A stretch of 64,000 nt of DNA from Planococcus rifietoensis (GTDB lineage: Bacteria > Bacillota > Bacilli > Bacillales_A > Planococcaceae), in assembly GCF_001465795.2 (NCBI RefSeq), contig NZ_CP013659.2, positions 1,010,501 to 1,074,500 of the forward strand. Reading direction: 5' to 3'. Shown here in pieces: positions 1 to 64,000 of this stretch. A model generated the notes under the pieces. That model was not told the DNA's origin. It ran no database searches and saw nothing but the letters and a program-made list of their open reading frames with translations. The position numbers and the translations under genes were made by a program. Each line of letters opens with the position of its first letter. Within the stretch, counting starts at the first letter, position 1.

Positions 1-2
1 TG

Positions 3-224
3 CCGGTCTTCGTAGATGTTACCCATTCTACTGGCCGCCGCGATTTGCTATTGCCTGCAGCTAAAGCGGCAATCGCTATCGGAGCTGATGGCGTGATGGC
101 AGAGGTCCACCCAGACCCTGCAGTTGCACTTTCTGACGCACAGCAGCAAATGAGTTTGCCGCAATTCGATGAATACTACGATTCATTGATGAAATTCATG
201 AAGCAGTACGAATTGAAAGTATGA
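3..224 (+). CDS. aroA: 3-deoxy-7-phosphoheptulonate synthase (DAHP synthase), C-terminal part only
   Basis: Only the last 73 residues are in the window; the 5' part lies upstream. The visible part carries [16 protein letters not shown] and [20 protein letters not shown], the end of the TIM barrel in type I beta DAHP synthases, which condense PEP with erythrose-4-phosphate at the entry to aromatic amino acid synthesis. In Bacillus this enzyme is fused at its N-terminus to a chorismate mutase domain; whether that is so here cannot be seen. In B. subtilis the gene directly precedes ccpA, as here. It ends with TGA and is followed at once by a terminator hairpin. The symbol follows Bacillus usage (also called aroG or aroF elsewhere). 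Confidence 0.9.
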
Positions 225-226
225 GC

Positions 227-254
227 AAAAGCCGGACTCGTTCCGGCTTTTTTG
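227..254 (+). terminator. Rho-independent terminator after the DAHP synthase gene
   Basis: AAAGCCGGA / TTCCGGCTTT stem with a short loop, followed by a run of T, starting two bases after the stop codon. Confidence 0.8.
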
Positions 255-358
255 TGTTTTAAAAGGCAGGCAGCGGGAATAGGTCATGGAATAAGGGCTT
301 AAAGATGGACAGTTTCATGAACTTTCCCGATTAGCGCTGCTGCATTACATAATAAGAG

Positions 359-388
359 TTGATATTCCTAAAGCGGTTATCGTATCAT
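359..388 (+). promoter_or_regulatory. Possible SigA promoter of ccpA
   Basis: TTGATA (359-364), 18-base spacer, TATCAT (383-388), about 30 bases upstream of the ccpA start codon. The match is partial and the assignment rests on position and motif only. The rest of the 195-base gap holds nothing else I can recognise. Confidence 0.35.
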
Positions 389-419
389 TGAATGAAAGAA
401 TGGAACAGGAGGGCGCAAA

Positions 420-1418
420 ATGACCGTTACGATTTATGATGTGGCACGTGAGGCAAATGTTTCCATGGCTACCGTATCCCGGGTAGTGAATGGCAACCAG
501 AATGTAAAACCAGCCACAAGAAAAAAAGTACTGAAAGTGATCGAAGAACTCGGCTATCGTCCGAATGCCGTAGCTCGCGGATTGGCGAGCAAAAAAACAA
601 CAACGGTCGGCGTCATTTTACCCGATATATCCAATAGCACATATTCTGAACTGGCACGGGGCATTGAAGATATCGCGACGATGTACCGCTACAATATCAT
701 CCTGTCCAATTCCGATCAAAATCCGAACAAAGAGCTTCAATTGCTTGAAACGATGCTCGGCAAGCAAGTGGATGGCATTGTCTTCATGAGCGATGTCATT
801 TCGGATGAATTGCGCAAGGAAATGGAACGCTCCCCGACACCGATCGTCTTGGCGGGTTCAATCGATGATACAGCATCGATCGCTTCCGTTAATATCGATT
901 ATTATGCAGCTGCCTATGAAGCGGTCAAGAAATTCATCGACAGCGGGCATAAGAAAATTGCTTATATTTCAGGGCCGTTATCGTCCGAGATCAACCGTGA
1001 ACATAAGCTGAAAGCCTATCAGGATGCATTGCAGGAAGCAGGGCTTGAGTATGACGAGCGCCTTGTCGTCGAATGCAATAACACTTACGAAGAAGGCCTG
1101 GAAGCTGTGCGTACATTGGAATCGATTGACCCAACAGCTTATTTCGTCAGCAATGATGAAATGTCGATCGGCGTCATCCATCAAGTAGAAGAGCAAGGCA
1201 AAAAAATTCCTGAAGATGTTGAAGTCATCACTTACGAAAACTCGAAACTTGCACGTATGGCACGTCCAATGCTGACGGCTGTGGCATTGCCGCTATACGA
1301 TATCGGCGCAGTATCGATGCGTTTGTTGACGAAATACATGAATAATGAAGAAATTGAAGAAAACCAAGTCGTGTTGCCTTATCGTCTCGAAGAGCGGCAG
1401 TCGACGAAACAACAATAA
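420..1418 (+). CDS. ccpA: Catabolite control protein A, LacI/GalR family regulator
   Basis: 332 residues, the usual CcpA length. The N-terminus ([20 protein letters not shown]) is a LacI-type helix-turn-helix with hinge helix around residues 50-60. Residues 60-332 form the periplasmic-binding-protein-like core that binds HPr-Ser46-P. CcpA is the master of carbon catabolite repression and activation in Firmicutes and binds cre sites; good cre sites occur in this window at acsA and megL. The ATG is preceded by a strong AGGAGG. The gene stands alone between two terminators, next to the DAHP synthase gene as in B. subtilis. The motPS genes that follow ccpA in B. subtilis are absent here; acuC comes next on the other strand. 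Confidence 0.96.
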
Positions 1419-1443
1419 ACGCTAGGCAATTTTTGCCCAGCAT

Positions 1444-1498
1444 AAAACCGCCCTTGCGACGGGATTGAATCCAATCCTCAAGCAAGGGCGGTTTTTTC
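1444..1498. terminator. Bidirectional terminator between ccpA and acuC
   Basis: AAAACCGCCCTTGC pairs with GCAAGGGCGGTTTT across a 24-base loop; T-runs lie on both sides, so it can serve ccpA (+) and acuC (-). Confidence 0.8.
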
Positions 1499-1537
1499 AT
1501 ATAGACTGCGGAATATTCCGACTAAATAAAGCGTGGC

Positions 1538-2692
1538 TTATTGATTGCGGATCATATACAACGCTTTATCGAGCATTTGCTGGTTTTTTTCGGTGATTTC
1601 TTCTTTTCGCGGAATCGGCTTATACATATTCTCCGGATCTTCCCATGTCTCAATTAAGGGAACCGGGGACTCGGGCTGCCAGCGCTTCAGCCATGCTTCA
1701 GGCAGCTTCCCGTGCGGCAAAGGGTGGCTGTTCATTTCCATCCATAGAAGCGACCATGCACGCGGCACGACCCGCCAGATGTCGTAGCCGCCACCACCGA
1801 CCGCTATCCACTTGCCGTCGCAAAACTCGTGCGCCAATTCATGGGCGATTTTCGGGATTTCGCGGTAGATTTCCATCGTGCTGCTCAAATGGGTCAAGGG
1901 ATCCAAATAATGTGCGTCAGCGCCATTTTGGCTCAAAATGACATCCGGCTTAAAATGCTCGACGATTTCACGCATGGCGGTCCGGTAAATATCCAAAAAA
2001 GATTCATCTTCCGTAAAGGCATCGATCGGGAAGTTGAATGAAGTGCCATAGCCTTGGCCGCTTCCGCGTTCGTTGATATTGCCGGTGCCGGGGAATAGGT
2101 AGCGGCCTGTTTCATGAATCGATACGGTGCATACCTCGGGATCATCGTAGAAGCACCATTGCACCCCATCGCCGTGGTGGGCATCCGTATCGATGTACAA
2201 TACGCGAGCTCCGTATTTCTCTTTCAAATAATGGATGGCGACCGAGCTGTCGTTATAGATGCAAAATCCGGACGCCTTTCCGCGAAAGCCGTGGTGTAAA
2301 CCGCCGCCGAGATTCAAGGCATGCTCGGCTTTGCCTTCCATCACTTGATCGACAGCGGTCAAAGTGCCGCCGACCAAACGGGCACTCGCTTCGTGCATGT
2401 TTTCAAAAATCGGCGTATCTTCCGTGCCGATGCCGTAACCTTCCCCAGCTTCCGGAGTGATTTCGCCGCGGCTTGCTTTCTTGACGATATCGATATAGCG
2501 CTGGTCATGCGCGAGCAATAGTTCTTCATCTGTTGCAGTCCGTGCAGGCACAATCAAATCCTCTGGAAGGGCGTCCATTTCCCTGAGTAAATCAATGGTA
2601 AGAATGAGCCGTTTTTGGTTGAACGGATGCGTATCAGAAAATTTATACCCCAATTGATCTTCTGAATAGATGAAGACAGCGTGTTTTTTCAT
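1538..2692 (-). CDS. acuC: Acetoin utilization protein AcuC, protein lysine deacetylase of the histone deacetylase family
   Basis: 384 residues from the chosen start. Shows class I HDAC signatures: HH pair near residues 133-134 and the DTDAHHGDG metal/catalytic segment near 168-176. In B. subtilis AcuC deacetylates and so reactivates acetyl-CoA synthetase AcsA, opposing AcuA. The start at MKKHAVFIY is chosen because its ATG overlaps the acuB stop (ATGA) and aligns with the B. subtilis protein; an in-frame ATG seven codons upstream would overlap acuB by 25 bases. Last gene of acuABC, convergent with ccpA. Confidence 0.94.
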   Translation of the reverse strand: MKKHAVFIYSEDQLGYKFSDTHPFNQKRLILTIDLLREMDALPEDLIVPARTATDEELLLAHDQRYIDIVKKASRGEITPEAGEGYGIGTEDTPIFENMHEASARLVGGTLTAVDQVMEGKAEHALNLGGGLHHGFRGKASGFCIYNDSSVAIHYLKEKYGARVLYIDTDAHHGDGVQWCFYDDPEVCTVSIHETGRYLFPGTGNINERGSGQGYGTSFNFPIDAFTEDESFLDIYRTAMREIVEHFKPDVILSQNGADAHYLDPLTHLSSTMEIYREIPKIAHELAHEFCDGKWIAVGGGGYDIWRVVPRAWSLLWMEMNSHPLPHGKLPEAWLKRWQPESPVPLIETWEDPENMYKPIPRKEEITEKNQQMLDKALYMIRNQ

Positions 2693-3327
2693 TCCTGCAT
2701 GAGATTCGGCCATAAGACATCGAAACCTTCTTTGCGCAGATCTTCAATGATGGAAATGGGGTTCATCGTTTTGATGCGGAAAGCCAGGATTTTATTGGAG
2801 TTGTCTTCCCGGTCCGGGTAGACGAGGACGCTCAATACATTGACTTTGTGCTCGTAGAATACTTTGCTCACTTCATAAAGCGCGCCTGAACGGTTGGGGA
2901 CTTTGATTTCGATTTGAGAGCCGGGCTGGTGGGCGCCGGTCAATTCGATATACGTATACAATAAGTCGGTTTCCGTCAGAAAGCCTACAAGTTCATTTTG
3001 GCTGACGACCGGCAGGCAGCCGATCTTCTGTTCATAGAACAGCAAAGCGATTTCTTCGACAAAATCGAGCGGATGGGCAATCATCGGATTTTTGGTCATG
3101 ATCTCCGATACTTTCTTTTTATACGGTTCGCCTTTCGGGGATACCGTGAACATGGAAGGCATGGCATCTTTCAAGTCGCGGTCAGTGACGATGCCGACCA
3201 CTTTCCCGTCATCAACGATGGGAGCGTGGCGAATCCGTTTTTCTTCGAACAAATCCAGCACGTCTTGGACGGTCTGGTCTGAGCGCAGCGTGAAAACATC
3301 CTTCTTCATGATTTCTTCTACTAGCAT
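2689..3327 (-). CDS. acuB: AcuB: CBS-pair and ACT domain protein of the acetate/acetoin module
   Basis: 212 residues. Residues 1-60 and about 75-130 are two CBS repeats (for example DDGKVVGIVTDRDLKDA and QNELVGFLTETDLLY); residues about 138-205 form an ACT-like domain (IEIKVPNRSGALYEVSKVF). CBS pairs usually bind adenosine nucleotides, but the exact role of AcuB in the AcuABC system is not settled. It lies 19 bases after acuA and overlaps acuC by 4 bases, so translation is probably coupled. Length and order match B. subtilis. Confidence 0.92.
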   Translation of the reverse strand: MLVEEIMKKDVFTLRSDQTVQDVLDLFEEKRIRHAPIVDDGKVVGIVTDRDLKDAMPSMFTVSPKGEPYKKKVSEIMTKNPMIAHPLDFVEEIALLFYEQKIGCLPVVSQNELVGFLTETDLLYTYIELTGAHQPGSQIEIKVPNRSGALYEVSKVFYEHKVNVLSVLVYPDREDNSNKILAFRIKTMNPISIIEDLRKEGFDVLWPNLMQE

Positions 3328-3346
3328 ACAAACACCCCTTTAGTAA

Positions 3347-3979
3347 TCAGTACATATAGCGGTTCATGAAACGCAGCTGGTCGAATTTCTGGACCGATTC
3401 CGGGTCGACGCGAGAACCGATGCGTGCCATCAGCGTATTCGCTGGATGCGAGCTGATTTCCGGGTCATCGGTAGCGAAATATTCGAGCCCGCCTGCTTGC
3501 ATCATCTTTTCCATGATCTTCCGGTATTCCCATACATTTAGCCCTGTCCCTTTTAAATCCCAGTGCCAATAATATTCGGTTGTGATGACGATAAAATCGT
3601 TAAAGGCATCATCCATCATCGATACTTGCAGCAGCGCTTTGCCGACGCCGGTGCCTCGGTATTTCGGAATGACTTCGATTGCCCCGAGCTCGATCAGGTT
3701 TTCCATCTTGCCCTCGGACCAGCGTTCAAGCGGGTCGGGGTAGAGGTAGGTGACATACCCGACGATCATGTTTTGGTCGCGCGCAATCAATATGCGCCCT
3801 TCCGGCAAATCCGCAATATCCGTGATGGCTTTATGCTGCTGTGCAGGTGGGCGAAAAGCGACCAAGTCTTCGTGGAAATCAAGCTCTTTCAATTCTTTAG
3901 AAGGGACCGGTCCTTCGATGATGAGCGGTCCGTGTTTCGTTTTCAATTCCATCGCATTATACGTCTTCTTATGTTCCAT
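3347..3979 (-). CDS. acuA: AcuA, GNAT-family protein acetyltransferase acting on AcsA
   Basis: 210 residues from the start at MEHKKTYNAME, which has a GGCGGTGA ribosome site and matches the B. subtilis N-terminus; an upstream ATG 11 codons earlier lacks this support. The GNAT acetyl-CoA loop is visible as PKYRGTGVGKAL. AcuA acetylates the C-terminal lysine of acetyl-CoA synthetase and switches it off when acetyl-CoA is high. It is the first gene of the acuABC operon, divergent from its substrate gene acsA, which supports the assignment. Confidence 0.94.
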   Translation of the reverse strand: MEHKKTYNAMELKTKHGPLIIEGPVPSKELKELDFHEDLVAFRPPAQQHKAITDIADLPEGRILIARDQNMIVGYVTYLYPDPLERWSEGKMENLIELGAIEVIPKYRGTGVGKALLQVSMMDDAFNDFIVITTEYYWHWDLKGTGLNVWEYRKIMEKMMQAGGLEYFATDDPEISSHPANTLMARIGSRVDPESVQKFDQLRFMNRYMY

Positions 3980-4010
3980 TATTTCACCGCCTGTGGTTGC
4001 AATTAGCTTC

Positions 4011-4016
4011 ATTATA
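4011..4016 (-). promoter_or_regulatory. Perfect -10 box of the acuABC promoter
   Basis: TATAAT on the minus strand, about 30 bases upstream of the acuA start. The -35 region is poor (T-rich, no TTGACA), as expected for a regulated SigA promoter. Confidence 0.45.
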
Positions 4017-4145
4017 CATGAAGGGCGGAAGGAAAAGAAAGTTGCTTGGATAAATACACCGTATTTTCTAAAGAATTAAAATTATTAGCATTTCCCTTCC
4101 AGGTTGATGTAGAATATAGAGAAACATAGGGAAAGGGTGATTTAT

Positions 4146-5867
4146 GTGAAAGTGGAAGCGTTACCAGCAAAACCAGGGGAGCATTACTTACATAATTACG
4201 AAGAGCAGTCGGAAGGTTTCGATTGGTCGGAAGTTGAAAAAGAGTTCAGCTGGTCCCAAACGGGAAAAATCAATATGGCCCATGAGGCGATTGACCGCCA
4301 TGCTGAATCGGACCGCAAAAACAAAGTCGCTCTCTATTATAAAGATCAGCATCGTCATGAAACCTATACATTCTATGAGATGAAGCGCATGACAAACCGT
4401 GCGGCGAATCTCTTGAAATCGCATTCTGACTTGGAGAAAGGAGACCGTATCTTTATCTTCATGCCGCGTTCTCCTGAACTGTATTTCCTCATGTTCGGTG
4501 CATTGAAGATGGGCTTGATTGTCGGGCCGTTATTTGAAGCGTTCATGGAAGGGGCCATCTATGATCGTTTGGATGACAGCGACGCAAAATCGATCATCAC
4601 GACACCGGAATTGCTTCCGCGCATTCCGAAAGACCGCCTTCCGAACTTGAAGACGATCTTCCTAGTGGGAGCGGAAGGAGCAGAAGAAAGCGGGGGCCAT
4701 GTCGATGTGCTCAAGCATCTTGACTCCTGCTCGGACAAATTCGATGTCGAATGGCTGGAAAAAGAAGATGGATTGGTGCTTCATTATACATCCGGTTCTA
4801 CAGGCAAACCAAAAGGCGTCCTCCACGCGCAATATGCCATGGTGCAGCAATACCAGACAGGTAAATGGGTGTTGGATTTCCAGGAGCAGGATATTTATTG
4901 GTGCACCGCTGACCCTGGCTGGGTAACGGGAACGGCTTACGGCGTGTTCTCTCCATGGCTGAACGGCGTCACGACTGTCATTCTCGGCGGCCGCTTCTCT
5001 CCGGATGCCTGGTACCAAGCGATCGAAGATTTCGGTGTCACGGTCTGGTACAGCGCACCGACCGCGTTCCGCATGTTGATGGGAGCAGGGGATGCATTAG
5101 TGAAGGAATATGACCTGTCGACGCTGCGCCACGTTTTGTCCGTCGGTGAACCGCTGAACCCGGAAGTCGTCAAGTGGGGTGCGCAAGTTTTTGATAAACG
5201 AATCCATGATACATGGTGGATGACGGAAACTGGCGCACAAGTCATCTGCAACTACCCGTCGATGGCGATCAAGCCAGGTTCGATGGGCAAACCGATTCCA
5301 GGCGTCGAAGCAGCGATTGTCGATGATCAAGGCAAGGAATTGCCAGCGAATCAAATGGGCAACTTGGCGATTAAGAAAGGCTGGCCGTCGATGATGCGCC
5401 AAATCTGGAACAACCCGCAAAAATACGATTCTTACTTCTTAAATGATGAATGGTATGTTTCGGGAGATTCGGCTTATATGGATGAAGACGGATATTTCTG
5501 GTTCCAAGGAAGAGTGGACGATGTCATTATGACTTCAGGCGAGCGTGTCGGGCCATTCGAAGTGGAAAGCAAACTGCTCGAGCACCCAGCCGTCGCTGAA
5601 GCAGGTGTCATCGGAAAACCGGATCCGGTCCGCGGAGAAATCATCAAAGCGTTTGTCGCATTGGTGGAAGGCTATGAGCCATCCGACGAATTGATTGATG
5701 ACATCCGCCAGTTCGTCAAGAAAGAACTGGCCGCCCACGCAGCACCGCGTGAAATCGAATTTAAAGACAAGCTTCCGAAAACACGAAGCGGCAAAATCAT
5801 GCGCCGCGTCTTGAAAGCTTGGGAATTGGACTTGCCGACTGGCGATTTGTCCACAATGGAAGATTAA
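4146..5867 (+). CDS. acsA: Acetyl-CoA synthetase (AMP-forming)
   Basis: 573 residues, against 572 in B. subtilis. Adenylate-forming (ANL) enzyme turning acetate, ATP and CoA into acetyl-CoA. Shows the P-loop-like HYTSGSTGKPKGVLH (about residues 214-228), HDTWWMTETG (A5) and the C-terminal PKTRSGKIMRR, whose lysine (K550 here) is the residue acetylated by AcuA and deacetylated by AcuC. The GTG at 4146 is preferred over the GTG at 4137: an AAGGGTGA ribosome site precedes it and the N-terminus then aligns with B. subtilis. A cre box overlaps codons 3-7. Confidence 0.95.
   Translation: MKVEALPAKPGEHYLHNYEEQSEGFDWSEVEKEFSWSQTGKINMAHEAIDRHAESDRKNKVALYYKDQHRHETYTFYEMKRMTNRAANLLKSHSDLEKGDRIFIFMPRSPELYFLMFGALKMGLIVGPLFEAFMEGAIYDRLDDSDAKSIITTPELLPRIPKDRLPNLKTIFLVGAEGAEESGGHVDVLKHLDSCSDKFDVEWLEKEDGLVLHYTSGSTGKPKGVLHAQYAMVQQYQTGKWVLDFQEQDIYWCTADPGWVTGTAYGVFSPWLNGVTTVILGGRFSPDAWYQAIEDFGVTVWYSAPTAFRMLMGAGDALVKEYDLSTLRHVLSVGEPLNPEVVKWGAQVFDKRIHDTWWMTETGAQVICNYPSMAIKPGSMGKPIPGVEAAIVDDQGKELPANQMGNLAIKKGWPSMMRQIWNNPQKYDSYFLNDEWYVSGDSAYMDEDGYFWFQGRVDDVIMTSGERVGPFEVESKLLEHPAVAEAGVIGKPDPVRGEIIKAFVALVEGYEPSDELIDDIRQFVKKELAAHAAPREIEFKDKLPKTRSGKIMRRVLKAWELDLPTGDLSTMED
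4153..4166 (+). promoter_or_regulatory. CcpA binding site (cre) inside the start of acsA
   Basis: TGGAAGCGTTACCA fits the core cre pattern TGNAANCGNWNNCW fully. It encodes the residues V-E-A-L-P of AcsA. B. subtilis acsA carries a nearly identical cre in the same codons, where CcpA represses acsA, probably as a roadblock. Confidence 0.7.
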
Positions 5868-5905
5868 AAAAAGCCCATCTGCAAAATGCAGATGGGCTTT
5901 TTTGT
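5866..5905. terminator. Bidirectional terminator between acsA and the PBP gene
   Basis: AAAAGCCCATCTGC / GCAGATGGGCTTTT stem with a 5-base loop, followed by T-runs on both strands. Confidence 0.85.
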
Positions 5906-5909
5906 GTTT

Positions 5910-8900
5910 TTATGCTGCGTCTTCTTCAGTATCCGGAGCTTCTGTGTCCGGTTCTGAAGATTCTTCTGGTTGTTCCGGTTCTTCTGGTTCTTCAGGTGGC
6001 GCTTCTTCCTCTTCTTCTGGTTCTTCTTCCGGTTCTTCTGGAGCTGGAGTTTCTTCGGCCGGTTCTTCTTCAGCCGGTTCTTCTTCAGGCTCTTCTTCCG
6101 GTTCTTGTCTTTCTGTTTCTTGCGGTGGCGCCGGAGTTTCTTCTCTTTCCGGTGCAGGAGCAGCTTCCGGTTCAGGTGTTGGTTCTGGCGTTGGTTCAGG
6201 AGCAGGTTCCGGTTTTGGCGCTTCAATCGTTACGCCATTGGACGCTGCCGATTGCCGGCCTGTAATGTCCACTGCAACGACAGTGTACGTTCCAGGGCCA
6301 GGTGCGGTATAGGAGTTGCTGCTCGATTCGGAAACAGATGAGACTCTGCTGCCGCTGCGGAATACACGATAGCCGACGACATCGTTTGAAGCGGAATCGC
6401 TCCAAGTGATTGTGCGCCCATTGATCGACGTTCCGACCGGCGCAGGGGCTGCGCTGTCTGGATCGAACTGAGCGCCTGAAACGACATTGCTGAATCTGGA
6501 GTTGCCAGGGAATAATTTTCCAGCGTCTCCTCCAAATGGTGCGAGCATGCGGTCGACATATTCTTCCGATACGCCGAGGCCGCCGCCTGATACAAATTCA
6601 CTTGGCGTATTCGATAGGGCAGCATAGCGTTTGCCGTTAATAGTCGTGTATGATCCGCTGCTCAAGCTGTCATCGCCATCTTTTGGCGTCATGGCGTCAG
6701 CAATGAACAAGTCGGAACGGACTAAGCCTGCTTTTTTACAAGCATCATTCGGGGCGTATCCAGAAATGCCGCAGAATGAACGAGTGACGACACCTTCTGG
6801 TTCTTGGAATTTGTCTCCCGAACCGATAGCATCAGGGGCTACATCATAGGTGGTATTCATCAAGTTCGCCCATAATTGGTTAACGCGGACAGATGGCTGC
6901 AAGTTCTGGTTTCTGAAATTATCCAAGGAATACTTTTCCTGGTCATAGCCGAGCCAGACGCCCATCGTGATGTTCGGGTTGTAACCGACGAGCCATACAT
7001 CTTTAGTTTCCTGTGTCGTCCCGGTCTTGCCTGCAAAGTCCGCATTGAACTTCAGCATGCCGTTTGCACGGTTCGCTGTTCCGCGGTCTGTCTTGAAGAC
7101 ATCGCGCAGCATATCGGTCAATACGTAAGAAGCTTGAGGCGTGAACACATCTTTCGCTTCGGTTTCGTGTTCATAGATGACATTGCCGTCTGCGTCTTCG
7201 ATTTTATCGATCATCGTCGTTTCCATATGCTTGCCGCCATTCGCAAGGGAAGCATATGCGTTGGCGACTTCTTCAACGGATCCTTCGATGCCGCCGCCGA
7301 GTGCTGATGAAACGACGCCGTCGCCTTCAGCGACACGAGAGAAGCCATTATCGATCAAGTATTGGATCGGCATCTCATCGCGCATTTGCGCAAACAAACG
7401 CAAAGCGGGAAGGTTCTGAGATTGTGCAAGCGCATCGCGCGCAGGCATGATGCCTTGTTCGCTTGTCGGGACAAAGTTTGTTGGTTCATATGGATTGCCA
7501 TTATCGTTTAAAGTGAATTTCACATCGACCACCGGGCTGCCGGCGCCGATCAATCCATTTTCAAGCGCTGGGCCATAAACAAGCAATGGCTTAACCGTCG
7601 ATCCGATCGAGCGGTAGGCTTGCGTTGCGTGGTTCAAGTTCTCGATTTCGTGGTCACGCCCGCCGATAAAGCTCAAGATCCGGCCGGTATCGTTTTCCAA
7701 GGTGACACTGCCGACTTGCACTGGCAATTGGCGGGTTTTCGTTTCACCGTCTTCGTCGATATAATCTTCAGATAAAGTCGTACCATATCCTTGATAGGCT
7801 TTCTGTGTTTCTTCCTGTGCTTTGTATAAATCTTTATTGATGCTCGAATGGATACGGTAGCCGTTCGACCGCACGGCGCGGTCTGCTAGAATGGCATATT
7901 CTTCGTACAAGTTCTGGTCTTGGTCGAGCGTTTCAGGGTCTACGCCGTTTTGTTCCGCCAAGACGTCCATGATGATGCGGGTGGCACGTTTCTCAAGTTC
8001 TGCCGTCACATAAGGGAATTCATCGTATGAACGTGATTCGCCTTTTCTGAAATCGGCAACGAGATCGTATTCCAAAGCCTCGTCATATTCAGTTTGTGTG
8101 ATATAACCGGTTTCAAGCATGCGATAGAGCACTGTTCTCATCCGGTTAAGGCCAGGTTCGAGACCGGCTTCGTCTTTCAAGTCGCCGCCTGATGCATATG
8201 GTGTATAGCTAAATGGCGCTTTCGGAATGCCAGCGATAAACGCCGCTTGCGGCAAGTTTAAGTCGCTTGCGGGTACATCGAATATGCCTTTTGCAGCCGT
8301 CTCGATTCCGGCAATATTTGTGCCAGCTGAATTTCGGCCGTATGGAATGATGTTCAAATAAGCTTCCATAATATCTTCTTTATTCATGAATTTCTCAAGA
8401 CGCATCGCCAAGAGGATTTCCTTCGCTTTTCGTTCATAAGACACTTCGTTTGTCAAAATCTGGTTTTTAATCAATTGCTGTGTCAATGTCGATCCGCCGG
8501 ATTGACTATCCGAATTGGAAACATCCTGGAACAAGCCGCGCATGATTGCTTTCGGGACAATTCCTTCATGTTCATAAAAATACTCATCTTCCGTCGCCAG
8601 GACTGCATCGATGGCAATATCGGAGACATCTTCCAAAGTCGTTTCTTCACGGTCAAGGTCGGTCTGCAATTTTCCAAGATACGTATTGTTGGCAAAATAC
8701 AATTGGGAAGTCTCTTCGTAGCTATAAATGTCAGCCAACATTTCATCTTCGGTCCGCAGCTGTTCTTCGTCGACCAATGAAGCGAAATAGCCGGCTCCAG
8801 CCGACGCGGCAAATACGCCGCCTGCCACCAGTATAATAGCGAGAAGAATTGCCAAATTCCAAATGACTCCGGTGGTGATTTTAAAACGCTTGAACCACTT

Positions 8901-8966
8901 ATGGGAAGTCCATCTATCGGTTGTTTCCTCTGCCTTCAATAACCATCTTCTAAATTTATCTTGCAC
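5910..8966 (-). CDS. Bifunctional class A penicillin-binding protein (PBP1A type) with FN3 domain and long acidic tail
   Basis: 1018 residues. Short cytoplasmic start, one membrane anchor (about 33-60), glycosyltransferase GT51 domain with ATEDEYFYEHEG (catalytic E126) and GGSTLTQQLIKN (158-169), then the transpeptidase with STVK (S456), SQN (516-518) and KTGT (647-650). All catalytic motifs are intact, so it should both polymerise and crosslink peptidoglycan. Residues about 841-915 form a fibronectin type III domain. The last roughly 100 residues are almost only Pro, Glu, Ala and Thr, predicted disordered and strongly acidic outside the cell. Stands alone between acsA and tyrS. An extended -10 promoter lies just upstream. 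Confidence 0.92.
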   Translation of the reverse strand: MQDKFRRWLLKAEETTDRWTSHKWFKRFKITTGVIWNLAILLAIILVAGGVFAASAGAGYFASLVDEEQLRTEDEMLADIYSYEETSQLYFANNTYLGKLQTDLDREETTLEDVSDIAIDAVLATEDEYFYEHEGIVPKAIMRGLFQDVSNSDSQSGGSTLTQQLIKNQILTNEVSYERKAKEILLAMRLEKFMNKEDIMEAYLNIIPYGRNSAGTNIAGIETAAKGIFDVPASDLNLPQAAFIAGIPKAPFSYTPYASGGDLKDEAGLEPGLNRMRTVLYRMLETGYITQTEYDEALEYDLVADFRKGESRSYDEFPYVTAELEKRATRIIMDVLAEQNGVDPETLDQDQNLYEEYAILADRAVRSNGYRIHSSINKDLYKAQEETQKAYQGYGTTLSEDYIDEDGETKTRQLPVQVGSVTLENDTGRILSFIGGRDHEIENLNHATQAYRSIGSTVKPLLVYGPALENGLIGAGSPVVDVKFTLNDNGNPYEPTNFVPTSEQGIMPARDALAQSQNLPALRLFAQMRDEMPIQYLIDNGFSRVAEGDGVVSSALGGGIEGSVEEVANAYASLANGGKHMETTMIDKIEDADGNVIYEHETEAKDVFTPQASYVLTDMLRDVFKTDRGTANRANGMLKFNADFAGKTGTTQETKDVWLVGYNPNITMGVWLGYDQEKYSLDNFRNQNLQPSVRVNQLWANLMNTTYDVAPDAIGSGDKFQEPEGVVTRSFCGISGYAPNDACKKAGLVRSDLFIADAMTPKDGDDSLSSGSYTTINGKRYAALSNTPSEFVSGGGLGVSEEYVDRMLAPFGGDAGKLFPGNSRFSNVVSGAQFDPDSAAPAPVGTSINGRTITWSDSASNDVVGYRVFRSGSRVSSVSESSSNSYTAPGPGTYTVVAVDITGRQSAASNGVTIEAPKPEPAPEPTPEPTPEPEAAPAPEREETPAPPQETERQEPEEEPEEEPAEEEPAEETPAPEEPEEEPEEEEEAPPEEPEEPEQPEESSEPDTEAPDTEEDAA

Positions 8967-8993
8967 ATTATCCCCCTCCTAAAAATCTTTTCC

Positions 8994-9002
8994 ATTATAG
9001 CA
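8994..9002 (-). promoter_or_regulatory. Extended -10 promoter of the PBP gene
   Basis: TGC-TATAAT on the minus strand (TATAAT at 8994-8999), about 28 bases upstream of the PBP start codon; a clear AGGAGGGGG ribosome site follows. Confidence 0.5.
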
Positions 9003-9028
9003 TAATCCGATAATTGAAACGAAAGATA

Positions 9029-9056
9029 TTGACAATCTTTAGGATTCAAGTACACT
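9029..9056 (+). promoter_or_regulatory. SigA promoter of the tyrS T-box transcript
   Basis: TTGACA (9029-9034), 16-base spacer, TACACT (9051-9056). Transcription would start near 9063, at the foot of the T-box leader. Confidence 0.6.
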
Positions 9057-9062
9057 ACATAA

Positions 9063-9293
9063 TAGAATCTTTATAATCAAACGAAGAAAGGCCCGCAGTA
9101 GGGCATGCAATTTTGAAACCAGAGAGCCGATGGGAGGTGAAAATCGGCCAAAATGCATGCGTCGAATTACAGGCCCGGAGTTTGCGGAAGTGCCCCGTCT
9201 GGCACATTCGAGTGGGAGGATGCGTCCTCCAAGCTGGGTGGTACCGCGCATATGCGTCCCTGCATGAATTTCATGCAGGGGCTTTTTTGTGTC
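9063..9293 (+). promoter_or_regulatory. Tyrosine-specific T-box riboswitch leader of tyrS
   Basis: About 230 bases. The T-box sequence GGGTGGTACCGCG lies at 9237-9249 and forms the antiterminator bulge that pairs with the tRNA acceptor end. A TAC codon at 9166-9168 sits in the specifier loop of stem I and reads tRNA-Tyr, matching the downstream gene. The competing terminator is CCCTGCATGAA / TTCATGCAGGGG followed by TTTTTT (about 9257-9292). Uncharged tRNA-Tyr should allow read-through into tyrS. Confidence 0.93.
9257..9292 (+). terminator. T-box regulated terminator ahead of tyrS
   Basis: CCCTGCATGAA/TTCATGCAGGG hairpin followed by GCTTTTTT; mutually exclusive with the T-box antiterminator. 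Confidence 0.85.
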
Positions 9294-9317
9294 CCGGCAA
9301 TCAAGTGAAGCAGATAA

Positions 9318-10598
<1,281 letters not shown>

Positions 10599-10604
10599 AC
10601 ACTG

Positions 10605-10635
10605 ACGCCGCCAGCATCTGCTGGCGGCGTTTTCT
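10605..10635 (+). terminator. Terminator after tyrS
   Basis: CGCCGCCAGCA/TGCTGGCGGCG hairpin followed by TTTTCTT. Confidence 0.85.
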
Positions 10636-10649
10636 TAATGTTGTAATAT

Positions 10650-10674
10650 GTTTAGCGCATCTTCGACGGGGAAA
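10650..10674 (+). promoter_or_regulatory. SigB-type general stress promoter
   Basis: GTTTAG (10650-10655), 13-base spacer, GGGAAA (10669-10674), fitting the Bacillus SigB consensus GTTTAA-N12-15-GGGWAW. It lies about 60 bases upstream of a gene of the general stress protein family. Confidence 0.6.
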
Positions 10675-10732
10675 CATATATCACTAAGATGTATGAACAG
10701 GATTCCCAAACATGAAATGGAGGACGAGCAAT

Positions 10733-11281
10733 ATGTCACGAGTTGTCGGATCATATGGTACGGAGATGGAAGCGGTGGAAGTCATAGAGGATCTTCAGCG
10801 GCAAGGCTACCGCGACGAAGATATTTCGGTGCTCAGCAAAGACAAAAGAGACGTAGAACATATAACTGAAGAGACGGGGACACAAGCTGGCGAAGGAGCG
10901 GCAGCCGGTGCCGCTACAGGCGGAGCGCTCGGCGGCCTCGGCGGCGTCTTGGCCGGCCTGGGTGCACTGGCAATTCCGGGCATCGGGCCGATTGTAGCAG
11001 CCGGGCCGATTGCAGCTGGTCTTGCAGGTGCAGCAGCGGGAGCGGGCGTCGGCGGGATAGCTGGTGCATTGATCGGCCTCGGGGTCCCGGAAGACGAAGC
11101 CAAAAGCTATGAAGCCCAGTTCAAGGAAGGGCGTATCCTCGTCTTGCTAGAAGAGGATGAAGCGAAACAGCCCGAGCGCAATGATGTGGACACTTTCACA
11201 GAAAACGATGACCCATTGATTGGTACTGAACGCTCAACAAATATTCGCGGCGATGCCGGGCCGGGGCGTGACCGGCTGTAA
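10733..11281 (+). CDS. General stress protein (GsiB/YflT-like 17M family) with glycine-rich hydrophobic centre
   Basis: 182 residues from the ATG that follows GGAGG at the right distance; an ATG seven codons upstream lacks one. Residues 1-50 (RVVGSYGTEMEAVEVIEDLQ) form the heat-induced/YflT-type alpha-beta domain. Residues about 55-120 are a Gly/Ala-rich stretch with repeated small-residue motifs (GALGGLGGVLAGLGALA, AGLAGAAAGAGVGG), like glycine-zipper segments that insert in or sit on membranes. The C-terminus is acidic and polar. Members in Bacillus and Staphylococcus are induced by SigB; a SigB-like promoter is present here. Molecular function is unknown. Confidence 0.8.
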   Translation: MSRVVGSYGTEMEAVEVIEDLQRQGYRDEDISVLSKDKRDVEHITEETGTQAGEGAAAGAATGGALGGLGGVLAGLGALAIPGIGPIVAAGPIAAGLAGAAAGAGVGGIAGALIGLGVPEDEAKSYEAQFKEGRILVLLEEDEAKQPERNDVDTFTENDDPLIGTERSTNIRGDAGPGRDRL

Positions 11282-11294
11282 AGTTGGATAGACC

Positions 11295-11335
11295 AAAAAA
11301 ACCCCACGGCGCTATTATGCGCCGTGGGGTTTTTG
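11295..11335. terminator. Bidirectional terminator between the stress protein and the binding-protein gene
   Basis: AAAACCCCACGGCGC/GCGCCGTGGGGTTTT stem with a short loop and T-runs on both strands. Confidence 0.85.
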
Positions 11336-11345
11336 GAGTCTTGCA

Positions 11346-12158
11346 TTATACATGCGATTGCTTTTCTTTAATGAATGAAGGGAGCGGGAAATCCGCGAAA
11401 GCTTGTGGATGGACCAGTTTGCCAAGCTTGATGGCTCCTTCGATCAGCCTTGGTGAGGGACGGCAGAACAAAGCCTCTTCCATGACATGGATTTGTTTGA
11501 TCGCTTTCATCGATTGCCAGTCCGGGCGTTTCAACACGAGTTCCGGTTTGACTTTTGAAGTCATGATGCCGACCCAAGCGAGCAAAATATAGTCCGGATC
11601 GCGTTGTTTAACGGCATCCCAATCTGTTTGGATATTCGCCGTTTCCTCATCTTCGAAACAATTGCGGGCGCCGACAAGCCGGCTGATTTCGCTGAGCCAA
11701 TTGACGCCTCCCGGGGTGAAGACGGGTTTTGGCCACCATTCCCAGTAGAGGGACGGGGAGGACGTGGCGCTGTCGCCTCGTTTTTTCAGTTCGGAGATCG
11801 CTTCGTCATATTCCGCGAGAACATCCGAGCTGTCAAAGTGAATGGCTTCCGCGACTGTCTCCAGATCATCGCGGATGTCTGCAAGCGATTGGGGGTCCAG
11901 GATAAGGTGCGGGATATTGCGTTTTTCGAGCTCTTCAATATTTTTCTCCATGCCGGGCACGCTGAGCGATGCCAATACAATGTCTGGCGCAAGGGCTTCG
12001 ACTTCATCCATGCGTATGGAAAGATCCGGCCCGAGACGTGGAAGCCGTTCGATGCTCTTCGGCCAGTCGGAATAATCATCGACGCCGACCAGCAGATGAT
12101 CGGCTTTCAAAAAAGCGAGTAACTCAGTATTGCTTGGACATATGGATACGATTCGCAT
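11346..12158 (-). CDS. BtuF/FhuD-like helical backbone metal or cobalamin binding protein without signal peptide
   Basis: 270 residues. Two Rossmann-like lobes joined by a long helix, as in ABC-transporter binding proteins of the cobalamin/siderophore class; VSICPSNTELLAFLKADHLLVG and LAPDIVLASLSV are typical. It starts directly with MRIVSICPSN, with no signal peptide, lipobox cysteine or membrane helix, so it should stay in the cytoplasm. Members of this soluble subgroup in Bacillales are annotated cobalamin-binding, without experimental proof that I know of. No transporter permease or ATPase is nearby. Role unknown; an intracellular corrinoid or metal carrier is only a guess. Confidence 0.75.
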   Translation of the reverse strand: MRIVSICPSNTELLAFLKADHLLVGVDDYSDWPKSIERLPRLGPDLSIRMDEVEALAPDIVLASLSVPGMEKNIEELEKRNIPHLILDPQSLADIRDDLETVAEAIHFDSSDVLAEYDEAISELKKRGDSATSSPSLYWEWWPKPVFTPGGVNWLSEISRLVGARNCFEDEETANIQTDWDAVKQRDPDYILLAWVGIMTSKVKPELVLKRPDWQSMKAIKQIHVMEEALFCRPSPRLIEGAIKLGKLVHPQAFADFPLPSFIKEKQSHV

Positions 12159-12278
12159 AAAGACGCCTCCTTTATGGATTCAGTTTAGCATAGCTCGGGA
12201 AAGGAATCGACGAAACCAGGAGGACCTGGCTTCTTTCAAACTAAAGGCTGAAAAGATATTCGCGAAACAAAGGCCATA

Positions 12279-12313
12279 GAAAAAACCCCCCAGGCGAACC
12301 TGGAGGGTTTTCG
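12279..12313 (-). terminator. Terminator after rpsD
   Basis: On the minus strand AAAACCCTCCAGG/CCTGGGGGGTTTT hairpin with a CGAA-type loop followed by TTTTCT. Confidence 0.8.
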
Positions 12314-12321
12314 TCAATCGA

Positions 12322-12924
12322 TTAACGTGAGTAGAACTCAACGATCAATTGTTCGTTGATTTCAGCAGACAATTCGCTGCGCTCTGGGAGACGTACGAAT
12401 GTGCCTTCTTTTTTGTCAGCGTCGATTGAAACGTATTCTGGAACGAAGCTGTTTACTTCGATCGCTTCGTTGACAACATCAAGGTTGTTGGACTTTTCGC
12501 GGAAAGCGATTGTTTGTCCTGGTTTCACGCCGTAAGACGGGATGTCTACGCGTTTGCCATCAACAAGGATGTGGCCGTGGTTTACCAATTGGCGAGCTTG
12601 GCGGCGAGTGCGCGCAAGGCCGAGACGGTAAACAACGTTGTCAAGGCGTGTTTCAAGCAAGATCATGAAGTTCTCGCCGTGTTTGCCTTCCATTTTACCA
12701 GCTTTGTTGAACATCGTTTTGAACTGGCGTTCGTTAACTCCGTACATGAAGCGTAGTTTTTGTTTTTCTTGCAATTGCAAACCGTATTCAGAAACTTTAC
12801 GGCGTTGGTTAGCACCGTGTTGACCTGGTGCGTAAGGGCGTTTTTCGAGTTCTTTACCTGTGCCGCTCAAAGAAATTCCAAGGCGACGTGACAGTTTCCA
12901 TGCTGGACCTGTATAACGAGACAT
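12322..12924 (-). CDS. rpsD: 30S ribosomal protein S4
   Basis: 200 residues, standard S4 length. N-terminal segment ([26 protein letters not shown]) and the S4 RNA-binding domain at about 92-155 ([27 protein letters not shown]) are clear. S4 binds the 5' domain of 16S rRNA and starts small-subunit assembly. Lies alone, transcribed leftward, with a strong AGGAGGAG ribosome site. Like B. subtilis rpsD it is a single gene outside the large ribosomal clusters, with a long structured leader that fits feedback control by S4. Confidence 0.97.
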
Positions 12925-12990
12925 AATGAGTCTCCTCCTCTAATTTGGTTTTTAGAGTAAAATAAAAACCAGATGTATTCATGCTGCAAG

Positions 12991-13063
12991 CCATTTTGTT
13001 TTCATGTACCTTCGCTCAGCAGCCAAGAGTTACGCGATACACCTCCGCAGAGGAACAAAATGG
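12991..13063 (-). promoter_or_regulatory. S4 autoregulatory-type leader of rpsD
   Basis: On the minus strand, CCATTTTGTT (13054-13063) and AACAAAATGG (12991-13000) form a perfect 10-bp closing stem around about 53 bases that can fold further. B. subtilis rpsD has a leader in the same place where S4 represses its own synthesis. The exact Rfam fold was not checked. Confidence 0.65.
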
Positions 13064-13108
13064 ACAAACCCGCACATACAACTGCTGCGATTATTTTACA
13101 CAAAGGCT

Positions 13109-13138
13109 AGTATAACCGAAATCAACTGTGACAGTCAA
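13109..13138 (-). promoter_or_regulatory. SigA promoter of rpsD
   Basis: On the minus strand TTGACT (13133-13138), 18-base spacer, TATACT (13109-13114), upstream of the structured rpsD leader. Confidence 0.6.
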
Positions 13139-13213
13139 TGGATAACGCGGAAGAAGCTCAGAAATGACGCTTTCTTTTTTTGTGTCCTCAGAGTAAAATG
13201 GAGATAGTTGTAA

Positions 13214-13228
13214 ATGTAAGCGCTTTCT
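13214..13228 (+). promoter_or_regulatory. Perfect cre box upstream of megL
   Basis: ATGTAAGCGCTTTCT matches the cre consensus WTGNAANCGNWNNCW at every position and ends 22 bases before the megL start codon, so bound CcpA would block transcription. A possible -10 (TAAAAT, 13193-13198) lies upstream. Confidence 0.75.
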
Positions 13229-13250
13229 ATTATTGGCGAGGGGTGTATGA

Positions 13251-14459
13251 ATGATGAAACAAAAGATGAAGTTTGAAACGGCCGTGATCCATGAGGGCTA
13301 TGATAGTTCTGTGCATCATGACAGTTTGGCTACGCCGCTTTATCAAACGTCTACGTATTCGTTCGCGAATGCCGAACAGGGAGAAGCCCGTTTTGCTGGG
13401 GAGCAGGACGGAAATATTTATTCGCGCCTCGGCAATCCGACAGTGCGCGTCTTGGAACAGCGCATGGCGGAGATCGAAGGCGGGGGAGGCGCGCTGGCAT
13501 TTGGGTCGGGGATGGCTGCAGTCAGTGCGATTCTTGTCTACTTGACGAAAGCAGGCGACCACGTGCTGTGTTCGCGCGGGATTTACGGCTGTACATTCGG
13601 CTTATTGGAAATCATGCAAGAAAAGTACGGCATTACGCATTCGCTCATTGCGATGACGACTGAAGAACAAATTGAACAGGCGATCCGGCCGGAGACGAAA
13701 GTCATTTACGTAGAAACGCCGATCAACCCGACTATGGAACTGGTCAATTTACGCGCAGTTGAAGCCGCCGCCAAAAAATATGGTTTGCGGGTCGTCGTCG
13801 ATAATACGTTCAGTTCGCCGTATTTGCAGAATCCGCTCGAGTTCGGCGCTGATTTTGTGCTCCATAGCGCGACCAAGTATTTGAACGGCCACGGCGATGT
13901 CATCGGCGGGGTTCTCGTCGGGGCAGATGCGGAGGAAATGCAAACGATCCGCATGACCGTCCAGAAAGATTTCGGGGGCATCATGTCGCCATTCGATGCG
14001 TGGCTGTTGATCCGTGGATTGAAGACTTTGCATGTGCGGATGGACCGCCATATAGACAATGCGGAAAAGATAGTCGCGTTTCTCCATGGCGAACAGGCAG
14101 TCAAGCGTATATTGTATCCATTTGATGCCGGACACCCACAAATGTCGATTGCCAAAAACCAGATGCGCCGCGGCGGCGGATTGATCTCGTTCGAGCTCGA
14201 AGGCGGGAAAAAACAGGCGCAGGAATTTTTGAATGCCTTGTCGCTCATCAAGATTGCCGTCAGCCTCGGCGATGCCGAAACCTTAATCCAGCATCCGGCA
14301 ACGATGACCCACGCGGTTGTCCCTCCGGAAGAGCGGGAGCGGATGGGCATCAGCGATTCACTCGTGCGCTTGTCGGTCGGGCTTGAGAACGTCGAGGATT
14401 TAATGGCCGATCTAGAGCAGGCTTTCGCTCAAATCAAATCCAATTTGCAGGAAATCTAA
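13251..14459 (+). CDS. megL: Methionine gamma-lyase-type PLP enzyme (Cys/Met metabolism family)
   Basis: 402 residues. PLP lysine in SATKYLNGHGD (K209). YGCTF at 112-116 carries the cysteine typical of methionine gamma-lyases (Cys116 of the Pseudomonas enzyme), where cystathionine lyases and synthases have other residues. NPTMELVNL, DNTFSSPYLQNP and SLGDAETLIQHPA further fit the family. Expected reaction: methionine to methanethiol, ammonia and 2-oxobutyrate; activity on homocysteine or cysteine conjugates is possible. Lies alone between rpsD and the free Met-sulfoxide reductase. A perfect cre box suggests repression by CcpA on good carbon sources. Confidence 0.82.
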   Translation: MMKQKMKFETAVIHEGYDSSVHHDSLATPLYQTSTYSFANAEQGEARFAGEQDGNIYSRLGNPTVRVLEQRMAEIEGGGGALAFGSGMAAVSAILVYLTKAGDHVLCSRGIYGCTFGLLEIMQEKYGITHSLIAMTTEEQIEQAIRPETKVIYVETPINPTMELVNLRAVEAAAKKYGLRVVVDNTFSSPYLQNPLEFGADFVLHSATKYLNGHGDVIGGVLVGADAEEMQTIRMTVQKDFGGIMSPFDAWLLIRGLKTLHVRMDRHIDNAEKIVAFLHGEQAVKRILYPFDAGHPQMSIAKNQMRRGGGLISFELEGGKKQAQEFLNALSLIKIAVSLGDAETLIQHPATMTHAVVPPEERERMGISDSLVRLSVGLENVEDLMADLEQAFAQIKSNLQEI

Positions 14460-14495
14460 AAAAGATCCCGGCAGATAGTCTGCCGGGATCTTTCG
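14459..14495. terminator. Bidirectional terminator between megL and the fRMsr gene
   Basis: AAAGATCCCGGCAGA/TCTGCCGGGATCTTT hairpin with a short loop. Confidence 0.8.
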
Positions 14496-14500
14496 TGTGT

Positions 14501-14980
14501 TTAGATGTGCTTCAATAAGGTTTCTGCAAACTTTTCAAGCCCGATGCGGTCTTCTTCCGTAAAACGGGCAAGTTCAGGGCTGTCGATGTCGAGCACGCCG
14601 TAAGCTTTGCCGTCCTTGAATAGCGGGACCACGATTTCCGAGCGTGAAGCGGCGTCGCAGGCGATGTGGCCAGGGAAGGCATGGACATCATCAATGAGCA
14701 TTGTTTCATTTTTATCGATGGCTGTGCCGCATACCCCTTTTCCGACCGGGATGCGAACGCAAGCTGGCATTCCCTGGAATGGGCCAAGGACAAGTTCGCC
14801 CTCTTCCATCAAATAAAATCCAACCCAATTGATGCGGTCAAGGAATTGGCCAAGCAGTGCGGAAGCGTTCGATAAATTGGCAATGCGGTTCGGCTCGCCT
14901 GCAAGCAGGGCGTCCAGTTGTTTGTTGAGCAGATTGTATTGCTCTTCGCGTGTGCCGCTGTAAGTGGATGTAGCAAACAT
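14501..14980 (-). CDS. msrC: Free methionine-(R)-sulfoxide reductase (GAF domain, YtsP type)
   Basis: 159 residues forming one GAF domain. The three conserved cysteines of free-Met-R-sulfoxide reductases are present in MPACVRIPVG, KGVCGTAI and HIACDAASRSE. The enzyme reduces free methionine-R-sulfoxide, not protein-bound residues, usually with thioredoxin as donor. It follows hisJ by 29 bases on the same strand and is probably cotranscribed, as in B. subtilis (ytsP near hisJ and rpsD). The nearby convergent megL also handles methionine, but no joint regulation is evident. Confidence 0.88.
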   Translation of the reverse strand: MFATSTYSGTREEQYNLLNKQLDALLAGEPNRIANLSNASALLGQFLDRINWVGFYLMEEGELVLGPFQGMPACVRIPVGKGVCGTAIDKNETMLIDDVHAFPGHIACDAASRSEIVVPLFKDGKAYGVLDIDSPELARFTEEDRIGLEKFAETLLKHI

Positions 14981-15009
14981 GAAATCATCTCATTTCTAAA
15001 AGTTTCTAT

Positions 15010-15810
15010 TTAATAGTGTTCAGTATAAAAGCGATCTGCGTATTTGTGCAAGCCTTCAGCACTATGGGCATCCGATCCGAAGACGAGCGGGATGCCGAGC
15101 TCGCGCGCATAGGCGACATAAGGCTCCGGGGGATAGAATTCCAGGCAGCCTGGTTTTGACAGCCCAGCAGAATTGACATCCAGTTCATAGCCATGATCTT
15201 TAATCATTTTGAGGATGGTGCGGATGCGGGCATCGTCATCGATGTGTTCCTGATGGACGTGCTGGAATTTATGGCATAAAGTCGGATGGCCGATGCGCTT
15301 CGGTTTATGGGGCCCAAGGTCTGCCAATATGGAAGCTTCGACCGTATCATAATACAGATCGTAAACGGCTTGTACAGAGCCCATGTCTTTTGCAAGGTCC
15401 ATAAACACTTCCGCACTGAAGTCAGAGCAGATCCAGCGGTCTTGATAGCGCAGGAAATGGACCGACAAAATGGCGTCTTCCAGTTTTGGCCCTGCCTGTT
15501 CGAGCAGTTGTGCTGTCTGTTTTTCGAAGCCTTGGATAAAATCCACTTCCAAGCCGCTGCGAATCCGCATAGCTGGCGCTTGCGCTTTGGCCTTATCGAG
15601 CGCTTCGAAATAGGCTGGCAATTCGCCCATTTCCATGCCGCTATCTTGATCGGGCGTCGTATCTGTAAAGCCGGCAGGCAGAGGGGCATGCTCGGTAAAA
15701 CTGATATCTGAGAATCCATTTTTTTCCGCTTTTTCGATATAAGCATGGAACGGGTCGTTTGTTCCGTGGGGGCAGAAGGGGGTGTGGATATGGCCATCGC
15801 GTTTATTCAT
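15010..15810 (-). CDS. hisJ: Histidinol-phosphatase, PHP family
   Basis: 266 residues from MNKRDGHIHTPFCPHG, the start that matches B. subtilis HisJ (268 residues) and has a GGTGA ribosome site; an ATG four codons upstream is less likely. HIHTPFCPHG and FTEHAPLP supply PHP-domain metal ligands. Later metal-binding parts are LEVDFIQG and FGSDAHSAEGL. It removes phosphate from L-histidinol phosphate, the penultimate histidine pathway step, and is encoded away from the main his operon. Upstream gene of a likely two-gene unit with the fRMsr gene; divergent from ezrA. Confidence 0.92.
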   Translation of the reverse strand: MNKRDGHIHTPFCPHGTNDPFHAYIEKAEKNGFSDISFTEHAPLPAGFTDTTPDQDSGMEMGELPAYFEALDKAKAQAPAMRIRSGLEVDFIQGFEKQTAQLLEQAGPKLEDAILSVHFLRYQDRWICSDFSAEVFMDLAKDMGSVQAVYDLYYDTVEASILADLGPHKPKRIGHPTLCHKFQHVHQEHIDDDARIRTILKMIKDHGYELDVNSAGLSKPGCLEFYPPEPYVAYARELGIPLVFGSDAHSAEGLHKYADRFYTEHY

Positions 15811-15960
15811 AAAGTTCACCATCTTTTCAATTTGATAAAATTATTCCCTGTTTTCTTCTAATTTGGCAAACAAAAGAGTAGAATACATGTTAAAATAAAA
15901 GAATCATTAAACATACTTATGTAACCGGTAATGTATTTGGAACAGGGGGCTAAATGACTT

Positions 15961-17655
15961 ATGATGGAGTATATCATCATTGCGGTCATCATTCTATTGG
16001 CGCTGCTTATCATCGGCATGGTGTTTCGAAAAAAACACAATGCGGAAATCGAGCGTCTGGAACAACTGAAACTGCAACTAAAAGAGAAACCAATTATGGA
16101 AGAACTTACTAAAGTGAAACAATTAAACTTGAATGGCCAGACAGAGGAAATGTTCGAGCGCTGGCGCAATAAATGGGACGAAATCATGGATGTCGATATC
16201 CCGAAAATAGACGCAACACTCTATGACGCAGAAGAATCGATCAAACGTTTTAATTTCCCGAAAGCTTCCAAACTCGAAAAACAAGCCGAAGTGAAAATAG
16301 ATGATGCCGACCGGCAAATCGCGGTCATTTTCGCGGAACTGGACGAGTTGATCGGCAGTGAAGAGAAAAACCGCAGCGAAATGGATCTAATCCAGGATAA
16401 ATACGTTCGTGCCCGCAAAAACCTGCTTGCGCATAAGTCTTCGTACGGCGCGGCTGCCGGGCCGCTTGAGAAGCGCTTGGAATCATTTGTCCAACGCTTT
16501 GAGGAATACGACCAGCTGACGGAAGAAGGCAATTACTTAAGAGCACGGGAGACGGTCATCAATTTGTCGGCTGACAGCGCACAAGCCTTTATGCTGGTAG
16601 ACGATATCCCGATGATGCTGACGGAAATCGATGAGAAGATTCCGCAGGATTTGACTCAACTGCGCCAAGGCAAACAAGAGATGGAAGAGCAGTCGTATTA
16701 CCTCAATCATCTTGGGTTGACCGAGAAAATCGAAGAAATCGAGCAAGAGCTGGCTGTCTTGAAAAAACAACTGGAAACTTTAGAAGTAACCGATAGCAAA
16801 AACCAAGTCGACGAAATTAAAGACCGGATCGACGCCATGTACGACCTGCTTGAAAAAGAAGTGGCGGCAAAACATTATATCGACCAGCATTTGATGGACA
16901 CAGAGCGCCACCTGCAAGTGGTTGCGCGCGATACCCAGGAACTGGAAGAAGAAAGCCGTTATGTGCAGCACAGCTATAAAATCACGGACCAAGAAGCGGC
17001 AATTCCGAAGACTTGCTTAGAGAAAGTCGAACAGCTTGCAAAGCGCTTTGAATTATTGGCGAACCGCTTGGAAGAAGACCAATCCGCCTATTCGAGCCTT
17101 CAGGACGAATTGATGCACATCCGTGAAGATTTGACGATCGTCGATTCCACACAGATGGACTTCACCGATGCATTGAAAAACCTGCGTGTTGAGGAAAACA
17201 AAGCCCGTATTCATGTAGAAGAATTGAGGCGCCGCCTTCAGGAAACGGACCGCATGCTGCATAAAGCGAACATCCCGGGCATTCCGGAAGACATGGATGT
17301 CCGCCTCGAGGAAGCAGAAGAGCATTTGTTTGTTGCGATGCGCGCGCTTCGCGAAGTGCCCCTTAATATGAAGCTAGTCGATAATTACATGGAGCAAGCA
17401 GAAACTAGTATTACGGATGTGGAGATCAAAGCGAAAGAAATGGTCGAAAACGTCTTGCTGGTGGAACGCATTATCCAGTACGGAAACCGTTACCGGAAGA
17501 CGAATCCACAGCTTCACGCCCATCTGTTGGAAGCGGAAGAATCGTTCCGCCAAATGCGCTATACGAAAGCGCTCGAAGAAGCGGCGACGGCTGTCGAGAA
17601 TTTTGAACCCGGTTCGATGAAACGCATTGAAGTGCTCGTAAAAGATAAAGACTAA
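15961..17655 (+). CDS. ezrA: Septation ring formation regulator EzrA
   Basis: 564 residues (B. subtilis 562). One N-terminal membrane helix (about 3-23) followed by a long alpha-helical, heptad-rich cytoplasmic region built of spectrin-like repeats, and the typical QNR-like patch near the C-terminus (IIQYGNRYRKTNPQLHAHL). EzrA binds FtsZ, prevents extra Z rings near the poles and helps recruit PBP1 to the septum. The start at 15961 (MMEYIII) follows GGGGG at a somewhat long distance; the second ATG is equally possible. Single gene with its own terminator. Confidence 0.95.
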   Translation: MMEYIIIAVIILLALLIIGMVFRKKHNAEIERLEQLKLQLKEKPIMEELTKVKQLNLNGQTEEMFERWRNKWDEIMDVDIPKIDATLYDAEESIKRFNFPKASKLEKQAEVKIDDADRQIAVIFAELDELIGSEEKNRSEMDLIQDKYVRARKNLLAHKSSYGAAAGPLEKRLESFVQRFEEYDQLTEEGNYLRARETVINLSADSAQAFMLVDDIPMMLTEIDEKIPQDLTQLRQGKQEMEEQSYYLNHLGLTEKIEEIEQELAVLKKQLETLEVTDSKNQVDEIKDRIDAMYDLLEKEVAAKHYIDQHLMDTERHLQVVARDTQELEEESRYVQHSYKITDQEAAIPKTCLEKVEQLAKRFELLANRLEEDQSAYSSLQDELMHIREDLTIVDSTQMDFTDALKNLRVEENKARIHVEELRRRLQETDRMLHKANIPGIPEDMDVRLEEAEEHLFVAMRALREVPLNMKLVDNYMEQAETSITDVEIKAKEMVENVLLVERIIQYGNRYRKTNPQLHAHLLEAEESFRQMRYTKALEEAATAVENFEPGSMKRIEVLVKDKD

Positions 17656-17665
17656 GAAAATAACG

Positions 17666-17699
17666 AAACCACCAGCAGATAAGCTGGTGGTTTTCTTTT
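17666..17699 (+). terminator. Terminator after ezrA
   Basis: AAACCACCAGC/GCTGGTGGTTT hairpin followed by TTCTTTTC. It overlaps the space just before the nifZ ribosome site. Confidence 0.75.
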
Positions 17700-17713
17700 C
17701 GGAGGGATTGCAA

Positions 17714-18826
17714 ATGATTTATTTGGATAATAGCGCAACGACCGAACCCGACCCGCAAGTGCTCGAAACCTATGTAAAGGCGAGCAACCGCTATTTCGCG
17801 AATCCGTCATCGCTTCATCGCTTGGGAAACGAAGCGGAAGACTTACTCGAGTCGGCGCGCAGCCAGATCAAGGGCCTGCTCGGCTATGGGCGCATAATTT
17901 TCACATCCGGCGGCACCGAAGCGAATAACCTGGCGATTCGGGGGGCCGCTCATGCCAATCAAGAAAAAGGGCGGCACATCATCTCGTGCAAAACCGAACA
18001 CCCATCGGTTTTGGAACCGTTGAAGCAACTCGAAAAAGAAGGATTTGAAATCACGCTGCTTTCAGTCGATAGAAAAGGCGCGATCGATCTCGCTGACCTG
18101 CAGCAGGCGCTTCGGGTAGATACAATTCTCGTCAGCCTGATGCAAGTCAATAATGAAATCGGCACGATCCATCCGCTGGCAGACATTCGGCGCATGCTTA
18201 ACAACCACCGGGCGCTGTTTCATGTTGACGCCGTGCAAGGCGCCGGTAAACTGCTACTAAGCGAGCAAGAGATGCCGGATTTACTGACCGTCTCTGCACA
18301 TAAGTTTCATGGGTTGAAGAACAGCGGGGTTTTGGCCGTCCATAAGGCGGAACTCGAACCAATCTTGTTCGGCGGCGGCCAAGAAGGCGGACTTCGCAGT
18401 GGCACGGTCTCGGTTCCGAATGCTGCAGCACTGGCAAAAGCATTGCGCCTTGCAACACCAAACCCTGATCATCTAGAATGGAATGCGGAATTGCGCAGCT
18501 TTTTCGCTGGATACAAAGACATTTACATCGTCAGCCCATCTAGTGCAGCGCCGCATATCCTGGCTGTGGCGATCGCTGGCATGCGCGGGGAGACTTTAGT
18601 CGGTGCCTTGCAGCAAGAAGGCGTCATCGTTTCCACTTCGAGCGCCTGTTCTTCCAAGAATAAGCAGGCAAGCCACGTCATTGAAGCAATCGGCTTGCCG
18701 CGCGAATACCGTGACGGCACAATCCGCATCAGCTTTGGCGCCATGACCACCCATGAAGACATCAGCGAATTGAAGAAACGTTTTCATAAAGCGCATCAAT
18801 TGATCAAAGGAGTCGAACAATCATGA
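17714..18826 (+). CDS. nifZ: NifS/IscS-type cysteine desulfurase dedicated to ThiI
   Basis: 370 residues from ATG at 17714, which follows GGAGGG; a start nine codons upstream would lie in the ezrA terminator. PLP lysine in SAHKFHG (K197) and the catalytic loop cysteine in STSSACSS (C312). Takes sulfur from cysteine as a persulfide. It overlaps thiI by 4 bases (ATGA), and in B. subtilis the equivalent NifZ supplies ThiI for 4-thiouridine in tRNA, so the same job is inferred. The braB and yttP genes that lie near it in B. subtilis are absent here. Confidence 0.9.
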   Translation: MIYLDNSATTEPDPQVLETYVKASNRYFANPSSLHRLGNEAEDLLESARSQIKGLLGYGRIIFTSGGTEANNLAIRGAAHANQEKGRHIISCKTEHPSVLEPLKQLEKEGFEITLLSVDRKGAIDLADLQQALRVDTILVSLMQVNNEIGTIHPLADIRRMLNNHRALFHVDAVQGAGKLLLSEQEMPDLLTVSAHKFHGLKNSGVLAVHKAELEPILFGGGQEGGLRSGTVSVPNAAALAKALRLATPNPDHLEWNAELRSFFAGYKDIYIVSPSSAAPHILAVAIAGMRGETLVGALQQEGVIVSTSSACSSKNKQASHVIEAIGLPREYRDGTIRISFGAMTTHEDISELKKRFHKAHQLIKGVEQS

Positions 18827-20025
18827 AAACCAATCAAATACTTATCCGCTACGGCGAGCTGTCGACAAAAGGCCGCAACCGAAAAGCGTTCATTTCACGG
18901 CTCCGCAATAATATCCAGACTTTATTCGCAGGCACGCCGACTTTGCGCATCAAAGCCGAACGCGACCGGATGTTCTTATTCTGCGACGACGAACAAGGCA
19001 TGGAAGACATTGTGTCTCGCCTACCTTATGTGTTCGGCATCCAGTCGTTCAGCCCTGTGACACAGACCAGCCTGGAATTGGATGATATGAAGCATACTGC
19101 TTTAGCGATCGTCAGCAAGATGGATACTAAGGACAAGAGCTTTAAAGTTTCCGTCAAAAGGCCAAACAAGGAATTTCCCTACGAAAAACCGGAGATCATG
19201 CGCACGATCGGGGGATACGTACTCGGCAATACGCCTGAGCTGACAGTCGCGATGAGAAATCCTGACATCGACTTGAGTGTTGAAATCCGCCAAGATGCCG
19301 CTTATATGATGGCTGAAACGATCCAAGGCGCAGCCGGCTTGCCGATTGGCGCAGGCGGCAGGGCGCTATTGATGCTGTCAGGTGGGATTGACAGCCCTGT
19401 TGCGGGATATCATATGCTCAAGCGGGGAGTTAGGCTTGAACTGATCCACTTCTTCAGTCCACCGTTTACGACCGAGCGCGCAAAAGAGAAAGTGCTCGAT
19501 CTTGCCGAGAAATTGAGCGGCTTCGGGTCTCCTGTCACTTTGCACATCATTCCGTTCACAGAAATCCAGCAGGAAGTCCACAAACAAGTGCCTGACAATA
19601 TCACCATGACATCCACGCGCCGCATGATGATGCGCATAGCGGATGCGGTGCGTGCAAAAACGGACGCTAAAGCAATCATCACCGGTGAAAGCCTTGGCCA
19701 AGTCGCCAGCCAGACGCTTGAGAGTTTGCAAGCTATAAACGCAGTGACAAACACGCCGATTTTGCGCCCCTTGATCGCACAGGACAAACTGGAAATCATC
19801 GAAACGGCACAAGCAATCGGCACATACGATATTTCCATCCGGCCATATGAGGATTGCTGTACGATCTTCACGCCGGCCAATCCGAAAACGAAACCAAAAA
19901 CGGATAAAGTGGAGCATTACGAGAGCTTTGTGTCGTTCGACGAGATGATCGATCGAGCAGTAGCAGAACGCGAGATCATCGAATTTCCGAGGAACAAACA
20001 ACAGCATTTCGAAGACTTGCTGTAA
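18823..20025 (+). CDS. thiI: tRNA 4-thiouridine synthase ThiI
   Basis: 400 residues. N-terminal ferredoxin-like and THUMP domains (about 1-165) bind tRNA; the PP-loop pyrophosphatase motif SGGIDSP (186-192) activates U8 with ATP. There is no C-terminal rhodanese domain, the normal short form in Bacillales, so the sulfur relay uses a PP-loop domain cysteine (CCTIFTPANPKTKP contains candidates). Translationally coupled to nifZ. A strong terminator follows, and the sspA gene that neighbours thiI in B. subtilis is missing. Confidence 0.95.
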   Translation: MKTNQILIRYGELSTKGRNRKAFISRLRNNIQTLFAGTPTLRIKAERDRMFLFCDDEQGMEDIVSRLPYVFGIQSFSPVTQTSLELDDMKHTALAIVSKMDTKDKSFKVSVKRPNKEFPYEKPEIMRTIGGYVLGNTPELTVAMRNPDIDLSVEIRQDAAYMMAETIQGAAGLPIGAGGRALLMLSGGIDSPVAGYHMLKRGVRLELIHFFSPPFTTERAKEKVLDLAEKLSGFGSPVTLHIIPFTEIQQEVHKQVPDNITMTSTRRMMMRIADAVRAKTDAKAIITGESLGQVASQTLESLQAINAVTNTPILRPLIAQDKLEIIETAQAIGTYDISIRPYEDCCTIFTPANPKTKPKTDKVEHYESFVSFDEMIDRAVAEREIIEFPRNKQQHFEDLL

Positions 20026-20038
20026 CTCACATCAACTG

Positions 20039-20087
20039 AAAAGCCTAACCGAGAACATGCAATTTGTTCTTGGTTAGGCTTTTTTTA
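20039..20087 (+). terminator. Terminator after thiI
   Basis: AAAGCCTAACCGAGAACA / TGTTCTTGGTTAGGCTTT hairpin with a 7-base loop followed by TTTTT; nearly perfect 18-bp stem. Confidence 0.9.
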
Positions 20088-20214
20088 ATGCTTGCAATCG
20101 TTATTCTATTAGAACAATCACTTGAAATATTAATATTGTTTTTAACTAGAAGTCTATAGAGTAGTAAGAAATAGAGCAGAACTAAGAACGAATTCAAAAT
20201 CATTTCTTTTTAAA

Positions 20215-20233
20215 TAATTATTTTGAATAATTA
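20215..20233. promoter_or_regulatory. Inverted repeat overlapping the -35 of the acyl-CoA synthetase gene
   Basis: TAATTATT-TTG-AATAATTA, a perfect 8-bp dyad, covers the TTGAAT -35 box. A repressor operator is inferred from position; the regulator is unknown. AT-rich surroundings make chance more likely than for a GC-balanced dyad. Confidence 0.35.
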
Positions 20234-20250
20234 AACATTTATTGTATAAT
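20223..20250 (+). promoter_or_regulatory. SigA promoter of the acyl-CoA synthetase gene
   Basis: TTGAAT (20223-20228), 16-base spacer, TATAAT (20245-20250). The 268-base gap between thiI and this gene is very AT-rich and otherwise holds only the thiI terminator. Confidence 0.6.
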
Positions 20251-20293
20251 GATATAAGAATAATATTAGTTCATTGGCAAAGGGGAGATTGGG

Positions 20294-21868
20294 ATGAAAC
20301 GTGAACAATTGCTGGCACCTGAAAACTATAATTTGGTGGAGGAATTCGAGCGCTTCGCGACTGGAGACGGGCGCAAAGCGATCATTTGGGAAAATGATCA
20401 AGGGGAAAAGAAAGAACTTACATATGATGAGTTGATCCAACAGGCGAACCGGGCAGCGAACAGCTTCGAGAAAGCTGGCCTTAAAAAAGGCGATGTCGTG
20501 TTGGTCATGGTTCCTCGCCTCGTCGAAGCCTATATCGTATATACGGGTGCGTTGAAAGCGGGACTCGTTGTCATTCCAAGTTCTGAAATGCTGCGGGCGA
20601 AAGATATCTCTTACCGGCTGAATCATAGCGAAGCCAAAGCGATCATCGCGTATGAACCGTTTCTGGGCCAATTCGAAGGAGTCGCAGAAATGGATGGGCT
20701 GACGAATTTTGTCATCGGCCAAGGGTCGGATTCCTGGATTTCATTGACGGACGAAATGGCTTCAGCTTCCGACCATTACGATGCGGCACCAACCAAGAAT
20801 GACGATATGGCGTTTCTCTCTTACACCTCGGGGACGACCGGAAATCCAAAAGGCGTGGTCCATAGCCATGGCTGGGCGTACGCACATTTGCGCACCTCTG
20901 CAGAGCATTGGCTCGGGGCCAAAAATGGGGATTTGGTCTGGGCGACGGCGAGCCCGGGCTGGCAAAAATGGATCTGGAGCCCGTTCCTTGCGACGCTTGG
21001 AAGCGGGGCGACGGCATTTGTCTATAACGGCAAATTCGACCCTGCGCTATATTTGGAGTTGCTGGAACAGCGGAAAATCAATGTGCTGTGCTGCACGCCG
21101 ACAGAATACCGTCTGATGGCGAAGCAGAAAGAGTTGTCGAAATACGATTTAAGCGCGCTTCACAGTGCCGTGTCAGCCGGCGAACCCTTGAATGCCGAAG
21201 TGATCGATGTGTTCCGGAAGCATTTCGAGTTGGATGTACGTGACGGCTATGGACAGACCGAGAATACCTTGCTTGTCGGCACGATGAAAGGCACAGAGGG
21301 GCGTACGGGTTCGATGGGCAAACCGACACCGGGCAACCGGGTGGAAATCATCGACGATAACGGCGAGCCTTGTGCAGTTGGAGAAGTCGGGGATATCGCT
21401 GTGCACGTCGAGACGCCGGCGCTGTTCAAGGAATATTTCAAAGACGCCGAGCGGACGCAAATGCAGTTCCGCGGTGATTATTATGTAACGGGCGACAAAG
21501 CGTCGAAAGACGAAGACGGCTTTTTCTGGTTTGAAGGTCGCGGCGATGACATCATCATTTCTTCAGGCTACACGATCGGGCCGTTCGAAGTGGAAGATGC
21601 GCTCGTCAAGCACCCCGCCGTCCAGGAATGCGCCGTCGTCGGTTCACCGGATGAAATCCGCGGGACGATCGTAAAAGCGTTCGTCGTCTTGACTCAAGGA
21701 CACGATGGTGGAGAAGAGCTCATTAAAGAACTTCAGAACCACGTCAAGGAATTGACGGCGCCTTACAAATATCCGCGTGCGGTCGAGTTCCGCAGCGAGT
21801 TGCCGAAAACCGCATCCGGCAAGATCCGCCGCGTCGAACTACGGCAAGCCGAAAACGCAAAAAAATAA
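20294..21868 (+). CDS. mbcS: Medium/branched-chain acyl-CoA synthetase (MbcS/YtcI type)
   Basis: 524 residues. AMP-forming ANL ligase with SYTSGTTGNPKGVVHSH (about 175-191), the A5 motif DGYGQTEN, and the C-terminal LPKTASGKIRR with the catalytic lysine, also a possible acetylation site for AcuA. More related to medium-chain (MACS) enzymes than to AcsA. Bacillus YtcI, in the same neighbourhood, and Listeria MbcS activate branched short-chain acids such as 2-methylbutyrate for anteiso fatty acid synthesis; the same substrate range is inferred. GGGGAG precedes the ATG. Single gene with promoter and terminator of its own. Confidence 0.82.
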   Translation: MKREQLLAPENYNLVEEFERFATGDGRKAIIWENDQGEKKELTYDELIQQANRAANSFEKAGLKKGDVVLVMVPRLVEAYIVYTGALKAGLVVIPSSEMLRAKDISYRLNHSEAKAIIAYEPFLGQFEGVAEMDGLTNFVIGQGSDSWISLTDEMASASDHYDAAPTKNDDMAFLSYTSGTTGNPKGVVHSHGWAYAHLRTSAEHWLGAKNGDLVWATASPGWQKWIWSPFLATLGSGATAFVYNGKFDPALYLELLEQRKINVLCCTPTEYRLMAKQKELSKYDLSALHSAVSAGEPLNAEVIDVFRKHFELDVRDGYGQTENTLLVGTMKGTEGRTGSMGKPTPGNRVEIIDDNGEPCAVGEVGDIAVHVETPALFKEYFKDAERTQMQFRGDYYVTGDKASKDEDGFFWFEGRGDDIIISSGYTIGPFEVEDALVKHPAVQECAVVGSPDEIRGTIVKAFVVLTQGHDGGEELIKELQNHVKELTAPYKYPRAVEFRSELPKTASGKIRRVELRQAENAKK

Positions 21869-21878
21869 TAATTTAGCC

Positions 21879-21908
21879 AAAAGCCCCCGCTCATACCGGG
21901 GGCTTTTG
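21879..21908 (+). terminator. Terminator after mbcS
   Basis: AAAAGCCCCCG/CGGGGGCTTTT hairpin with a 7-base loop. Confidence 0.8.
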
Positions 21909-21913
21909 CTGTA

Positions 21914-21942
21914 TTTACTTTCCAATAGGGCAGGCATATAAT
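21914..21942 (+). promoter_or_regulatory. SigA promoter of rarD
   Basis: TTTACT (21914-21919), 17-base spacer, TATAAT (21937-21942). Transcription would start near 21949, which argues against the GTG at 21957 as start codon. Confidence 0.6.
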
Positions 21943-21995
21943 GGGTCTATTATTTCGTGAATAAAAATATTTTAAGAATGGTGCGCGATGCGAAG

Positions 21996-22928
21996 ATGAC
22001 TGAAGAGAAAAAAGGAACACTGCTGACGATTTTAACTTATACGATTTGGGGATTTCTCCCGATATTCTGGAAACAAGTCGACCATGTGCCTGCTGATGAA
22101 TTATTGGCCGGCCGTATTTTCTGGGCGTTTTGGCTGACGCTTGGCTTTATTGTGTTGACAGGAGGCGGCAAGCGCTTTGTGGAGGATGTAAAGTCTTTAT
22201 GGAAATCCAAGAAAACCTTCTTCCTGCTCATGCTTGCTTCGTTTCTCATTTCGGCTAACTGGTTCTTCTATATTTATGCGGTGACCAACGACCGGATTGT
22301 CGAAACCAGTCTTGGTTATTACATCAATCCGTTGATTTCCGTGCTGCTCGGCTCGTTCTTTCTAAAGGAAAAGCTGTCGCCGGCGGTGAAAATTGCGTTC
22401 GTGCTTGCCGCAATCGGCGTTTCGGTCATCACGATTTCCTATGGGACGCTGCCTTGGCTGGCGCTTGGCATGGCATTCAGCTTTGCATTCTACGGGCTGA
22501 TCAAGAAGACCATCCAATTGAATGCGTTAAGGGGACTTGCGATCGAGACGCTGTTCGTGCTGCCGTTTGCAACCGCTTATTACGTCTATTTGTTTTCAAT
22601 CGACCGTGCGGCATTCCTGCATAGCGGCGTGTCGACCGACCTGCTCGTCGTCCTCAGCGGCTTTTTGACCGCCTTGCCGCTGCTATTGTTTGCCATGGGG
22701 GCGCCGCTCATTCCTTTGTATATGATCGGCTTTCTTCAATACATTGCGCCGAGCTTGATGCTGTTGATCGGCGTCTTTCTGTATGGCGAGGAGTTCGGTT
22801 TGATATCGGTCATTTCCTTCTCATTTATCTGGAGCGCCTTGATCCTGTTTACCGGATCGAAAATCATGGAAGCCAGGCGGACAAGAAAGAACCGCCATTT
22901 AGTTGGTGCCGAATTTAGCGGAAAGTGA
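21996..22928 (+). CDS. rarD: RarD-type EamA/DMT family membrane transporter
   Basis: 310 residues from ATG 21996. About ten membrane helices in two EamA halves. The start region KKGTLLTILTYTIWGFLPIFWK and YYINPLISVLLG are typical of RarD. E. coli RarD is named from chloramphenicol sensitivity but its substrate is unknown; a drug/metabolite exporter role is only a family-level inference. The start is uncertain: 21978 (ATG) and 21957 (GTG) are in frame, but only 21996 aligns with the usual RarD N-terminus, and no good ribosome site is visible for any of them. Confidence 0.82.
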   Translation: MTEEKKGTLLTILTYTIWGFLPIFWKQVDHVPADELLAGRIFWAFWLTLGFIVLTGGGKRFVEDVKSLWKSKKTFFLLMLASFLISANWFFYIYAVTNDRIVETSLGYYINPLISVLLGSFFLKEKLSPAVKIAFVLAAIGVSVITISYGTLPWLALGMAFSFAFYGLIKKTIQLNALRGLAIETLFVLPFATAYYVYLFSIDRAAFLHSGVSTDLLVVLSGFLTALPLLLFAMGAPLIPLYMIGFLQYIAPSLMLLIGVFLYGEEFGLISVISFSFIWSALILFTGSKIMEARRTRKNRHLVGAEFSGK

Positions 22929-22986
22929 AACATTTTGAATGCTATTGCGTATAGTTAAATGGAATACTTAAGGAGGGAACTGAAAC

Positions 22987-24000
22987 ATGATGAACACAAA
23001 ACGATGGATCGCTCTGCTGGCCGCTGCTGCTTTGCTGGTGATATCTCTAGTCATTAACTCGGCTTTTTCAGTGCTGCAGTCGGATTTCACTTCAGGCTTT
23101 GACGATTGGACAGGCATGGAACAAACGGCTTTAAGCGAACAAGTGGTTGAGTCAGGCGACACGTCGAACCGAATTGCCGTATTGAATGTGGACGGGGCGA
23201 TCCAGGATACGGGCGAAGCGTCCGTTTTCGCCGCTGCCGGCTATAACCATGATTTGTTCATGGAGCAATTGGAAGCCGTTAAGGAAGACAACAGCGTCAA
23301 AGGCGTTGTCTTGAAAGTCAATTCACCGGGTGGAGGCGTCGTTGAGTCTGCACAGATTCACGACAAGATTACGGAAATCCAGGAAGAAACCGGCAAGCCG
23401 CTTTACGTTTCGATGGGCGCAATGGCTGCATCAGGCGGTTATTATATTGCCGCACCGGCTGAAAAAATCTTCGTCAGCGAAGAAACTTTGACAGGATCGA
23501 TCGGCGTCATCATGCAAAGCGTCAATTACGGTGAACTTGCCGAACGCTACGGCGTGGATTTCGTCACCATCAAATCGGGGCCTTACAAAGATATCCTGAG
23601 TCCAACGCGCGAAATGACCGATGATGAACGTGCGCTCTTGCAGGATATGCTCGACAGTTCCTATGAGGAATTCGTTGATGTCATCGAAGAAGGACGCGAT
23701 ATGACCGAAGCGGAAGTGAAGGAATACGCAGATGGACGCATCATGAACGGCCGCCAAGCAGTTGAAGCGAACCTTGCGGACGATTTCGGCTTTGAAGAAG
23801 ATGTCATCCAAGCGATGCGCGATGATTTCGATCTAGCCGATGGCGAAGTCTTTGAGTACGGTGCTGGCGATGACTGGTCTTCGCTGTTTGCAATGAAGGC
23901 CGGCTCACTTTTCGGCATGGACATGGAAACGAAGTTCATCTCGGATATGCTGTCCCAAAACAGCGGTCCGCGCATGATGTATCTATACGGTGAAAACTAA
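22987..24000 (+). CDS. sppA: Signal peptide peptidase SppA
   Basis: 337 residues (B. subtilis 335). One N-terminal membrane anchor (about 5-26), then an extracytoplasmic S49 serine peptidase domain. The nucleophile serine lies in MAASGGYYIA, and the general-base lysine is expected further on near SGPYKDILSP. Degrades left-over signal peptides and, in B. subtilis, resists lantibiotics. ATG 22987 and 22990 are equally possible after GGAGGG. The RDD protein gene follows after 14 bases, as sppA-yteJ in B. subtilis. Confidence 0.93.
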   Translation: MMNTKRWIALLAAAALLVISLVINSAFSVLQSDFTSGFDDWTGMEQTALSEQVVESGDTSNRIAVLNVDGAIQDTGEASVFAAAGYNHDLFMEQLEAVKEDNSVKGVVLKVNSPGGGVVESAQIHDKITEIQEETGKPLYVSMGAMAASGGYYIAAPAEKIFVSEETLTGSIGVIMQSVNYGELAERYGVDFVTIKSGPYKDILSPTREMTDDERALLQDMLDSSYEEFVDVIEEGRDMTEAEVKEYADGRIMNGRQAVEANLADDFGFEEDVIQAMRDDFDLADGEVFEYGAGDDWSSLFAMKAGSLFGMDMETKFISDMLSQNSGPRMMYLYGEN

Positions 24001-24014
24001 GGAGGTGGAGAAGC

Positions 24015-24584
24015 ATGACTGATCACGTCAATAATGATGCGGCGGAGCGAGCGGCTGCAACTCCGCCGGTCCGGCCGGAAAACGATAGAATCCTTTTTTA
24101 TGAACGCAAGCCGGCTGGTTTCTGGATGCGCTTCTGGGCTTATTTGATCGATATCCTGGTCATTTCGGCAGTTTCGTCTATTTTGATCCGCCCGCTGTTT
24201 GCGCTGTTCGGGTGGGAGACGGCTGAGACGGCATGGTACGCGCCTTATGCGATCTTGACCGCGATTGTCTTTTACGGTTATTTTGTCTTGATGACCAAAT
24301 TTTTTGCGCAGACGGTTGGCAAGATGATTTTCGGCCTGCGCGTCGTTTCACTGAAAACGGATCGCTTGTCCTGGTCCACATTATTGTTCCGCGAATGGAT
24401 CGGCCGCTTTATTTCGGTGACGATCTTGCCTTTGTACTGGATTGTCGGCTTTACGCCATTGAAACAAGGCGTGCATGATTTCATCGCGGATACGACCGTT
24501 GTCCACGAGGAATCTTACCGCAAACAGCAGATGGCGAGAAAACGGCTGGAAGGGTCTCAGTTGCAAGAGAGTGAAGGCATTTAG
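24015..24584 (+). CDS. yteJ: RDD family membrane protein (YteJ, SppA partner)
   Basis: 189 residues. RDD signature (KPAGFWMRFWAYLIDILV), three to four membrane helices between about 35 and 150, polar C-terminal tail. In B. subtilis YteJ is encoded directly after sppA and has been reported to inhibit SppA. The GGAGGTGGAG ribosome site is 6-7 bases before the ATG, and the 14-base gap to sppA implies cotranscription. The sporulation genes ytfI and ytfJ, found next in B. subtilis, are missing; tpx follows after 36 bases. Confidence 0.87.
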   Translation: MTDHVNNDAAERAAATPPVRPENDRILFYERKPAGFWMRFWAYLIDILVISAVSSILIRPLFALFGWETAETAWYAPYAILTAIVFYGYFVLMTKFFAQTVGKMIFGLRVVSLKTDRLSWSTLLFREWIGRFISVTILPLYWIVGFTPLKQGVHDFIADTTVVHEESYRKQQMARKRLEGSQLQESEGI

Positions 24585-24620
24585 TATGATAAAGGTAATC
24601 TGAAAGGGAGGCGTTGCAAT

Positions 24621-25127
24621 TTGGTACAAATCACATTCAAGCAAAACCCTGTAACATTGCCAGGCAATGAAGTGAAAGTGGGCGATCAGGCACCGGATTT
24701 CACGGCGCTATCGAATAGCCTGGAACCGAAGACTTTACAAGACTTCAAAGGCAAAGTGCTTTTGGTCAGTGTCGTTCCATCACTCGATACAGGAGTATGT
24801 TCCGATCAGACAAAACGTTTCAGCGAAGAAGCAGCTTCACTCGGAGAAGACGTCGAAGTGCTGACGGTTTCCTGTGACTTGCCATTCGCGCAGAAACGCT
24901 GGACAGAAATCAACGGTGTAGACTCCATCACGACATTGTCTGACCACCGCGATCTTTCGTTCGGTGAAGCGTACGGCTTGACGATGCAGGAGCTGCGTTT
25001 ATTGGCACGTTCCATTTTCGTAGTCGACAAAGACGGAAAAGTGGCATATGTGGAATATGTGGCAGAAGGCACCGATCACCCGGATTACGACAAAGCACTC
25101 GAAGCAGTCAAAGAACTGACAAACTAA
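24621..25127 (+). CDS. tpx: Thiol peroxidase Tpx (atypical 2-Cys peroxiredoxin) with moved resolving cysteine
   Basis: 168 residues, TTG start after GGGAGG, which aligns with the usual N-terminus. The peroxidatic cysteine is in SLDTGVCSD (C60). In other Tpx proteins the resolving cysteine sits in FAQxRWC; here that position is Thr (RWT, residue 95). A cysteine occurs instead at residue 85 in VSCDLPFAQ, where Tpx normally has Ala or Met. DNA reads TGG ACA at RWT, so this is not a frame problem. The protein should still reduce hydroperoxides; either C85 resolves the sulfenic acid or it works as a 1-Cys enzyme. Terminator follows. Confidence 0.92.
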   Translation: MVQITFKQNPVTLPGNEVKVGDQAPDFTALSNSLEPKTLQDFKGKVLLVSVVPSLDTGVCSDQTKRFSEEAASLGEDVEVLTVSCDLPFAQKRWTEINGVDSITTLSDHRDLSFGEAYGLTMQELRLLARSIFVVDKDGKVAYVEYVAEGTDHPDYDKALEAVKELTN

Positions 25128-25131
25128 TACC

Positions 25132-25163
25132 AGGAAACCCACTCTTGCCGAGTGGGTTTCCTT
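25132..25163 (+). terminator. Terminator-like hairpin between tpx and ytxK
   Basis: GGAAACCCACTC/GAGTGGGTTTCC hairpin followed by only a short T-stretch (TTATT). Confidence 0.65.
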
Positions 25164-25180
25164 ATTGAGGACGGAGATTT

Positions 25181-26104
25181 ATGAATTCATCGATGGAAAG
25201 CATTTTTACGGCAATCGACAATGAAACGGTGTCGATCCAAAAACAGGAAGAAAATTCCTATTTAGAAAGTTTGCTGACGACGACCGAACGCTGGCTGGAC
25301 GGACAATTGAGTATCGCACAAGGCGCAACGAAAGAAAATATGCGAAAAGCGATCCAGCTGTCGATTTTAAAAGGCATGAAAGAGCATGTCCAGCCCCATC
25401 ACCAAATGACGCCGGATGCTCTCGGGCTGTTGATCGGCTATCTGGTGGAGCTGTTCGTTAAGGAGCAACAAGCGACTGTGCTGGACCCGGCTGCGGGCAC
25501 GGGCAATCTGCTGTTTACGGTGATGAACTATTTGGACGGCCGTATGAGCGGGACAGCTGTCGAACTGGATGACCTGTTGATCCGGCTGGCTTCGAATATC
25601 GGCAATTTGATCGAGCAGCCAGTGACCTTTTATTTGCAGGATGCCCTGCAGCCACTATTGATTGATCCGGTCGACTGCGTCGTTTCCGATTTGCCGGTCG
25701 GTTATTACCCGGACGAAGCGACTGCCTCGAATTATGAGTTGAAAGCGGAAGAAGGCATGTCCTATGCCCATCACCTGTTCATCGAGCAGTCCTTGAAGCA
25801 TACGAAAGAAGGCGGCTATTTGTTCTTTGTCATTCCACGCAACATTTTTGAGTCGCCGCTTGCCGGGCAATTGCATAGCTTCCTGAAACAGCAGGCGCAT
25901 ATTCAGGCGGTGATGGAACTGCCGGAGAATATCTTCAAAAGTGCACAGCATGCAAAAGCCGTCTTGGTTTTGCAGAAGAAAAAGGACGGCTTGAAAGCTC
26001 CGAAAGAAGTGCTTCTTGCGCGTGTCCCGAATATGTCGAAGCCGGAGACGATGGCGAAGTTCTTCACGCAAGTCAATGGATGGTTCAAAGAAAACAAATC
26101 ATGA
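25181..26104 (+). CDS. ytxK: Class I SAM-dependent methyltransferase YtxK (N6-adenine MTase-like fold)
   Basis: 307 residues. Helical N-terminal part (about 1-85) followed by a Rossmann fold with SAM motif I DPAAGTGNLLF (about 106-116) and a motif IV region SDLPVGYYP in place of NPPY/DPPY. Resembles the M subunit of type I restriction systems, but there is no S or R subunit nearby. The target is unknown. In B. subtilis ytxK lies directly before ackA and after tpx; here tpx is kept but ackA is not next, and a terminator and a Usp gene follow. Confidence 0.85.
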   Translation: MNSSMESIFTAIDNETVSIQKQEENSYLESLLTTTERWLDGQLSIAQGATKENMRKAIQLSILKGMKEHVQPHHQMTPDALGLLIGYLVELFVKEQQATVLDPAAGTGNLLFTVMNYLDGRMSGTAVELDDLLIRLASNIGNLIEQPVTFYLQDALQPLLIDPVDCVVSDLPVGYYPDEATASNYELKAEEGMSYAHHLFIEQSLKHTKEGGYLFFVIPRNIFESPLAGQLHSFLKQQAHIQAVMELPENIFKSAQHAKAVLVLQKKKDGLKAPKEVLLARVPNMSKPETMAKFFTQVNGWFKENKS

Positions 26105-26108
26105 TACA

Positions 26109-26143
26109 AGCCGGCCCTATCTGGATAGGGCCGGTTTTTTCGT
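26109..26143 (+). terminator. Terminator after ytxK
   Basis: GCCGGCCCTATC/GATAGGGCCGGT hairpin with a 3-base loop, then TTTTTT. Confidence 0.85.
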
Positions 26144-26227
26144 TTCTGGAAAAAGGCAGGAACTTTCGAGCAAACGGCGAATAGCGTAAAGAGATAAGAG
26201 AACCATTAGCTTGAAAGGAGTGGGACT

Positions 26228-26647
26228 ATGTATCAGCACATCTTATTGGCCGTCGACGGGTCGGAAAACTCGATCCGTGCAGCCAAAGAAGCAGTGAAGA
26301 TTGCTAGTTTGATCGACGGGTCGGAAGTGACGGTCGTCTATGTTTCCGATTATAAGGAAGATGAAAATGAAGTGATCCATGACGCCTCGGCGATGGAATT
26401 CGATTTGGCCCGGAGGAAGAAAATCTTGCCGGTTACCGAGATGTTGGATAGGGAAAAAATATTCCATCAAATCGAAGTACTGCATGGCATTCCAGGCCCT
26501 GCCATCGTCAAGATGACCAAGGAAAAAGCATATGATCTTGTTGTTATCGGCAGCCGCGGTTTGTCGCCGATTCGCGAAGTGATGCTCGGCAGCGTCAGCC
26601 ACAAGGTCGTCAATCATGCAGAATGCCCTGTGTTGGTAGTCAGATAA
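26228..26647 (+). CDS. Universal stress protein (UspA family)
   Basis: 139 residues, one Usp domain. MYQHILLAVDGSENSIRAAKEA at the N-terminus and GSRGLSPIREVMLGSVSHKVVNHAECPVLVV-type C-terminal ATP-loop (G-x2-G-x9-G-S) are present, so it probably binds ATP. Single gene with an AAAGGAG ribosome site 8 bases before ATG. No function beyond family membership can be assigned. It differs from the second Usp protein at 30085-30585, so the two are not a recent duplication. Confidence 0.88.
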   Translation: MYQHILLAVDGSENSIRAAKEAVKIASLIDGSEVTVVYVSDYKEDENEVIHDASAMEFDLARRKKILPVTEMLDREKIFHQIEVLHGIPGPAIVKMTKEKAYDLVVIGSRGLSPIREVMLGSVSHKVVNHAECPVLVVR

Positions 26648-26736
26648 ATGCCGCCCTATACGCCCCGGTGATTTGGTATACTAAGTACATCTGTCGGTGC
26701 TTCGAGCATCGTGAAAAATGGGAGATGAGTAGATAG

Positions 26737-27066
26737 ATGACGGAGTTGCCGAATTGCCCAAAATGCGGTTCACAGTATACGTATGAAGATGCGGGAATGG
26801 TGGTCTGCCCGGAATGTGCCTATGAATGGAACCCGGCTGAACAACTGCAAGAAGAGGCGGTGCGCGATGCCGTCGGAAATATTTTGCAGGATGGGGACGC
26901 TGTTACAGTCATCAAGGATTTGAAAGTGAAAGGAAGTTCGAATACCTTGAAAATCGGCACGAAAGTAAAAAGCATCCGGCTTGTGGACGGAGACCATAAT
27001 ATCGATTGTAAAATCGATGGCTTCGGCGCTATGCAGCTGAAATCGCAGTTTGTAAAAAAAGCCTGA
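26737..27066 (+). CDS. yjdM: YjdM/PhnA-type zinc ribbon protein
   Basis: 109 residues. N-terminal zinc ribbon ([21 protein letters not shown], ligands C8, C11, C26, C29) and a C-terminal SH3-like fold with the family signature [17 protein letters not shown] and [26 protein letters not shown]. Often called alkylphosphonate utilization protein PhnA, but the link to phosphonate breakdown is historic and not supported; function is unknown. A GGGAGATGAG element precedes the ATG. It converges on the que operon across a strong terminator. Confidence 0.88.
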
Positions 27067-27093
27067 CACCCTAAGTATTGAGTGCACCAACAT

Positions 27094-27138
27094 AAAAACC
27101 GGCATTCCCCGATTATTGGCGGAATGCCGGTTTTTTTA
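27094..27138. terminator. Bidirectional terminator between yjdM and queE
   Basis: AAAACCGGCATTCC/GGAATGCCGGTTTT stem, T-run on the plus side. Confidence 0.85.
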
Positions 27139-27152
27139 ATGCTATTCACTAT

Positions 27153-27860
27153 TTACACGCCGCGCTTATTGCCCCATAACAATGTGTGGAGCTGCGGCAG
27201 CACTTTAGCATCATTGAGAGGGGCGGAAACCAAATGCCTGTCGATCAGCCATTGATAGCGCCCGAGCAGATGCTGGACCAGTTTGTCGTCTTCAGTCGTC
27301 TGTGTGTCGTCATTGCCGACTTGCAAAAAGAACGGGAATGAAGGATAGCGCAGGTGGAGCTGTTCCGCGAAAAAGAAATCCGCTTCATCGAAAACGACGA
27401 CTTTCAGGCTGGCTTGAGATGACGATAGTTTGCCAAGCATCGCGTCGAGCTTGGAGTAGTCCAGAATCATGCCAGAACTCGGCGGCTTTGGCGAGACGGT
27501 GACTTCATCGATTTCCAAGAGCCAGTCCTGCCAGACGCTGCCTTGCGTTTCGACAGCAGTGCGCCAACCTTTTTCTTGGCATGATGCGACCAGTTCCGCG
27601 ATGCCTTTATGAAGTGCCGGGTTTCCTCCGGAGATGGTGACATGTGAAAAAGCGTCTTTACCAAGCTCCTCGAGCTGCCGGACAATGTCGGCTGCGGTCA
27701 TCGCAGTACTTTTACCCGTGCCGTCCCAAGTGAATTTGGAATCGCACCACGAACACGAATAATCGCAGCCGGCGGTCCGGACGAACATCGTCTTCTGGCC
27801 CATGACCATGCCTTCGCCTTGGATCGTCGGGCCGAACACTTCCATTACAGGGATCTTCAT
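27153..27860 (-). CDS. queE: 7-carboxy-7-deazaguanine synthase
   Basis: 235 residues. Radical SAM enzyme with CDYSCSWC supplying the three cluster cysteines. Converts 6-carboxytetrahydropterin to 7-carboxy-7-deazaguanine, the third step to preQ0/queuosine. Later parts (SGGNPALHKG, SPKPPSS, LQVGNDDTQTTED) match B. subtilis QueE. The start at MKIPVMEVFGPT is chosen because of the AGAGGTG ribosome site and the ATGA overlap with the queD stop. Last gene of queCDE; queF, which closes the operon in B. subtilis, is not here. Confidence 0.94.
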   Translation of the reverse strand: MKIPVMEVFGPTIQGEGMVMGQKTMFVRTAGCDYSCSWCDSKFTWDGTGKSTAMTAADIVRQLEELGKDAFSHVTISGGNPALHKGIAELVASCQEKGWRTAVETQGSVWQDWLLEIDEVTVSPKPPSSGMILDYSKLDAMLGKLSSSQASLKVVVFDEADFFFAEQLHLRYPSFPFFLQVGNDDTQTTEDDKLVQHLLGRYQWLIDRHLVSAPLNDAKVLPQLHTLLWGNKRGV

Positions 27861-28276
27861 GAAGACACCTCTTTTGGCCGATAAATGACATAGCTTGTCG
27901 GAGTTTCCCGAACAATGACTTGGATGCATTTCGGCTGGTTGTCCGACCGGTCGAGCGTATCTTGCGTTAGCTTGTGTATTTGCTGTGCGAGCTGCTCGGT
28001 CGTCGGAAAAGTCTCTGTGAATTCCGGGTGGTCATTCAACACGCTGTGGTCATAACGTTTATGGATCAAGTCTTTTAATTGCTTGAAGTCGATAAGAAAA
28101 CCGGTGCCGTTCAATTGGTCGCCGGCAATCGTGATATTCAAATGGTAAGTATGGCCATGCATTTTCGCACATTTGCCGGCTTCATCGGCCGGAATATAAT
28201 GTGCCGCGGAAAAATGCATGTCTTTATTTAATTCAAAGCTATAGGGATGCGAAACGGAAGGGTAGAATTGCTGCAT
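27857..28276 (-). CDS. queD: 6-carboxytetrahydropterin synthase
   Basis: 139 residues from ATG 28276, whose start overlaps the queC stop (TGATG). Longer readings upstream run through queC in another frame and are not real. Zinc ligands and catalytic residues are visible in FSAAHYIP and MHGHTYHLN; VLNDHPEFTETFPTTEQLA is typical. Turns 7,8-dihydroneopterin triphosphate into 6-carboxy-5,6,7,8-tetrahydropterin. Tightly coupled to queC and queE by overlapping codons. Confidence 0.94.
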   Translation of the reverse strand: MQQFYPSVSHPYSFELNKDMHFSAAHYIPADEAGKCAKMHGHTYHLNITIAGDQLNGTGFLIDFKQLKDLIHKRYDHSVLNDHPEFTETFPTTEQLAQQIHKLTQDTLDRSDNQPKCIQVIVRETPTSYVIYRPKEVSS

Positions 28277-28938
28277 CAAGATTTCGCACCTTCTTTTTTG
28301 GCAAGGTAGGTCTGCAGGCCTTGGTTGCGCAGCACGCAAGATGGGCAAGTGCCGCAGCCTGCTGCCGGAATGCCGTGGTAGCAGGTCAAGGTTTCGGTCT
28401 GGACGAACTCGAATGCGCCAAGCTCGTCGGACAGTTCCCAGACGCCTGCCTTGTCGAGCCACATGAGCGGTGTATGGATGACGAATTGCTTATCCATCGA
28501 TAAGTTGAGCGTGACATTGAGCGACCGGATAAAGGTATCCCGGCAATCTGGATAACCGCTGAAATCCGTCTCGCTGACACCGGTCACGAGGTGGCGTGCG
28601 CCGAATGCATCGGCGTAAATCGCCGCAAAAGAAAGGAACAATAAATTACGCCCGGGAACGAATGTGGAAGGCGGCCCGTCCTTTTGCTCTTCGACTTCAA
28701 TTGAATCGCGCGTCAAGGCATTAGCGGATAATTGATTGATCAGTCCCATATCGAGCACTTGCAATGTTACGCCGAGCGTTTCTGCAATGCGTTTTGCATG
28801 GTCGATTTCCTGCGAGTGGCGCTGGCCGTAATCGAAAGTGACGGCGAGCACTTCGCTGAATTGTTCAAGCGCCCAAAAGAGGCAAGTGGTGCTGTCTTGC
28901 CCGCCGCTGAATACAACGACTGCTTTTTCATTTTTCAT
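28276..28938 (-). CDS. queC: 7-cyano-7-deazaguanine (preQ0) synthase
   Basis: 220 residues. PP-loop SGGQDSTTC near residue 11 activates the carboxylate of CDG for conversion with ammonia to the nitrile preQ0. The C-terminal zinc knuckle is [16 protein letters not shown]. First gene of queCDE, directly behind a preQ1-I riboswitch whose 3' strand contains the ribosome binding site, so preQ1 should shut off translation. Family length about 220, complete. Confidence 0.95.
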
Positions 28939-28948
28939 TTCAATACAG

Positions 28949-28987
28949 CTCCTTAGTTTTTTAGAGAGGGAGTTTGCGAACCTCTTT
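28949..28987 (-). promoter_or_regulatory. PreQ1-I riboswitch of the queCDE operon
   Basis: On the minus strand AGAGGTTCGCAAACTCCCTC followed by TCTAAAAAACTAAGGAG: the P1 stem (AGAGG.../CCTCT), and an A-rich tail whose end pairs back into the loop. This is almost identical to the B. subtilis queC aptamer. The Shine-Dalgarno AAGGAG is part of the fold, pointing to translational control. Confidence 0.92.
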
Positions 28988-29002
28988 TATGAAACAGTTA
29001 CC

Positions 29003-29011
29003 ATAATAGCA
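29003..29011 (-). promoter_or_regulatory. Extended -10 element of the que operon
   Basis: TGC-TATTAT on the minus strand, about 16 bases upstream of the preQ1 aptamer. No convincing -35. Confidence 0.35.
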
Positions 29012-29095
29012 TAATTAGGCAAGTTCCTGTGCTTTTTCAGGTGTAGCAAAATGGTGTCAGGGTATATAAGTGGTAAAAGGGAGGAGTGGGTGCAG

Positions 29096-30034
29096 ATGAA
29101 AGCTATCGTTATTGACCAGTACGGAGGGAAAGAGCAACTGAAAGAACGTGAAGTGGAAACGCCCGCTATTTCAGCGCATCAAGTGTTGGTGGAAGTTCAT
29201 GCAACTTCAGTCAACCCGATTGATTGGAAGCTGAGGGAAGGCTATTTGAAAGAAATGCTGCCATGGGAATTCCCGATCATTCTCGGATGGGATGTTGCAG
29301 GAGTCGTCAAAGAAGTAGGCGATGAGGTTAAGCATTATCATCCAGGCGACCGGGTTTTTGCGCGTCCGGATACCACACGTCAAGGAACGTATGCTGAATT
29401 TGTCCCGGTAGAGGAAAACCTGCTGGCTCGCATGCCTGAAAGCATGAGTTTTGAAGAAGGCGCAGCAATTCCATTGACGGGGCTAACTGCATGGCAATGC
29501 CTGGTGGAGATTGGGCATATCAAGAAAGGCGATAAAGTGCTGATCCATGCAGGTGCTGGCGGCGTCGGAAGCATGGCGATCCAGATCGCCAACAGCATCG
29601 GCTGTTATGTAGCGACAACAGCAAGCGATAAAAATGACGAACTCGTCACGTCTCTCGGCGCGAATCGTGTCATCGACTACCGCGAAGAGGATTTCTCGGA
29701 AGTGCTGGAGAATTTTGATTTCGTATTGGATACAATGGGCGGCGAAACGCTCGAAAAAAGTTACGGCGTATTGAAGCGCGGCGGCAGGCTTGTCAGCATA
29801 GCCGGACAGCCTGATGAAGAACAAGCGGAAAAACTCGGCATTGACGTCAGCAGTTTCTGGCTGGAGCCAAATGGCCAGCAATTGAAAAAATTGGGCGATT
29901 TGTTTGTCAGCGGCGAAGTGAAGCCGGAAGTCGGCCATATCTATCCGTTGACGGAAGAAGGCGTACGGGAAGCGCATGAATTAAGCGAATCCCATCATGC
30001 CAGAGGGAAAATCGTCATTCAAGTGAAGAAATGA
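29096..30034 (+). CDS. NADP-dependent zinc-free MDR oxidoreductase (quinone oxidoreductase-like)
   Basis: 312 residues from ATG 29096 after GGGAGGAGTGGG; an earlier in-frame ATG lacks a ribosome site. GroES-like N-terminal half and Rossmann half with AGAGGVGSMAIQIA as nucleotide loop. The zinc ligands of alcohol dehydrogenases are absent, so it belongs to the quinone oxidoreductase/enone reductase branch. The substrate cannot be told from sequence; quinones, enals or similar carbonyls are likely. Single gene between the que operon and a Usp gene, with its own terminator. Confidence 0.85.
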   Translation: MKAIVIDQYGGKEQLKEREVETPAISAHQVLVEVHATSVNPIDWKLREGYLKEMLPWEFPIILGWDVAGVVKEVGDEVKHYHPGDRVFARPDTTRQGTYAEFVPVEENLLARMPESMSFEEGAAIPLTGLTAWQCLVEIGHIKKGDKVLIHAGAGGVGSMAIQIANSIGCYVATTASDKNDELVTSLGANRVIDYREEDFSEVLENFDFVLDTMGGETLEKSYGVLKRGGRLVSIAGQPDEEQAEKLGIDVSSFWLEPNGQQLKKLGDLFVSGEVKPEVGHIYPLTEEGVREAHELSESHHARGKIVIQVKK

Positions 30035-30040
30035 TCATAG

Positions 30041-30078
30041 AAAAAGCACGCGGCTAGGATAGAGGCCGCGTGCTTTTA
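30041..30078. terminator. Bidirectional terminator after the MDR gene
   Basis: AAAAGCACGCGGC/GCCGCGTGCTTTT hairpin between two convergent genes. Confidence 0.85.
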
Positions 30079-30084
30079 CTTGTG

Positions 30085-30585
30085 TTATTCAGGTTTTCCG
30101 GAACGTTCTTCCGAATAATAATCGTCTGGTGCATCGCTTTGTGCTTCGTCTTTACGGACGACAAGCACGTCGCATTTAGAGGAGCGGACGATATGTTCTG
30201 ATACACTGCCGATGAGGAAACGTTCGACTGCATTCAAACCGGTCGCGCCGCAGATGATCAAGTCGGCTTCGACTCGTTCAGCCAATTCACGGGGAATCAT
30301 TGTTTTGGGGGAACCGTAATCGACCACGATATTGACTTTCTCAACACCGCCGGCTTCGGCTTCTTTTTTATAATCCCCAAGCAAGTCTTCAGCGAATTTC
30401 TGGGCACGGTCAGCGATCGAACGGTCATATGCTTCGATTGCGGCGAATGAACGCGTATCGATCACGTTTACCAGATTCAGCGTCGCGTGGTTTCTTGTGG
30501 CGATCCCGATGGACTTTTTGAAAGCCCATTCCGCTTCTTTCGATCCGTCGACCGCTACCATGATTTGATTATACTTTAATGTCAT
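30085..30585 (-). CDS. Universal stress protein (UspA family) with acidic C-terminal tail
   Basis: 166 residues from the ATG that follows AGGAGG; an earlier ATG 16 codons upstream has none. Usp fold with IMVAVDGSKEAEWAFKKSI and the ATP-binding GATGLNAVERFLIGSVSEHI (G-x2-G-x9-G-S). A polar tail of about 20 residues (DEAQSDAPDDYYSEE) follows the domain. Divergent from ald. It is longer than the Usp at 26228-26647 and not a close copy of it. Confidence 0.88.
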   Translation of the reverse strand: MTLKYNQIMVAVDGSKEAEWAFKKSIGIATRNHATLNLVNVIDTRSFAAIEAYDRSIADRAQKFAEDLLGDYKKEAEAGGVEKVNIVVDYGSPKTMIPRELAERVEADLIICGATGLNAVERFLIGSVSEHIVRSSKCDVLVVRKDEAQSDAPDDYYSEERSGKPE

Positions 30586-30603
30586 CTGTACATTCCTCCT
30601 TTG

Positions 30604-30633
30604 TCTATACTGTAACTTTCGAGGCATAGGCAA
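30604..30633 (-). promoter_or_regulatory. Possible SigA promoter of the Usp gene
   Basis: On the minus strand TTGCCT (30628-30633), 18-base spacer, TATAGA (30604-30609), right before the ribosome site. The remaining usp-ald gap up to 30883 is AT-rich; I see no convincing ald promoter, since TATAAT at 30865-30870 lies too close to the ald ribosome site. Confidence 0.35.
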
Positions 30634-30883
30634 ATTGTTCCTTCTTAAACAATGAAATTTATCGATTTATTTGATATTTCTTTTTAGGTCACTATTTCAA
30701 AATATCTTTCCTTCTTCTGATTGAACGGATTATACAGTGTTTTGATGCAGTAAAAATTATCTTCTGAAAAGACAAATTAATGGAGCAATATGAAACGGAA
30801 TCTGTTAGAATGGATGTGGTTTCAAATGCTGTTAGTTTGGTTCATTTTATTATTTCAGACACAATATAATGGAGGGTTTTGTA

Positions 30884-31999
30884 ATGCGTATCGGGGTACC
30901 TACAGAAGTTAAGAACAATGAGAACCGTGTGGCAATGACGCCGGCGGGAGTAGTGAACTTGGCACTTTTCGGCCATGAAGTTTTCATCCAATCCGGTGCA
31001 GGGCTTGGGTCGGGTTTTACGGATACTGATTATGAAGCAGCCGGCGCTGTAATCGTCGCCGATGCTGACCAAGCATGGGCACAGGATATGGTCATGAAAG
31101 TGAAAGAGCCGGTAGCTAGCGAGTACAAGCATTTCCGTGAAGGCCAAGTGCTCTTCACTTACTTGCATTTGGCGCCGGAAGTGGCATTGACGAATGCTTT
31201 GCTCGAGTCGAAAGTGACAGGCGTGGCTTATGAAACGGTTCAACTTCCGAACAATTCCTTGCCGCTCCTTACACCAATGAGCGAAGTGGCTGGCCGCATG
31301 TCGACACAGATCGGTGCTCAGTTCCTTGAGAAAATCCACGGCGGCGGGGGCATCTTGCTCGGCGGCATCCCTGGCGTTTCACGCGGTAAGGTGACGATTG
31401 TCGGCGGTGGCGTAGCTGGAACGAACGCTGCAAAAGTGGCAATCGGCATGGGGGCTGATGTAACAATCCTTGACTTGAACCCAGAACGCCTGCGCCAATT
31501 GGACGACCTGTTCGGCAAAGATGTGCAAACATTGGTTTCTAATCCGCTTAACATCGCGCAATCGGTTAAAAATTCGGATCTAGTCATCGGAGCGGTATTG
31601 ATTCCGGGAGCGAAAGCACCGAAATTGATCACTGAAGACATGATCAAATCGATGAAGCCAGGTTCAGTCGTTGTCGATATCGCGATCGACCAGGGCGGCA
31701 TCTTCGAGACAAGCGACCGCATCACCACTCACGATGCGCCGACTTATGTGAAGCATGATGTTGTTCATTATGCCGTTGCGAATATGCCGGGGGCAGTTCC
31801 GCGCACATCGACGATCGGCTTGACGAATGTAACGGTCCCTTACGCAGTGCAAATCGCCAACAAAGGACTTAAGCAAGCGATTCTTGACAACGAAGCATTG
31901 AAAAAAGGCGTTAACACGATGGACGGTTTTGTCACGTATAAAGCCGTAGCTGACGATCAAGGCCTTGATTACAAATCAGTCGACGAATTGCTGCAATAA
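30884..31999 (+). CDS. ald: Alanine dehydrogenase
   Basis: 371 residues, the family standard. [20 protein letters not shown] is the typical start; MKVKEP and HLAPE carry substrate-binding residues, and [14 protein letters not shown] the NAD-binding loop. Interconverts L-alanine with pyruvate and ammonia using NAD; in Bacillus mainly catabolic, feeding pyruvate. GGAGGG precedes the ATG by 7 bases. An in-frame ATG five codons upstream overlaps that ribosome site and is rejected. Terminator follows. Confidence 0.96.
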
Positions 32000-32006
32000 T
32001 AAATGC

Positions 32007-32061
32007 AAAAGAGCTGTCCAAGGAAAATCCGCTAGATGGATTTTCGGGACAGCTCTTTTTT
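32007..32061. terminator. Bidirectional terminator between ald and the M24 peptidase
   Basis: AAAAGAGCTGTCC/GGACAGCTCTTTT outer stem, with GAAAATCC/GGATTTTC inside it; T-runs on both sides. Confidence 0.85.
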
Positions 32062-32063
32062 CA

Positions 32064-33161
32064 TTAGCGGTTGATGATTGTCAATTCTTTCGGGTATTTA
32101 GTCAGCACTTCGTAGCCATCTTCGGTGACGACCAGATCGTCTTCGATGCGCACGCCGACTTGATCCGTGACATAAATGCCGGGTTCGATCGTAAATACCA
32201 TGCCCGCCTCAAGCGGCATATCGTTGCCCCCGTGGATCGACGGGAATTCGTGGACAGAAATCCCAAGGCCGTGGCCAAGGCGGTGCGTGAAATATTCCCC
32301 GTAGCCTGCGTCTTCAATGGTCTTGCGGGCAATCCCGTCAAGCTCAGCCGCTGTAACGCCAGGTCGCACCGCATCGAGTGCTGCTTGTTCAGCGCGTTTG
32401 ACGATATCGTACACTTCTTTCGCCTGCACACTCGGTTCGCCGAACGCCAGTGTGCGGGTGATGTCCGAGCAATAACCTTCGTAAATGACACCGAGGTCCA
32501 TTAGCACGAGATCGCCGCGTTCGATTTGGCGTTGCCCTGTTTTGCCATGCGGTGAAGCGGCTTTTGGGCCTGTCAAAACTGTGGTATCGAATGACATGTG
32601 GGTGATGCCGCGTTTTTTCAATGCCGTTTCGATTTCGGTCATCAATTCGATTTCCGTCATCCCTTCCTGCATCACGTCGGCTGCCACTTCGATGGCGTAA
32701 TCCGCAAGTGAGGCAGCATGGCGCAGGATGTCGAGTTCTGCTTCGTCTTTAATGACGCGCATCGCGTTCATTTGGGCATCGATCGAATGGATTTCGGGCG
32801 ACTGGAAATAATGGTTGATCGCGTCGTAGCGCTCGACAATCATATGCGCTTTCTCGATGGCGATGCGTTTCATCGGCTGATTGCGTTTGGCTGCCGTTTC
32901 GTATAACACTTGCATCGCGTCTTGCGTATCGGCGTGTCCCGCAATTTCGCCCGTCCAGCCAGCCGCTTTCGCATCCGGCGCTTCCATTGCGGGGCAGATG
33001 AGGAATGGTTCTGCCTCAGCGAACACCATAACGGCAAGCAGCCGCTCTTTCGGGTCGCTATTGAAACCCGTCAAATAGAAGATATTATGCGGGTCGGTGA
33101 TAAGCGCCGCATCGTATTGCTGCTGTTTCAAAAATTTTTGCAAGTTGGTCAATTTGTTCAT
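32064..33161 (-). CDS. Xaa-Pro aminopeptidase/dipeptidase, M24 family
   Basis: 365 residues. N-terminal creatinase-like domain (about 1-130) and pita-bread catalytic domain with the five metal ligands in [32 protein letters not shown] and VRIEDDLV. Expected to be a di-manganese or di-cobalt cytosolic peptidase that splits bonds before proline; aminopeptidase P and prolidase cannot be separated by sequence alone. Divergent from ytkL. Confidence 0.9.
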
Positions 33162-33251
33162 ATGTATTCCTCCCCTTCATGTGTAGCATATCAAAAATCA
33201 GGGTATAAAACAGCAGAAAGCAGTGTGCTAAAACTCTATTGGAGGGATATC

Positions 33252-33932
33252 ATGAAAATCTCATATCACGGCCATTCGGTTGTCAAAATTCAAACCGGTG
33301 GCAAAACGATCCTCATCGATCCGTTCATCACCGGAAACGAATTGACAGACCTGACGGCAAGCGAAGAAAAACCGGATGCGATTTTACTGACGCATGCGCA
33401 TAACGACCATGTCGGCGATACAGTAGACATTGCAAAATCAAGCGGTGCAGTCGTTGTGGCGCCTGTGGAGCTGGCGAATTACCTAGGCGGACAAGGCTTG
33501 GATGCAGTCGGAATGAACCTTGGCGGCGCCAAAGAATTTGAATTCGGCAAAGTGAAATTCACGAAAGCGTTCCATAGCTCGTCCTATACTGCAGAAGACG
33601 GCGAAGTCATCTACGGCGGCATGCCGGCTGGGATTCTCTTTGAAGCGGAAGGGAAGACCGTGTATCACGCCGGGGATACAGAAGTGTTCGGAGATATGGA
33701 AATCATCGGCAAGCGCCATTCAATCGACTTGGCGTTCGTCCCGATTGGCGATTTCTTCACGATGGGGCCAGAAGATGCCGCTTATGCCGTCGAGCTGATC
33801 AATCCGAAAACGGCGGTGCCGATTCATTACAACACTTTCCCGCCAATCAAGCAGGACCCAGAGCAATTCAAGCAAGCAGTCAAGCAGGCGGAAGTCCAGA
33901 TCATGGAGCCTGGGGACAGCATCGATTTATAA
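33252..33932 (+). CDS. ytkL: UPF0173 metallo-beta-lactamase fold hydrolase YtkL
   Basis: 226 residues from ATG 33252 after GGAGGG; readings upstream are antisense to the peptidase gene. The metal site HAHNDHVGD (HxHxDH), a later [10 protein letters not shown] and HYNTFPPI fit the MBL fold. The family (UPF0173, UlaG-like) has unknown substrates. B. subtilis has ytkL in the same part of the chromosome. Terminator follows. Confidence 0.9.
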
Positions 33933-33946
33933 AATCTATTGATAGT

Positions 33947-33988
33947 AAACAGGCAAGGGAAGGCGACAATTCCCTTTGCCTGTTTTTT
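33947..33988 (+). terminator. Terminator after ytkL
   Basis: AAACAGGCAAGGGA/TCCCTTTGCCTGTTT hairpin followed by TTTTTCTT. Confidence 0.85.
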
Positions 33989-34097
33989 CTTGCCATGAGC
34001 CAAGACTTCCTTTTCCATGACTGCTGCCGGATTATCGACTTCCATTCGGATTATGATAAACTAAGGAATAGAGGATAGCAGAAAGATTGGTGAAACA

Positions 34098-35405
34098 ATG
34101 GCGACGAAACACGAACAGATTTTGGACTATATCGAGACTTTGGCTGTGGGGGAGAAAATCTCCGTTCGCCGGATTGCCAAAGAGCTTCAAGTATCAGAAG
34201 GCACCGCTTACCGTGCCATTAAAGAAGCGGAAAACAAACGGCTGGTCTCGACGATCGAACGGGTCGGCACCATCCGCATCGAGCGCAAAAAGAAAGAGAA
34301 TATCGAACGGCTGACGTATGCGGAAATCGTCAAAGTCGTCGACGGCCAAGTGCTCGGCGGGCGCGCCGGGCTCCATAAATCATTGAACAAATTCGTCATC
34401 GGGGCCATGCAGCTCGAGGACATGATGCGCTATACGGAAGCGGGCAACCTGCTGATTGTGGGGAATCGCTACAAAGCCCATGAATATGCCCTGCAGGCAG
34501 GGGCGGCAGTGCTTGTGACAGGAGGGTTCGATGCTTCTGAGCAAGTGAAAAAGCTGGCCGATGAATTGGAGTTGCCGGTCATTTCCACCAGCTACGATAC
34601 CTTTACGGTAGCGACGATGATCAACCGGGCGATTTACGACCAATTGATCAAAAAAGAGATTCTGCTCATCGAAGACATTTTGATCCCGCTTGAAAATACG
34701 CATTTCCTGCATGTCAAAGATCCAATCCGCCGCTATAACGAACTGAATAACGAAACAACACATGGCGGATTTCCCGTTGTCGACAGCAACGGCAGGCTGG
34801 TCGGGATCGTCACCTCGCGGGATGTCATTGGCGCGTCAGACACGGAAACGATTGATAAAGTGATGACCAAAGACCCGATAACAGTGTCGCTGCAGACAAG
34901 CGTCGCAGCAGCAGGGCACCGAATGATTTGGGAAGGAATCGACTTACTGCCGATCACTGACGACCACCATAACTTGATGGGCATCATCAGCCGGCAGGAT
35001 GTATTGAAAGCGATCCAAACAGCGCAGCGCCAGCCCCAGCAAGGCGAGACGATTGACGACATCATCAAAAGCCAATTAAACCAAGTGCAAGAAGACAAGC
35101 TTAGCCTTGAATTCCGTGTCACGCCCCAAATGACCAACGCATACGGCTCGTTGTCGTACGGAGCTTACACAATGGTGCTGACAGAAGCGGCGGCCACGGC
35201 ACTCAAGACAAAAAACCGCAAAGACAGCGTACTTGAAAACATCACGGTCTATTTCCTGAAACCGGTGCAGTTGGACGCGGCATTGATCATTCGCCCGACG
35301 ATCCTGGACATCAGCCGCAAATCAGCAAAAGTCGATGTCGAAGTGTTGTATGAACAGCAAGTGATCGGCAAAGCAATGCTGACCTTCCAATTGCTCGACC
35401 GCTGA
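34098..35405 (+). CDS. ytoI: YtoI: winged-helix, DRTGG, CBS-pair and hotdog domain protein
   Basis: 435 residues with four modules: winged HTH (about 1-60, KISVRRIAKELQVSEGTAYRAIKEA), DRTGG domain (about 70-180), two CBS repeats (about 195-310, with VGIVTSRDVIGA and MGIISRQDVLKA), and a hotdog thioesterase-like domain (about 330-430). The order suggests a nucleotide-sensing transcription factor with a ligand- or acyl-CoA-binding end. No target is known. Same order as B. subtilis ytoI-ytpI-nrnA. ATG 34098 follows a weak ribosome site. Confidence 0.9.
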   Translation: MATKHEQILDYIETLAVGEKISVRRIAKELQVSEGTAYRAIKEAENKRLVSTIERVGTIRIERKKKENIERLTYAEIVKVVDGQVLGGRAGLHKSLNKFVIGAMQLEDMMRYTEAGNLLIVGNRYKAHEYALQAGAAVLVTGGFDASEQVKKLADELELPVISTSYDTFTVATMINRAIYDQLIKKEILLIEDILIPLENTHFLHVKDPIRRYNELNNETTHGGFPVVDSNGRLVGIVTSRDVIGASDTETIDKVMTKDPITVSLQTSVAAAGHRMIWEGIDLLPITDDHHNLMGIISRQDVLKAIQTAQRQPQQGETIDDIIKSQLNQVQEDKLSLEFRVTPQMTNAYGSLSYGAYTMVLTEAAATALKTKNRKDSVLENITVYFLKPVQLDAALIIRPTILDISRKSAKVDVEVLYEQQVIGKAMLTFQLLDR

Positions 35406-35453
35406 GCACTGCCTTAAAAGTGTAGCGGCCTCTTGCGTGCCACAATCAAAAAA

Positions 35454-35486
35454 AACAACCTCTCCACAAGGGAGGGGCTGTTTTAT
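35454..35486. terminator. Bidirectional terminator between ytoI and ytpI
   Basis: AACAACCTCTCC/GGAGGGGCTGTT stem with one mismatch and one G-T pair; an eight-T run on the minus side makes it strong for ytpI. Confidence 0.7.
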
Positions 35487-35782
35487 GGGTTCAGGCGGGT
35501 TTCTTCGTCAAGAAACGCTTGGTAATGGCGATTCGCCTTGAAATTATGGACAATCAGCGCCAAGCCAAGAACGATAAAGATGCCGGCAATGATGTAAGTG
35601 ACAACAGTTTGGAAAATGAACAGCTGATTGATGCCGAAAAAGGCGATAAAGCTGCCGAGCGCAATTTGGGCGCGGCTTGCATACCAATTTTTCCGTACCG
35701 GCAGACGCGTGCGGATCTGTTTCGTTTTATAGTAAAGATAGAATACAGCAGAAATGATAATCAAAAATACGAATATGAGCAT
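35483..35782 (-). CDS. ytpI: YtpI family small membrane protein
   Basis: 99 residues, three hydrophobic segments (about 1-18, 38-56, 58-76). MLIFVFLIIISAVFYLYYK and FGINQLFIFQT match B. subtilis YtpI. AGGAGG precedes the ATG at good distance; longer readings upstream are antisense to nrnA. Divergent from nrnA as in B. subtilis. Function unknown. Confidence 0.87.
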   Translation of the reverse strand: MLIFVFLIIISAVFYLYYKTKQIRTRLPVRKNWYASRAQIALGSFIAFFGINQLFIFQTVVTYIIAGIFIVLGLALIVHNFKANRHYQAFLDEETRLNP

Positions 35783-35875
35783 GGGGAACCTCCTGTTATG
35801 CAAATCTATTTCCATTGTAATGGGGATGATCAGAAAATGCGAATGGATTTCCCTGTCCACTGGAGGATTGAAGCA

Positions 35876-36817
35876 ATGTATAGTCAAATCATCGACACAA
35901 TTAAACAATTCGATACAATCATCATCCACCGTCATGTGCGTCCCGATCCGGACGCATACGGGTCCCAGATCGGCCTGAAATACATACTGAGCCATAACTA
36001 TCCGAACAAGCGCGTACTGGCCGCCGGAGAACACGATTACACGATGGATTTCCTCGATTTTCCGGATAGGGTCGAAGATGCAGATTTCGAAGGGGCATTG
36101 GTCATCGTGACGGACACTGCAAATACGGACCGCATCGACGACCAGCGCTATCATAGCGGCGCGAAATTGGTGAAAATCGACCATCATCCAAACGATGACA
36201 ATTACGGGGATATTTGCCAAGTGGATACGAAAGCAAGTTCTTCATCTGAAATGATCTATGAATTATTTACATATGGGCAAGCAGAAGAAAACTGGGCCAT
36301 GCCTGATGCAAGTGCCAGGCTGCTCTATGCTGGGATCATCGGCGATACTGGGCGCTTCTTGTTTCCGAGCACAACACAGAAAACCTTCGATGTGGCAGGC
36401 GAATTGATCAAGTATAATTTTGACCGCAATGAACTCCATAACGGCATGTACGAGATGGAGCGCAAATTGCTTCATCTCCAAGGATATATGTACCAAAATT
36501 TCCAAATGAACGAAAACGGCGCAGCTTTTGTGAAGATTACACAGGACATTTTGGCGAAATTCGATGTGACTCCGACAGATACATCGTTGCTGGTCGGTTC
36601 GCTCGGAAACGTCAAAGGCATCAAAGCTTGGGTCATTTTAATAGAAGAAGATACTGAAATACGTGTCCGCCTGCGTTCAAAAGGGCCGGTTATCAATACG
36701 CTCGCAAAAGAATTCGGCGGCGGCGGGCATCCGATGGCATCTGGCGCAGTTGCCTATTCTTGGGATGAGGCTGACCGGGTCATCCTTCGCCTGGAGGAAA
36801 TTTGCGCGAAGGCATAA
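35876..36817 (+). CDS. nrnA: Bifunctional oligoribonuclease (nanoRNase) and pAp phosphatase NrnA
   Basis: 313 residues, identical in length to B. subtilis NrnA. DHH motif IDHHPND and the N-terminal metal site RHVRPDPDAYGSQ; DHHA1 domain with GGGGHPMASGA at the C-terminus. Breaks 2-5-nt RNA to mononucleotides and pAp to AMP. ATG 35876 has GGAGG nine bases upstream; longer readings run through ytpI in antisense. Only 17 bases separate it from dnaE, whereas B. subtilis has the sporulation genes ytrH and ytrI in between. Confidence 0.94.
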   Translation: MYSQIIDTIKQFDTIIIHRHVRPDPDAYGSQIGLKYILSHNYPNKRVLAAGEHDYTMDFLDFPDRVEDADFEGALVIVTDTANTDRIDDQRYHSGAKLVKIDHHPNDDNYGDICQVDTKASSSSEMIYELFTYGQAEENWAMPDASARLLYAGIIGDTGRFLFPSTTQKTFDVAGELIKYNFDRNELHNGMYEMERKLLHLQGYMYQNFQMNENGAAFVKITQDILAKFDVTPTDTSLLVGSLGNVKGIKAWVILIEEDTEIRVRLRSKGPVINTLAKEFGGGGHPMASGAVAYSWDEADRVILRLEEICAKA

Positions 36818-36834
36818 GGAAAGAAGGTGTTAGA

Positions 36835-39800
36835 ATGGTCTACCCGCATATTGTAACGGCGGCTGATCCGCTGCAAAGCACGATTCGCCTCGAAGAACTG
36901 TTTTCGGTTCTCGCCGAACAAGGCGCTGACGCAGCTGCCTTAGTCAATTCCAAATTATACGGGGTCCTGCCATTTTGGGACGCCTGCAAAAAGGCCGGCA
37001 TCCATGGGGTGCTCGGCCTTTCCGTGCCCGTTGATTTTGACGGTGCCGCCTTGCCCGTGGTGCTGTATGCACAAAATAACACCGGCTACCAGATGCTGTT
37101 GAAGCTGACGAGTGCGTTATCGACTCGTGATGTGGAAGCCATTCCCCAAAAATGGCTGGCCGCTTATCAGGAAGGCCTGATATGCGTGATTCCTGATAAT
37201 GTGGCGTGGGTGCTGACAGACCGCAGCGAAGCGCTCGGCATGCTGTCACGTCTATTCGGTGAGCGCTTAGTTGCGAGCATCGAGCGGCCTGGGGGGACTG
37301 TGCAGGAGACTGAAGAAGCGTTTATCGAATTTTGCTCGACATTCGCCCTCAAATTCATGGCGAGCCATGAATGCCGTTATATGAAGCAAGAAGATGCGTT
37401 TGCCTATGAAGTGGCGAGATCAATCGGAGGCGGCTTCAAGTTAAGCGATCCTGAACGTCCAAAGCCTGAACATTCAGCGGCATTTGTGCCGACGCAAGCA
37501 CAATTATCGGAGTGGTTTTCAGATCACCCTGAATGGCTGGAACAAAGCCGTGCATTGCTGATGGACTGCCGTGTCTCCATTCCTCTCAACCGCCAATTGC
37601 TGCCGAAGTATCCTGTAAGGGAAGGCAGCAACAAAAGCGAGCTCATCCGCACGCTTTGCCTGAAGGGGTTGGAAGAACGCGTCGGCAAATTGGCACAAAG
37701 CTATTCGGACAGGCTCGATTACGAACTTGGCGTCATTTCGACTATGGGCTATATCGATTATTTCCTCATTGTTTCCGATTTCATGGCTTATGCAAGAAAC
37801 AAGGGCATCCTGACTGGCCCGGGCCGTGGATCCTCTGCCGGTTCGCTCGTGGCCTTCGCGCTGCGCATTACGGATGTCGACCCACTCGCCCATGGATTGC
37901 TATTCGAGCGCTTCCTTAATCCAGAGCGCGTCACTTTACCGGATATCGACATTGACTTCGCGGATCACCGACGCCATGAAGTCGTTGAATACGTCGCGAA
38001 AAAATACGGCGCCTTGCAGACCGCACAAATCATCACATTCGGCACATTATCCACAAAAGCGGTCGCGAGAGACACGGCAAGGGTATTTGGTTTTGAAGCC
38101 GAAGAGCTCGACAAGATCTCCAAACTCATCCCGAGCCGGCCGGGCATCACTTTGCGCGAAGCGCTTCGCGAATCGAAAGCGCTGGAGGATTGGATTATCG
38201 GCAATGAAAGCCGTGAACGCTGGTTCAAGACGGCGCTGAAGCTGGAAGGCCTGCCACGGAATTCTTCGATTCACGCAGCCGGCGTCATTTTGAGCCCAGG
38301 CCCGTTAGTGGATTATGTCCCGATTGAAAAAGGCAATGACGATATTTTCATCACCCAATGGCCGATGCAGGAACTTGAAGCGATCGGCTTATTGAAAATG
38401 GACTTTCTTGGATTGCGTAATTTGACGATTCTGGAAAACATGGCGCATATGCTAAAACGCGACCGGCATACGACGATTGATTACCGAAGTTTGACGCTCG
38501 ACGATAAAGAAACCTATGCTTTACTGGCGAAAGGCGATACAGCGGGGATTTTCCAGCTGGAGTCGCCAGGCATGCGGCGCGCATTAATGCTCATCAAACC
38601 GAGCGCATTCGGCGATATTGTCGCGGTCAATGCCTTGTACCGTCCAGGCCCGATGGAATTCATCCCGCTTTACGCACGCCGCAAGCACGGCGAAGAGGCA
38701 GTGTCCTATATCCATCCCGTGCTAGAGCCGATTTTATCGGAAACGTACGGCGTCATCGTCTATCAAGAGCAGATCATGAAAATCGCCGCTGAAATGGCAG
38801 GCTTCAGCTTAGGCGAGGCCGATCTATTGCGCCGTGCGGTCAGCAAAAAAAATCGCCAAATCCTTGACGAAGAACGCCAGCATTTCATCGGCGGAGCTAC
38901 CGCAAACGGCTATACCGCAAAAGAAGCGGGAGATGTCTACGACTTGATTGTACGTTTTGCCGATTACGGTTTCCCGAAAAGCCATGCAGTCGCCTACAGC
39001 ATGATTTCCTATCAACTGGCTTATATGAAAGCCCATTATCCCGTGCAGTTCTATGCCGCGCTGTTATCGAACAGCCGAGGGAATAATGAGAAAACGGCAC
39101 AATTCATGCGTGAAATGAAAGAACGCGGAATCGAGCTTGCTGCGCCGTGCATCGCGAATAGCCGCTACGGCTTTTCGTCGGAAGAACAACAGGTGCGCAC
39201 AGGGCTCAGCGCTGTAAAAGGCGTCCCCGGTACGGCCGTTAAAGCCATTCTCGCAGCGAGAAAAGACGGGCCTTTCCAAAGCCTATTCAATATCGCCGAA
39301 CGGATATCGGCCGTCCATTTCACACGCAAGGCTTTTGAGCCGCTCATCAAAGCCGGGGCACTGGACGCTCTCGGGAAAGACCGTGCCGTCCTGCTCGCGT
39401 CGCTTGACAGCGCGATCAAACACGCGGAATTGGTCAAGCCGAATGAAGACCCCGGCTTGTTCGATGACATGGGATCTAGCTTCATGAAACCGAAATACAC
39501 CAAAGCCGAACCGATGCCGGATGGGCTCAAGCTCGACTTCGAAAAAGAAGCACTCGGCTTTTATTTGAGTACGCATCCCGTGGAACGGGAAAAAGAGCAG
39601 CGCAACAAAGCCTACACTGCGCTCAATGACCTGCCGAAGAAAAAAGACCGCGAGCGTGTTGAAGTGCTCGGGATGGTGGAAGACGTACGGCGCATCCGCA
39701 CGAAAAAAGGCGATGCGATGGCGTTTGTCACCTTGCAGGATGAAACCGGCGTGGCAGCGGTTACGCTGTTCCCGAAAGAGTATGCGCAATACAACGAAAT

Positions 39801-39888
39801 GCTCGATAAAGATGCCTTGCTCGAAATCCAGGGAACAGCTGAAACCCGCCAAGGCAAGACGACCATCATCTGCAAAACCATCTTGTAA
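36835..39888 (+). CDS. dnaE: DNA polymerase III subunit alpha DnaE (second replicative polymerase)
   Basis: 1017 residues, about 100 fewer than B. subtilis DnaE. Palm catalytic aspartates in PDIDIDFADHRRHE, third one in the FLGLRNLTI-downstream region; thumb and fingers follow the family (GPGRGSSAGSLVAF, HAAGVILSPGPL, NALYRPGPMEF). The N-terminal PHP domain has lost the usual His-rich metal motif (starts VYPHIVTAADPLQS). The protein ends right after the OB-fold (TRQGKTTIICKTIL) and lacks the tail present in B. subtilis. DnaE extends RNA primers on the lagging strand before PolC takes over. Start after GAAGGTG. Confidence 0.93.
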   Translation: MVYPHIVTAADPLQSTIRLEELFSVLAEQGADAAALVNSKLYGVLPFWDACKKAGIHGVLGLSVPVDFDGAALPVVLYAQNNTGYQMLLKLTSALSTRDVEAIPQKWLAAYQEGLICVIPDNVAWVLTDRSEALGMLSRLFGERLVASIERPGGTVQETEEAFIEFCSTFALKFMASHECRYMKQEDAFAYEVARSIGGGFKLSDPERPKPEHSAAFVPTQAQLSEWFSDHPEWLEQSRALLMDCRVSIPLNRQLLPKYPVREGSNKSELIRTLCLKGLEERVGKLAQSYSDRLDYELGVISTMGYIDYFLIVSDFMAYARNKGILTGPGRGSSAGSLVAFALRITDVDPLAHGLLFERFLNPERVTLPDIDIDFADHRRHEVVEYVAKKYGALQTAQIITFGTLSTKAVARDTARVFGFEAEELDKISKLIPSRPGITLREALRESKALEDWIIGNESRERWFKTALKLEGLPRNSSIHAAGVILSPGPLVDYVPIEKGNDDIFITQWPMQELEAIGLLKMDFLGLRNLTILENMAHMLKRDRHTTIDYRSLTLDDKETYALLAKGDTAGIFQLESPGMRRALMLIKPSAFGDIVAVNALYRPGPMEFIPLYARRKHGEEAVSYIHPVLEPILSETYGVIVYQEQIMKIAAEMAGFSLGEADLLRRAVSKKNRQILDEERQHFIGGATANGYTAKEAGDVYDLIVRFADYGFPKSHAVAYSMISYQLAYMKAHYPVQFYAALLSNSRGNNEKTAQFMREMKERGIELAAPCIANSRYGFSSEEQQVRTGLSAVKGVPGTAVKAILAARKDGPFQSLFNIAERISAVHFTRKAFEPLIKAGALDALGKDRAVLLASLDSAIKHAELVKPNEDPGLFDDMGSSFMKPKYTKAEPMPDGLKLDFEKEALGFYLSTHPVEREKEQRNKAYTALNDLPKKKDRERVEVLGMVEDVRRIRTKKGDAMAFVTLQDETGVAAVTLFPKEYAQYNEMLDKDALLEIQGTAETRQGKTTIICKTIL

Positions 39889-39929
39889 AGCAACGGAACG
39901 AGCCACATTCATATAAATGAATCGACAAG

Positions 39930-39966
39930 GAACTGCATTTCTTAAAAAGAAATGCAGTTTTTTCTT
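39930..39966 (+). terminator. Terminator after dnaE
   Basis: AACTGCATTTCTT/AAGAAATGCAGTT hairpin with a 3-4 base loop, then TTTTTCTTT. Confidence 0.85.
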
Positions 39967-40004
39967 TACGGCAGCCGAAATTTTTTGTAAGGTATAGAAA
40001 GATT

Positions 40005-40019
40005 AGTGGTCAGACCACT
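40005..40019. promoter_or_regulatory. Operator palindrome of the FadR-type regulator
   Basis: AGTGGTC-A-GACCACT, a perfect dyad containing TGGTCAGACCA, the pattern bound by FadR-subfamily GntR proteins. It lies between a TATAGA -10 (39993-39998) and the ribosome site of the GntR gene, so autoregulation, and control of accDA, is likely. Confidence 0.65.
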
Positions 40020-40049
40020 TTCAAAAAAATGGAAACAAAAGGAGTTTTC

Positions 40050-40691
40050 ATGAATCAGCCTAAACGCTATTTAAATATTGTAAGTGAAATGCGGGACATG
40101 ATTCGGGAACAGAACATTCGGCCGGGCGACCGGATCCCTTCCGAACGGGAATTGGCTGAAAAGTTGGCGGTTGGCCGGTCGACGATCCGCGAGGCGCTTC
40201 GGAGCCTGGAGTTATTAGGGCTTATCGAAACCCGACGAGGGGAAGGGACATTTTTAGCAGACCCAAGAAAACACCGGCTCGTCGAATTGCTGGCGACCTT
40301 CATATTGCAGGACACAAAAACCCTGGAAGATGTGCGGGAGACAATGTGTATACACGAAACGGCAGCTATCCAGGCAATCTGCGCAAGCGACGCCTCCAAA
40401 CTTCCGGTATGGGAAAGTTTACGCGAGCGGCTGGATGGGCATGAATTCATAAGGGAAGACTTTGTCCGCGAATTGATGGTGCTGTCAGGCAACCGCCTTT
40501 CGCTGAAAATTTGGTTCTTATTAAAGCAATACGGGGGCAACCCTTATGACGGCGAAGTAATGCCGGAAGAGAGACCCTTGCTGAAAAACATCCTGCAGGC
40601 GATTGAGCAGCAGGATGCCGAAACGGCTATCCGGGATTTTAAAGCCTGGAGCAGCGTCTTAATCAAAGGAGAGAATGCACAATGGCAATGA
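40050..40691 (+). CDS. FadR-subfamily GntR regulator upstream of accDA
   Basis: 213 residues from ATG 40050, which follows AAAGGAG. Winged HTH at about 8-75 ([43 protein letters not shown]); an all-helical FCD effector domain at about 85-205. It overlaps accD by 10 bases, so the two are cotranscribed. A perfect FadR-type palindrome in its promoter suggests it represses itself and the carboxyltransferase genes. The ligand is unknown; an acyl-CoA or organic acid is a guess. The malic enzyme ytsJ, present here in B. subtilis, is missing. Confidence 0.85.
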
Positions 40692-41554
40692 TACGCGATA
40701 TATTCAAGCGAAAACGAGATGAAAAAGAAGCGACCATCCCTTCAAAAGCGGCGAAAGATGTGCCGGAAGGCTTGATGACGAAATGCCCGAACTGCAAGCA
40801 CATCACCTTAACGAAGGAATTGGAGAATTTGGGCAAAGTATGCCCGAAATGCGACCATCATTTCAAGATGACGGCCCACGAGCGAATCGTCCATCTATTG
40901 GACGATTCAAGCTTCGATTCGGTAGACGATCATTTGAAATCTGAAAACCCGCTGAATTTCCCAGGTTACAGCGAGAAAGTCCAAGCTGATAGCGAAAAAA
41001 CCGGTTTGAATGAAGCGGTGCTTACAGGGACCGGTTCGATCAAAGGCCAGCAAGTGGTCGTGGCCGTAATGGATTCGCATTTCCGCATGGGCTCGATGGG
41101 CTCGGTGGTCGGCGAGAAAATCACGCGCGCTGTTGAGTTGGCAACTAAATTGAAAGTGCCGTTTTTGATCTTCACAGCAAGCGGTGGAGCGCGCATGCAA
41201 GAAGGCGTATTGTCGCTCATGCAAATGGCAAAAACAAGTGTCGCGTTAAAACGCCATTCGAATGAAGGCTTGTTGTTTGTATCGATCTTGACACATCCGA
41301 CGACTGGCGGCGTATCTGCCAGCTTTGCTTCTGTCGGTGACATCAATCTGGCGGAACCGAAAGCTTTGATCGGCTTTGCGGGGCGTCGTGTCATCGAGCA
41401 GACCGTGCGTGAGAAATTGCCGGAAGACTTCCAGACGGCAGAGTTTTTGCTTGACCATGGCCAGCTCGATGCGGTCGTGCATCGCTCTAAAATGCGCGAG
41501 ACGCTGTCGACCATTGTGCAATTGCACGTGAAAGGAGCTGGATCCGATGCCTAA
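40682..41554 (+). CDS. accD: Acetyl-CoA carboxylase carboxyltransferase subunit beta
   Basis: 290 residues. N-terminal zinc ribbon (C35, C38, C54, C57), then the crotonase-fold domain with [34 protein letters not shown] and [14 protein letters not shown]. With AccA it moves CO2 from biotin to acetyl-CoA, giving malonyl-CoA for fatty acid synthesis. Overlaps fadR-like upstream by 10 bases and accA downstream by 8 bases. A second ATG two codons later is an alternative start. Confidence 0.96.
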
Positions 41555-42512
41555 AAAGAAAATGAAAACAATGGCGTTTGAAGAACCTTTGATTGAGTTG
41601 AGAAAAAAGATTTCCGAGTTGAAGGAATACACAAAAACGGCGGATGTCGATCTTAGTTCCGAAATTACTTCTTTGGAAGATCGTTTTGCCAAACTCGAGG
41701 AAGAAATCTATGAGAACATGAAACCTTGGGACCGTGTTCAAGTGGCGCGCCATCCGGAACGCCCGACGACTTTGGATTATTTGCCGCTTGTCTTCAAGGA
41801 TTTCATCGAACTGCACGGAGACCGTGTCTACGGCGATGATGAGGCGATCATCGGCGGAATCGGTAGTTTCGAAGGGCAACCGGTGACGATCATCGGCCAT
41901 CAGCGGGGCAAGGACACAAAAGAAAACGTGCGCCGCAACTTCGGCATGCCGCATCCTGAAGGTTACCGGAAAGCGTTGCGTTTGATGAAACAGGCGGAAA
42001 AATTCGGCCGCCCGGTCATTTGCCTGATCGATACGAAAGGCGCTTATCCGGGAAGAGCTGCAGAAGAACGCGGGCAAAGCGAAGCGATCGCCCGCAACCT
42101 CGTAGAGATGGCCGGTCTTGAAGTGCCGGTGCTGTCGATCGTGATCGGCGAAGGCGGAAGCGGCGGGGCGCTCGCGCTTGGCGTCGGCAACCAGATCCTG
42201 ATGCTTGAAAACTCGACGTTCTCGGTCATTTCGCCTGAAGGGGCGGCATCGATCCTGTGGAAAGATGCGGCACTTGCGAAAACTGCAGCGGAAGCCATGA
42301 AAATCACGGCACCTGACCTGTTGGAGATGGGCATCATCGAGCATATGATTCCCGAAGTACGTGGCGGCGCGCATCACGACACCGCTCGCCAGGCACAATT
42401 GATCAGCGGCGCCATCCGCTATTCCTTGAAGGAATTGGAAGGCTTGAGCCCAGATCAATTGATTTCGCAGCGCTATGAGAAATTCAGGGCAATCGGTGTT
42501 TTCACGGAATAA
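41547..42512 (+). CDS. accA: Acetyl-CoA carboxylase carboxyltransferase subunit alpha
   Basis: 321 residues. [40 protein letters not shown] and [14 protein letters not shown] are AccA hallmarks. Forms the alpha2-beta2 carboxyltransferase with AccD. Its start overlaps the accD stop, with GGAGCTGGAT as a modest ribosome site, so coupling gives equal amounts. Followed by a short terminator and pfkA, as in B. subtilis. Confidence 0.96.
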
Positions 42513-42515
42513 AAA

Positions 42516-42541
42516 TCAGGCCGCGTAAAGCGGTCTTTTTA
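42516..42541 (+). terminator. Terminator after accA
   Basis: GGCCGC/GCGGTC short hairpin followed by TTTTTATTTTTT; the stem is short. Confidence 0.55.
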
Positions 42542-42587
42542 TTTTTTGGAATTCAATAAAAAACGCATGCTAAACAGGAGTTATGGA

Positions 42588-42616
42588 CTGACAGCACAGG
42601 CCCTGCGTGGTAAGGT
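42588..42616 (+). promoter_or_regulatory. Possible SigA promoter of pfkA
   Basis: CTGACA (42588-42593), 17-base spacer, TAAGGT (42611-42616) preceded by TGG as a possible extended -10. Confidence 0.35.
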
Positions 42617-42622
42617 GAATAA

Positions 42623-43612
<990 letters not shown>

Positions 43613-43634
43613 ACAGTTAATTGGAGTGAGTCTA

Positions 43635-45392
43635 TTGAGAAAAACGAAAATCGTCTGCACAATCGGGCCGGCAAGTGAATCACCGGAAGTACTAGAACAA
43701 TTGATGAAAGCGGGCATGAACGTTGCCCGGCTGAACTTCTCGCACGGCGATCACGATGAGCATGCCTTGCGCATCAAGCGCATCCGTGAAGCTTCAGAGA
43801 AGACCGGCATCACAGTTGGGATTCTATTGGATACAAAAGGCCCTGAAATCAGAACCCATAAAATGGAAAATGATTCCATTGAACTTGAAACCAACCAGGA
43901 AATCACGATTTCGATGACAGAGGTACTGGGTACGAAAGAAATGTTTTCAATCACATATGACAAGTTGATTGAAGATGTACACGAAGGCTCTACGATTTTG
44001 CTGGATGATGGCTTGATCGAATTGCGCGTTACAAGCATTGACAAAGAACGCGGCCAGATCCATACAATCGTTGAAAATGCCGGTACATTGAAAACCAAAA
44101 AAGGCGTTAACGTTCCAGGCGTATCCGTACAATTGCCAGGAATCACTGAAAAAGACGCGGCCGATCTTCTATTCGGCATTGAACAGGATGTCGACTTTGT
44201 CGCTGCATCATTTGTCCGCAGACGTTCGGATGTTATGGAAATTCGTAGCTTGCTGGAGAAAAATGGCGGATCGCATATCCAGATCATTCCGAAGATTGAA
44301 AACCAGGAAGGCGTCGATAACTTGGATGAAATCATCATGGTTTCAGACGGCCTGATGGTTGCACGTGGAGATCTTGGTGTAGAAATTCCTGCAGAAGAAG
44401 TGCCGATTGTTCAAAAATCGATGATAAACAAATGCAATAGTGCAGGGAAGCCGGTAATTACGGCGACTCAAATGCTGGATTCCATGCAGCGCAACCCGCG
44501 ACCGACTCGCGCAGAAGCGAGCGATGTCGCGAATGCTATCTTTGATGGCACGGACGCCATCATGCTATCAGGCGAAACGGCAGCAGGGCTTTATCCGGTA
44601 GAATCAGTCGAAACGATGCACCGCATTGCAGAGACAACGGAAGCTGCACTTGACCATAAACAAATCGTTTCCAACCGCCGCAAAGAAAAAGAATCGAATA
44701 TGACCGAAGCGATCGGCCAAGCGGTTGCATACACAGCGCTTAACTTGCGCGTGCAGGCAATTTTGGCGCCGACCGAGAGCGGCCATACGGCTAAAATGAT
44801 TTCCAAATACCGTCCAGGTTCGCCGGTCATTGCAGTGACATCAACTGCACGGACTGCGCGCAAACTGACTTTGATCTGGGGCGTCCAGCCGATTGTCGGA
44901 ACACGCGTTGAATCGACAGATGAAATGCTCGATGTCGCAGTGGTAGAAGCGCTTAAGCACGGCTTGATTAAGCACGGCGACCTTGTCATCATTACAGCGG
45001 GCGTTCCTGTGGGTGAAGCAGGAACAACGAACTTGATGAAACTGCGCGTCATCGGCGACATCTTGGCGAAAGGGCAAGGTATCGGCAAGAGCGTCGGCTT
45101 CGGCGAAGCAGTTGTTGTGCGCAATGCTGAAGAAGCATTGGCAATGGACACCGAAGGCAAAATCATCGTCACTTACGGTACTGACCGCGACATGATGGAC
45201 GCCATCAATAATTGTGCAGGCATCGTGACCGAAGAAGGCGGTTTGACAAGCCACGCAGCAGTAGTGGGGTTAAGCCTTGGGATTCCGGTAATCGTCGGCG
45301 TTAAAGATGCAGTGACGAAAGTCGAATCAGGCCAGGATATCACGATCGATGCAGATGCAGGCGTCATTTATCACGGTCATGCAAGCGTATAA
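43635..45392 (+). CDS. pyk: Pyruvate kinase with C-terminal PEP-utilizer-like domain
   Basis: 585 residues from TTG 43635 ([14 protein letters not shown]), the same length and start as B. subtilis Pyk; GGAGTGAG lies at the proper distance, and a GTG three codons upstream is rejected. Catalytic core has [20 protein letters not shown] and the active-site signature [16 protein letters not shown]. Residues about 475-585 are the extra domain similar to the PEP synthase phosphohistidine domain, with [11 protein letters not shown]. Makes pyruvate and ATP from PEP. Confidence 0.96.
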
Positions 45393-45420
45393 GTAAAGAA
45401 AGTTTGGAGGTCGATTGACT

Positions 45421-45807
45421 ATGATGAAGTGGATTTTTCTGGCATTGGTGATCGTACCGACTCTTGAGCTTGCGATTTTAATCTGGGCAGGCGGGCAGAT
45501 TGGATTTTTCTGGACACTCGCTTTGATTGTGGCAACCGGATTGCTTGGGGCTTTCTTGGCAAAACGCCAAGGGCTAAAAGCGATCCGCGATATCCAATCG
45601 AGCATGAACCAGATGCAGCCGCCGGGCGACCGCCTGATTGGCGCAGCCTTTATCCTAGTCGGCGGCACATTGCTGCTGACGCCTGGATTTATTTCAGATG
45701 CAGTCGGGTTCAGCTTATTGTTCACGCCGACGCAGAAGCTATACAAGCCTCTTGTTTATCGGATGCTTCAGAAGAAGATGAAAAATACCCGGATTATCGT
45801 TGGATAA
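45421..45807 (+). CDS. fxsA: FxsA family membrane protein (YtzA)
   Basis: 128 residues from ATG 45421; TTG 45415 and ATG 45424 are alternatives behind the same GGAGG. Three to four membrane helices (about 1-20, 24-45, 75-105), with the FxsA pattern VPTLELAILIWAGGQIG and GGTLLLTPGFISDAVGF. E. coli FxsA relieves phage exclusion by F plasmid PifA when overproduced; its normal role is unknown. Follows pyk closely and is likely cotranscribed. ytvI, found between it and citZ in B. subtilis, is missing. Confidence 0.88.
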   Translation: MMKWIFLALVIVPTLELAILIWAGGQIGFFWTLALIVATGLLGAFLAKRQGLKAIRDIQSSMNQMQPPGDRLIGAAFILVGGTLLLTPGFISDAVGFSLLFTPTQKLYKPLVYRMLQKKMKNTRIIVG

Positions 45808-45848
45808 TTCCGGGTTCATTCATCATTAGGCAATCGTTTTTAAATTTT

Positions 45849-45863
45849 ACCAAGCGTTTTCAT
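45849..45863 (-). promoter_or_regulatory. Near-consensus cre box at the citZ promoter
   Basis: On the minus strand ATGAAAACGCTTGGT, one mismatch to WTGNAANCGNWNNCW. It abuts the -35 of citZ. CcpA represses citZ in B. subtilis, which makes this site plausible though weaker than that at megL. Confidence 0.4.
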
Positions 45864-45891
45864 TCACAAATTATACAAAGTTGATTATAAT
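45863..45891 (+). promoter_or_regulatory. SigA promoter of citZ
   Basis: TTCACA (45863-45868), 17-base spacer, TATAAT (45886-45891), leaving a leader of about 95 bases with a nine-T tract near 45950. Confidence 0.65.
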
Positions 45892-45994
45892 GACTAGGTA
45901 AGTCCATTTACGGAAAAGTGCATGAAAGCAGATGGCTCATTATTCTGTCTTTTTTTTTGGAATGATGAAGTAGAATGTAGAAGGAGAGATTTAC

Positions 45995-47110
45995 ATGACA
46001 TCATCAAAAGGTTTAGAAGGTGTAGTCGCAACACAATCGGCGATCAGTTCGATCATCGATGATACCCTTACATACGTCGGCTACAATATCGACGATCTGG
46101 CGGACAACGCCAGCTTCGAAGAAGTAATCTACCTCTTGTGGCACCAGCGTTTGCCGAAGGCAGACGAACTCGCGGAGCTGAAACAGCAGCTCGCGGACAA
46201 CATGGCGGTACCGCAAGCGGTGCTCGACCACTTCAAGACATACGACATCAAGCACGTCCATCCAATGGCGGCACTGCGCACAGCGGTCTCCATGCTCGGC
46301 CTCTTCGACGAAGAAGCGGAAGTGATGGAAGATGCGGCGAACTACCGCAAAGCGATCAAAATCCAGGCGAAGATCTCGACGCTCGTGACGGCCTTCGGCC
46401 GCATCCGCGCCGGCAAAGAACCGATCCAGCCGAAAACGGATTACAGCTTCGCAGCGAACTTCCTGTACATGCTGTCTGGCGAAGAGCCAAAAGACATCGA
46501 AGTCGAAGCGTTCAATAAAGCGCTTGTGCTTCACGCAGACCACGAACTGAACGCTTCGACGTTCACGGCGCGTGTCGCAGTGGCTACTTTGTCGGATGTC
46601 TATTCCGGCGTGACAGCAGCGATCGGCGCTTTGAAAGGCCCACTTCATGGCGGCGCCAACGAGCAAGTGATGAAGATGCTCACAGAAATCGGATCGGTCG
46701 ACAACGTCGAGCCGGTCATCAAAGAAAAACTGGCGAACAAAGAGAAAATCATGGGCTTCGGCCACCGTGTCTACCAAAAAGGCGACCCGCGTGCGAAGCA
46801 TTTGCGCGAAATGTCGCAAAAGCTCACTGAGCTTCGCGGCGAATCGAAATGGTATGACATGTCCGTGAAAATCGAAGAATTGGTAACGAGCGAAAAACCG
46901 CTTCCGCCAAACGTCGATTTCTACTCGGCTTCGGTCTATCACTCGTTGAACATCGAGCATGATTTGTTCACGCCGATCTTCGCGGTCTCCCGTGCGTCGG
47001 GCTGGCTCGCGCACATCCTGGAGCAATACTCGAACAACCGCCTGATCCGCCCGCGTGCGGAATACATCGGGCCTGGCATGCAAACTTACGTGCCGGTTGA
47101 AGAACGTTAA
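45995..47110 (+). CDS. citZ: Citrate synthase
   Basis: 371 residues, the short Gram-positive form. Active-site residues lie in LHADHELNAST, PLHGGANEQVM and GFGHRVYQKGDPRAK. Condenses oxaloacetate with acetyl-CoA. Starts after AGGAGAG. First gene of citZ-icd-mdh; icd follows after 78 bases. Codon choice is strikingly C/G-ending (many GCG, CTC, ATC, AAG), more so than in icd next to it, and as a by-product the opposite strand stays open over the whole gene. Confidence 0.96.
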   Translation: MTSSKGLEGVVATQSAISSIIDDTLTYVGYNIDDLADNASFEEVIYLLWHQRLPKADELAELKQQLADNMAVPQAVLDHFKTYDIKHVHPMAALRTAVSMLGLFDEEAEVMEDAANYRKAIKIQAKISTLVTAFGRIRAGKEPIQPKTDYSFAANFLYMLSGEEPKDIEVEAFNKALVLHADHELNASTFTARVAVATLSDVYSGVTAAIGALKGPLHGGANEQVMKMLTEIGSVDNVEPVIKEKLANKEKIMGFGHRVYQKGDPRAKHLREMSQKLTELRGESKWYDMSVKIEELVTSEKPLPPNVDFYSASVYHSLNIEHDLFTPIFAVSRASGWLAHILEQYSNNRLIRPRAEYIGPGMQTYVPVEER

Positions 47111-47188
47111 TTCAGGCAATACAATAAAATTTGATGGGGCTGACACAATGTGCAGCCCTATGACTTTGAACTCAGGAGGAACTTACAC

Positions 47189-48457
47189 ATGACGAACGGC
47201 GAAAAAATCTCAGTAGAAAACGGCGTCTTGAACGTCCCTAATAACGCAGTCATCCCATTCATTATCGGTGACGGAACTGGACCAGATATCTGGAATGCAG
47301 CTTCTCGCGTACTTGAAGAAGCGGTAAACAAAGCTTATAACGGCGAAAAATCAATCGTCTGGAAAGAAGTTTTGGCTGGTCAAAAAGCGTTCGACGAAAC
47401 TGGCGAATGGCTTCCAGCTGAAACTCTTGACGTAATCCGTGAATACTTGATCGCAATCAAAGGCCCGCTTACTACGCCAATCGGCGGCGGTATCCGTTCA
47501 TTGAACGTGGCACTTCGCCAAGAGCTTGACCTTTACACTTGCTTGCGCCCTGTCCGTTATTTCGAAGGCGTGCCTTCACCGGTTAAACGCCCTGAAGATA
47601 CAGATATGGTCATCTTCCGTGAAAACACTGAAGATATCTACGCTGGTATCGAATACGCTAACGGCAGCGACGAAGTGAAAAAATTGATCTCATTCCTTAC
47701 TGATGAAATGGGCGTCAAAAACATCCGCTTCCCAGAATCATCAGGTATCGGCATCAAACCGATCTCTGAAGAAGGAACAAAACGCCTTGTGCGTTCTGCG
47801 ATCAACTATGCGTTGACTGAAGGCCGCGACTCCGTAACGCTTGTCCATAAAGGGAACATCATGAAGTTCACTGAAGGAGCTTTCAAAAACTGGGGCTATG
47901 AAGTGGCTGAGCAAGAGTTTGGCGACAAAGTCTTCACATGGAACGAATACGATGCAATCAAAGACGAAAAAGGAACAGATGCTGCGAACAAAGCACAAGA
48001 AGACGCTTTGGCTTCAGGCAAGATCCTTGTTAAAGATTCCATCGCTGATATCTTCCTTCAGCAAATCCTTACACGCCCAAGCGAGTTCGACGTTGTTGCA
48101 ACAATGAACTTGAACGGCGACTATATTTCCGATGCACTTGCTGCGCAAGTCGGCGGTATCGGTATCGCACCAGGCGCAAACATCAACTACGATACAGGAC
48201 ATGCAATTTTCGAAGCGACTCACGGTACTGCTCCGAAATACGCTGGCCTTGATAAAGTCAACCCATCTTCTGTTATCTTGTCAGGCGTCTTGATGCTTGA
48301 GCACCTTGGCTGGTCAGAAGCTGCGAAATTGATCACATCATCTATGGAAAAAACCATTGCGTCTAAAGTTGTCACTTATGACTTCGCTCGTCTAATGGAC
48401 GGCGCGACAGAAGTGAAAACATCTGCATTCGCTGATGAACTAATTAAAAACATGTAA
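47189..48457 (+). CDS. icd: NADP-dependent isocitrate dehydrogenase
   Basis: 422 residues from ATG 47189 after CAGGAGGAAC; 13 extra upstream codons have no ribosome site. [27 protein letters not shown] (isocitrate and phosphorylation-site serine region), [11 protein letters not shown] and the NADP-binding HGTAPKYAG define it. Oxidatively decarboxylates isocitrate to 2-oxoglutarate. Uses mostly A/T-tolerant highly expressed codons, unlike citZ. Followed by a terminator that may partly separate it from mdh. Confidence 0.96.
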
Positions 48458-48460
48458 AAT

Positions 48461-48490
48461 GAAAGAGGAGGCTTTTGCCTCCTCTTTGTT
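48461..48490 (+). terminator. Terminator between icd and mdh
   Basis: AAAGAGGAGGC/GCCTCCTCTTT hairpin with a tiny loop; weak T-run (TTTGTTG), so read-through to mdh is likely. Confidence 0.65.
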
Positions 48491-48519
48491 GTATCATCTG
48501 ACGGAAAGGGGAGTTTCAT

Positions 48520-49458
48520 ATGACATTCAAACGAAAAAAGATTTCGGTAATCGGTTCTGGTTTCACTGGTGCGACGACAGCATTTTTGTTGGCGCAGAAA
48601 GAATTGGGGGATGTCGTCATCGTTGATATTCCGGCAATGGAAGATCCGGCGAAAGGCAAAGCGCTGGATATGGCGGAAGCGGCACCTGTACTGAATTTTG
48701 ATGCGCATATTACAGGAACTTCGGATTACGGAGATACGAAAGATTCCGATCTCGTCATCATTACGGCCGGCGTCGCCAGAAAACCGGGCATGAGCCGCGA
48801 TGATCTGGTGCAGACCAACCAGAAAGTCATGAAATCCGTTACAAAAGAAATCGTTGCCCACTCGCCAAATGCAACAATATTGGTGTTGACCAATCCAGTG
48901 GATGCGATGACGTACACTGTCTTCAAAGAATCCGGCTTGCCGAAAGAGCGTGTCATCGGCCAGTCCGGCGTGCTTGATTCGGCTCGCTTCCGCAGCTTTG
49001 TGGCTGAAGAGCTCAATCTGTCGGTCAAAGATATTACCGGATTTGTGCTCGGCGGCCACGGAGATGATATGGTGCCGCTCGTCCGCTACTCGTTCGCTGG
49101 CGGCATCCCGCTCGAAACCCTTATCCCGAAAGACCGGCTCGAGCAAATCGTCGAGCGGACGCGAAAAGGCGGCGCGGAAATCGTCAATCTTCTCGGCAAT
49201 GGTTCAGCGTATTATGCGCCTGCCGCCTCGTTGGTGGAAATGGCTGAAGCAATTTTACTGGACCAAAAACGTGTCTTGCCGTCAATCGCTTATCTTCAAG
49301 GAGAATACGGCATGGACGGTATTTATCTTGGAGTACCGGCAGTGCTCGGTGCATCCGGAATCGAAAAAATCATCGAAATCGAGTTGAACGAAGAAGAAAA
49401 ACAAGCGCTCGACAAGTCCGCTGCATCGGTTAAAGCAGTGATGGATGTATTAGCGTAA
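48520..49458 (+). CDS. mdh: Malate dehydrogenase (LDH-like, NAD-dependent)
   Basis: 312 residues. NAD-binding [14 protein letters not shown], substrate-binding arginines in [21 protein letters not shown], and the catalytic histidine in [10 protein letters not shown]. Oxidises malate to oxaloacetate for CitZ. Third gene of the citZ-icd-mdh group, with GAAAGGGGAG as ribosome site. Terminator follows. Confidence 0.96.
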
Positions 49459-49465
49459 AGCACAG

Positions 49466-49497
49466 AGCCGGGCAGTGAGTTACTGCCCGGCTTTTTA
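49466..49497 (+). terminator. Terminator after mdh
   Basis: AGCCGGGCAGT/ACTGCCCGGCT hairpin with a 5-base loop, then TTTTTAT. Confidence 0.85.
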
Positions 49498-49530
49498 TAT
49501 ACATATATATAAGCGGCATTCGGGCAGTTA

Positions 49531-49545
49531 TTGACAGTGTGTCAA
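49531..49545. promoter_or_regulatory. Palindrome TTGACA-GTG-TGTCAA upstream of maoC-phoPR
   Basis: Perfect 6-bp inverted repeat. The left half looks like a -35 but no -10 lies 16-18 bases on; a possible promoter TTGCAC-N18-TACTAT follows at 49557-49586. Operator role is inferred only. Confidence 0.35.
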
Positions 49546-49619
49546 AGCGAGCGAGCTTGCACTTGTACTCATGAAATTGATACTATAAGGATATGAACCA
49601 CTTAGGGGAGGGAACGCCC

Positions 49620-50096
49620 GTGTTGCTCGGGAAAAAACGCAAGCTAGGCAGAAAGATTGAAGACATTACAGTCGGAGAGAAGTTGAAGCTGACCGAAAAG
49701 GTCGAAGACAAGGATTTGCTCTTGTATCTTGGCTTGACAAATGATGGAAATCCTTTGTATATCCAGCATGATTTTGCATCAACGACCAGTTTTGAAAAAC
49801 CGGTCGTGCCGAACATCATGTTGACGGGAATCGTCACATCAGCGGTCTCCAAGTATATGCCAGGCCCGGGTTCGTATATTTGCGAACAGCATTTGGTTTT
49901 CAAAAAACCGGTCTATCATTATGCGACAGTCGATTTCCTATTGGAAGTGGCCGATGTAGACCTGAGAGGCAATTTGGTGACCATCCGTGTCGAAGGTACA
50001 GATGAAGAAGGCGCCATTTGCATAGAAGGAAAAATCGTGGCACAACCACCAAAGACTTCAAACAAATTGACAACGCAGGCGATGGAAAATTTCTAA
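49620..50096 (+). CDS. MaoC-like hotdog dehydratase domain protein
   Basis: 158 residues from GTG 49620, which follows AGGGGAGG by 8 bases; an upstream ATG nine codons earlier overlaps that ribosome site. Single hotdog fold similar to R-specific enoyl-CoA hydratases (DLLLYLGLTNDGNPLYIQHDFA contains the D-x4-H-like motif). Possible substrate is an acyl-CoA or acyl-ACP, unproven. It lies 45 bases upstream of phoP and may share its transcript, which is unusual for a phosphate-response operon. Confidence 0.78.
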   Translation: MLLGKKRKLGRKIEDITVGEKLKLTEKVEDKDLLLYLGLTNDGNPLYIQHDFASTTSFEKPVVPNIMLTGIVTSAVSKYMPGPGSYICEQHLVFKKPVYHYATVDFLLEVADVDLRGNLVTIRVEGTDEEGAICIEGKIVAQPPKTSNKLTTQAMENF

Positions 50097-50141
50097 AGCG
50101 GTTTGGGATGGGGGTTCCAAATTGAGTGTGGAGGATGCAAA

Positions 50142-50849
50142 ATGCCGAAGAAACTTTTGATCATTGAAGACGAACATTCGATTGCAACGTTGTTATCGTA
50201 TAATTTGGTGCAGGCGGGGTATGAAACGATTATCGCGAATGACGGGAAACAAGGGTACGATCTTGCGCTAAGCGAAAAGCCGGATTTGATCGTGCTGGAT
50301 TTGATGTTGCCGTCTATGGATGGCGTGGAAGTGTGCAAATCACTGCGCCAGCAGAAAGTGAACACACCAATCATCATGTTGACGGCAAAAGGCGACGAAT
50401 TCGACAAAGTACTCGGCCTCGAACTAGGTGCAGATGATTATATGACCAAGCCGTTCAGCCCGCGTGAAGTGGTTGCCCGTATCAAGGCAGTATTGCGCCG
50501 GGCAGAAACAAGCCCTGTCATCCAGCAGGATGGGTCTACGCCTTATGTGTTCGGCAAGTTGCAAATTTTCCCAGATAGATTCGAAGTGTTTTTGGATGAA
50601 AAGCAATTGGAATTCACGCCAAAAGAGTTCGAACTGCTCGTCTATTTGGCTGAAAACAAAAATAGAGTGTTGACACGCGATCAATTATTGAGCGCCGTGT
50701 GGAAATACGATTTTGCGGGCGATACACGGATTGTCGATGTTCACGTCAGCCATTTGCGTGAAAAGATCGAAGTGAATACGCGCAAGCCGACTTACATTAA
50801 AACAATTCGGGGCTTGGGCTATAAATTCGAGGAGCCGAAAAGTTCATGA
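50142..50849 (+). CDS. phoP: Phosphate response regulator PhoP (OmpR family)
   Basis: 235 residues from ATG 50142 after GTGGAGG. Receiver domain with acidic pocket IIEDEHS and phospho-acceptor in IVLDLMLPSMDG (Asp near residue 53), K in TKPFSPREV; winged-helix output from about 130, ending RGLGYKFEEP. Controls Pho regulon and wall teichoic acid genes in Bacillus. Stop overlaps the phoR start by 4 bases (ATGA). Confidence 0.94.
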   Translation: MPKKLLIIEDEHSIATLLSYNLVQAGYETIIANDGKQGYDLALSEKPDLIVLDLMLPSMDGVEVCKSLRQQKVNTPIIMLTAKGDEFDKVLGLELGADDYMTKPFSPREVVARIKAVLRRAETSPVIQQDGSTPYVFGKLQIFPDRFEVFLDEKQLEFTPKEFELLVYLAENKNRVLTRDQLLSAVWKYDFAGDTRIVDVHVSHLREKIEVNTRKPTYIKTIRGLGYKFEEPKSS

Positions 50850-52246
50850 CTTTCCGGCGCCGCTTGCTGATCTCCTTATTGCTATGGATCGGCACGCTGC
50901 TCATAGGGCTTTATTTGATCGTGCTCCAGTTTCTTCCTTTATATGAGGAGGCGGCCAATAAATCCGCCGTGTGGTTGGCGCTCGGGCTTATTTTCCTTGT
51001 AGGGCTCGGGGCCTCCGCCGTCATTGGAAACCGCATCATCCGTTTGCAAGTGGAGCCGGTGGAAAATGCTACAGCGACCGCAGTGGAACTGGTGAAAGGG
51101 AATTACCGTGCACGTGCTTATGAATCCGATGCCCAGGGCAGCTTGGAGTTGAATAAGACAATCAATGTACTGGCACGCAATCTGCAGGAAGTCGCGACTG
51201 TCCGCTTGATGGAGCAGGAACGGCTGAAAACCTTGATTGAGAATATGGGCAGTGCACTGATCATGATTGACCGGCAGGGGACGATTTCCCTGGTCAACAG
51301 GGCTTTTCTCGAAGAAACGGGTTTGAGCAGTGACGCGGTTCTTGGTAGTTTGTACCGTGAAATCAGTATTGCGCCCGAGCTGAAATCCTTCATTGAAACA
51401 GTATTCATGACTGAGACGCGCTCGCGCGATCAAATCGAGTTCGCCGAAGGGCTGAAAATGAAGAACTTGGATGTCTACGGCGCACCGGTCATCGGCGAAC
51501 ACGAGCGCTGGCTGGGTGTGGTCATCGTTTTCCATGATATTACCGAGTTGAAAAAATTGGAGCAAGTGCGCAAGGATTTCGTGGCGAATGTTTCTCATGA
51601 ATTGCGTACGCCTGTCACTTCTATTAAAGGGTTCTCGGAAACTTTGCTGGATGGGGCCTATCAGGATACAGATACGTTATTGTCCTTTTTGGAAATTATC
51701 CAGACGGAAAGCAATCGCTTGGAAATGCTTATCAATGATTTGCTCAACTTGTCCAATATGGAGCGTTCCGCTTTCCACATTGAGCTGGAGCCGACAGATA
51801 TGAAAGCCGTCATTGAACGGGCCGTCGAGACGGTGCACCCAAAACTGGCAGAAAAGAATATTAGCCTTGAATTGGATTTGGCACCGGTTATTGTGAACGG
51901 CGACGGGAACCGGCTCATCCAAGTCATCGTCAATTTATTGATCAATGCTTGCACTTATTCACAGGAAAACACCAAAGTGTCGCTGAAGCTTTACGCTGAA
52001 GGGGATCAGGCCATTGTAGAAGTGGAAGATCAAGGCATCGGCATCGAAGCATCCGAAATCGGCCGCTTGTTTGAGCGTTTTTACCGAGTCGACCGGGCCC
52101 GCAGCCGGAATTCTGGAGGTACCGGGCTTGGGCTTTCGATCGTCAAACACATCATCGAAGCGCATCATGGCAATGTCGAAGTGGAAAGCGAAGTCGGCGT
52201 CGGGACAACCTTTACCGTTCATTTGCCGCTTGCGGAAGAAATTTAG
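50846..52246 (+). CDS. phoR: Sensor histidine kinase PhoR, short form without extracytoplasmic domain
   Basis: 466 residues against about 579 in B. subtilis. Two membrane helices (about 8-30 and 42-62) are joined by only about ten outside residues, so the external PDC sensor domain of B. subtilis PhoR is absent. HAMP (about 62-115), PAS (about 125-235), HisKA with VSHELRTP (H251) and HATPase with NLLINACTYS, DQGIGI and GGTGLGLSIV follow. Signal sensing must then be cytoplasmic, probably by PAS. The next gene starts 9 bases after the stop. Confidence 0.93.
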   Translation: MTFRRRLLISLLLWIGTLLIGLYLIVLQFLPLYEEAANKSAVWLALGLIFLVGLGASAVIGNRIIRLQVEPVENATATAVELVKGNYRARAYESDAQGSLELNKTINVLARNLQEVATVRLMEQERLKTLIENMGSALIMIDRQGTISLVNRAFLEETGLSSDAVLGSLYREISIAPELKSFIETVFMTETRSRDQIEFAEGLKMKNLDVYGAPVIGEHERWLGVVIVFHDITELKKLEQVRKDFVANVSHELRTPVTSIKGFSETLLDGAYQDTDTLLSFLEIIQTESNRLEMLINDLLNLSNMERSAFHIELEPTDMKAVIERAVETVHPKLAEKNISLELDLAPVIVNGDGNRLIQVIVNLLINACTYSQENTKVSLKLYAEGDQAIVEVEDQGIGIEASEIGRLFERFYRVDRARSRNSGGTGLGLSIVKHIIEAHHGNVEVESEVGVGTTFTVHLPLAEEI

Positions 52247-52255
52247 GAGGAACAT

Positions 52256-53476
52256 ATGGAAACCAAACACCCATTTTTGCCGATTATCGTCGGCACCGAT
52301 ATGAATGCTTATAATATGGCGATTTCATTTCACGAAGCATACGGCATCAAGCCGATCTTGATTGGCAAAGAGCCATTGTCCTTTACGGAAATGAGCTCGA
52401 TCACTGAAACCATCGAATTCGATAAGAAATTGTCCGAACCGGAACATTTCGCGGATATTTTAATCGGCATGGCAGACAAATACAGAGCTCCTGGCAAAAC
52501 CTTATTGCTAGTTGGCACGAACGATTTATACGTGCGCTTGATCATTGAGAATGCTAAAGTACTGCGCGAGCATTATGTATTCAATTATCCGAACGAAGCA
52601 TTGATGAACCAGCTGCAAATGAAAGCGAATTTCTACGAATTGTGCAAAGAGCACGGCATCGATACACCGACGACTTATTTTTACGACTGCAGCCAGGATA
52701 TGCCGTTTGATGATAGCGATATGATGTATCCGGTTGTCGTCAAGCCAAGCAATGGCATCGAATACAGCCGCAATAATTTCGAAGGCCAGGAAAAAGTCTA
52801 TAAAGTGGACAGTCCGAAAGAATTGTTTGAAGTTGTCCAGAAAATCAAGGCAAGCGGCTACCGTGATGAATTAATCATTCAGGATTTCATTCCAGGCGAT
52901 GATACATATATGTGGGATTCCGTCATCTATGCCAATTCCAAAGGGCAGACACAATTGGTGACGTTCGCGCAAGTTGTCTTGCAGGAGCACACAGTGACAG
53001 CCATCGGCAATTACACGGCGCTCATCACGCGCTTCGATAAGGAAATGATGCAAAAGCTCCAGCACTTCCTCGAAGCGGTCGGCTATACCGGCTTCGCCAA
53101 TTTCGATTTGAAGTACGATTCGCGCGACAAGAAGTTCAAGGTCTTCGAAGTGAATATTCGCCAAGGGCGCTCAAGCTATTACGTGACGGCGCTTGGCCAT
53201 AACATGGCGGAGTACTTGGTCGATGATTTGATCTATAAAACAGACAAGCCGATCACGTATTTGAATGAAGATTTCCTGTTCACGGTCGTCCCCAAAGCGG
53301 TATTGCGCAACTTCGTCCAAAACCAGGCGGTCCAAAAAGACATCAAACGCTTGATCAAGGAAAAGAAATGGGGCAATCCGCTATTCTATAAAAAAGATAC
53401 CCACATGAAGCGCAAACTGTATCTTTTTGCGCGCCAAGTGAATTATTATAAAAAATACAAAAACAATCAATGGTAA
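52256..53476 (+). CDS. ATP-grasp carboxylate-amine ligase, related to D-aspartate ligase of peptidoglycan cross-bridges
   Basis: 406 residues. The N-terminus FLPIIVGTDMNAYNMAISFH is the Rossmann-like first domain; the ATP-grasp core runs from about 110 to 310, with VVVKPSNGIEY, ELIIQDFIPGDDTYMW and FEVNIRQGRSSYY (Mg-binding E and N). Similar proteins include the Enterococcus D-Asp ligase that adds a D-amino acid to the Lys side chain of peptidoglycan precursors. Planococcus walls are known for an L-Lys-D-Glu bridge (type A4alpha), so a D-Glu or D-Asp ligase is a sensible but unproven guess. AGGAGG ribosome site, 9 bases after phoR: likely one transcript with phoPR. Confidence 0.8.
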   Translation: METKHPFLPIIVGTDMNAYNMAISFHEAYGIKPILIGKEPLSFTEMSSITETIEFDKKLSEPEHFADILIGMADKYRAPGKTLLLVGTNDLYVRLIIENAKVLREHYVFNYPNEALMNQLQMKANFYELCKEHGIDTPTTYFYDCSQDMPFDDSDMMYPVVVKPSNGIEYSRNNFEGQEKVYKVDSPKELFEVVQKIKASGYRDELIIQDFIPGDDTYMWDSVIYANSKGQTQLVTFAQVVLQEHTVTAIGNYTALITRFDKEMMQKLQHFLEAVGYTGFANFDLKYDSRDKKFKVFEVNIRQGRSSYYVTALGHNMAEYLVDDLIYKTDKPITYLNEDFLFTVVPKAVLRNFVQNQAVQKDIKRLIKEKKWGNPLFYKKDTHMKRKLYLFARQVNYYKKYKNNQW

Positions 53477-53550
53477 GTTTACAAAGGCTTAACACCAGCT
53501 TCACAATCAGGTGCTATTCTTTAATAGAACCCCCTTCAACCGCATGACTT

Positions 53551-53584
53551 GAAAAAGAGCCCTTCCCCGGGCTCTTTTTCTATT
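53551..53584 (+). terminator. Terminator after the ATP-grasp gene
   Basis: AAAAAGAGCCC/GGGCTCTTTTT hairpin with a 5-base loop and T-run. Confidence 0.85.
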
Positions 53585-53647
53585 TTCCTGAAACTATTTC
53601 ACAATCATTCCGTATACATAGTTATAAAGATAAAAGGGGGAAACACC

Positions 53648-54619
53648 ATGACTACGAAACGAGTGCTGTCGATTATCGGCTTATCGATTGCGGGCATACT
53701 GTTATTGGTCGCTGTTTTTACTTCCTGGTATACGGTTGATGAATCGGAGCAGGCAGTCATTATCACATTCGGTGAAGCAGGAGAGCCGGTTACGGAATCG
53801 GGGCTTCATTTCAAGATGCCTTGGCCAATCCAAAAAGCGGAAGTGATGTCAAAAGAAACGTACAGCCTTCAATTCGGCTATGACCAAAACGAGGATGGCG
53901 AAGTCACTGCATACGACAAAGAAACCAAGATGATCACAGGAGATGAAAACATCGTCCTGACAGATCTTGTCGTCCAGTGGAAAATTACCGACCCTAAAAA
54001 ATTCCTCTTCAATGCGGAAAATCCGCGGGAAATGCTTCACGATGCCACTTCAGCTTCCATCCGCTCGATCATCGGAAGTTCCTTGATCGATGACGCCTTG
54101 ACTTCAGGGAAAGCGGAAATCGAAGCAGAGACACGCGACTTGCTATCATCACTAATCGAAGAATACGATATCGGCATTTCTGTCTTGGCGGTCAAGCTTC
54201 AGGATGTGGAGCTGCCGAACGAAGAAGTCCGCGCAGCGTTCACGAACGTGACGGACGCCAGGGAAACGATGAACACAAAGATCAATGAAGCGAATAAATA
54301 CGAAAATCAAAAACGCAACGAAGCCTTGGGTGAGAAATCAGCCATTAATTCACGGGCAGAAGCTCAGAAAGTCGAACGAGTGGAGCAGGCGACAGGAGAC
54401 GTTGCGGTATTCGATAAACTGTATGCCGAATACGAAGGCAATCCGGAAGTGACCAGGCAGCGCTTGATCATGGAAACTTTGGAGTCGGTGCTACCGGACG
54501 CCAAATTGTATATCATGAACGACGATGAAGGAACGATGAAGTATTTGCCGCTCGGCGAAATGCAAACTGCGGTACCGCCGGCAGCAGAAGAACAAACCGA
54601 AGAAGGGGGCGGCAACTGA
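53648..54619 (+). CDS. hflK: HflK-type SPFH/band 7 membrane protein
   Basis: 323 residues from ATG 53648 after AAAGGGGGAAA; an upstream in-frame reading passes through the terminator and is rejected. One N-terminal membrane helix (about 6-28), SPFH domain (about 30-215), coiled coil (about 225-285) and a Glu-rich end. With HflC it forms a cage around FtsH in E. coli and tunes membrane protein turnover. hflK stop and hflC start overlap (TGATG). This pair is not found at the polA locus of B. subtilis. Confidence 0.87.
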   Translation: MTTKRVLSIIGLSIAGILLLVAVFTSWYTVDESEQAVIITFGEAGEPVTESGLHFKMPWPIQKAEVMSKETYSLQFGYDQNEDGEVTAYDKETKMITGDENIVLTDLVVQWKITDPKKFLFNAENPREMLHDATSASIRSIIGSSLIDDALTSGKAEIEAETRDLLSSLIEEYDIGISVLAVKLQDVELPNEEVRAAFTNVTDARETMNTKINEANKYENQKRNEALGEKSAINSRAEAQKVERVEQATGDVAVFDKLYAEYEGNPEVTRQRLIMETLESVLPDAKLYIMNDDEGTMKYLPLGEMQTAVPPAAEEQTEEGGGN

Positions 54620-55599
54620 TGGATCCGAAACAGCCATTCGGCAATTCCAACACAACGGATATCTTCGGCAATAAAAATCGGGCCAAAAAACCGAGAGAAC
54701 CGAGAGAACCGATCAATTACCGGAAATACTGGAAACCGATCCTCATCTCGACGCTTGTCTTTTTCGCATTGTTGATCGTGCTGACCAATACCTATGTCGT
54801 GAAGGAAAACGAATACCGCGTTGTCCGGCAGTTCGGCGAAGTCGTCAAAGTCCAGGAAGACCCGGGCATCAAGATGAAGATCCCGTTCATCCAAAGCATC
54901 ACGACGATCCCGAAATACCAGATGACTTATGATGTATCGGAAGCGGAAATCAACACGAAAGACAAAAAGCGCATCTTGATCGATAATTACGCCGTCTGGC
55001 GAGTGACCGACCCGTTAAGCATGATTTCGAACGCCGGCACGATCGTCAATGCCGAATCGCGCATGGAGGAGTTTATTTATTCCGTCGTGCGCACCGAGCT
55101 TGGCCAGCTGGATTATGATGAAATCATCAACGACGAAAATTCCTCACGCGGCAGTTTGAATGACACGGTGACGGAAAGAGTCAATGAATTGCTCAACACA
55201 GATCAATACGGCATTGAAGTCGTCGATGTCCGCATGAAACGCACCGATTTACCGGCAGAAAACGAACAAGCCGTCTTTACACGGATGATCTCTGAGCGGG
55301 ATTCGACTGCGCAGGATTACTTGTCGCAAGGCGATGCACGCAAGCGTGAAATCGAAGCGCAAGCGGACCGCGAAGCACAGGAAGTCATTGCGACCGCCAA
55401 AAAAGAAGCGGCTTTGATCGAAGCAGACGGGGAAGCGGAAGCTGCTCAGATCTACAACGAATCATTCTCGAAAGACCCTGAGTTTTATGAACTATACCGT
55501 TCACTCGAATCATATTCGAAAACGGTCGGTGAAGACACGGTCATCATCATGCCGTCGGATTCACCTTATGCAAGATTGTTATCCGGAAATCTGGAATAA
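54619..55599 (+). CDS. hflC: HflC-type SPFH/band 7 membrane protein
   Basis: 326 residues. Basic cytoplasmic start of about 40 residues rich in Pro, Arg and Lys (NRAKKPREPREPINY), one membrane helix (about 46-66), SPFH domain (about 70-235), and Ala/Glu/Lys-rich coiled coil (about 240-285; QGDARKREIEAQADREAQEV). Partner of HflK in an FtsH-regulating complex by family. Start overlaps the hflK stop by one base, so the two are made together. Confidence 0.87.
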   Translation: MDPKQPFGNSNTTDIFGNKNRAKKPREPREPINYRKYWKPILISTLVFFALLIVLTNTYVVKENEYRVVRQFGEVVKVQEDPGIKMKIPFIQSITTIPKYQMTYDVSEAEINTKDKKRILIDNYAVWRVTDPLSMISNAGTIVNAESRMEEFIYSVVRTELGQLDYDEIINDENSSRGSLNDTVTERVNELLNTDQYGIEVVDVRMKRTDLPAENEQAVFTRMISERDSTAQDYLSQGDARKREIEAQADREAQEVIATAKKEAALIEADGEAEAAQIYNESFSKDPEFYELYRSLESYSKTVGEDTVIIMPSDSPYARLLSGNLE

Positions 55600-55606
55600 T
55601 GTCTGG

Positions 55607-55665
55607 AGCCGTCATTTCTCTTCTATTTGCCTGCGTGGTAAAATAAAGGGAATGACGGCTTTTTT
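55607..55665 (+). terminator. Terminator after hflC with a 34-base loop that holds a possible polA promoter
   Basis: AGCCGTCATT (55607-55616) pairs perfectly with AATGACGGCT (55651-55660), followed by TTTTT. The loop contains TGG-TAAAAT (55636-55644), an extended -10, so transcripts ending here and starting for polA may share the element. Confidence 0.6.
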
Positions 55666-55683
55666 ATGGAAAGGGGTAATTTT

Positions 55684-58302
55684 GTGTCAAAGAAAATCTT
55701 ATTGCTCGATGGCAACAGCCTGGCATACCGCGCATTTTTCGCGCTGCCATTATTGACGAACGACAACGGAGTGCACACGAATGCAGTGTACGGCTTCACG
55801 ACGATGCTGCAAAAGCTATTGGAGGAAGAAAAGCCGACCCATATGATGGTGGCATTCGATGCCGGGAAAACAACTTTCCGCAACGAAGCCTATAAAGAAT
55901 ATAAAGGCGGACGGCAAAAGACTCCGCCGGAACTGTCCGAACAATTCCCGTATTTACGCAAGCTGCTTACGGCATACCAAATCAAACAATACGAACTCGA
56001 TAATTACGAGGCGGACGATATTATCGGAACGTTGAGCCTTCAAGCCGAACAGGCGGGCGACCAGGTCGTCGTCGTTTCCGGTGATAAGGACTTGACGCAG
56101 CTTGCATCAGATTCGACGGTCGTCTACATCACACGAAAAGGCATCACCGATATCGAGAAATACACAGTGGACCATATCCAAGAAAAATACGGCCTGACGC
56201 CGCTGCAGATTATCGACATGAAAGGCTTGATGGGCGATTCTTCCGATAACATTCCGGGCGTTCCAGGCGTCGGGGAAAAGACAGCCTTGAAGCTGCTCGC
56301 CAAACACGGGTCAGTGGAAGGCGTCTATGAAACGATCGAGGAACAAAAAGGCAAAATGAAGGAAAAGCTTGTGGAAAATGAAGAGCTTGCTTATTTGTCC
56401 AAAAAACTCGCGACGATTGAACGCCAAGCGCCCGTAGAAGTGTCGATCGATGAACTCGATTATGCAGGACCCGACCAGGATGAATTGGTGCGCATCTGGA
56501 ATGAGCTCGCATTTAAATCATTATTGGAAAAGCTGGACTATACGGCAGAGGAAACCGACAAGGAAGAATTGCATTTCGAAGTGCTCGAAACGGTCGATCA
56601 GAGCCTGCTCGAAGACGGCATGGCAGTCCACCTGGAACTATACGACGAACATTACCATAGCTGCGATTTGCTGGGAGTTTCCTTGGCATCCGAAAAAGCC
56701 ACCTACGTCATCCCGATGGAAGTAGCGGAACAATCGGAAGCGCTGAAGGAGTGGCTTGAAGATGAGGCGGCCAACAAATACATGTCCGATTCAAAAGCGG
56801 CGACTGCGGCATTTCTCAGAAAAGGTATTAAAATCGACGGGGTCGACTTTGATTTGATGCTCGGGGCCTATATTGTCAATCCTTCGCTCAAGTATACGGA
56901 CCTGGCTGATATTGTTCGTGAATACGGCTATTCGGATGTCTCGACCAACGAACAGGTGTATGGCAAAGGGGCAAAGAAAAAAGTTCCTGAAGCGGCTGAC
57001 TTGAATGAGCATATGGCGAGAAAAGCGAGAGCAATCTATAACGTGCGCCCCGTGGTGGTCAAAAAACTGGAAGAAAATGAACAATTTGACTTATACGATA
57101 AATTGGAACTGCCGCTTGCAAAAGTGCTCGGCCAAATGGAGTCGCTCGGCGTCAAAGTGGACCGCGGCCAATTGGCTGACATGGGCGTGGAATTGAAACG
57201 CAAGCTTGGCATGATCGAACAGGAAATCTATGCGCTTGCCGGACAGGAATTCAATATTAACTCGCCGAAGCAGCTTGGGGTTATCTTATTCGAGCAATTG
57301 GGCTTGCCGGCAATCAAAAAGACTAAAACCGGTTACTCGACTGCAGCGGATGTGCTTGAGAAATTGGAAGGCAAACACGAAATCATCCATCATATCCTGA
57401 TGTACCGCCAGCTCGGTAAATTGCTGTCGACGTATATTGAAGGATTATTGAAAGAGATTCACGAGGACGGCAAAGTCCATACGCGTTTCCAGCAAGCCCT
57501 GACGACAACCGGCAGGCTTAGTTCCACGAACCCGAACTTGCAGAACATCCCAGTGCGCCTGGAAGAAGGGCGCAAGATCCGCAAAGCGTTCGTTCCGTCA
57601 CAACCTGGGTGGGTAATGGTCGCAGCGGATTATTCACAGATCGAATTGCGCGTACTTGCCCATATGTCGAAAGACGAGAGCTTGATCGAAGCGTTCCAGT
57701 CGGATCTGGATATCCACACGAAAACAGCCAGTGACGTCTTTAGTGTATCGCTCGAAGAAGTGACTTCCGACATGCGCCGCGCGGCCAAAGCGGTCAATTT
57801 CGGCATCGTCTATGGCATCAGCGACTACGGCTTGTCGCAAAACTTGAACATCACCCGTAAAGATGCGGCTGACTTTATCGAACGCTATTTGGCGAGTTTC
57901 CCGGGCGTACAAGGCTATATGACATCCATTGTGGAACAGGCGAAAAAAGACGGCTTTGTCACGACCTTGATGAACCGCCGCCGCTATTTGCCGGACATCA
58001 ATAGCTCGAACTTCAATTTGCGCAGTTTTGCGGAACGTACCGCGATGAATACGCCGATTCAGGGAAGTGCGGCCGATGTCATCAAGCAGGCGATGATCGA
58101 AATGGATATCGCGCTTGAACGCGAAGGGCTGCAGTCGAAGATGATCTTGCAAGTGCATGATGAACTGATCTTTGAAGCGCCTGCCGAAGAACTAGAAAAA
58201 CTCATGGAATTGGTTCCTGAAGTGATGGAGTCGGCCGTGAAACTCAATGTGCCATTGAAAGTCGATATCGCATCAGGCGATACTTGGTACGATACAAAGT
58301 AA
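55684..58302 (+). CDS. polA: DNA polymerase I
   Basis: 872 residues from GTG 55684 (MSKKILLLDGNSLAYRAFF), preceded by AAAGGGG and aligned with B. subtilis; an ATG six codons earlier overlaps the ribosome site. 5'-3' exonuclease domain (about 1-290, with GLMGDSSDNIPGVPGVGEKTA), a 3'-5' exonuclease-like domain (about 300-460) that seems to lack the catalytic acidic residues as in Bacillus Pol I, and the polymerase domain with DYSQIELRVLAH, RRAAKAVNFGIVYG and LLQVHDELIFE-type motif C (LQVHDELIFEAP). Okazaki fragment processing and repair. mutM follows after 13 bases. Confidence 0.96.
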   Translation: MSKKILLLDGNSLAYRAFFALPLLTNDNGVHTNAVYGFTTMLQKLLEEEKPTHMMVAFDAGKTTFRNEAYKEYKGGRQKTPPELSEQFPYLRKLLTAYQIKQYELDNYEADDIIGTLSLQAEQAGDQVVVVSGDKDLTQLASDSTVVYITRKGITDIEKYTVDHIQEKYGLTPLQIIDMKGLMGDSSDNIPGVPGVGEKTALKLLAKHGSVEGVYETIEEQKGKMKEKLVENEELAYLSKKLATIERQAPVEVSIDELDYAGPDQDELVRIWNELAFKSLLEKLDYTAEETDKEELHFEVLETVDQSLLEDGMAVHLELYDEHYHSCDLLGVSLASEKATYVIPMEVAEQSEALKEWLEDEAANKYMSDSKAATAAFLRKGIKIDGVDFDLMLGAYIVNPSLKYTDLADIVREYGYSDVSTNEQVYGKGAKKKVPEAADLNEHMARKARAIYNVRPVVVKKLEENEQFDLYDKLELPLAKVLGQMESLGVKVDRGQLADMGVELKRKLGMIEQEIYALAGQEFNINSPKQLGVILFEQLGLPAIKKTKTGYSTAADVLEKLEGKHEIIHHILMYRQLGKLLSTYIEGLLKEIHEDGKVHTRFQQALTTTGRLSSTNPNLQNIPVRLEEGRKIRKAFVPSQPGWVMVAADYSQIELRVLAHMSKDESLIEAFQSDLDIHTKTASDVFSVSLEEVTSDMRRAAKAVNFGIVYGISDYGLSQNLNITRKDAADFIERYLASFPGVQGYMTSIVEQAKKDGFVTTLMNRRRYLPDINSSNFNLRSFAERTAMNTPIQGSAADVIKQAMIEMDIALEREGLQSKMILQVHDELIFEAPAEELEKLMELVPEVMESAVKLNVPLKVDIASGDTWYDTK

Positions 58303-58315
58303 GGAGGAATGTGCG

Positions 58316-59185
58316 ATGCCGGAACTTCCGGAAGTAGAAGGGGTGGTCCGGCAAATCCGCCCCGTGTCGATCGGCAAACGCATCGTCTCGGTCGATGTGT
58401 CCGATACGATCCGAAAATCAAAACAATCGGGCAAAGAAGCGATCTTGAAGCGCATCGAAGCGGATGACTTTCAAGAGCGCCTCACTGGTGCCCAAATTCT
58501 CGCTGTCGAACGGCGCAGCAAATATATTTACATGACCATGAAAAACGAGCAGGAATTTCTGCTCGTCAACCATCTGGGCATGTCGGGTGCATGGTTTTTT
58601 GTCGATAGCCTGCTGGCGATCCCAGAAGACAAGTTCAGGCGCCACGTCCATGTGGTGCTGACGCTCGATGATGGCAACTTATTGGCGTTCTCAGATATCC
58701 GCCGTTTCGGGGAAATGCGAGTGCTTGGGACTGAAGCGGATTTTCCGCCGCTTTTATTGATGGCGCCGGAGCCTTTTGCCGACGAAGCCCTGGAATGGTT
58801 TTTGCAGCAATCGGAAAGCCCGAAATTCCGCAACAAACCGATCAAGGAAGTCATTATGGACGGCACCGTCATTTCGGGATGCGGCAATATATATGCCACT
58901 GAAGCGCTGTTCCGCATGAAGATCCATCCCAAACGCGCAGCAAGCCGCATCAGCCGCAAACGCAAAATTGAATTGTTCCAGGCTATTGCCGCTATTTTGC
59001 TCGAGAGCATCGAAGCAGGCGGCAGCACGATTTCCGATTACCGCAATATCAACGGGGAATCAGGTAGCATGCAGAATCGTTTTGGCATGTACGGCAAGAA
59101 GACGTGCACGGTTTGTGGAACGGAAACTAAAACAGTGAAAATCGCGAGCCGGGCGTCTGTTTACTGCCCGTCTTGCCAGAAATGA
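58316..59185 (+). CDS. mutM: Formamidopyrimidine-DNA glycosylase (Fpg)
   Basis: 289 residues. MPELPEVE gives catalytic Pro2 and Glu3 after Met removal; H2TH domain in the middle with ISGCGNIYATEALF; C-terminal zinc finger CTVCGTETKTVKIASRASVYC-PSC. Removes 8-oxoguanine and ring-opened purines. AAGGAGG ribosome site. Cotranscribed with polA and coaE. ytaF, a sporulation-linked membrane protein gene that separates mutM and coaE in B. subtilis, is missing. Confidence 0.96.
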   Translation: MPELPEVEGVVRQIRPVSIGKRIVSVDVSDTIRKSKQSGKEAILKRIEADDFQERLTGAQILAVERRSKYIYMTMKNEQEFLLVNHLGMSGAWFFVDSLLAIPEDKFRRHVHVVLTLDDGNLLAFSDIRRFGEMRVLGTEADFPPLLLMAPEPFADEALEWFLQQSESPKFRNKPIKEVIMDGTVISGCGNIYATEALFRMKIHPKRAASRISRKRKIELFQAIAAILLESIEAGGSTISDYRNINGESGSMQNRFGMYGKKTCTVCGTETKTVKIASRASVYCPSCQK

Positions 59186-59194
59186 GGAAACTAC

Positions 59195-59791
59195 ATGATC
59201 ATCGGATTGACCGGCAGCATCGCGAGCGGCAAAAGCACCGTCTCGCAAATGCTCAAGGAACTGGGTTATCCGGTCGTTGACGCAGATCTGGTCGCCAGAC
59301 AAGTTGTCGAGCCGGGAACGGAAACATTGAATAGCATCAAGCAAGCTTTTGGCGCGGAAGTGATACGCGCTGACGGGTCGATGGACCGCGAAAAAGTCGG
59401 ATCAATCATCTTCAACGACCCGGCGAGCAGAAAAAAATTGAATGACATCATCCACCCGGCAATACGCCGGGAAATGCTTAGGCAGCGCCAAGCATTTTTG
59501 GATGATGGATATGAAACCGTTATCATGGACATTCCACTGTTATTCGAAAGCAAACTCCAACACATGGTCGACAAGATCCTAGTCGTTAGCGTGTCGGAGC
59601 AGGAGCAATTAAAACGGCTCATGGAGCGCAATGGATTGGCCGAACAACAGGCAAAAGCGCGTATTGCGTCACAGCTGCCGATCAGCGTCAAAGAACAAGG
59701 AGCCGACGAAGTGCTCGATAACAACGGTTCTCTTGAACACACCAAGCACCAATTAATGCGCATATTAGCCAATTGGCAGACACATCCGTAA
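59195..59791 (+). CDS. coaE: Dephospho-CoA kinase
   Basis: 198 residues. P-loop GLTGSIASGKST (4-15), DADLVARQVVEPG and NRNGLAEQQA-like lid region (MERNGLAEQQAKARIASQ) fit CoaE. Phosphorylates the 3' hydroxyl of dephospho-CoA, the last step to CoA. Lies nine bases after mutM with AATGAGGAAAC as ribosome site, end of the polA-mutM-coaE transcript. No clear terminator follows; the gapB promoter is within the next 110 bases. Confidence 0.95.
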   Translation: MIIGLTGSIASGKSTVSQMLKELGYPVVDADLVARQVVEPGTETLNSIKQAFGAEVIRADGSMDREKVGSIIFNDPASRKKLNDIIHPAIRREMLRQRQAFLDDGYETVIMDIPLLFESKLQHMVDKILVVSVSEQEQLKRLMERNGLAEQQAKARIASQLPISVKEQGADEVLDNNGSLEHTKHQLMRILANWQTHP

Positions 59792-59837
59792 AAAAGTATG
59801 CGCTTTCTTTCGTTTTCAGGTTCTCTAAACCGAATAA

Positions 59838-59848
59838 TGTGTTATACT
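59838..59848 (+). promoter_or_regulatory. CcpN-type operator overlapping the gapB -10
   Basis: TGTGTTATACT matches the CcpN box TRTGHYATAYW at all 11 positions and contains the TATACT -10 (59843-59848). In B. subtilis CcpN represses gapB and pckA on glycolytic carbon. Confidence 0.65.
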
Positions 59849-59871
59849 ATATATCGAATTGAAAATATGAG

Positions 59872-59882
59872 TATGACTTATT
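59872..59882 (+). promoter_or_regulatory. Second, weaker CcpN-type site downstream of the gapB promoter
   Basis: TATGACTTATT matches TRTGHYATAYW at 10 of 11 positions, 34 bases after the first site; CcpN-controlled promoters in B. subtilis have paired sites. Confidence 0.4.
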
Positions 59883-59900
59883 TAATTGGGGGACAAATAC

Positions 59901-60920
59901 ATGACAGTTTCGATTGCAATTAACGGGTTTGGCCGCATCGGCCGTATGGTTTTCAGACAAGCAGTTTTGATGGATGACGTGACAATTTCGGCGGTCAACG
60001 CCGGTTATCCGGCAGAAACACTTGCTCACTTGATTAAGTATGACACAAATCACGGTACCTTCTCCGGTGAAGTGAAAGCGGAAGAAAATGCGTTGGTTGT
60101 AAACGGAAAGCGTATTCAATTGGTTAACGAGCGCGACCCATTGGAACTCCCATGGGGCGAATTGGGCGTCGATATCGTCATCGAAGCGACGGGCAAGTTC
60201 AACTCGCGTGAAAAAGCTGCGCTTCATTTGGATGCGGGAGCAAAGAAAGTCATCTTGACTGCTCCTGGAAAAAACGAAGACATCACCATTGTGATGGGCG
60301 TCAATGATGACAAATTGGATGTCGAAAAACACCACATCATCTCAAATGCCAGCTGCACGACGAATTGCCTGGCGCCTGTCGCTAAAGTGCTGAATGATGC
60401 ATTCGGCATCGAAAACGGATTGATGACAACTGTCCATGCGTACACCAATGACCAAAAGAACTTGGACAACCCGCATAAGGATCTTCGCCGCGCACGCGCT
60501 TGTGGACAGTCGATTATCCCGACTTCGACAGGAGCTGCAAAAGCTTTGTCCTTGGTTCTTCCTGAACTGGAAGGGAAAGTGCATGGTTTGGCGCTTCGTG
60601 TCCCGACGCCGAATGTGTCGCTTGTCGACCTTGTCGTCGATGTCCAACAGGACGTGACGGTAGAAGACGTCAACCGTGCCTTCACGGAAGCATCAGAAGG
60701 GGCGCTAGCGGGCATCCTCGATTTGACGATGGAGCCACTTGTGTCGATCGACTTCAATACGAACCCGAGTTCTGCAATCGTTGACGGCTTGACTACCATT
60801 GTCATGGGCGACCGCAAAGTGAAAGTGCTCGCTTGGTACGATAACGAATGGGGCTACTCGGCCCGCGTTGTCGACTTAATGAAAAAGGTAGCCAATTCTA
60901 TGGCTGTCGCTTCAAAATAA
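59901..60920 (+). CDS. gapB: Glyceraldehyde-3-phosphate dehydrogenase, gluconeogenic NADP-type
   Basis: 339 residues (B. subtilis GapB 340) from ATG 59901 after TTGGGGGAC. Catalytic cysteine in SNASCTTNCLAP (C152) and H179. After strand 2 the sequence is SAVNAGYPAETL; the Asp that selects NAD in GapA (NDLTD) is missing, as in NADP-preferring GapB. Runs toward glyceraldehyde-3-phosphate during growth on acetate or TCA intermediates. Paired CcpN-type boxes in the promoter fit this. Same neighbours (coaE, speD) as in B. subtilis. Confidence 0.93.
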   Translation: MTVSIAINGFGRIGRMVFRQAVLMDDVTISAVNAGYPAETLAHLIKYDTNHGTFSGEVKAEENALVVNGKRIQLVNERDPLELPWGELGVDIVIEATGKFNSREKAALHLDAGAKKVILTAPGKNEDITIVMGVNDDKLDVEKHHIISNASCTTNCLAPVAKVLNDAFGIENGLMTTVHAYTNDQKNLDNPHKDLRRARACGQSIIPTSTGAAKALSLVLPELEGKVHGLALRVPTPNVSLVDLVVDVQQDVTVEDVNRAFTEASEGALAGILDLTMEPLVSIDFNTNPSSAIVDGLTTIVMGDRKVKVLAWYDNEWGYSARVVDLMKKVANSMAVASK

Positions 60921-60923
60921 TGC

Positions 60924-60970
60924 AAAAAGATTCCGCTTTTCTTCTTATTAGAATAGCGGAATCTTTTTTG
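60924..60970 (+). terminator. Terminator after gapB
   Basis: AAAAAGATTCCGCT/AGCGGAATCTTTTT stem with a 16-base loop, then T-run. It separates gapB from speD. Confidence 0.8.
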
Positions 60971-61010
60971 TTGTTGTATTAAAAAAAATGTCCGTTGGAG
61001 CATTTATTTA

Positions 61011-61039
61011 TTGCATTTCGAAAACATTCATCATATACT
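61011..61039 (+). promoter_or_regulatory. SigA promoter of speD
   Basis: TTGCAT (61011-61016), 17-base spacer, TATACT (61034-61039). Transcription near 61046 would give a leader of about 185 bases before the speD start codon. Confidence 0.65.
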
Positions 61040-61045
61040 ATGAAT

Positions 61046-61231
61046 CGTAGCCAAAAACGGCTGCCACTTCTCAATTCTATTTATTATGTAGAGCAAGGAA
61101 TTAGGAGCGTATATTATTATTCTTATGACTGCTTAAAGGGTTAGGACCTCTCTGGACTAACTTTCCCCCGTGGTAGTCAACTTTGAATATTTTGCGCAAA
61201 ACCAAAATGTTATCAAAGGGGGAAACGAACC
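61046..61231 (+). promoter_or_regulatory. Structured 5' leader of speD with ribosome-site sequestration, candidate riboswitch
   Basis: Elements seen: 5' hairpin GTAGCC/GGCTGC (61047-61064); stem GACTGC (61127-61132) with GTAGTC (61173-61178); inside it hairpin GTTAG-GA-CC-TCTCT-GG-A-CTAAC (61140-61161); then TTTCCCCC (61162-61169), fully complementary to the speD ribosome site GGGGGAAA (61218-61225); and a 14-bp hairpin CTTTG+AATATTTTG with CAAAATGTT+CAAAG (61181-61218, two-base bulge). Pairing of TTTCCCCC with the ribosome site forms a pseudoknot across the first stem and would block translation. I do not recognise it as a known class. Ligand, if any, is unknown; SAM or a polyamine would make sense for this gene. 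Confidence 0.45.
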
Positions 61232-61615
61232 ATGGAAACTATGGGACGTCACGTAATCGCAGAACTTTGGCAGTGTGATTTTGACAAATTAAACGATATG
61301 GACTATATCGAAAAGACTTTTGTTGATGCAGCACTCAAATCAGGTGCGGAAATCCGCGAAGTCGCTTTTCATAAATTTGCACCACAGGGTGTTAGCGGCG
61401 TAGTCATCATTTCGGAATCACACCTGACTATCCACAGCTTCCCGGAACACGGGTACGCGAGTGTCGATGTGTACACTTGCGGAGATCTTGATCCAACAAT
61501 TGCAGCAGATTACATTGCACAAGCTTTGGATTCAAAGCAAAGCGAAGTAACTGAATTGCCACGCGGCATGGGACCAGTCGGCGCCGGAGCGACAAAAGTA
61601 TCACTAACGGTGTAA
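61232..61615 (+). CDS. speD: S-adenosylmethionine decarboxylase proenzyme (prokaryotic class 1B)
   Basis: 127 residues. Self-cleaves at [14 protein letters not shown] between Glu62 and Ser63, Ser63 becoming the pyruvoyl group; H68 and C83 complete the active site. Makes decarboxylated SAM, the aminopropyl donor for spermidine. Nearly the same as B. subtilis SpeD (126). GGGGGAAA precedes the ATG by 6 bases but is complementary to an upstream tract, suggesting translational control. The spermidine synthase gene is not in the window. Confidence 0.95.
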
Positions 61616-61640
61616 CTGACCGCTAATAACGCAAAACACA

Positions 61641-61668
61641 AGCAGAGGAGAAAATCCTCTGCTTTTTC
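61641..61668 (+). terminator. Terminator after speD
   Basis: AGCAGAGGA/TCCTCTGCT hairpin with a 5-base loop followed by TTTTCT. Confidence 0.8.
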
Positions 61669-61736
61669 TAATGTATGGGGAATTTTTTTGTTATACTGTT
61701 ACTACCAGATAGAGAATTTTCGGGGAGATGTCTACC

Positions 61737-62213
61737 ATGAAATGTCCAGCTTGCCAGCATAACGGCACCCGCGTTGTAGATTCGCGGCCAATAGATGAAA
61801 TGAAATCAATCCGCAGGCGTCGTGAATGTGAAGCATGCGGTTACCGGTTCACCACATTCGAAAAAGTAGAAGAGATGCCGCTGATCGTCGTGAAAAAAGA
61901 TGGTTCCCGTGAAGAATTCAGCCGCGAGAAAGTGTTGCGCGGCTTGATCCGCGCGTGTGAAAAACGGCCAGTGTCACTTGATATGCTTGAAGCAGTTGTT
62001 TTCGATATCGAAAAAGAATTGCGCCGGAGCGGCAATCCTGAAGTGAAATCGGAAGAAGTCGGTGAATTGGTCATGAACCGGTTGGCGGATATCGATGAAG
62101 TGGCCTATGTCCGCTTTGCTTCGGTCTATCGCCAGTTCAAAGACATTACGGTCTTTATCGATGAACTGAAAGATCTGCTTGACCGCAATCCCGGTGACAA
62201 GGACAGCAAATAA
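61737..62213 (+). CDS. nrdR: Transcriptional repressor NrdR
   Basis: 158 residues from ATG 61737 ([17 protein letters not shown]), the family start; GGGGAG lies nine bases upstream, while the in-frame ATG at 61728 would touch that site. Zinc ribbon C3, C6, C31, C34 and an ATP-cone at about 49-139 that senses ATP/dATP. Represses ribonucleotide reductase genes by binding NrdR boxes. First gene of nrdR-dnaB-dnaI, the conserved Bacillales order. Confidence 0.95.
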
Positions 62214-62225
62214 GGCGGTGACCAC

Positions 62226-63596
62226 ATGACAATGTACAAAGAACTTCAGCCCGCCGACTTGTACCGGATCCGCATGCCATATCCATTTTCCAATTACGAC
62301 CGCCAGTTGCTGACGCTCCTTTATCAGCCGATGGTCGGGTCAGATGCCATTTCCCTCTACTTGACACTTTGGGCAGATGGCGAAATGCGGTCTGAGGATT
62401 CGACGCATTATACATTGATGAACACGCTCGGAAAACCGGTCAAAGCGATTTTCGAATCCCGCATTCAACTCGAAGCAATCGGTTTATTGAAGACTTTTCG
62501 AAAAGACGGGGAAAACCGTTCGTTCGTATACGAACTGTGCCCGCCGCTCGATCCGAAAACCTTTTTTGCCGACCCGCTATTGTCGATGTTCCTGTTCAGT
62601 AAAATTGGTGAATCGTCGTATCGCCGTGTCCGCGATCGTTTTGTCATCCAGGCGCCGCTTGCTGAAGGATATGCAGAAGTCTCCAGGACTTTCACAGATA
62701 TCTTCCAGCCGGTACACGCGAAGTCGGGTTATCCGGCAGACGAAAAAGAGCTTGAATCACGGACGGACGGGGAATATGAAATAGATCAAGACTTTGATTT
62801 TGCGTTGCTGCGCCAAGGCCTGTCTGAACAACTCGTGCCAAAGCGCGTATTGACCCCGTCCATCCGCAACTTTATCGTAAAGCTGTCGTTCCTCTACGGT
62901 TTCGGCCCGCTTGAAATGCAAAAAGTCGTATTGCTGGCGATCGAAGATGATTACCGGATAGATGAAGAAGGATTGCGCAAAGCAGCTTCCGATTATTATA
63001 AAATGACCGTCACGACGACTGCGCCTAAACTCGAGCCTGTCAAAACGGCAGAACCGAAAACGCCGCAACCAGATGCACAACAAGCGCCTGCAAATAAAGA
63101 AGACGAATTGATCGCATATTTGGAGTCGGCATCGCCGCTTCAAGTGCTGCGCGATATCGCAGACGGCAAAGAACCACTGCCGGCTGACGTACAGTTGGCG
63201 AATCAATTGGTGACGCAGCATGGCATGGAACCGGCTGTCGTCAACGTATTGCTTCAATATGTTTTATTGCGCACCGATATGAAACTAACAAAAGCGTATG
63301 TAGAAAAAATAGCATCGCATTGGCTGAGAAAAAATGTCACGACAGCCAAGCAGGCAATGGAATTTGCACGCATCGAACATACGCAGTATATGAAATGGAA
63401 AAATGAATCAAGCGCCGCACCGAAACGCGCAGCATCTTCCGGACGCAAGCCGATCCGCGAAGAAAAGTTGCCTGAATGGTTCAATAAGAAAGACGAAGTG
63501 GAAACACCTGGACAAGGAGCTTCAAGTGAACAGCTCGAACAGGAAAAACAGAAATTGCTTGCGAAGCTTGCGTTGAAGAAAAGAAAGGGTGATTAG
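62226..63596 (+). CDS. dnaB: Replication initiation and membrane attachment protein DnaB
   Basis: 456 residues. Gram-positive helicase-loading co-factor, not the E. coli DnaB helicase. N-terminal winged-helix/oligomer domain (about 1-130; YQPMVGSDAISLYLTLWAD), a linker rich in Pro/Ala/Lys/Glu (about 260-290) and the C-terminal DnaD-like DDBH2 domain with the YxxxIxxxW-like region (AYVEKIASHWLRKNV). Works with DnaD and DnaI to load the replicative helicase at oriC and restart sites. GGCGGTG precedes ATG; an ATG two codons later is possible. dnaI starts directly after the stop. Confidence 0.94.
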   Translation: MTMYKELQPADLYRIRMPYPFSNYDRQLLTLLYQPMVGSDAISLYLTLWADGEMRSEDSTHYTLMNTLGKPVKAIFESRIQLEAIGLLKTFRKDGENRSFVYELCPPLDPKTFFADPLLSMFLFSKIGESSYRRVRDRFVIQAPLAEGYAEVSRTFTDIFQPVHAKSGYPADEKELESRTDGEYEIDQDFDFALLRQGLSEQLVPKRVLTPSIRNFIVKLSFLYGFGPLEMQKVVLLAIEDDYRIDEEGLRKAASDYYKMTVTTTAPKLEPVKTAEPKTPQPDAQQAPANKEDELIAYLESASPLQVLRDIADGKEPLPADVQLANQLVTQHGMEPAVVNVLLQYVLLRTDMKLTKAYVEKIASHWLRKNVTTAKQAMEFARIEHTQYMKWKNESSAAPKRAASSGRKPIREEKLPEWFNKKDEVETPGQGASSEQLEQEKQKLLAKLALKKRKGD

Positions 63597-64000
63597 ATGG
63601 AACCGATTCGTGAAACGATGAAGCGAGTGGTCAATGCGCCCTCATTTTCCGAGCGCTATGATGCAATGAAGAAAGAAGTAATGGAACATCCCGGCGTCCT
63701 AAAATTCCTTAAAGAACACGAAGAGGAAATCGACGGGCCGACAGTGGATAAAGGCATGGGCAAGCTATACGAATATATCGACCAATCGCATGACTGCAAT
63801 AAATGCCCGAACCTCGGTGGCTGCATCAATCATCTGAAAGGATTCGAACCGAATCTTGTATTGGAGCGGGGCAATATCGGCATCTCGTACACTAAATGCC
63901 GGTTGAAAACCGCTGAAGATAATAAACGCCATGCTTCTTCCTTGATCCACAGCATGTATATGCCAAAAGAAGTGATGGCGGCGAGAATCGAAAACTTCGA
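63597..64000 (+). CDS. dnaI: Primosomal helicase loader DnaI, N-terminal part (runs off the window)
   Basis: 134 codons visible, starting on the base after the dnaB stop with GAAAGGGTG as ribosome site. The N-terminal domain carries the zinc site of DnaI (CNKCPNLGGCINH and a later Cys in SYTKCRLK), which binds the replicative helicase; the AAA+ domain lies beyond the window edge. MYMPKEVMAARIENF is the usual junction to that domain. Third gene of nrdR-dnaB-dnaI. Confidence 0.92.
   Translation, partial: MEPIRETMKRVVNAPSFSERYDAMKKEVMEHPGVLKFLKEHEEEIDGPTVDKGMGKLYEYIDQSHDCNKCPNLGGCINHLKGFEPNLVLERGNIGISYTKCRLKTAEDNKRHASSLIHSMYMPKEVMAARIENF

Follow-up and report, generated by a model that had tools for sequence, protein, structure and literature searches.

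S-Adenosylmethionine decarboxylase (SpeD) commits S-adenosylmethionine (SAM) to spermidine. SAM-II and preQ1-II are translational riboswitches built as H-type pseudoknots, and the speD leader analyzed here resembles them in that a loop strand is complementary to the downstream ribosome site across a stem (P1). The speD leader differs from both by the addition of a hairpin (P2), an outer stem (P0), a further hairpin (P3), and a long linker, and by the absence of an Rfam match. A second comparison is with the spermidine riboswitch, a rare SAM-I variant class found before polyamine genes that include speD; according to excerpts of PMC10853860, definitive proof of a spermidine riboswitch was lacking before it. 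The same excerpts describe an off switch for polyamine synthesis, to which the speD leader may be likened by analogy, but the variant combines a SAM-I-like aptamer with transcription termination and neither was found in the speD leader. No SAM-I match was found in the leader of the window (the whole 64,000-nucleotide stretch of Planococcus rifietoensis DNA under analysis) or in 17 other loci, and a scan of the leader, positions 61046 to 61231, found no terminator-like site. The odc1 and potE motifs, as presented in parts of PMC8632094, are likewise candidate RNAs, located upstream of genes that serve polyamine metabolism or transport, and odc1 contains a pseudoknot. They differ in that odc1 occurs in Alphaproteobacteria before an ornithine decarboxylase gene, whereas potE is separated from an antiporter gene by some 200 nt, and its covariation support is poor.

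The leader of the orthologous Bacillus subtilis gene has been detected as an RNA peak. Passages of PMC3574147 report the speD-gapB region as a 79-nt Hfq coprecipitation peak with a ratio of 14.1, label it "Unknown or speD leader region," and cite earlier B. subtilis reports of a speD leader; those passages differ from the present description in giving no structure, class, or mechanism. Within the literature searched, PMC3574147 was the only source for the terms "speD leader" or "speD motif," and four sequence words of the core were absent. The term "speD" did not occur in the main text, as distinct from the supplements, of the surveys PMC8632094, PMC6429828, PMC7266159, PMC11109978, and PMC2864571, and a term search of the available text of PMC10043782, PMC4448311, and PMC5519356 returned no such named motif.

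In the window, speD is a 127-amino-acid frame on the plus strand, as are all features below, at 61232 to 61615 (PF02675, E value of 1.0e-39), and its product is 100% identical to SpeD of Planococcus sp. SK3692 (L001). A likely promoter, TTGCAT-17-TATACT, was read from the sequence at 61011 to 61039. A prior sequence-only reading of the locus had credited the leader with a good promoter of its own; a similar pair recurred, as judged by eye, upstream of speD in most of 80 relatives, but the match to consensus was moderate (3 of 6 positions at −35 and 5 of 6 at −10) and a consensus promoter scan did not list the pair. Further upstream, a terminator-like hairpin followed by a T-run was read from the sequence after gapB (60924 to 60969); it was absent from the scan list and would separate gapB from speD. 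In the predicted fold, a 5′ hairpin, GTAGCC/GGCTGC, lay at 61047 to 61064, close to where the transcript is expected to begin. Its sequence varied among Planococcus relatives with arms that, by eye, apparently remained complementary (GTAGTT/AACTAC in L008), and it was not general beyond them.

The center of the leader is organized around P1, the stem GACTGC (61127 to 61132) and GTAGTC (61173 to 61178) named in the sequence-only reading, which T61126 and A61179 extend to seven pairs, one of them G-U (strands at 61126 to 61132 and 61173 to 61179). P1 encloses a conserved UUAAAGGG (61133 to 61140), the P2 hairpin (61140 to 61161; GTTAG at 61140 to 61144, CTAAC at 61157 to 61161, and an inner CC/GG), and the stretch TTTCCCCC at 61162 to 61169, which is the exact reverse complement of the ribosome site GGGGGAAA read at 61218 to 61225. 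As an anti-ribosome-site strand, UUUCCCCC, this stretch was predicted to form a duplex of −12.9 kcal/mol with the ribosome site, and its CCC could also pair with the GGG of UUAAAGGG. The enclosed hairpin, the exact complement, and the pseudoknot layout of a P1-loop strand facing the ribosome site were thus all present as that reading had described. The predicted fold also contained its long hairpin, which brings the two complementary stretches together and competes with P1 formation.

The element proved larger than that description. It also includes an outer stem, P0, and many genera have a further hairpin, P3, in which the 3′ strand of P0 is used again. In the window, P0 is possible and weak (UAUUC at 61118 to 61122 with 61185 to 61189, −3.1 kcal/mol), and P3 is predicted immediately 5′ of the ribosome site (61181 to 61218, arms at 61181 to 61194 and 61203 to 61218, −9.7 kcal/mol) in a position that overlaps the possible P0 3′ strand. 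The 215 nt starting at 61046 folded at −56.7 kcal/mol, compared to −46.2 (standard deviation [SD], 4.3) for shuffled sequences (z = −2.44), and 1 of 200 shuffles was as stable. A GGGGG ribosome site is itself not unusual in the window, where it stood upstream of 6 of 92 long open frames, spurious frames included.

With SpeD as the query, the 80 best of 456 matches were taken, all in named genomes, and CTTAAAGGGTTAGGA[C/T]C was found upstream of speD in every one of these loci. When 50 distinct cores were aligned with MAFFT, about 38 columns were invariant, UUAAAGGG among them, and P2 was paired in all 50 without any double change. P1 behaved differently: six of its seven pairs had double changes, with 39 double-change cells versus 5.6 (SD, 1.9) in shuffles and at most 25 in slid versions of the same 50 rows. 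RNAalifold, run without a supplied structure, recovered P1, P2, and the GGG/CCC pairing. A core present in 80 of 80 leaders together with double changes in six of seven P1 pairs is more than chance would give, and the structured speD leader has stronger support than the sequence-only reading claimed for it.

A wider alignment was made from 94 hand-chosen sources out of 220 (the window and 219 loci) and yielded 93 matches and 87 distinct rows; near-duplicates and L145 and L146 were omitted, and L167 was supplied but fell below the cut. L145 and L146 matched the covariance model R1 over 111 bases, and their P2 loops contain a longer insert. Double changes occurred in 10 of the 14 pairs across the 87 rows (167 cells versus 63.6; SD, 9.4), including four of the seven P2 pairs once divergent members were included, in an alignment that was fitted to the structure and so leans towards it. 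Moreover, the leaders are related, such that neither these counts nor the energies given below are independent. Compensatory changes had been anticipated in all three pairings; they were found in P1, in P2 only among divergent members, and in the pseudoknot in part. We conclude that, as judged from aligned sequences, P1 (strongly), P2, and P0 keep their pairing while their sequence changes, that the element stands directly before speD, and that the speD leader is almost certainly a structured cis-element.

Within the order, R1 matched 92 of 261 genomes, and within the class it matched 191 of 398, in 87 of 145 genera. PF02675 was encoded in 190 of the 191 matched class genomes, compared to 292 of 398 class genomes overall; this figure refers to SpeD anywhere in the genome, and direct adjacency was read at the inspected loci, which include 92 distinct leaders. 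Each of those 92 leaders was followed by a SpeD frame, consistent with a link to the pathway. In the one exception (G499), the R1 match lay at a contig end (bases 9 to 70, minus strand). Across the phylum, 10 of 398 genomes were matched, two of them outside the class; one match (G955, L142) was genuinely before speD, and the other (G947, L143) was false on reading. Weak matches that would have pointed to targets other than speD (L143, L168, L169, L281, and L282) were likewise judged false, and a second copy in the genome of the window was not supported, as each search there gave a single match. At L168:1501-1552, in genome G503 of family f17, a palindrome resembles the core on both strands and was judged a chance match.

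Divergent relatives were sought among the 102 class genomes that encode PF02675 and gave no R1 match. In 47 of them, chosen nonrandomly, a common frame or a variant of it was recognized by eye at 48 of 57 loci and in 44 of the 47 genomes. The frame reads UAGGAACC-AGG-AUUCAC ... GUGAAU-GACGYA-GGUCCUAGC ... GCUAGGAAGGGGG, its furthest members were L228, L247, and L259, and CUCCUC or CCCUCG can serve as its anti-ribosome-site strand. No frame was found at 10 speD loci of another SpeD type in R1-negative genomes (L170 to L179); five of these loci (L170 to L174) have a GGGGG ribosome site despite the absent element. A second model, R2, was trained on 38 frame leaders that included no Planococcus and no relative of B. 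subtilis. R2 matched the untrained loci L254 (E value of 5.3e-26), L267 (8e-16), and L247 (8.1e-7) and also the window (2.6e-6), L076, L025, and L142. It matched none of 14 loci judged to be without the frame, and it missed L228 and L259 even though both were among the 48 recognized by eye. In 159 phylum genomes, R2 gave six matches; two were judged false, and one, in G706 of another class, was before speD (L278).

P0 was supported by comparison of flanks. Own partners averaged −6.65 kcal/mol compared to −4.58 when swapped, and among 61 leaders assigned to the group without GGAACC, which still contains L206 (GGUACC) and L182 (GAACC), own flanks outperformed the median swap in 45; P1 was set for 140 of 148 records, the eight omitted being loci without the frame. 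The sequence of P0 varied between leaders while its pairing was kept, far more clearly in other genera than in the window. Linkers before the ribosome site were also more stable than shuffles (mean z of −1.89 over 119 leaders, 81 of them below −1), although the P3 hairpin was not universal and differed between leaders. As UCCUA is common to the 3′ strand of P0 and the 5′ strand of P3, the two are mutually exclusive, and in L278, from another class, three strands common to both were altered together. Within A4, P0 and P3 hardly varied and showed no covariation. In the A4 frame leaders (for example, L233:1359-1479), there is almost no variation in the spacer ACCGAAAG between the ribosome site and the start codon or in the internal loop GACGYA, and the proposed pairings explain neither.

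The inner domains differed between subtypes, and thus no single conserved pocket was found. This difference also bears on the possibility that a protein or a trans-acting RNA (Hfq, a ribosomal protein, or SpeD itself) binds the leader, with the conserved loop as its site. Invariance of the P2 loop would fit a protein site well, and the Hfq coprecipitation peak at B. subtilis speD-gapB (PMC3574147) is in keeping with such a binder, but exchanged inner domains are not, and the passages of PMC3574147 report such peaks at a large number of established riboswitch leaders and leave their functional meaning undetermined. We consider a dedicated binder a serious but unlikely account.

The pairing that would act on translation joins the P1-loop strand to the ribosome site. 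CCCCC in the P1 loop and a ribosome site of five to six G residues before the SpeD frame were found in 92 of 92 distinct leaders (from 93 rows, one being identical; the script demanded at least four G residues, and none failed). Because CCCCC and GGGGG are invariant in this main type, the pairing is without covariation there. Among 125 distinct leaders, the strand was C5 in 102, CUCCUC in 10, CCCUCG in 8, and C4 in 5, and strands paired with their own ribosome sites at −12.5 kcal/mol compared to −8.2 with shuffled sites. CUCCUC strands gave −12.7 with sites of their own type and −9.3 to −10.2 with others, and CCCUCG strands gave −11.5 versus −9.5 to −10.5. C5 and C4 strands had no preference for their own sites, such that two of the four subtypes showed one. 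L247 was rejected as proof of pseudoknot covariation, as its AAGGAG site fit worse than foreign sites (−7.5 versus −10.1 kcal/mol). In minimum-free-energy folds of the P1 loop, in a set in which P1 of L270 was set wrongly, the strand was paired within its own loop in 20 of 20 non-C5 loops and 24 of 68 C5 loops. Complementarity to the ribosome site was present in all 92 leaders, and its covariation is weak.

We infer that the P1-loop strand has two alternative partners. When paired within its own loop (with GGG, AGGA, CGAG, or GGGG, depending on the subtype), the strand would leave the ribosome site free; when paired with the ribosome site, it would close a pseudoknot across P1 and turn speD off. 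In many genera, closing of P0 would occupy UCCUA, and as this sequence is also the 5′ strand of P3, the P3 hairpin beside the ribosome site would open. A metabolite of the pathway, spermidine first and then decarboxylated SAM (dcSAM) or SAM, would bind the P0-P1-P2 region and favor the off state as feedback, where both the direction of the switch and the choice of ligand are suggested by the gene and the layout. That the element acts by hiding the speD ribosome site is likely, that it binds a metabolite directly is slightly favored, and spermidine as the ligand is a tentative choice. The sequence-only reading had proposed a new cis-regulatory RNA for speD translation; conservation, covariation, linkage to speD, and the lack of an Rfam match bear out the first part, and control of translation itself is what the sequence would predict. 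The leader would then be bistable and translational, a new class and probably a riboswitch whose masking of the ribosome site represses speD, and on balance we lean to the whole reading, a cis-regulatory RNA absent from Rfam 15 that controls the start of speD translation as a metabolite-fed off switch.

Two competing folds of one strand would also be expected if the bistable RNA had no specific pocket and were tuned instead by general polyamine or cation levels, temperature, or access of the ribosome, and loops of very different sequence do serve the same gene. Pairing alone, however, needs fewer than the approximately 38 invariant columns of the 50 cores, and we find general tuning rather improbable. 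Less probable still is a leader that sets a fixed level of translation or mRNA stability without switching: the 5′ hairpin near the expected start fits this account and is possibly an mRNA stability element, but in subtype after subtype the same strands have alternative partners. A divergent member of a known family, either a SAM class or the spermidine-sensing SAM-I variant, is very improbable. Although speD is also among the genes of that variant, searches of Rfam 15 with the window leader and with 17 further loci from several subtypes gave no relevant family up to an E value of 1, in agreement with the earlier failure to recognize known consensus elements, and the leader is without a terminator-like site while the variant, in the excerpts of PMC10853860, acts by termination. 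A translated upstream frame (leader peptide) is disfavored as the least likely account, as an in-frame start before the core was present in 27 of 92 main-type leaders and absent from 65, and in 14 of 92 the P1 loop departed from its usual length of 40, a change that would put such a frame out of register.

The speD leader is far commoner than the SAM-I variant class, described as rare in the excerpts of PMC10853860. The element is present in close relatives of B. subtilis (L075 and L076), where simple reporters would allow a direct test of polyamine feedback in Gram-positive bacteria, and exchangeable inner domains would illustrate the rebuilding of a switch while its gene stays the same. The fullest version, which we hold as plausible though short of probable, is a class that extends over the Bacilli-like sample and into at least two genomes from the phylum's other classes, has B. 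subtilis relatives among its hosts, senses spermidine or dcSAM, shuts off speD translation with a bistable strand, and exchanges its inner domain around a fixed P0-P1 frame. An origin in phages or viruses was rejected, as phage records gave no match at an E value of 0.01 and viral contigs lacked the exact pattern. Plasmid records gave one match, again before speD. This record, Anoxybacillus amylolyticus NZ_CP015439.1 (L113), is called a 258-kb plasmid and carries the element within the run polA-mutM-coaE-gap-speD-nrdR-dnaI, which is the usual chromosomal order.
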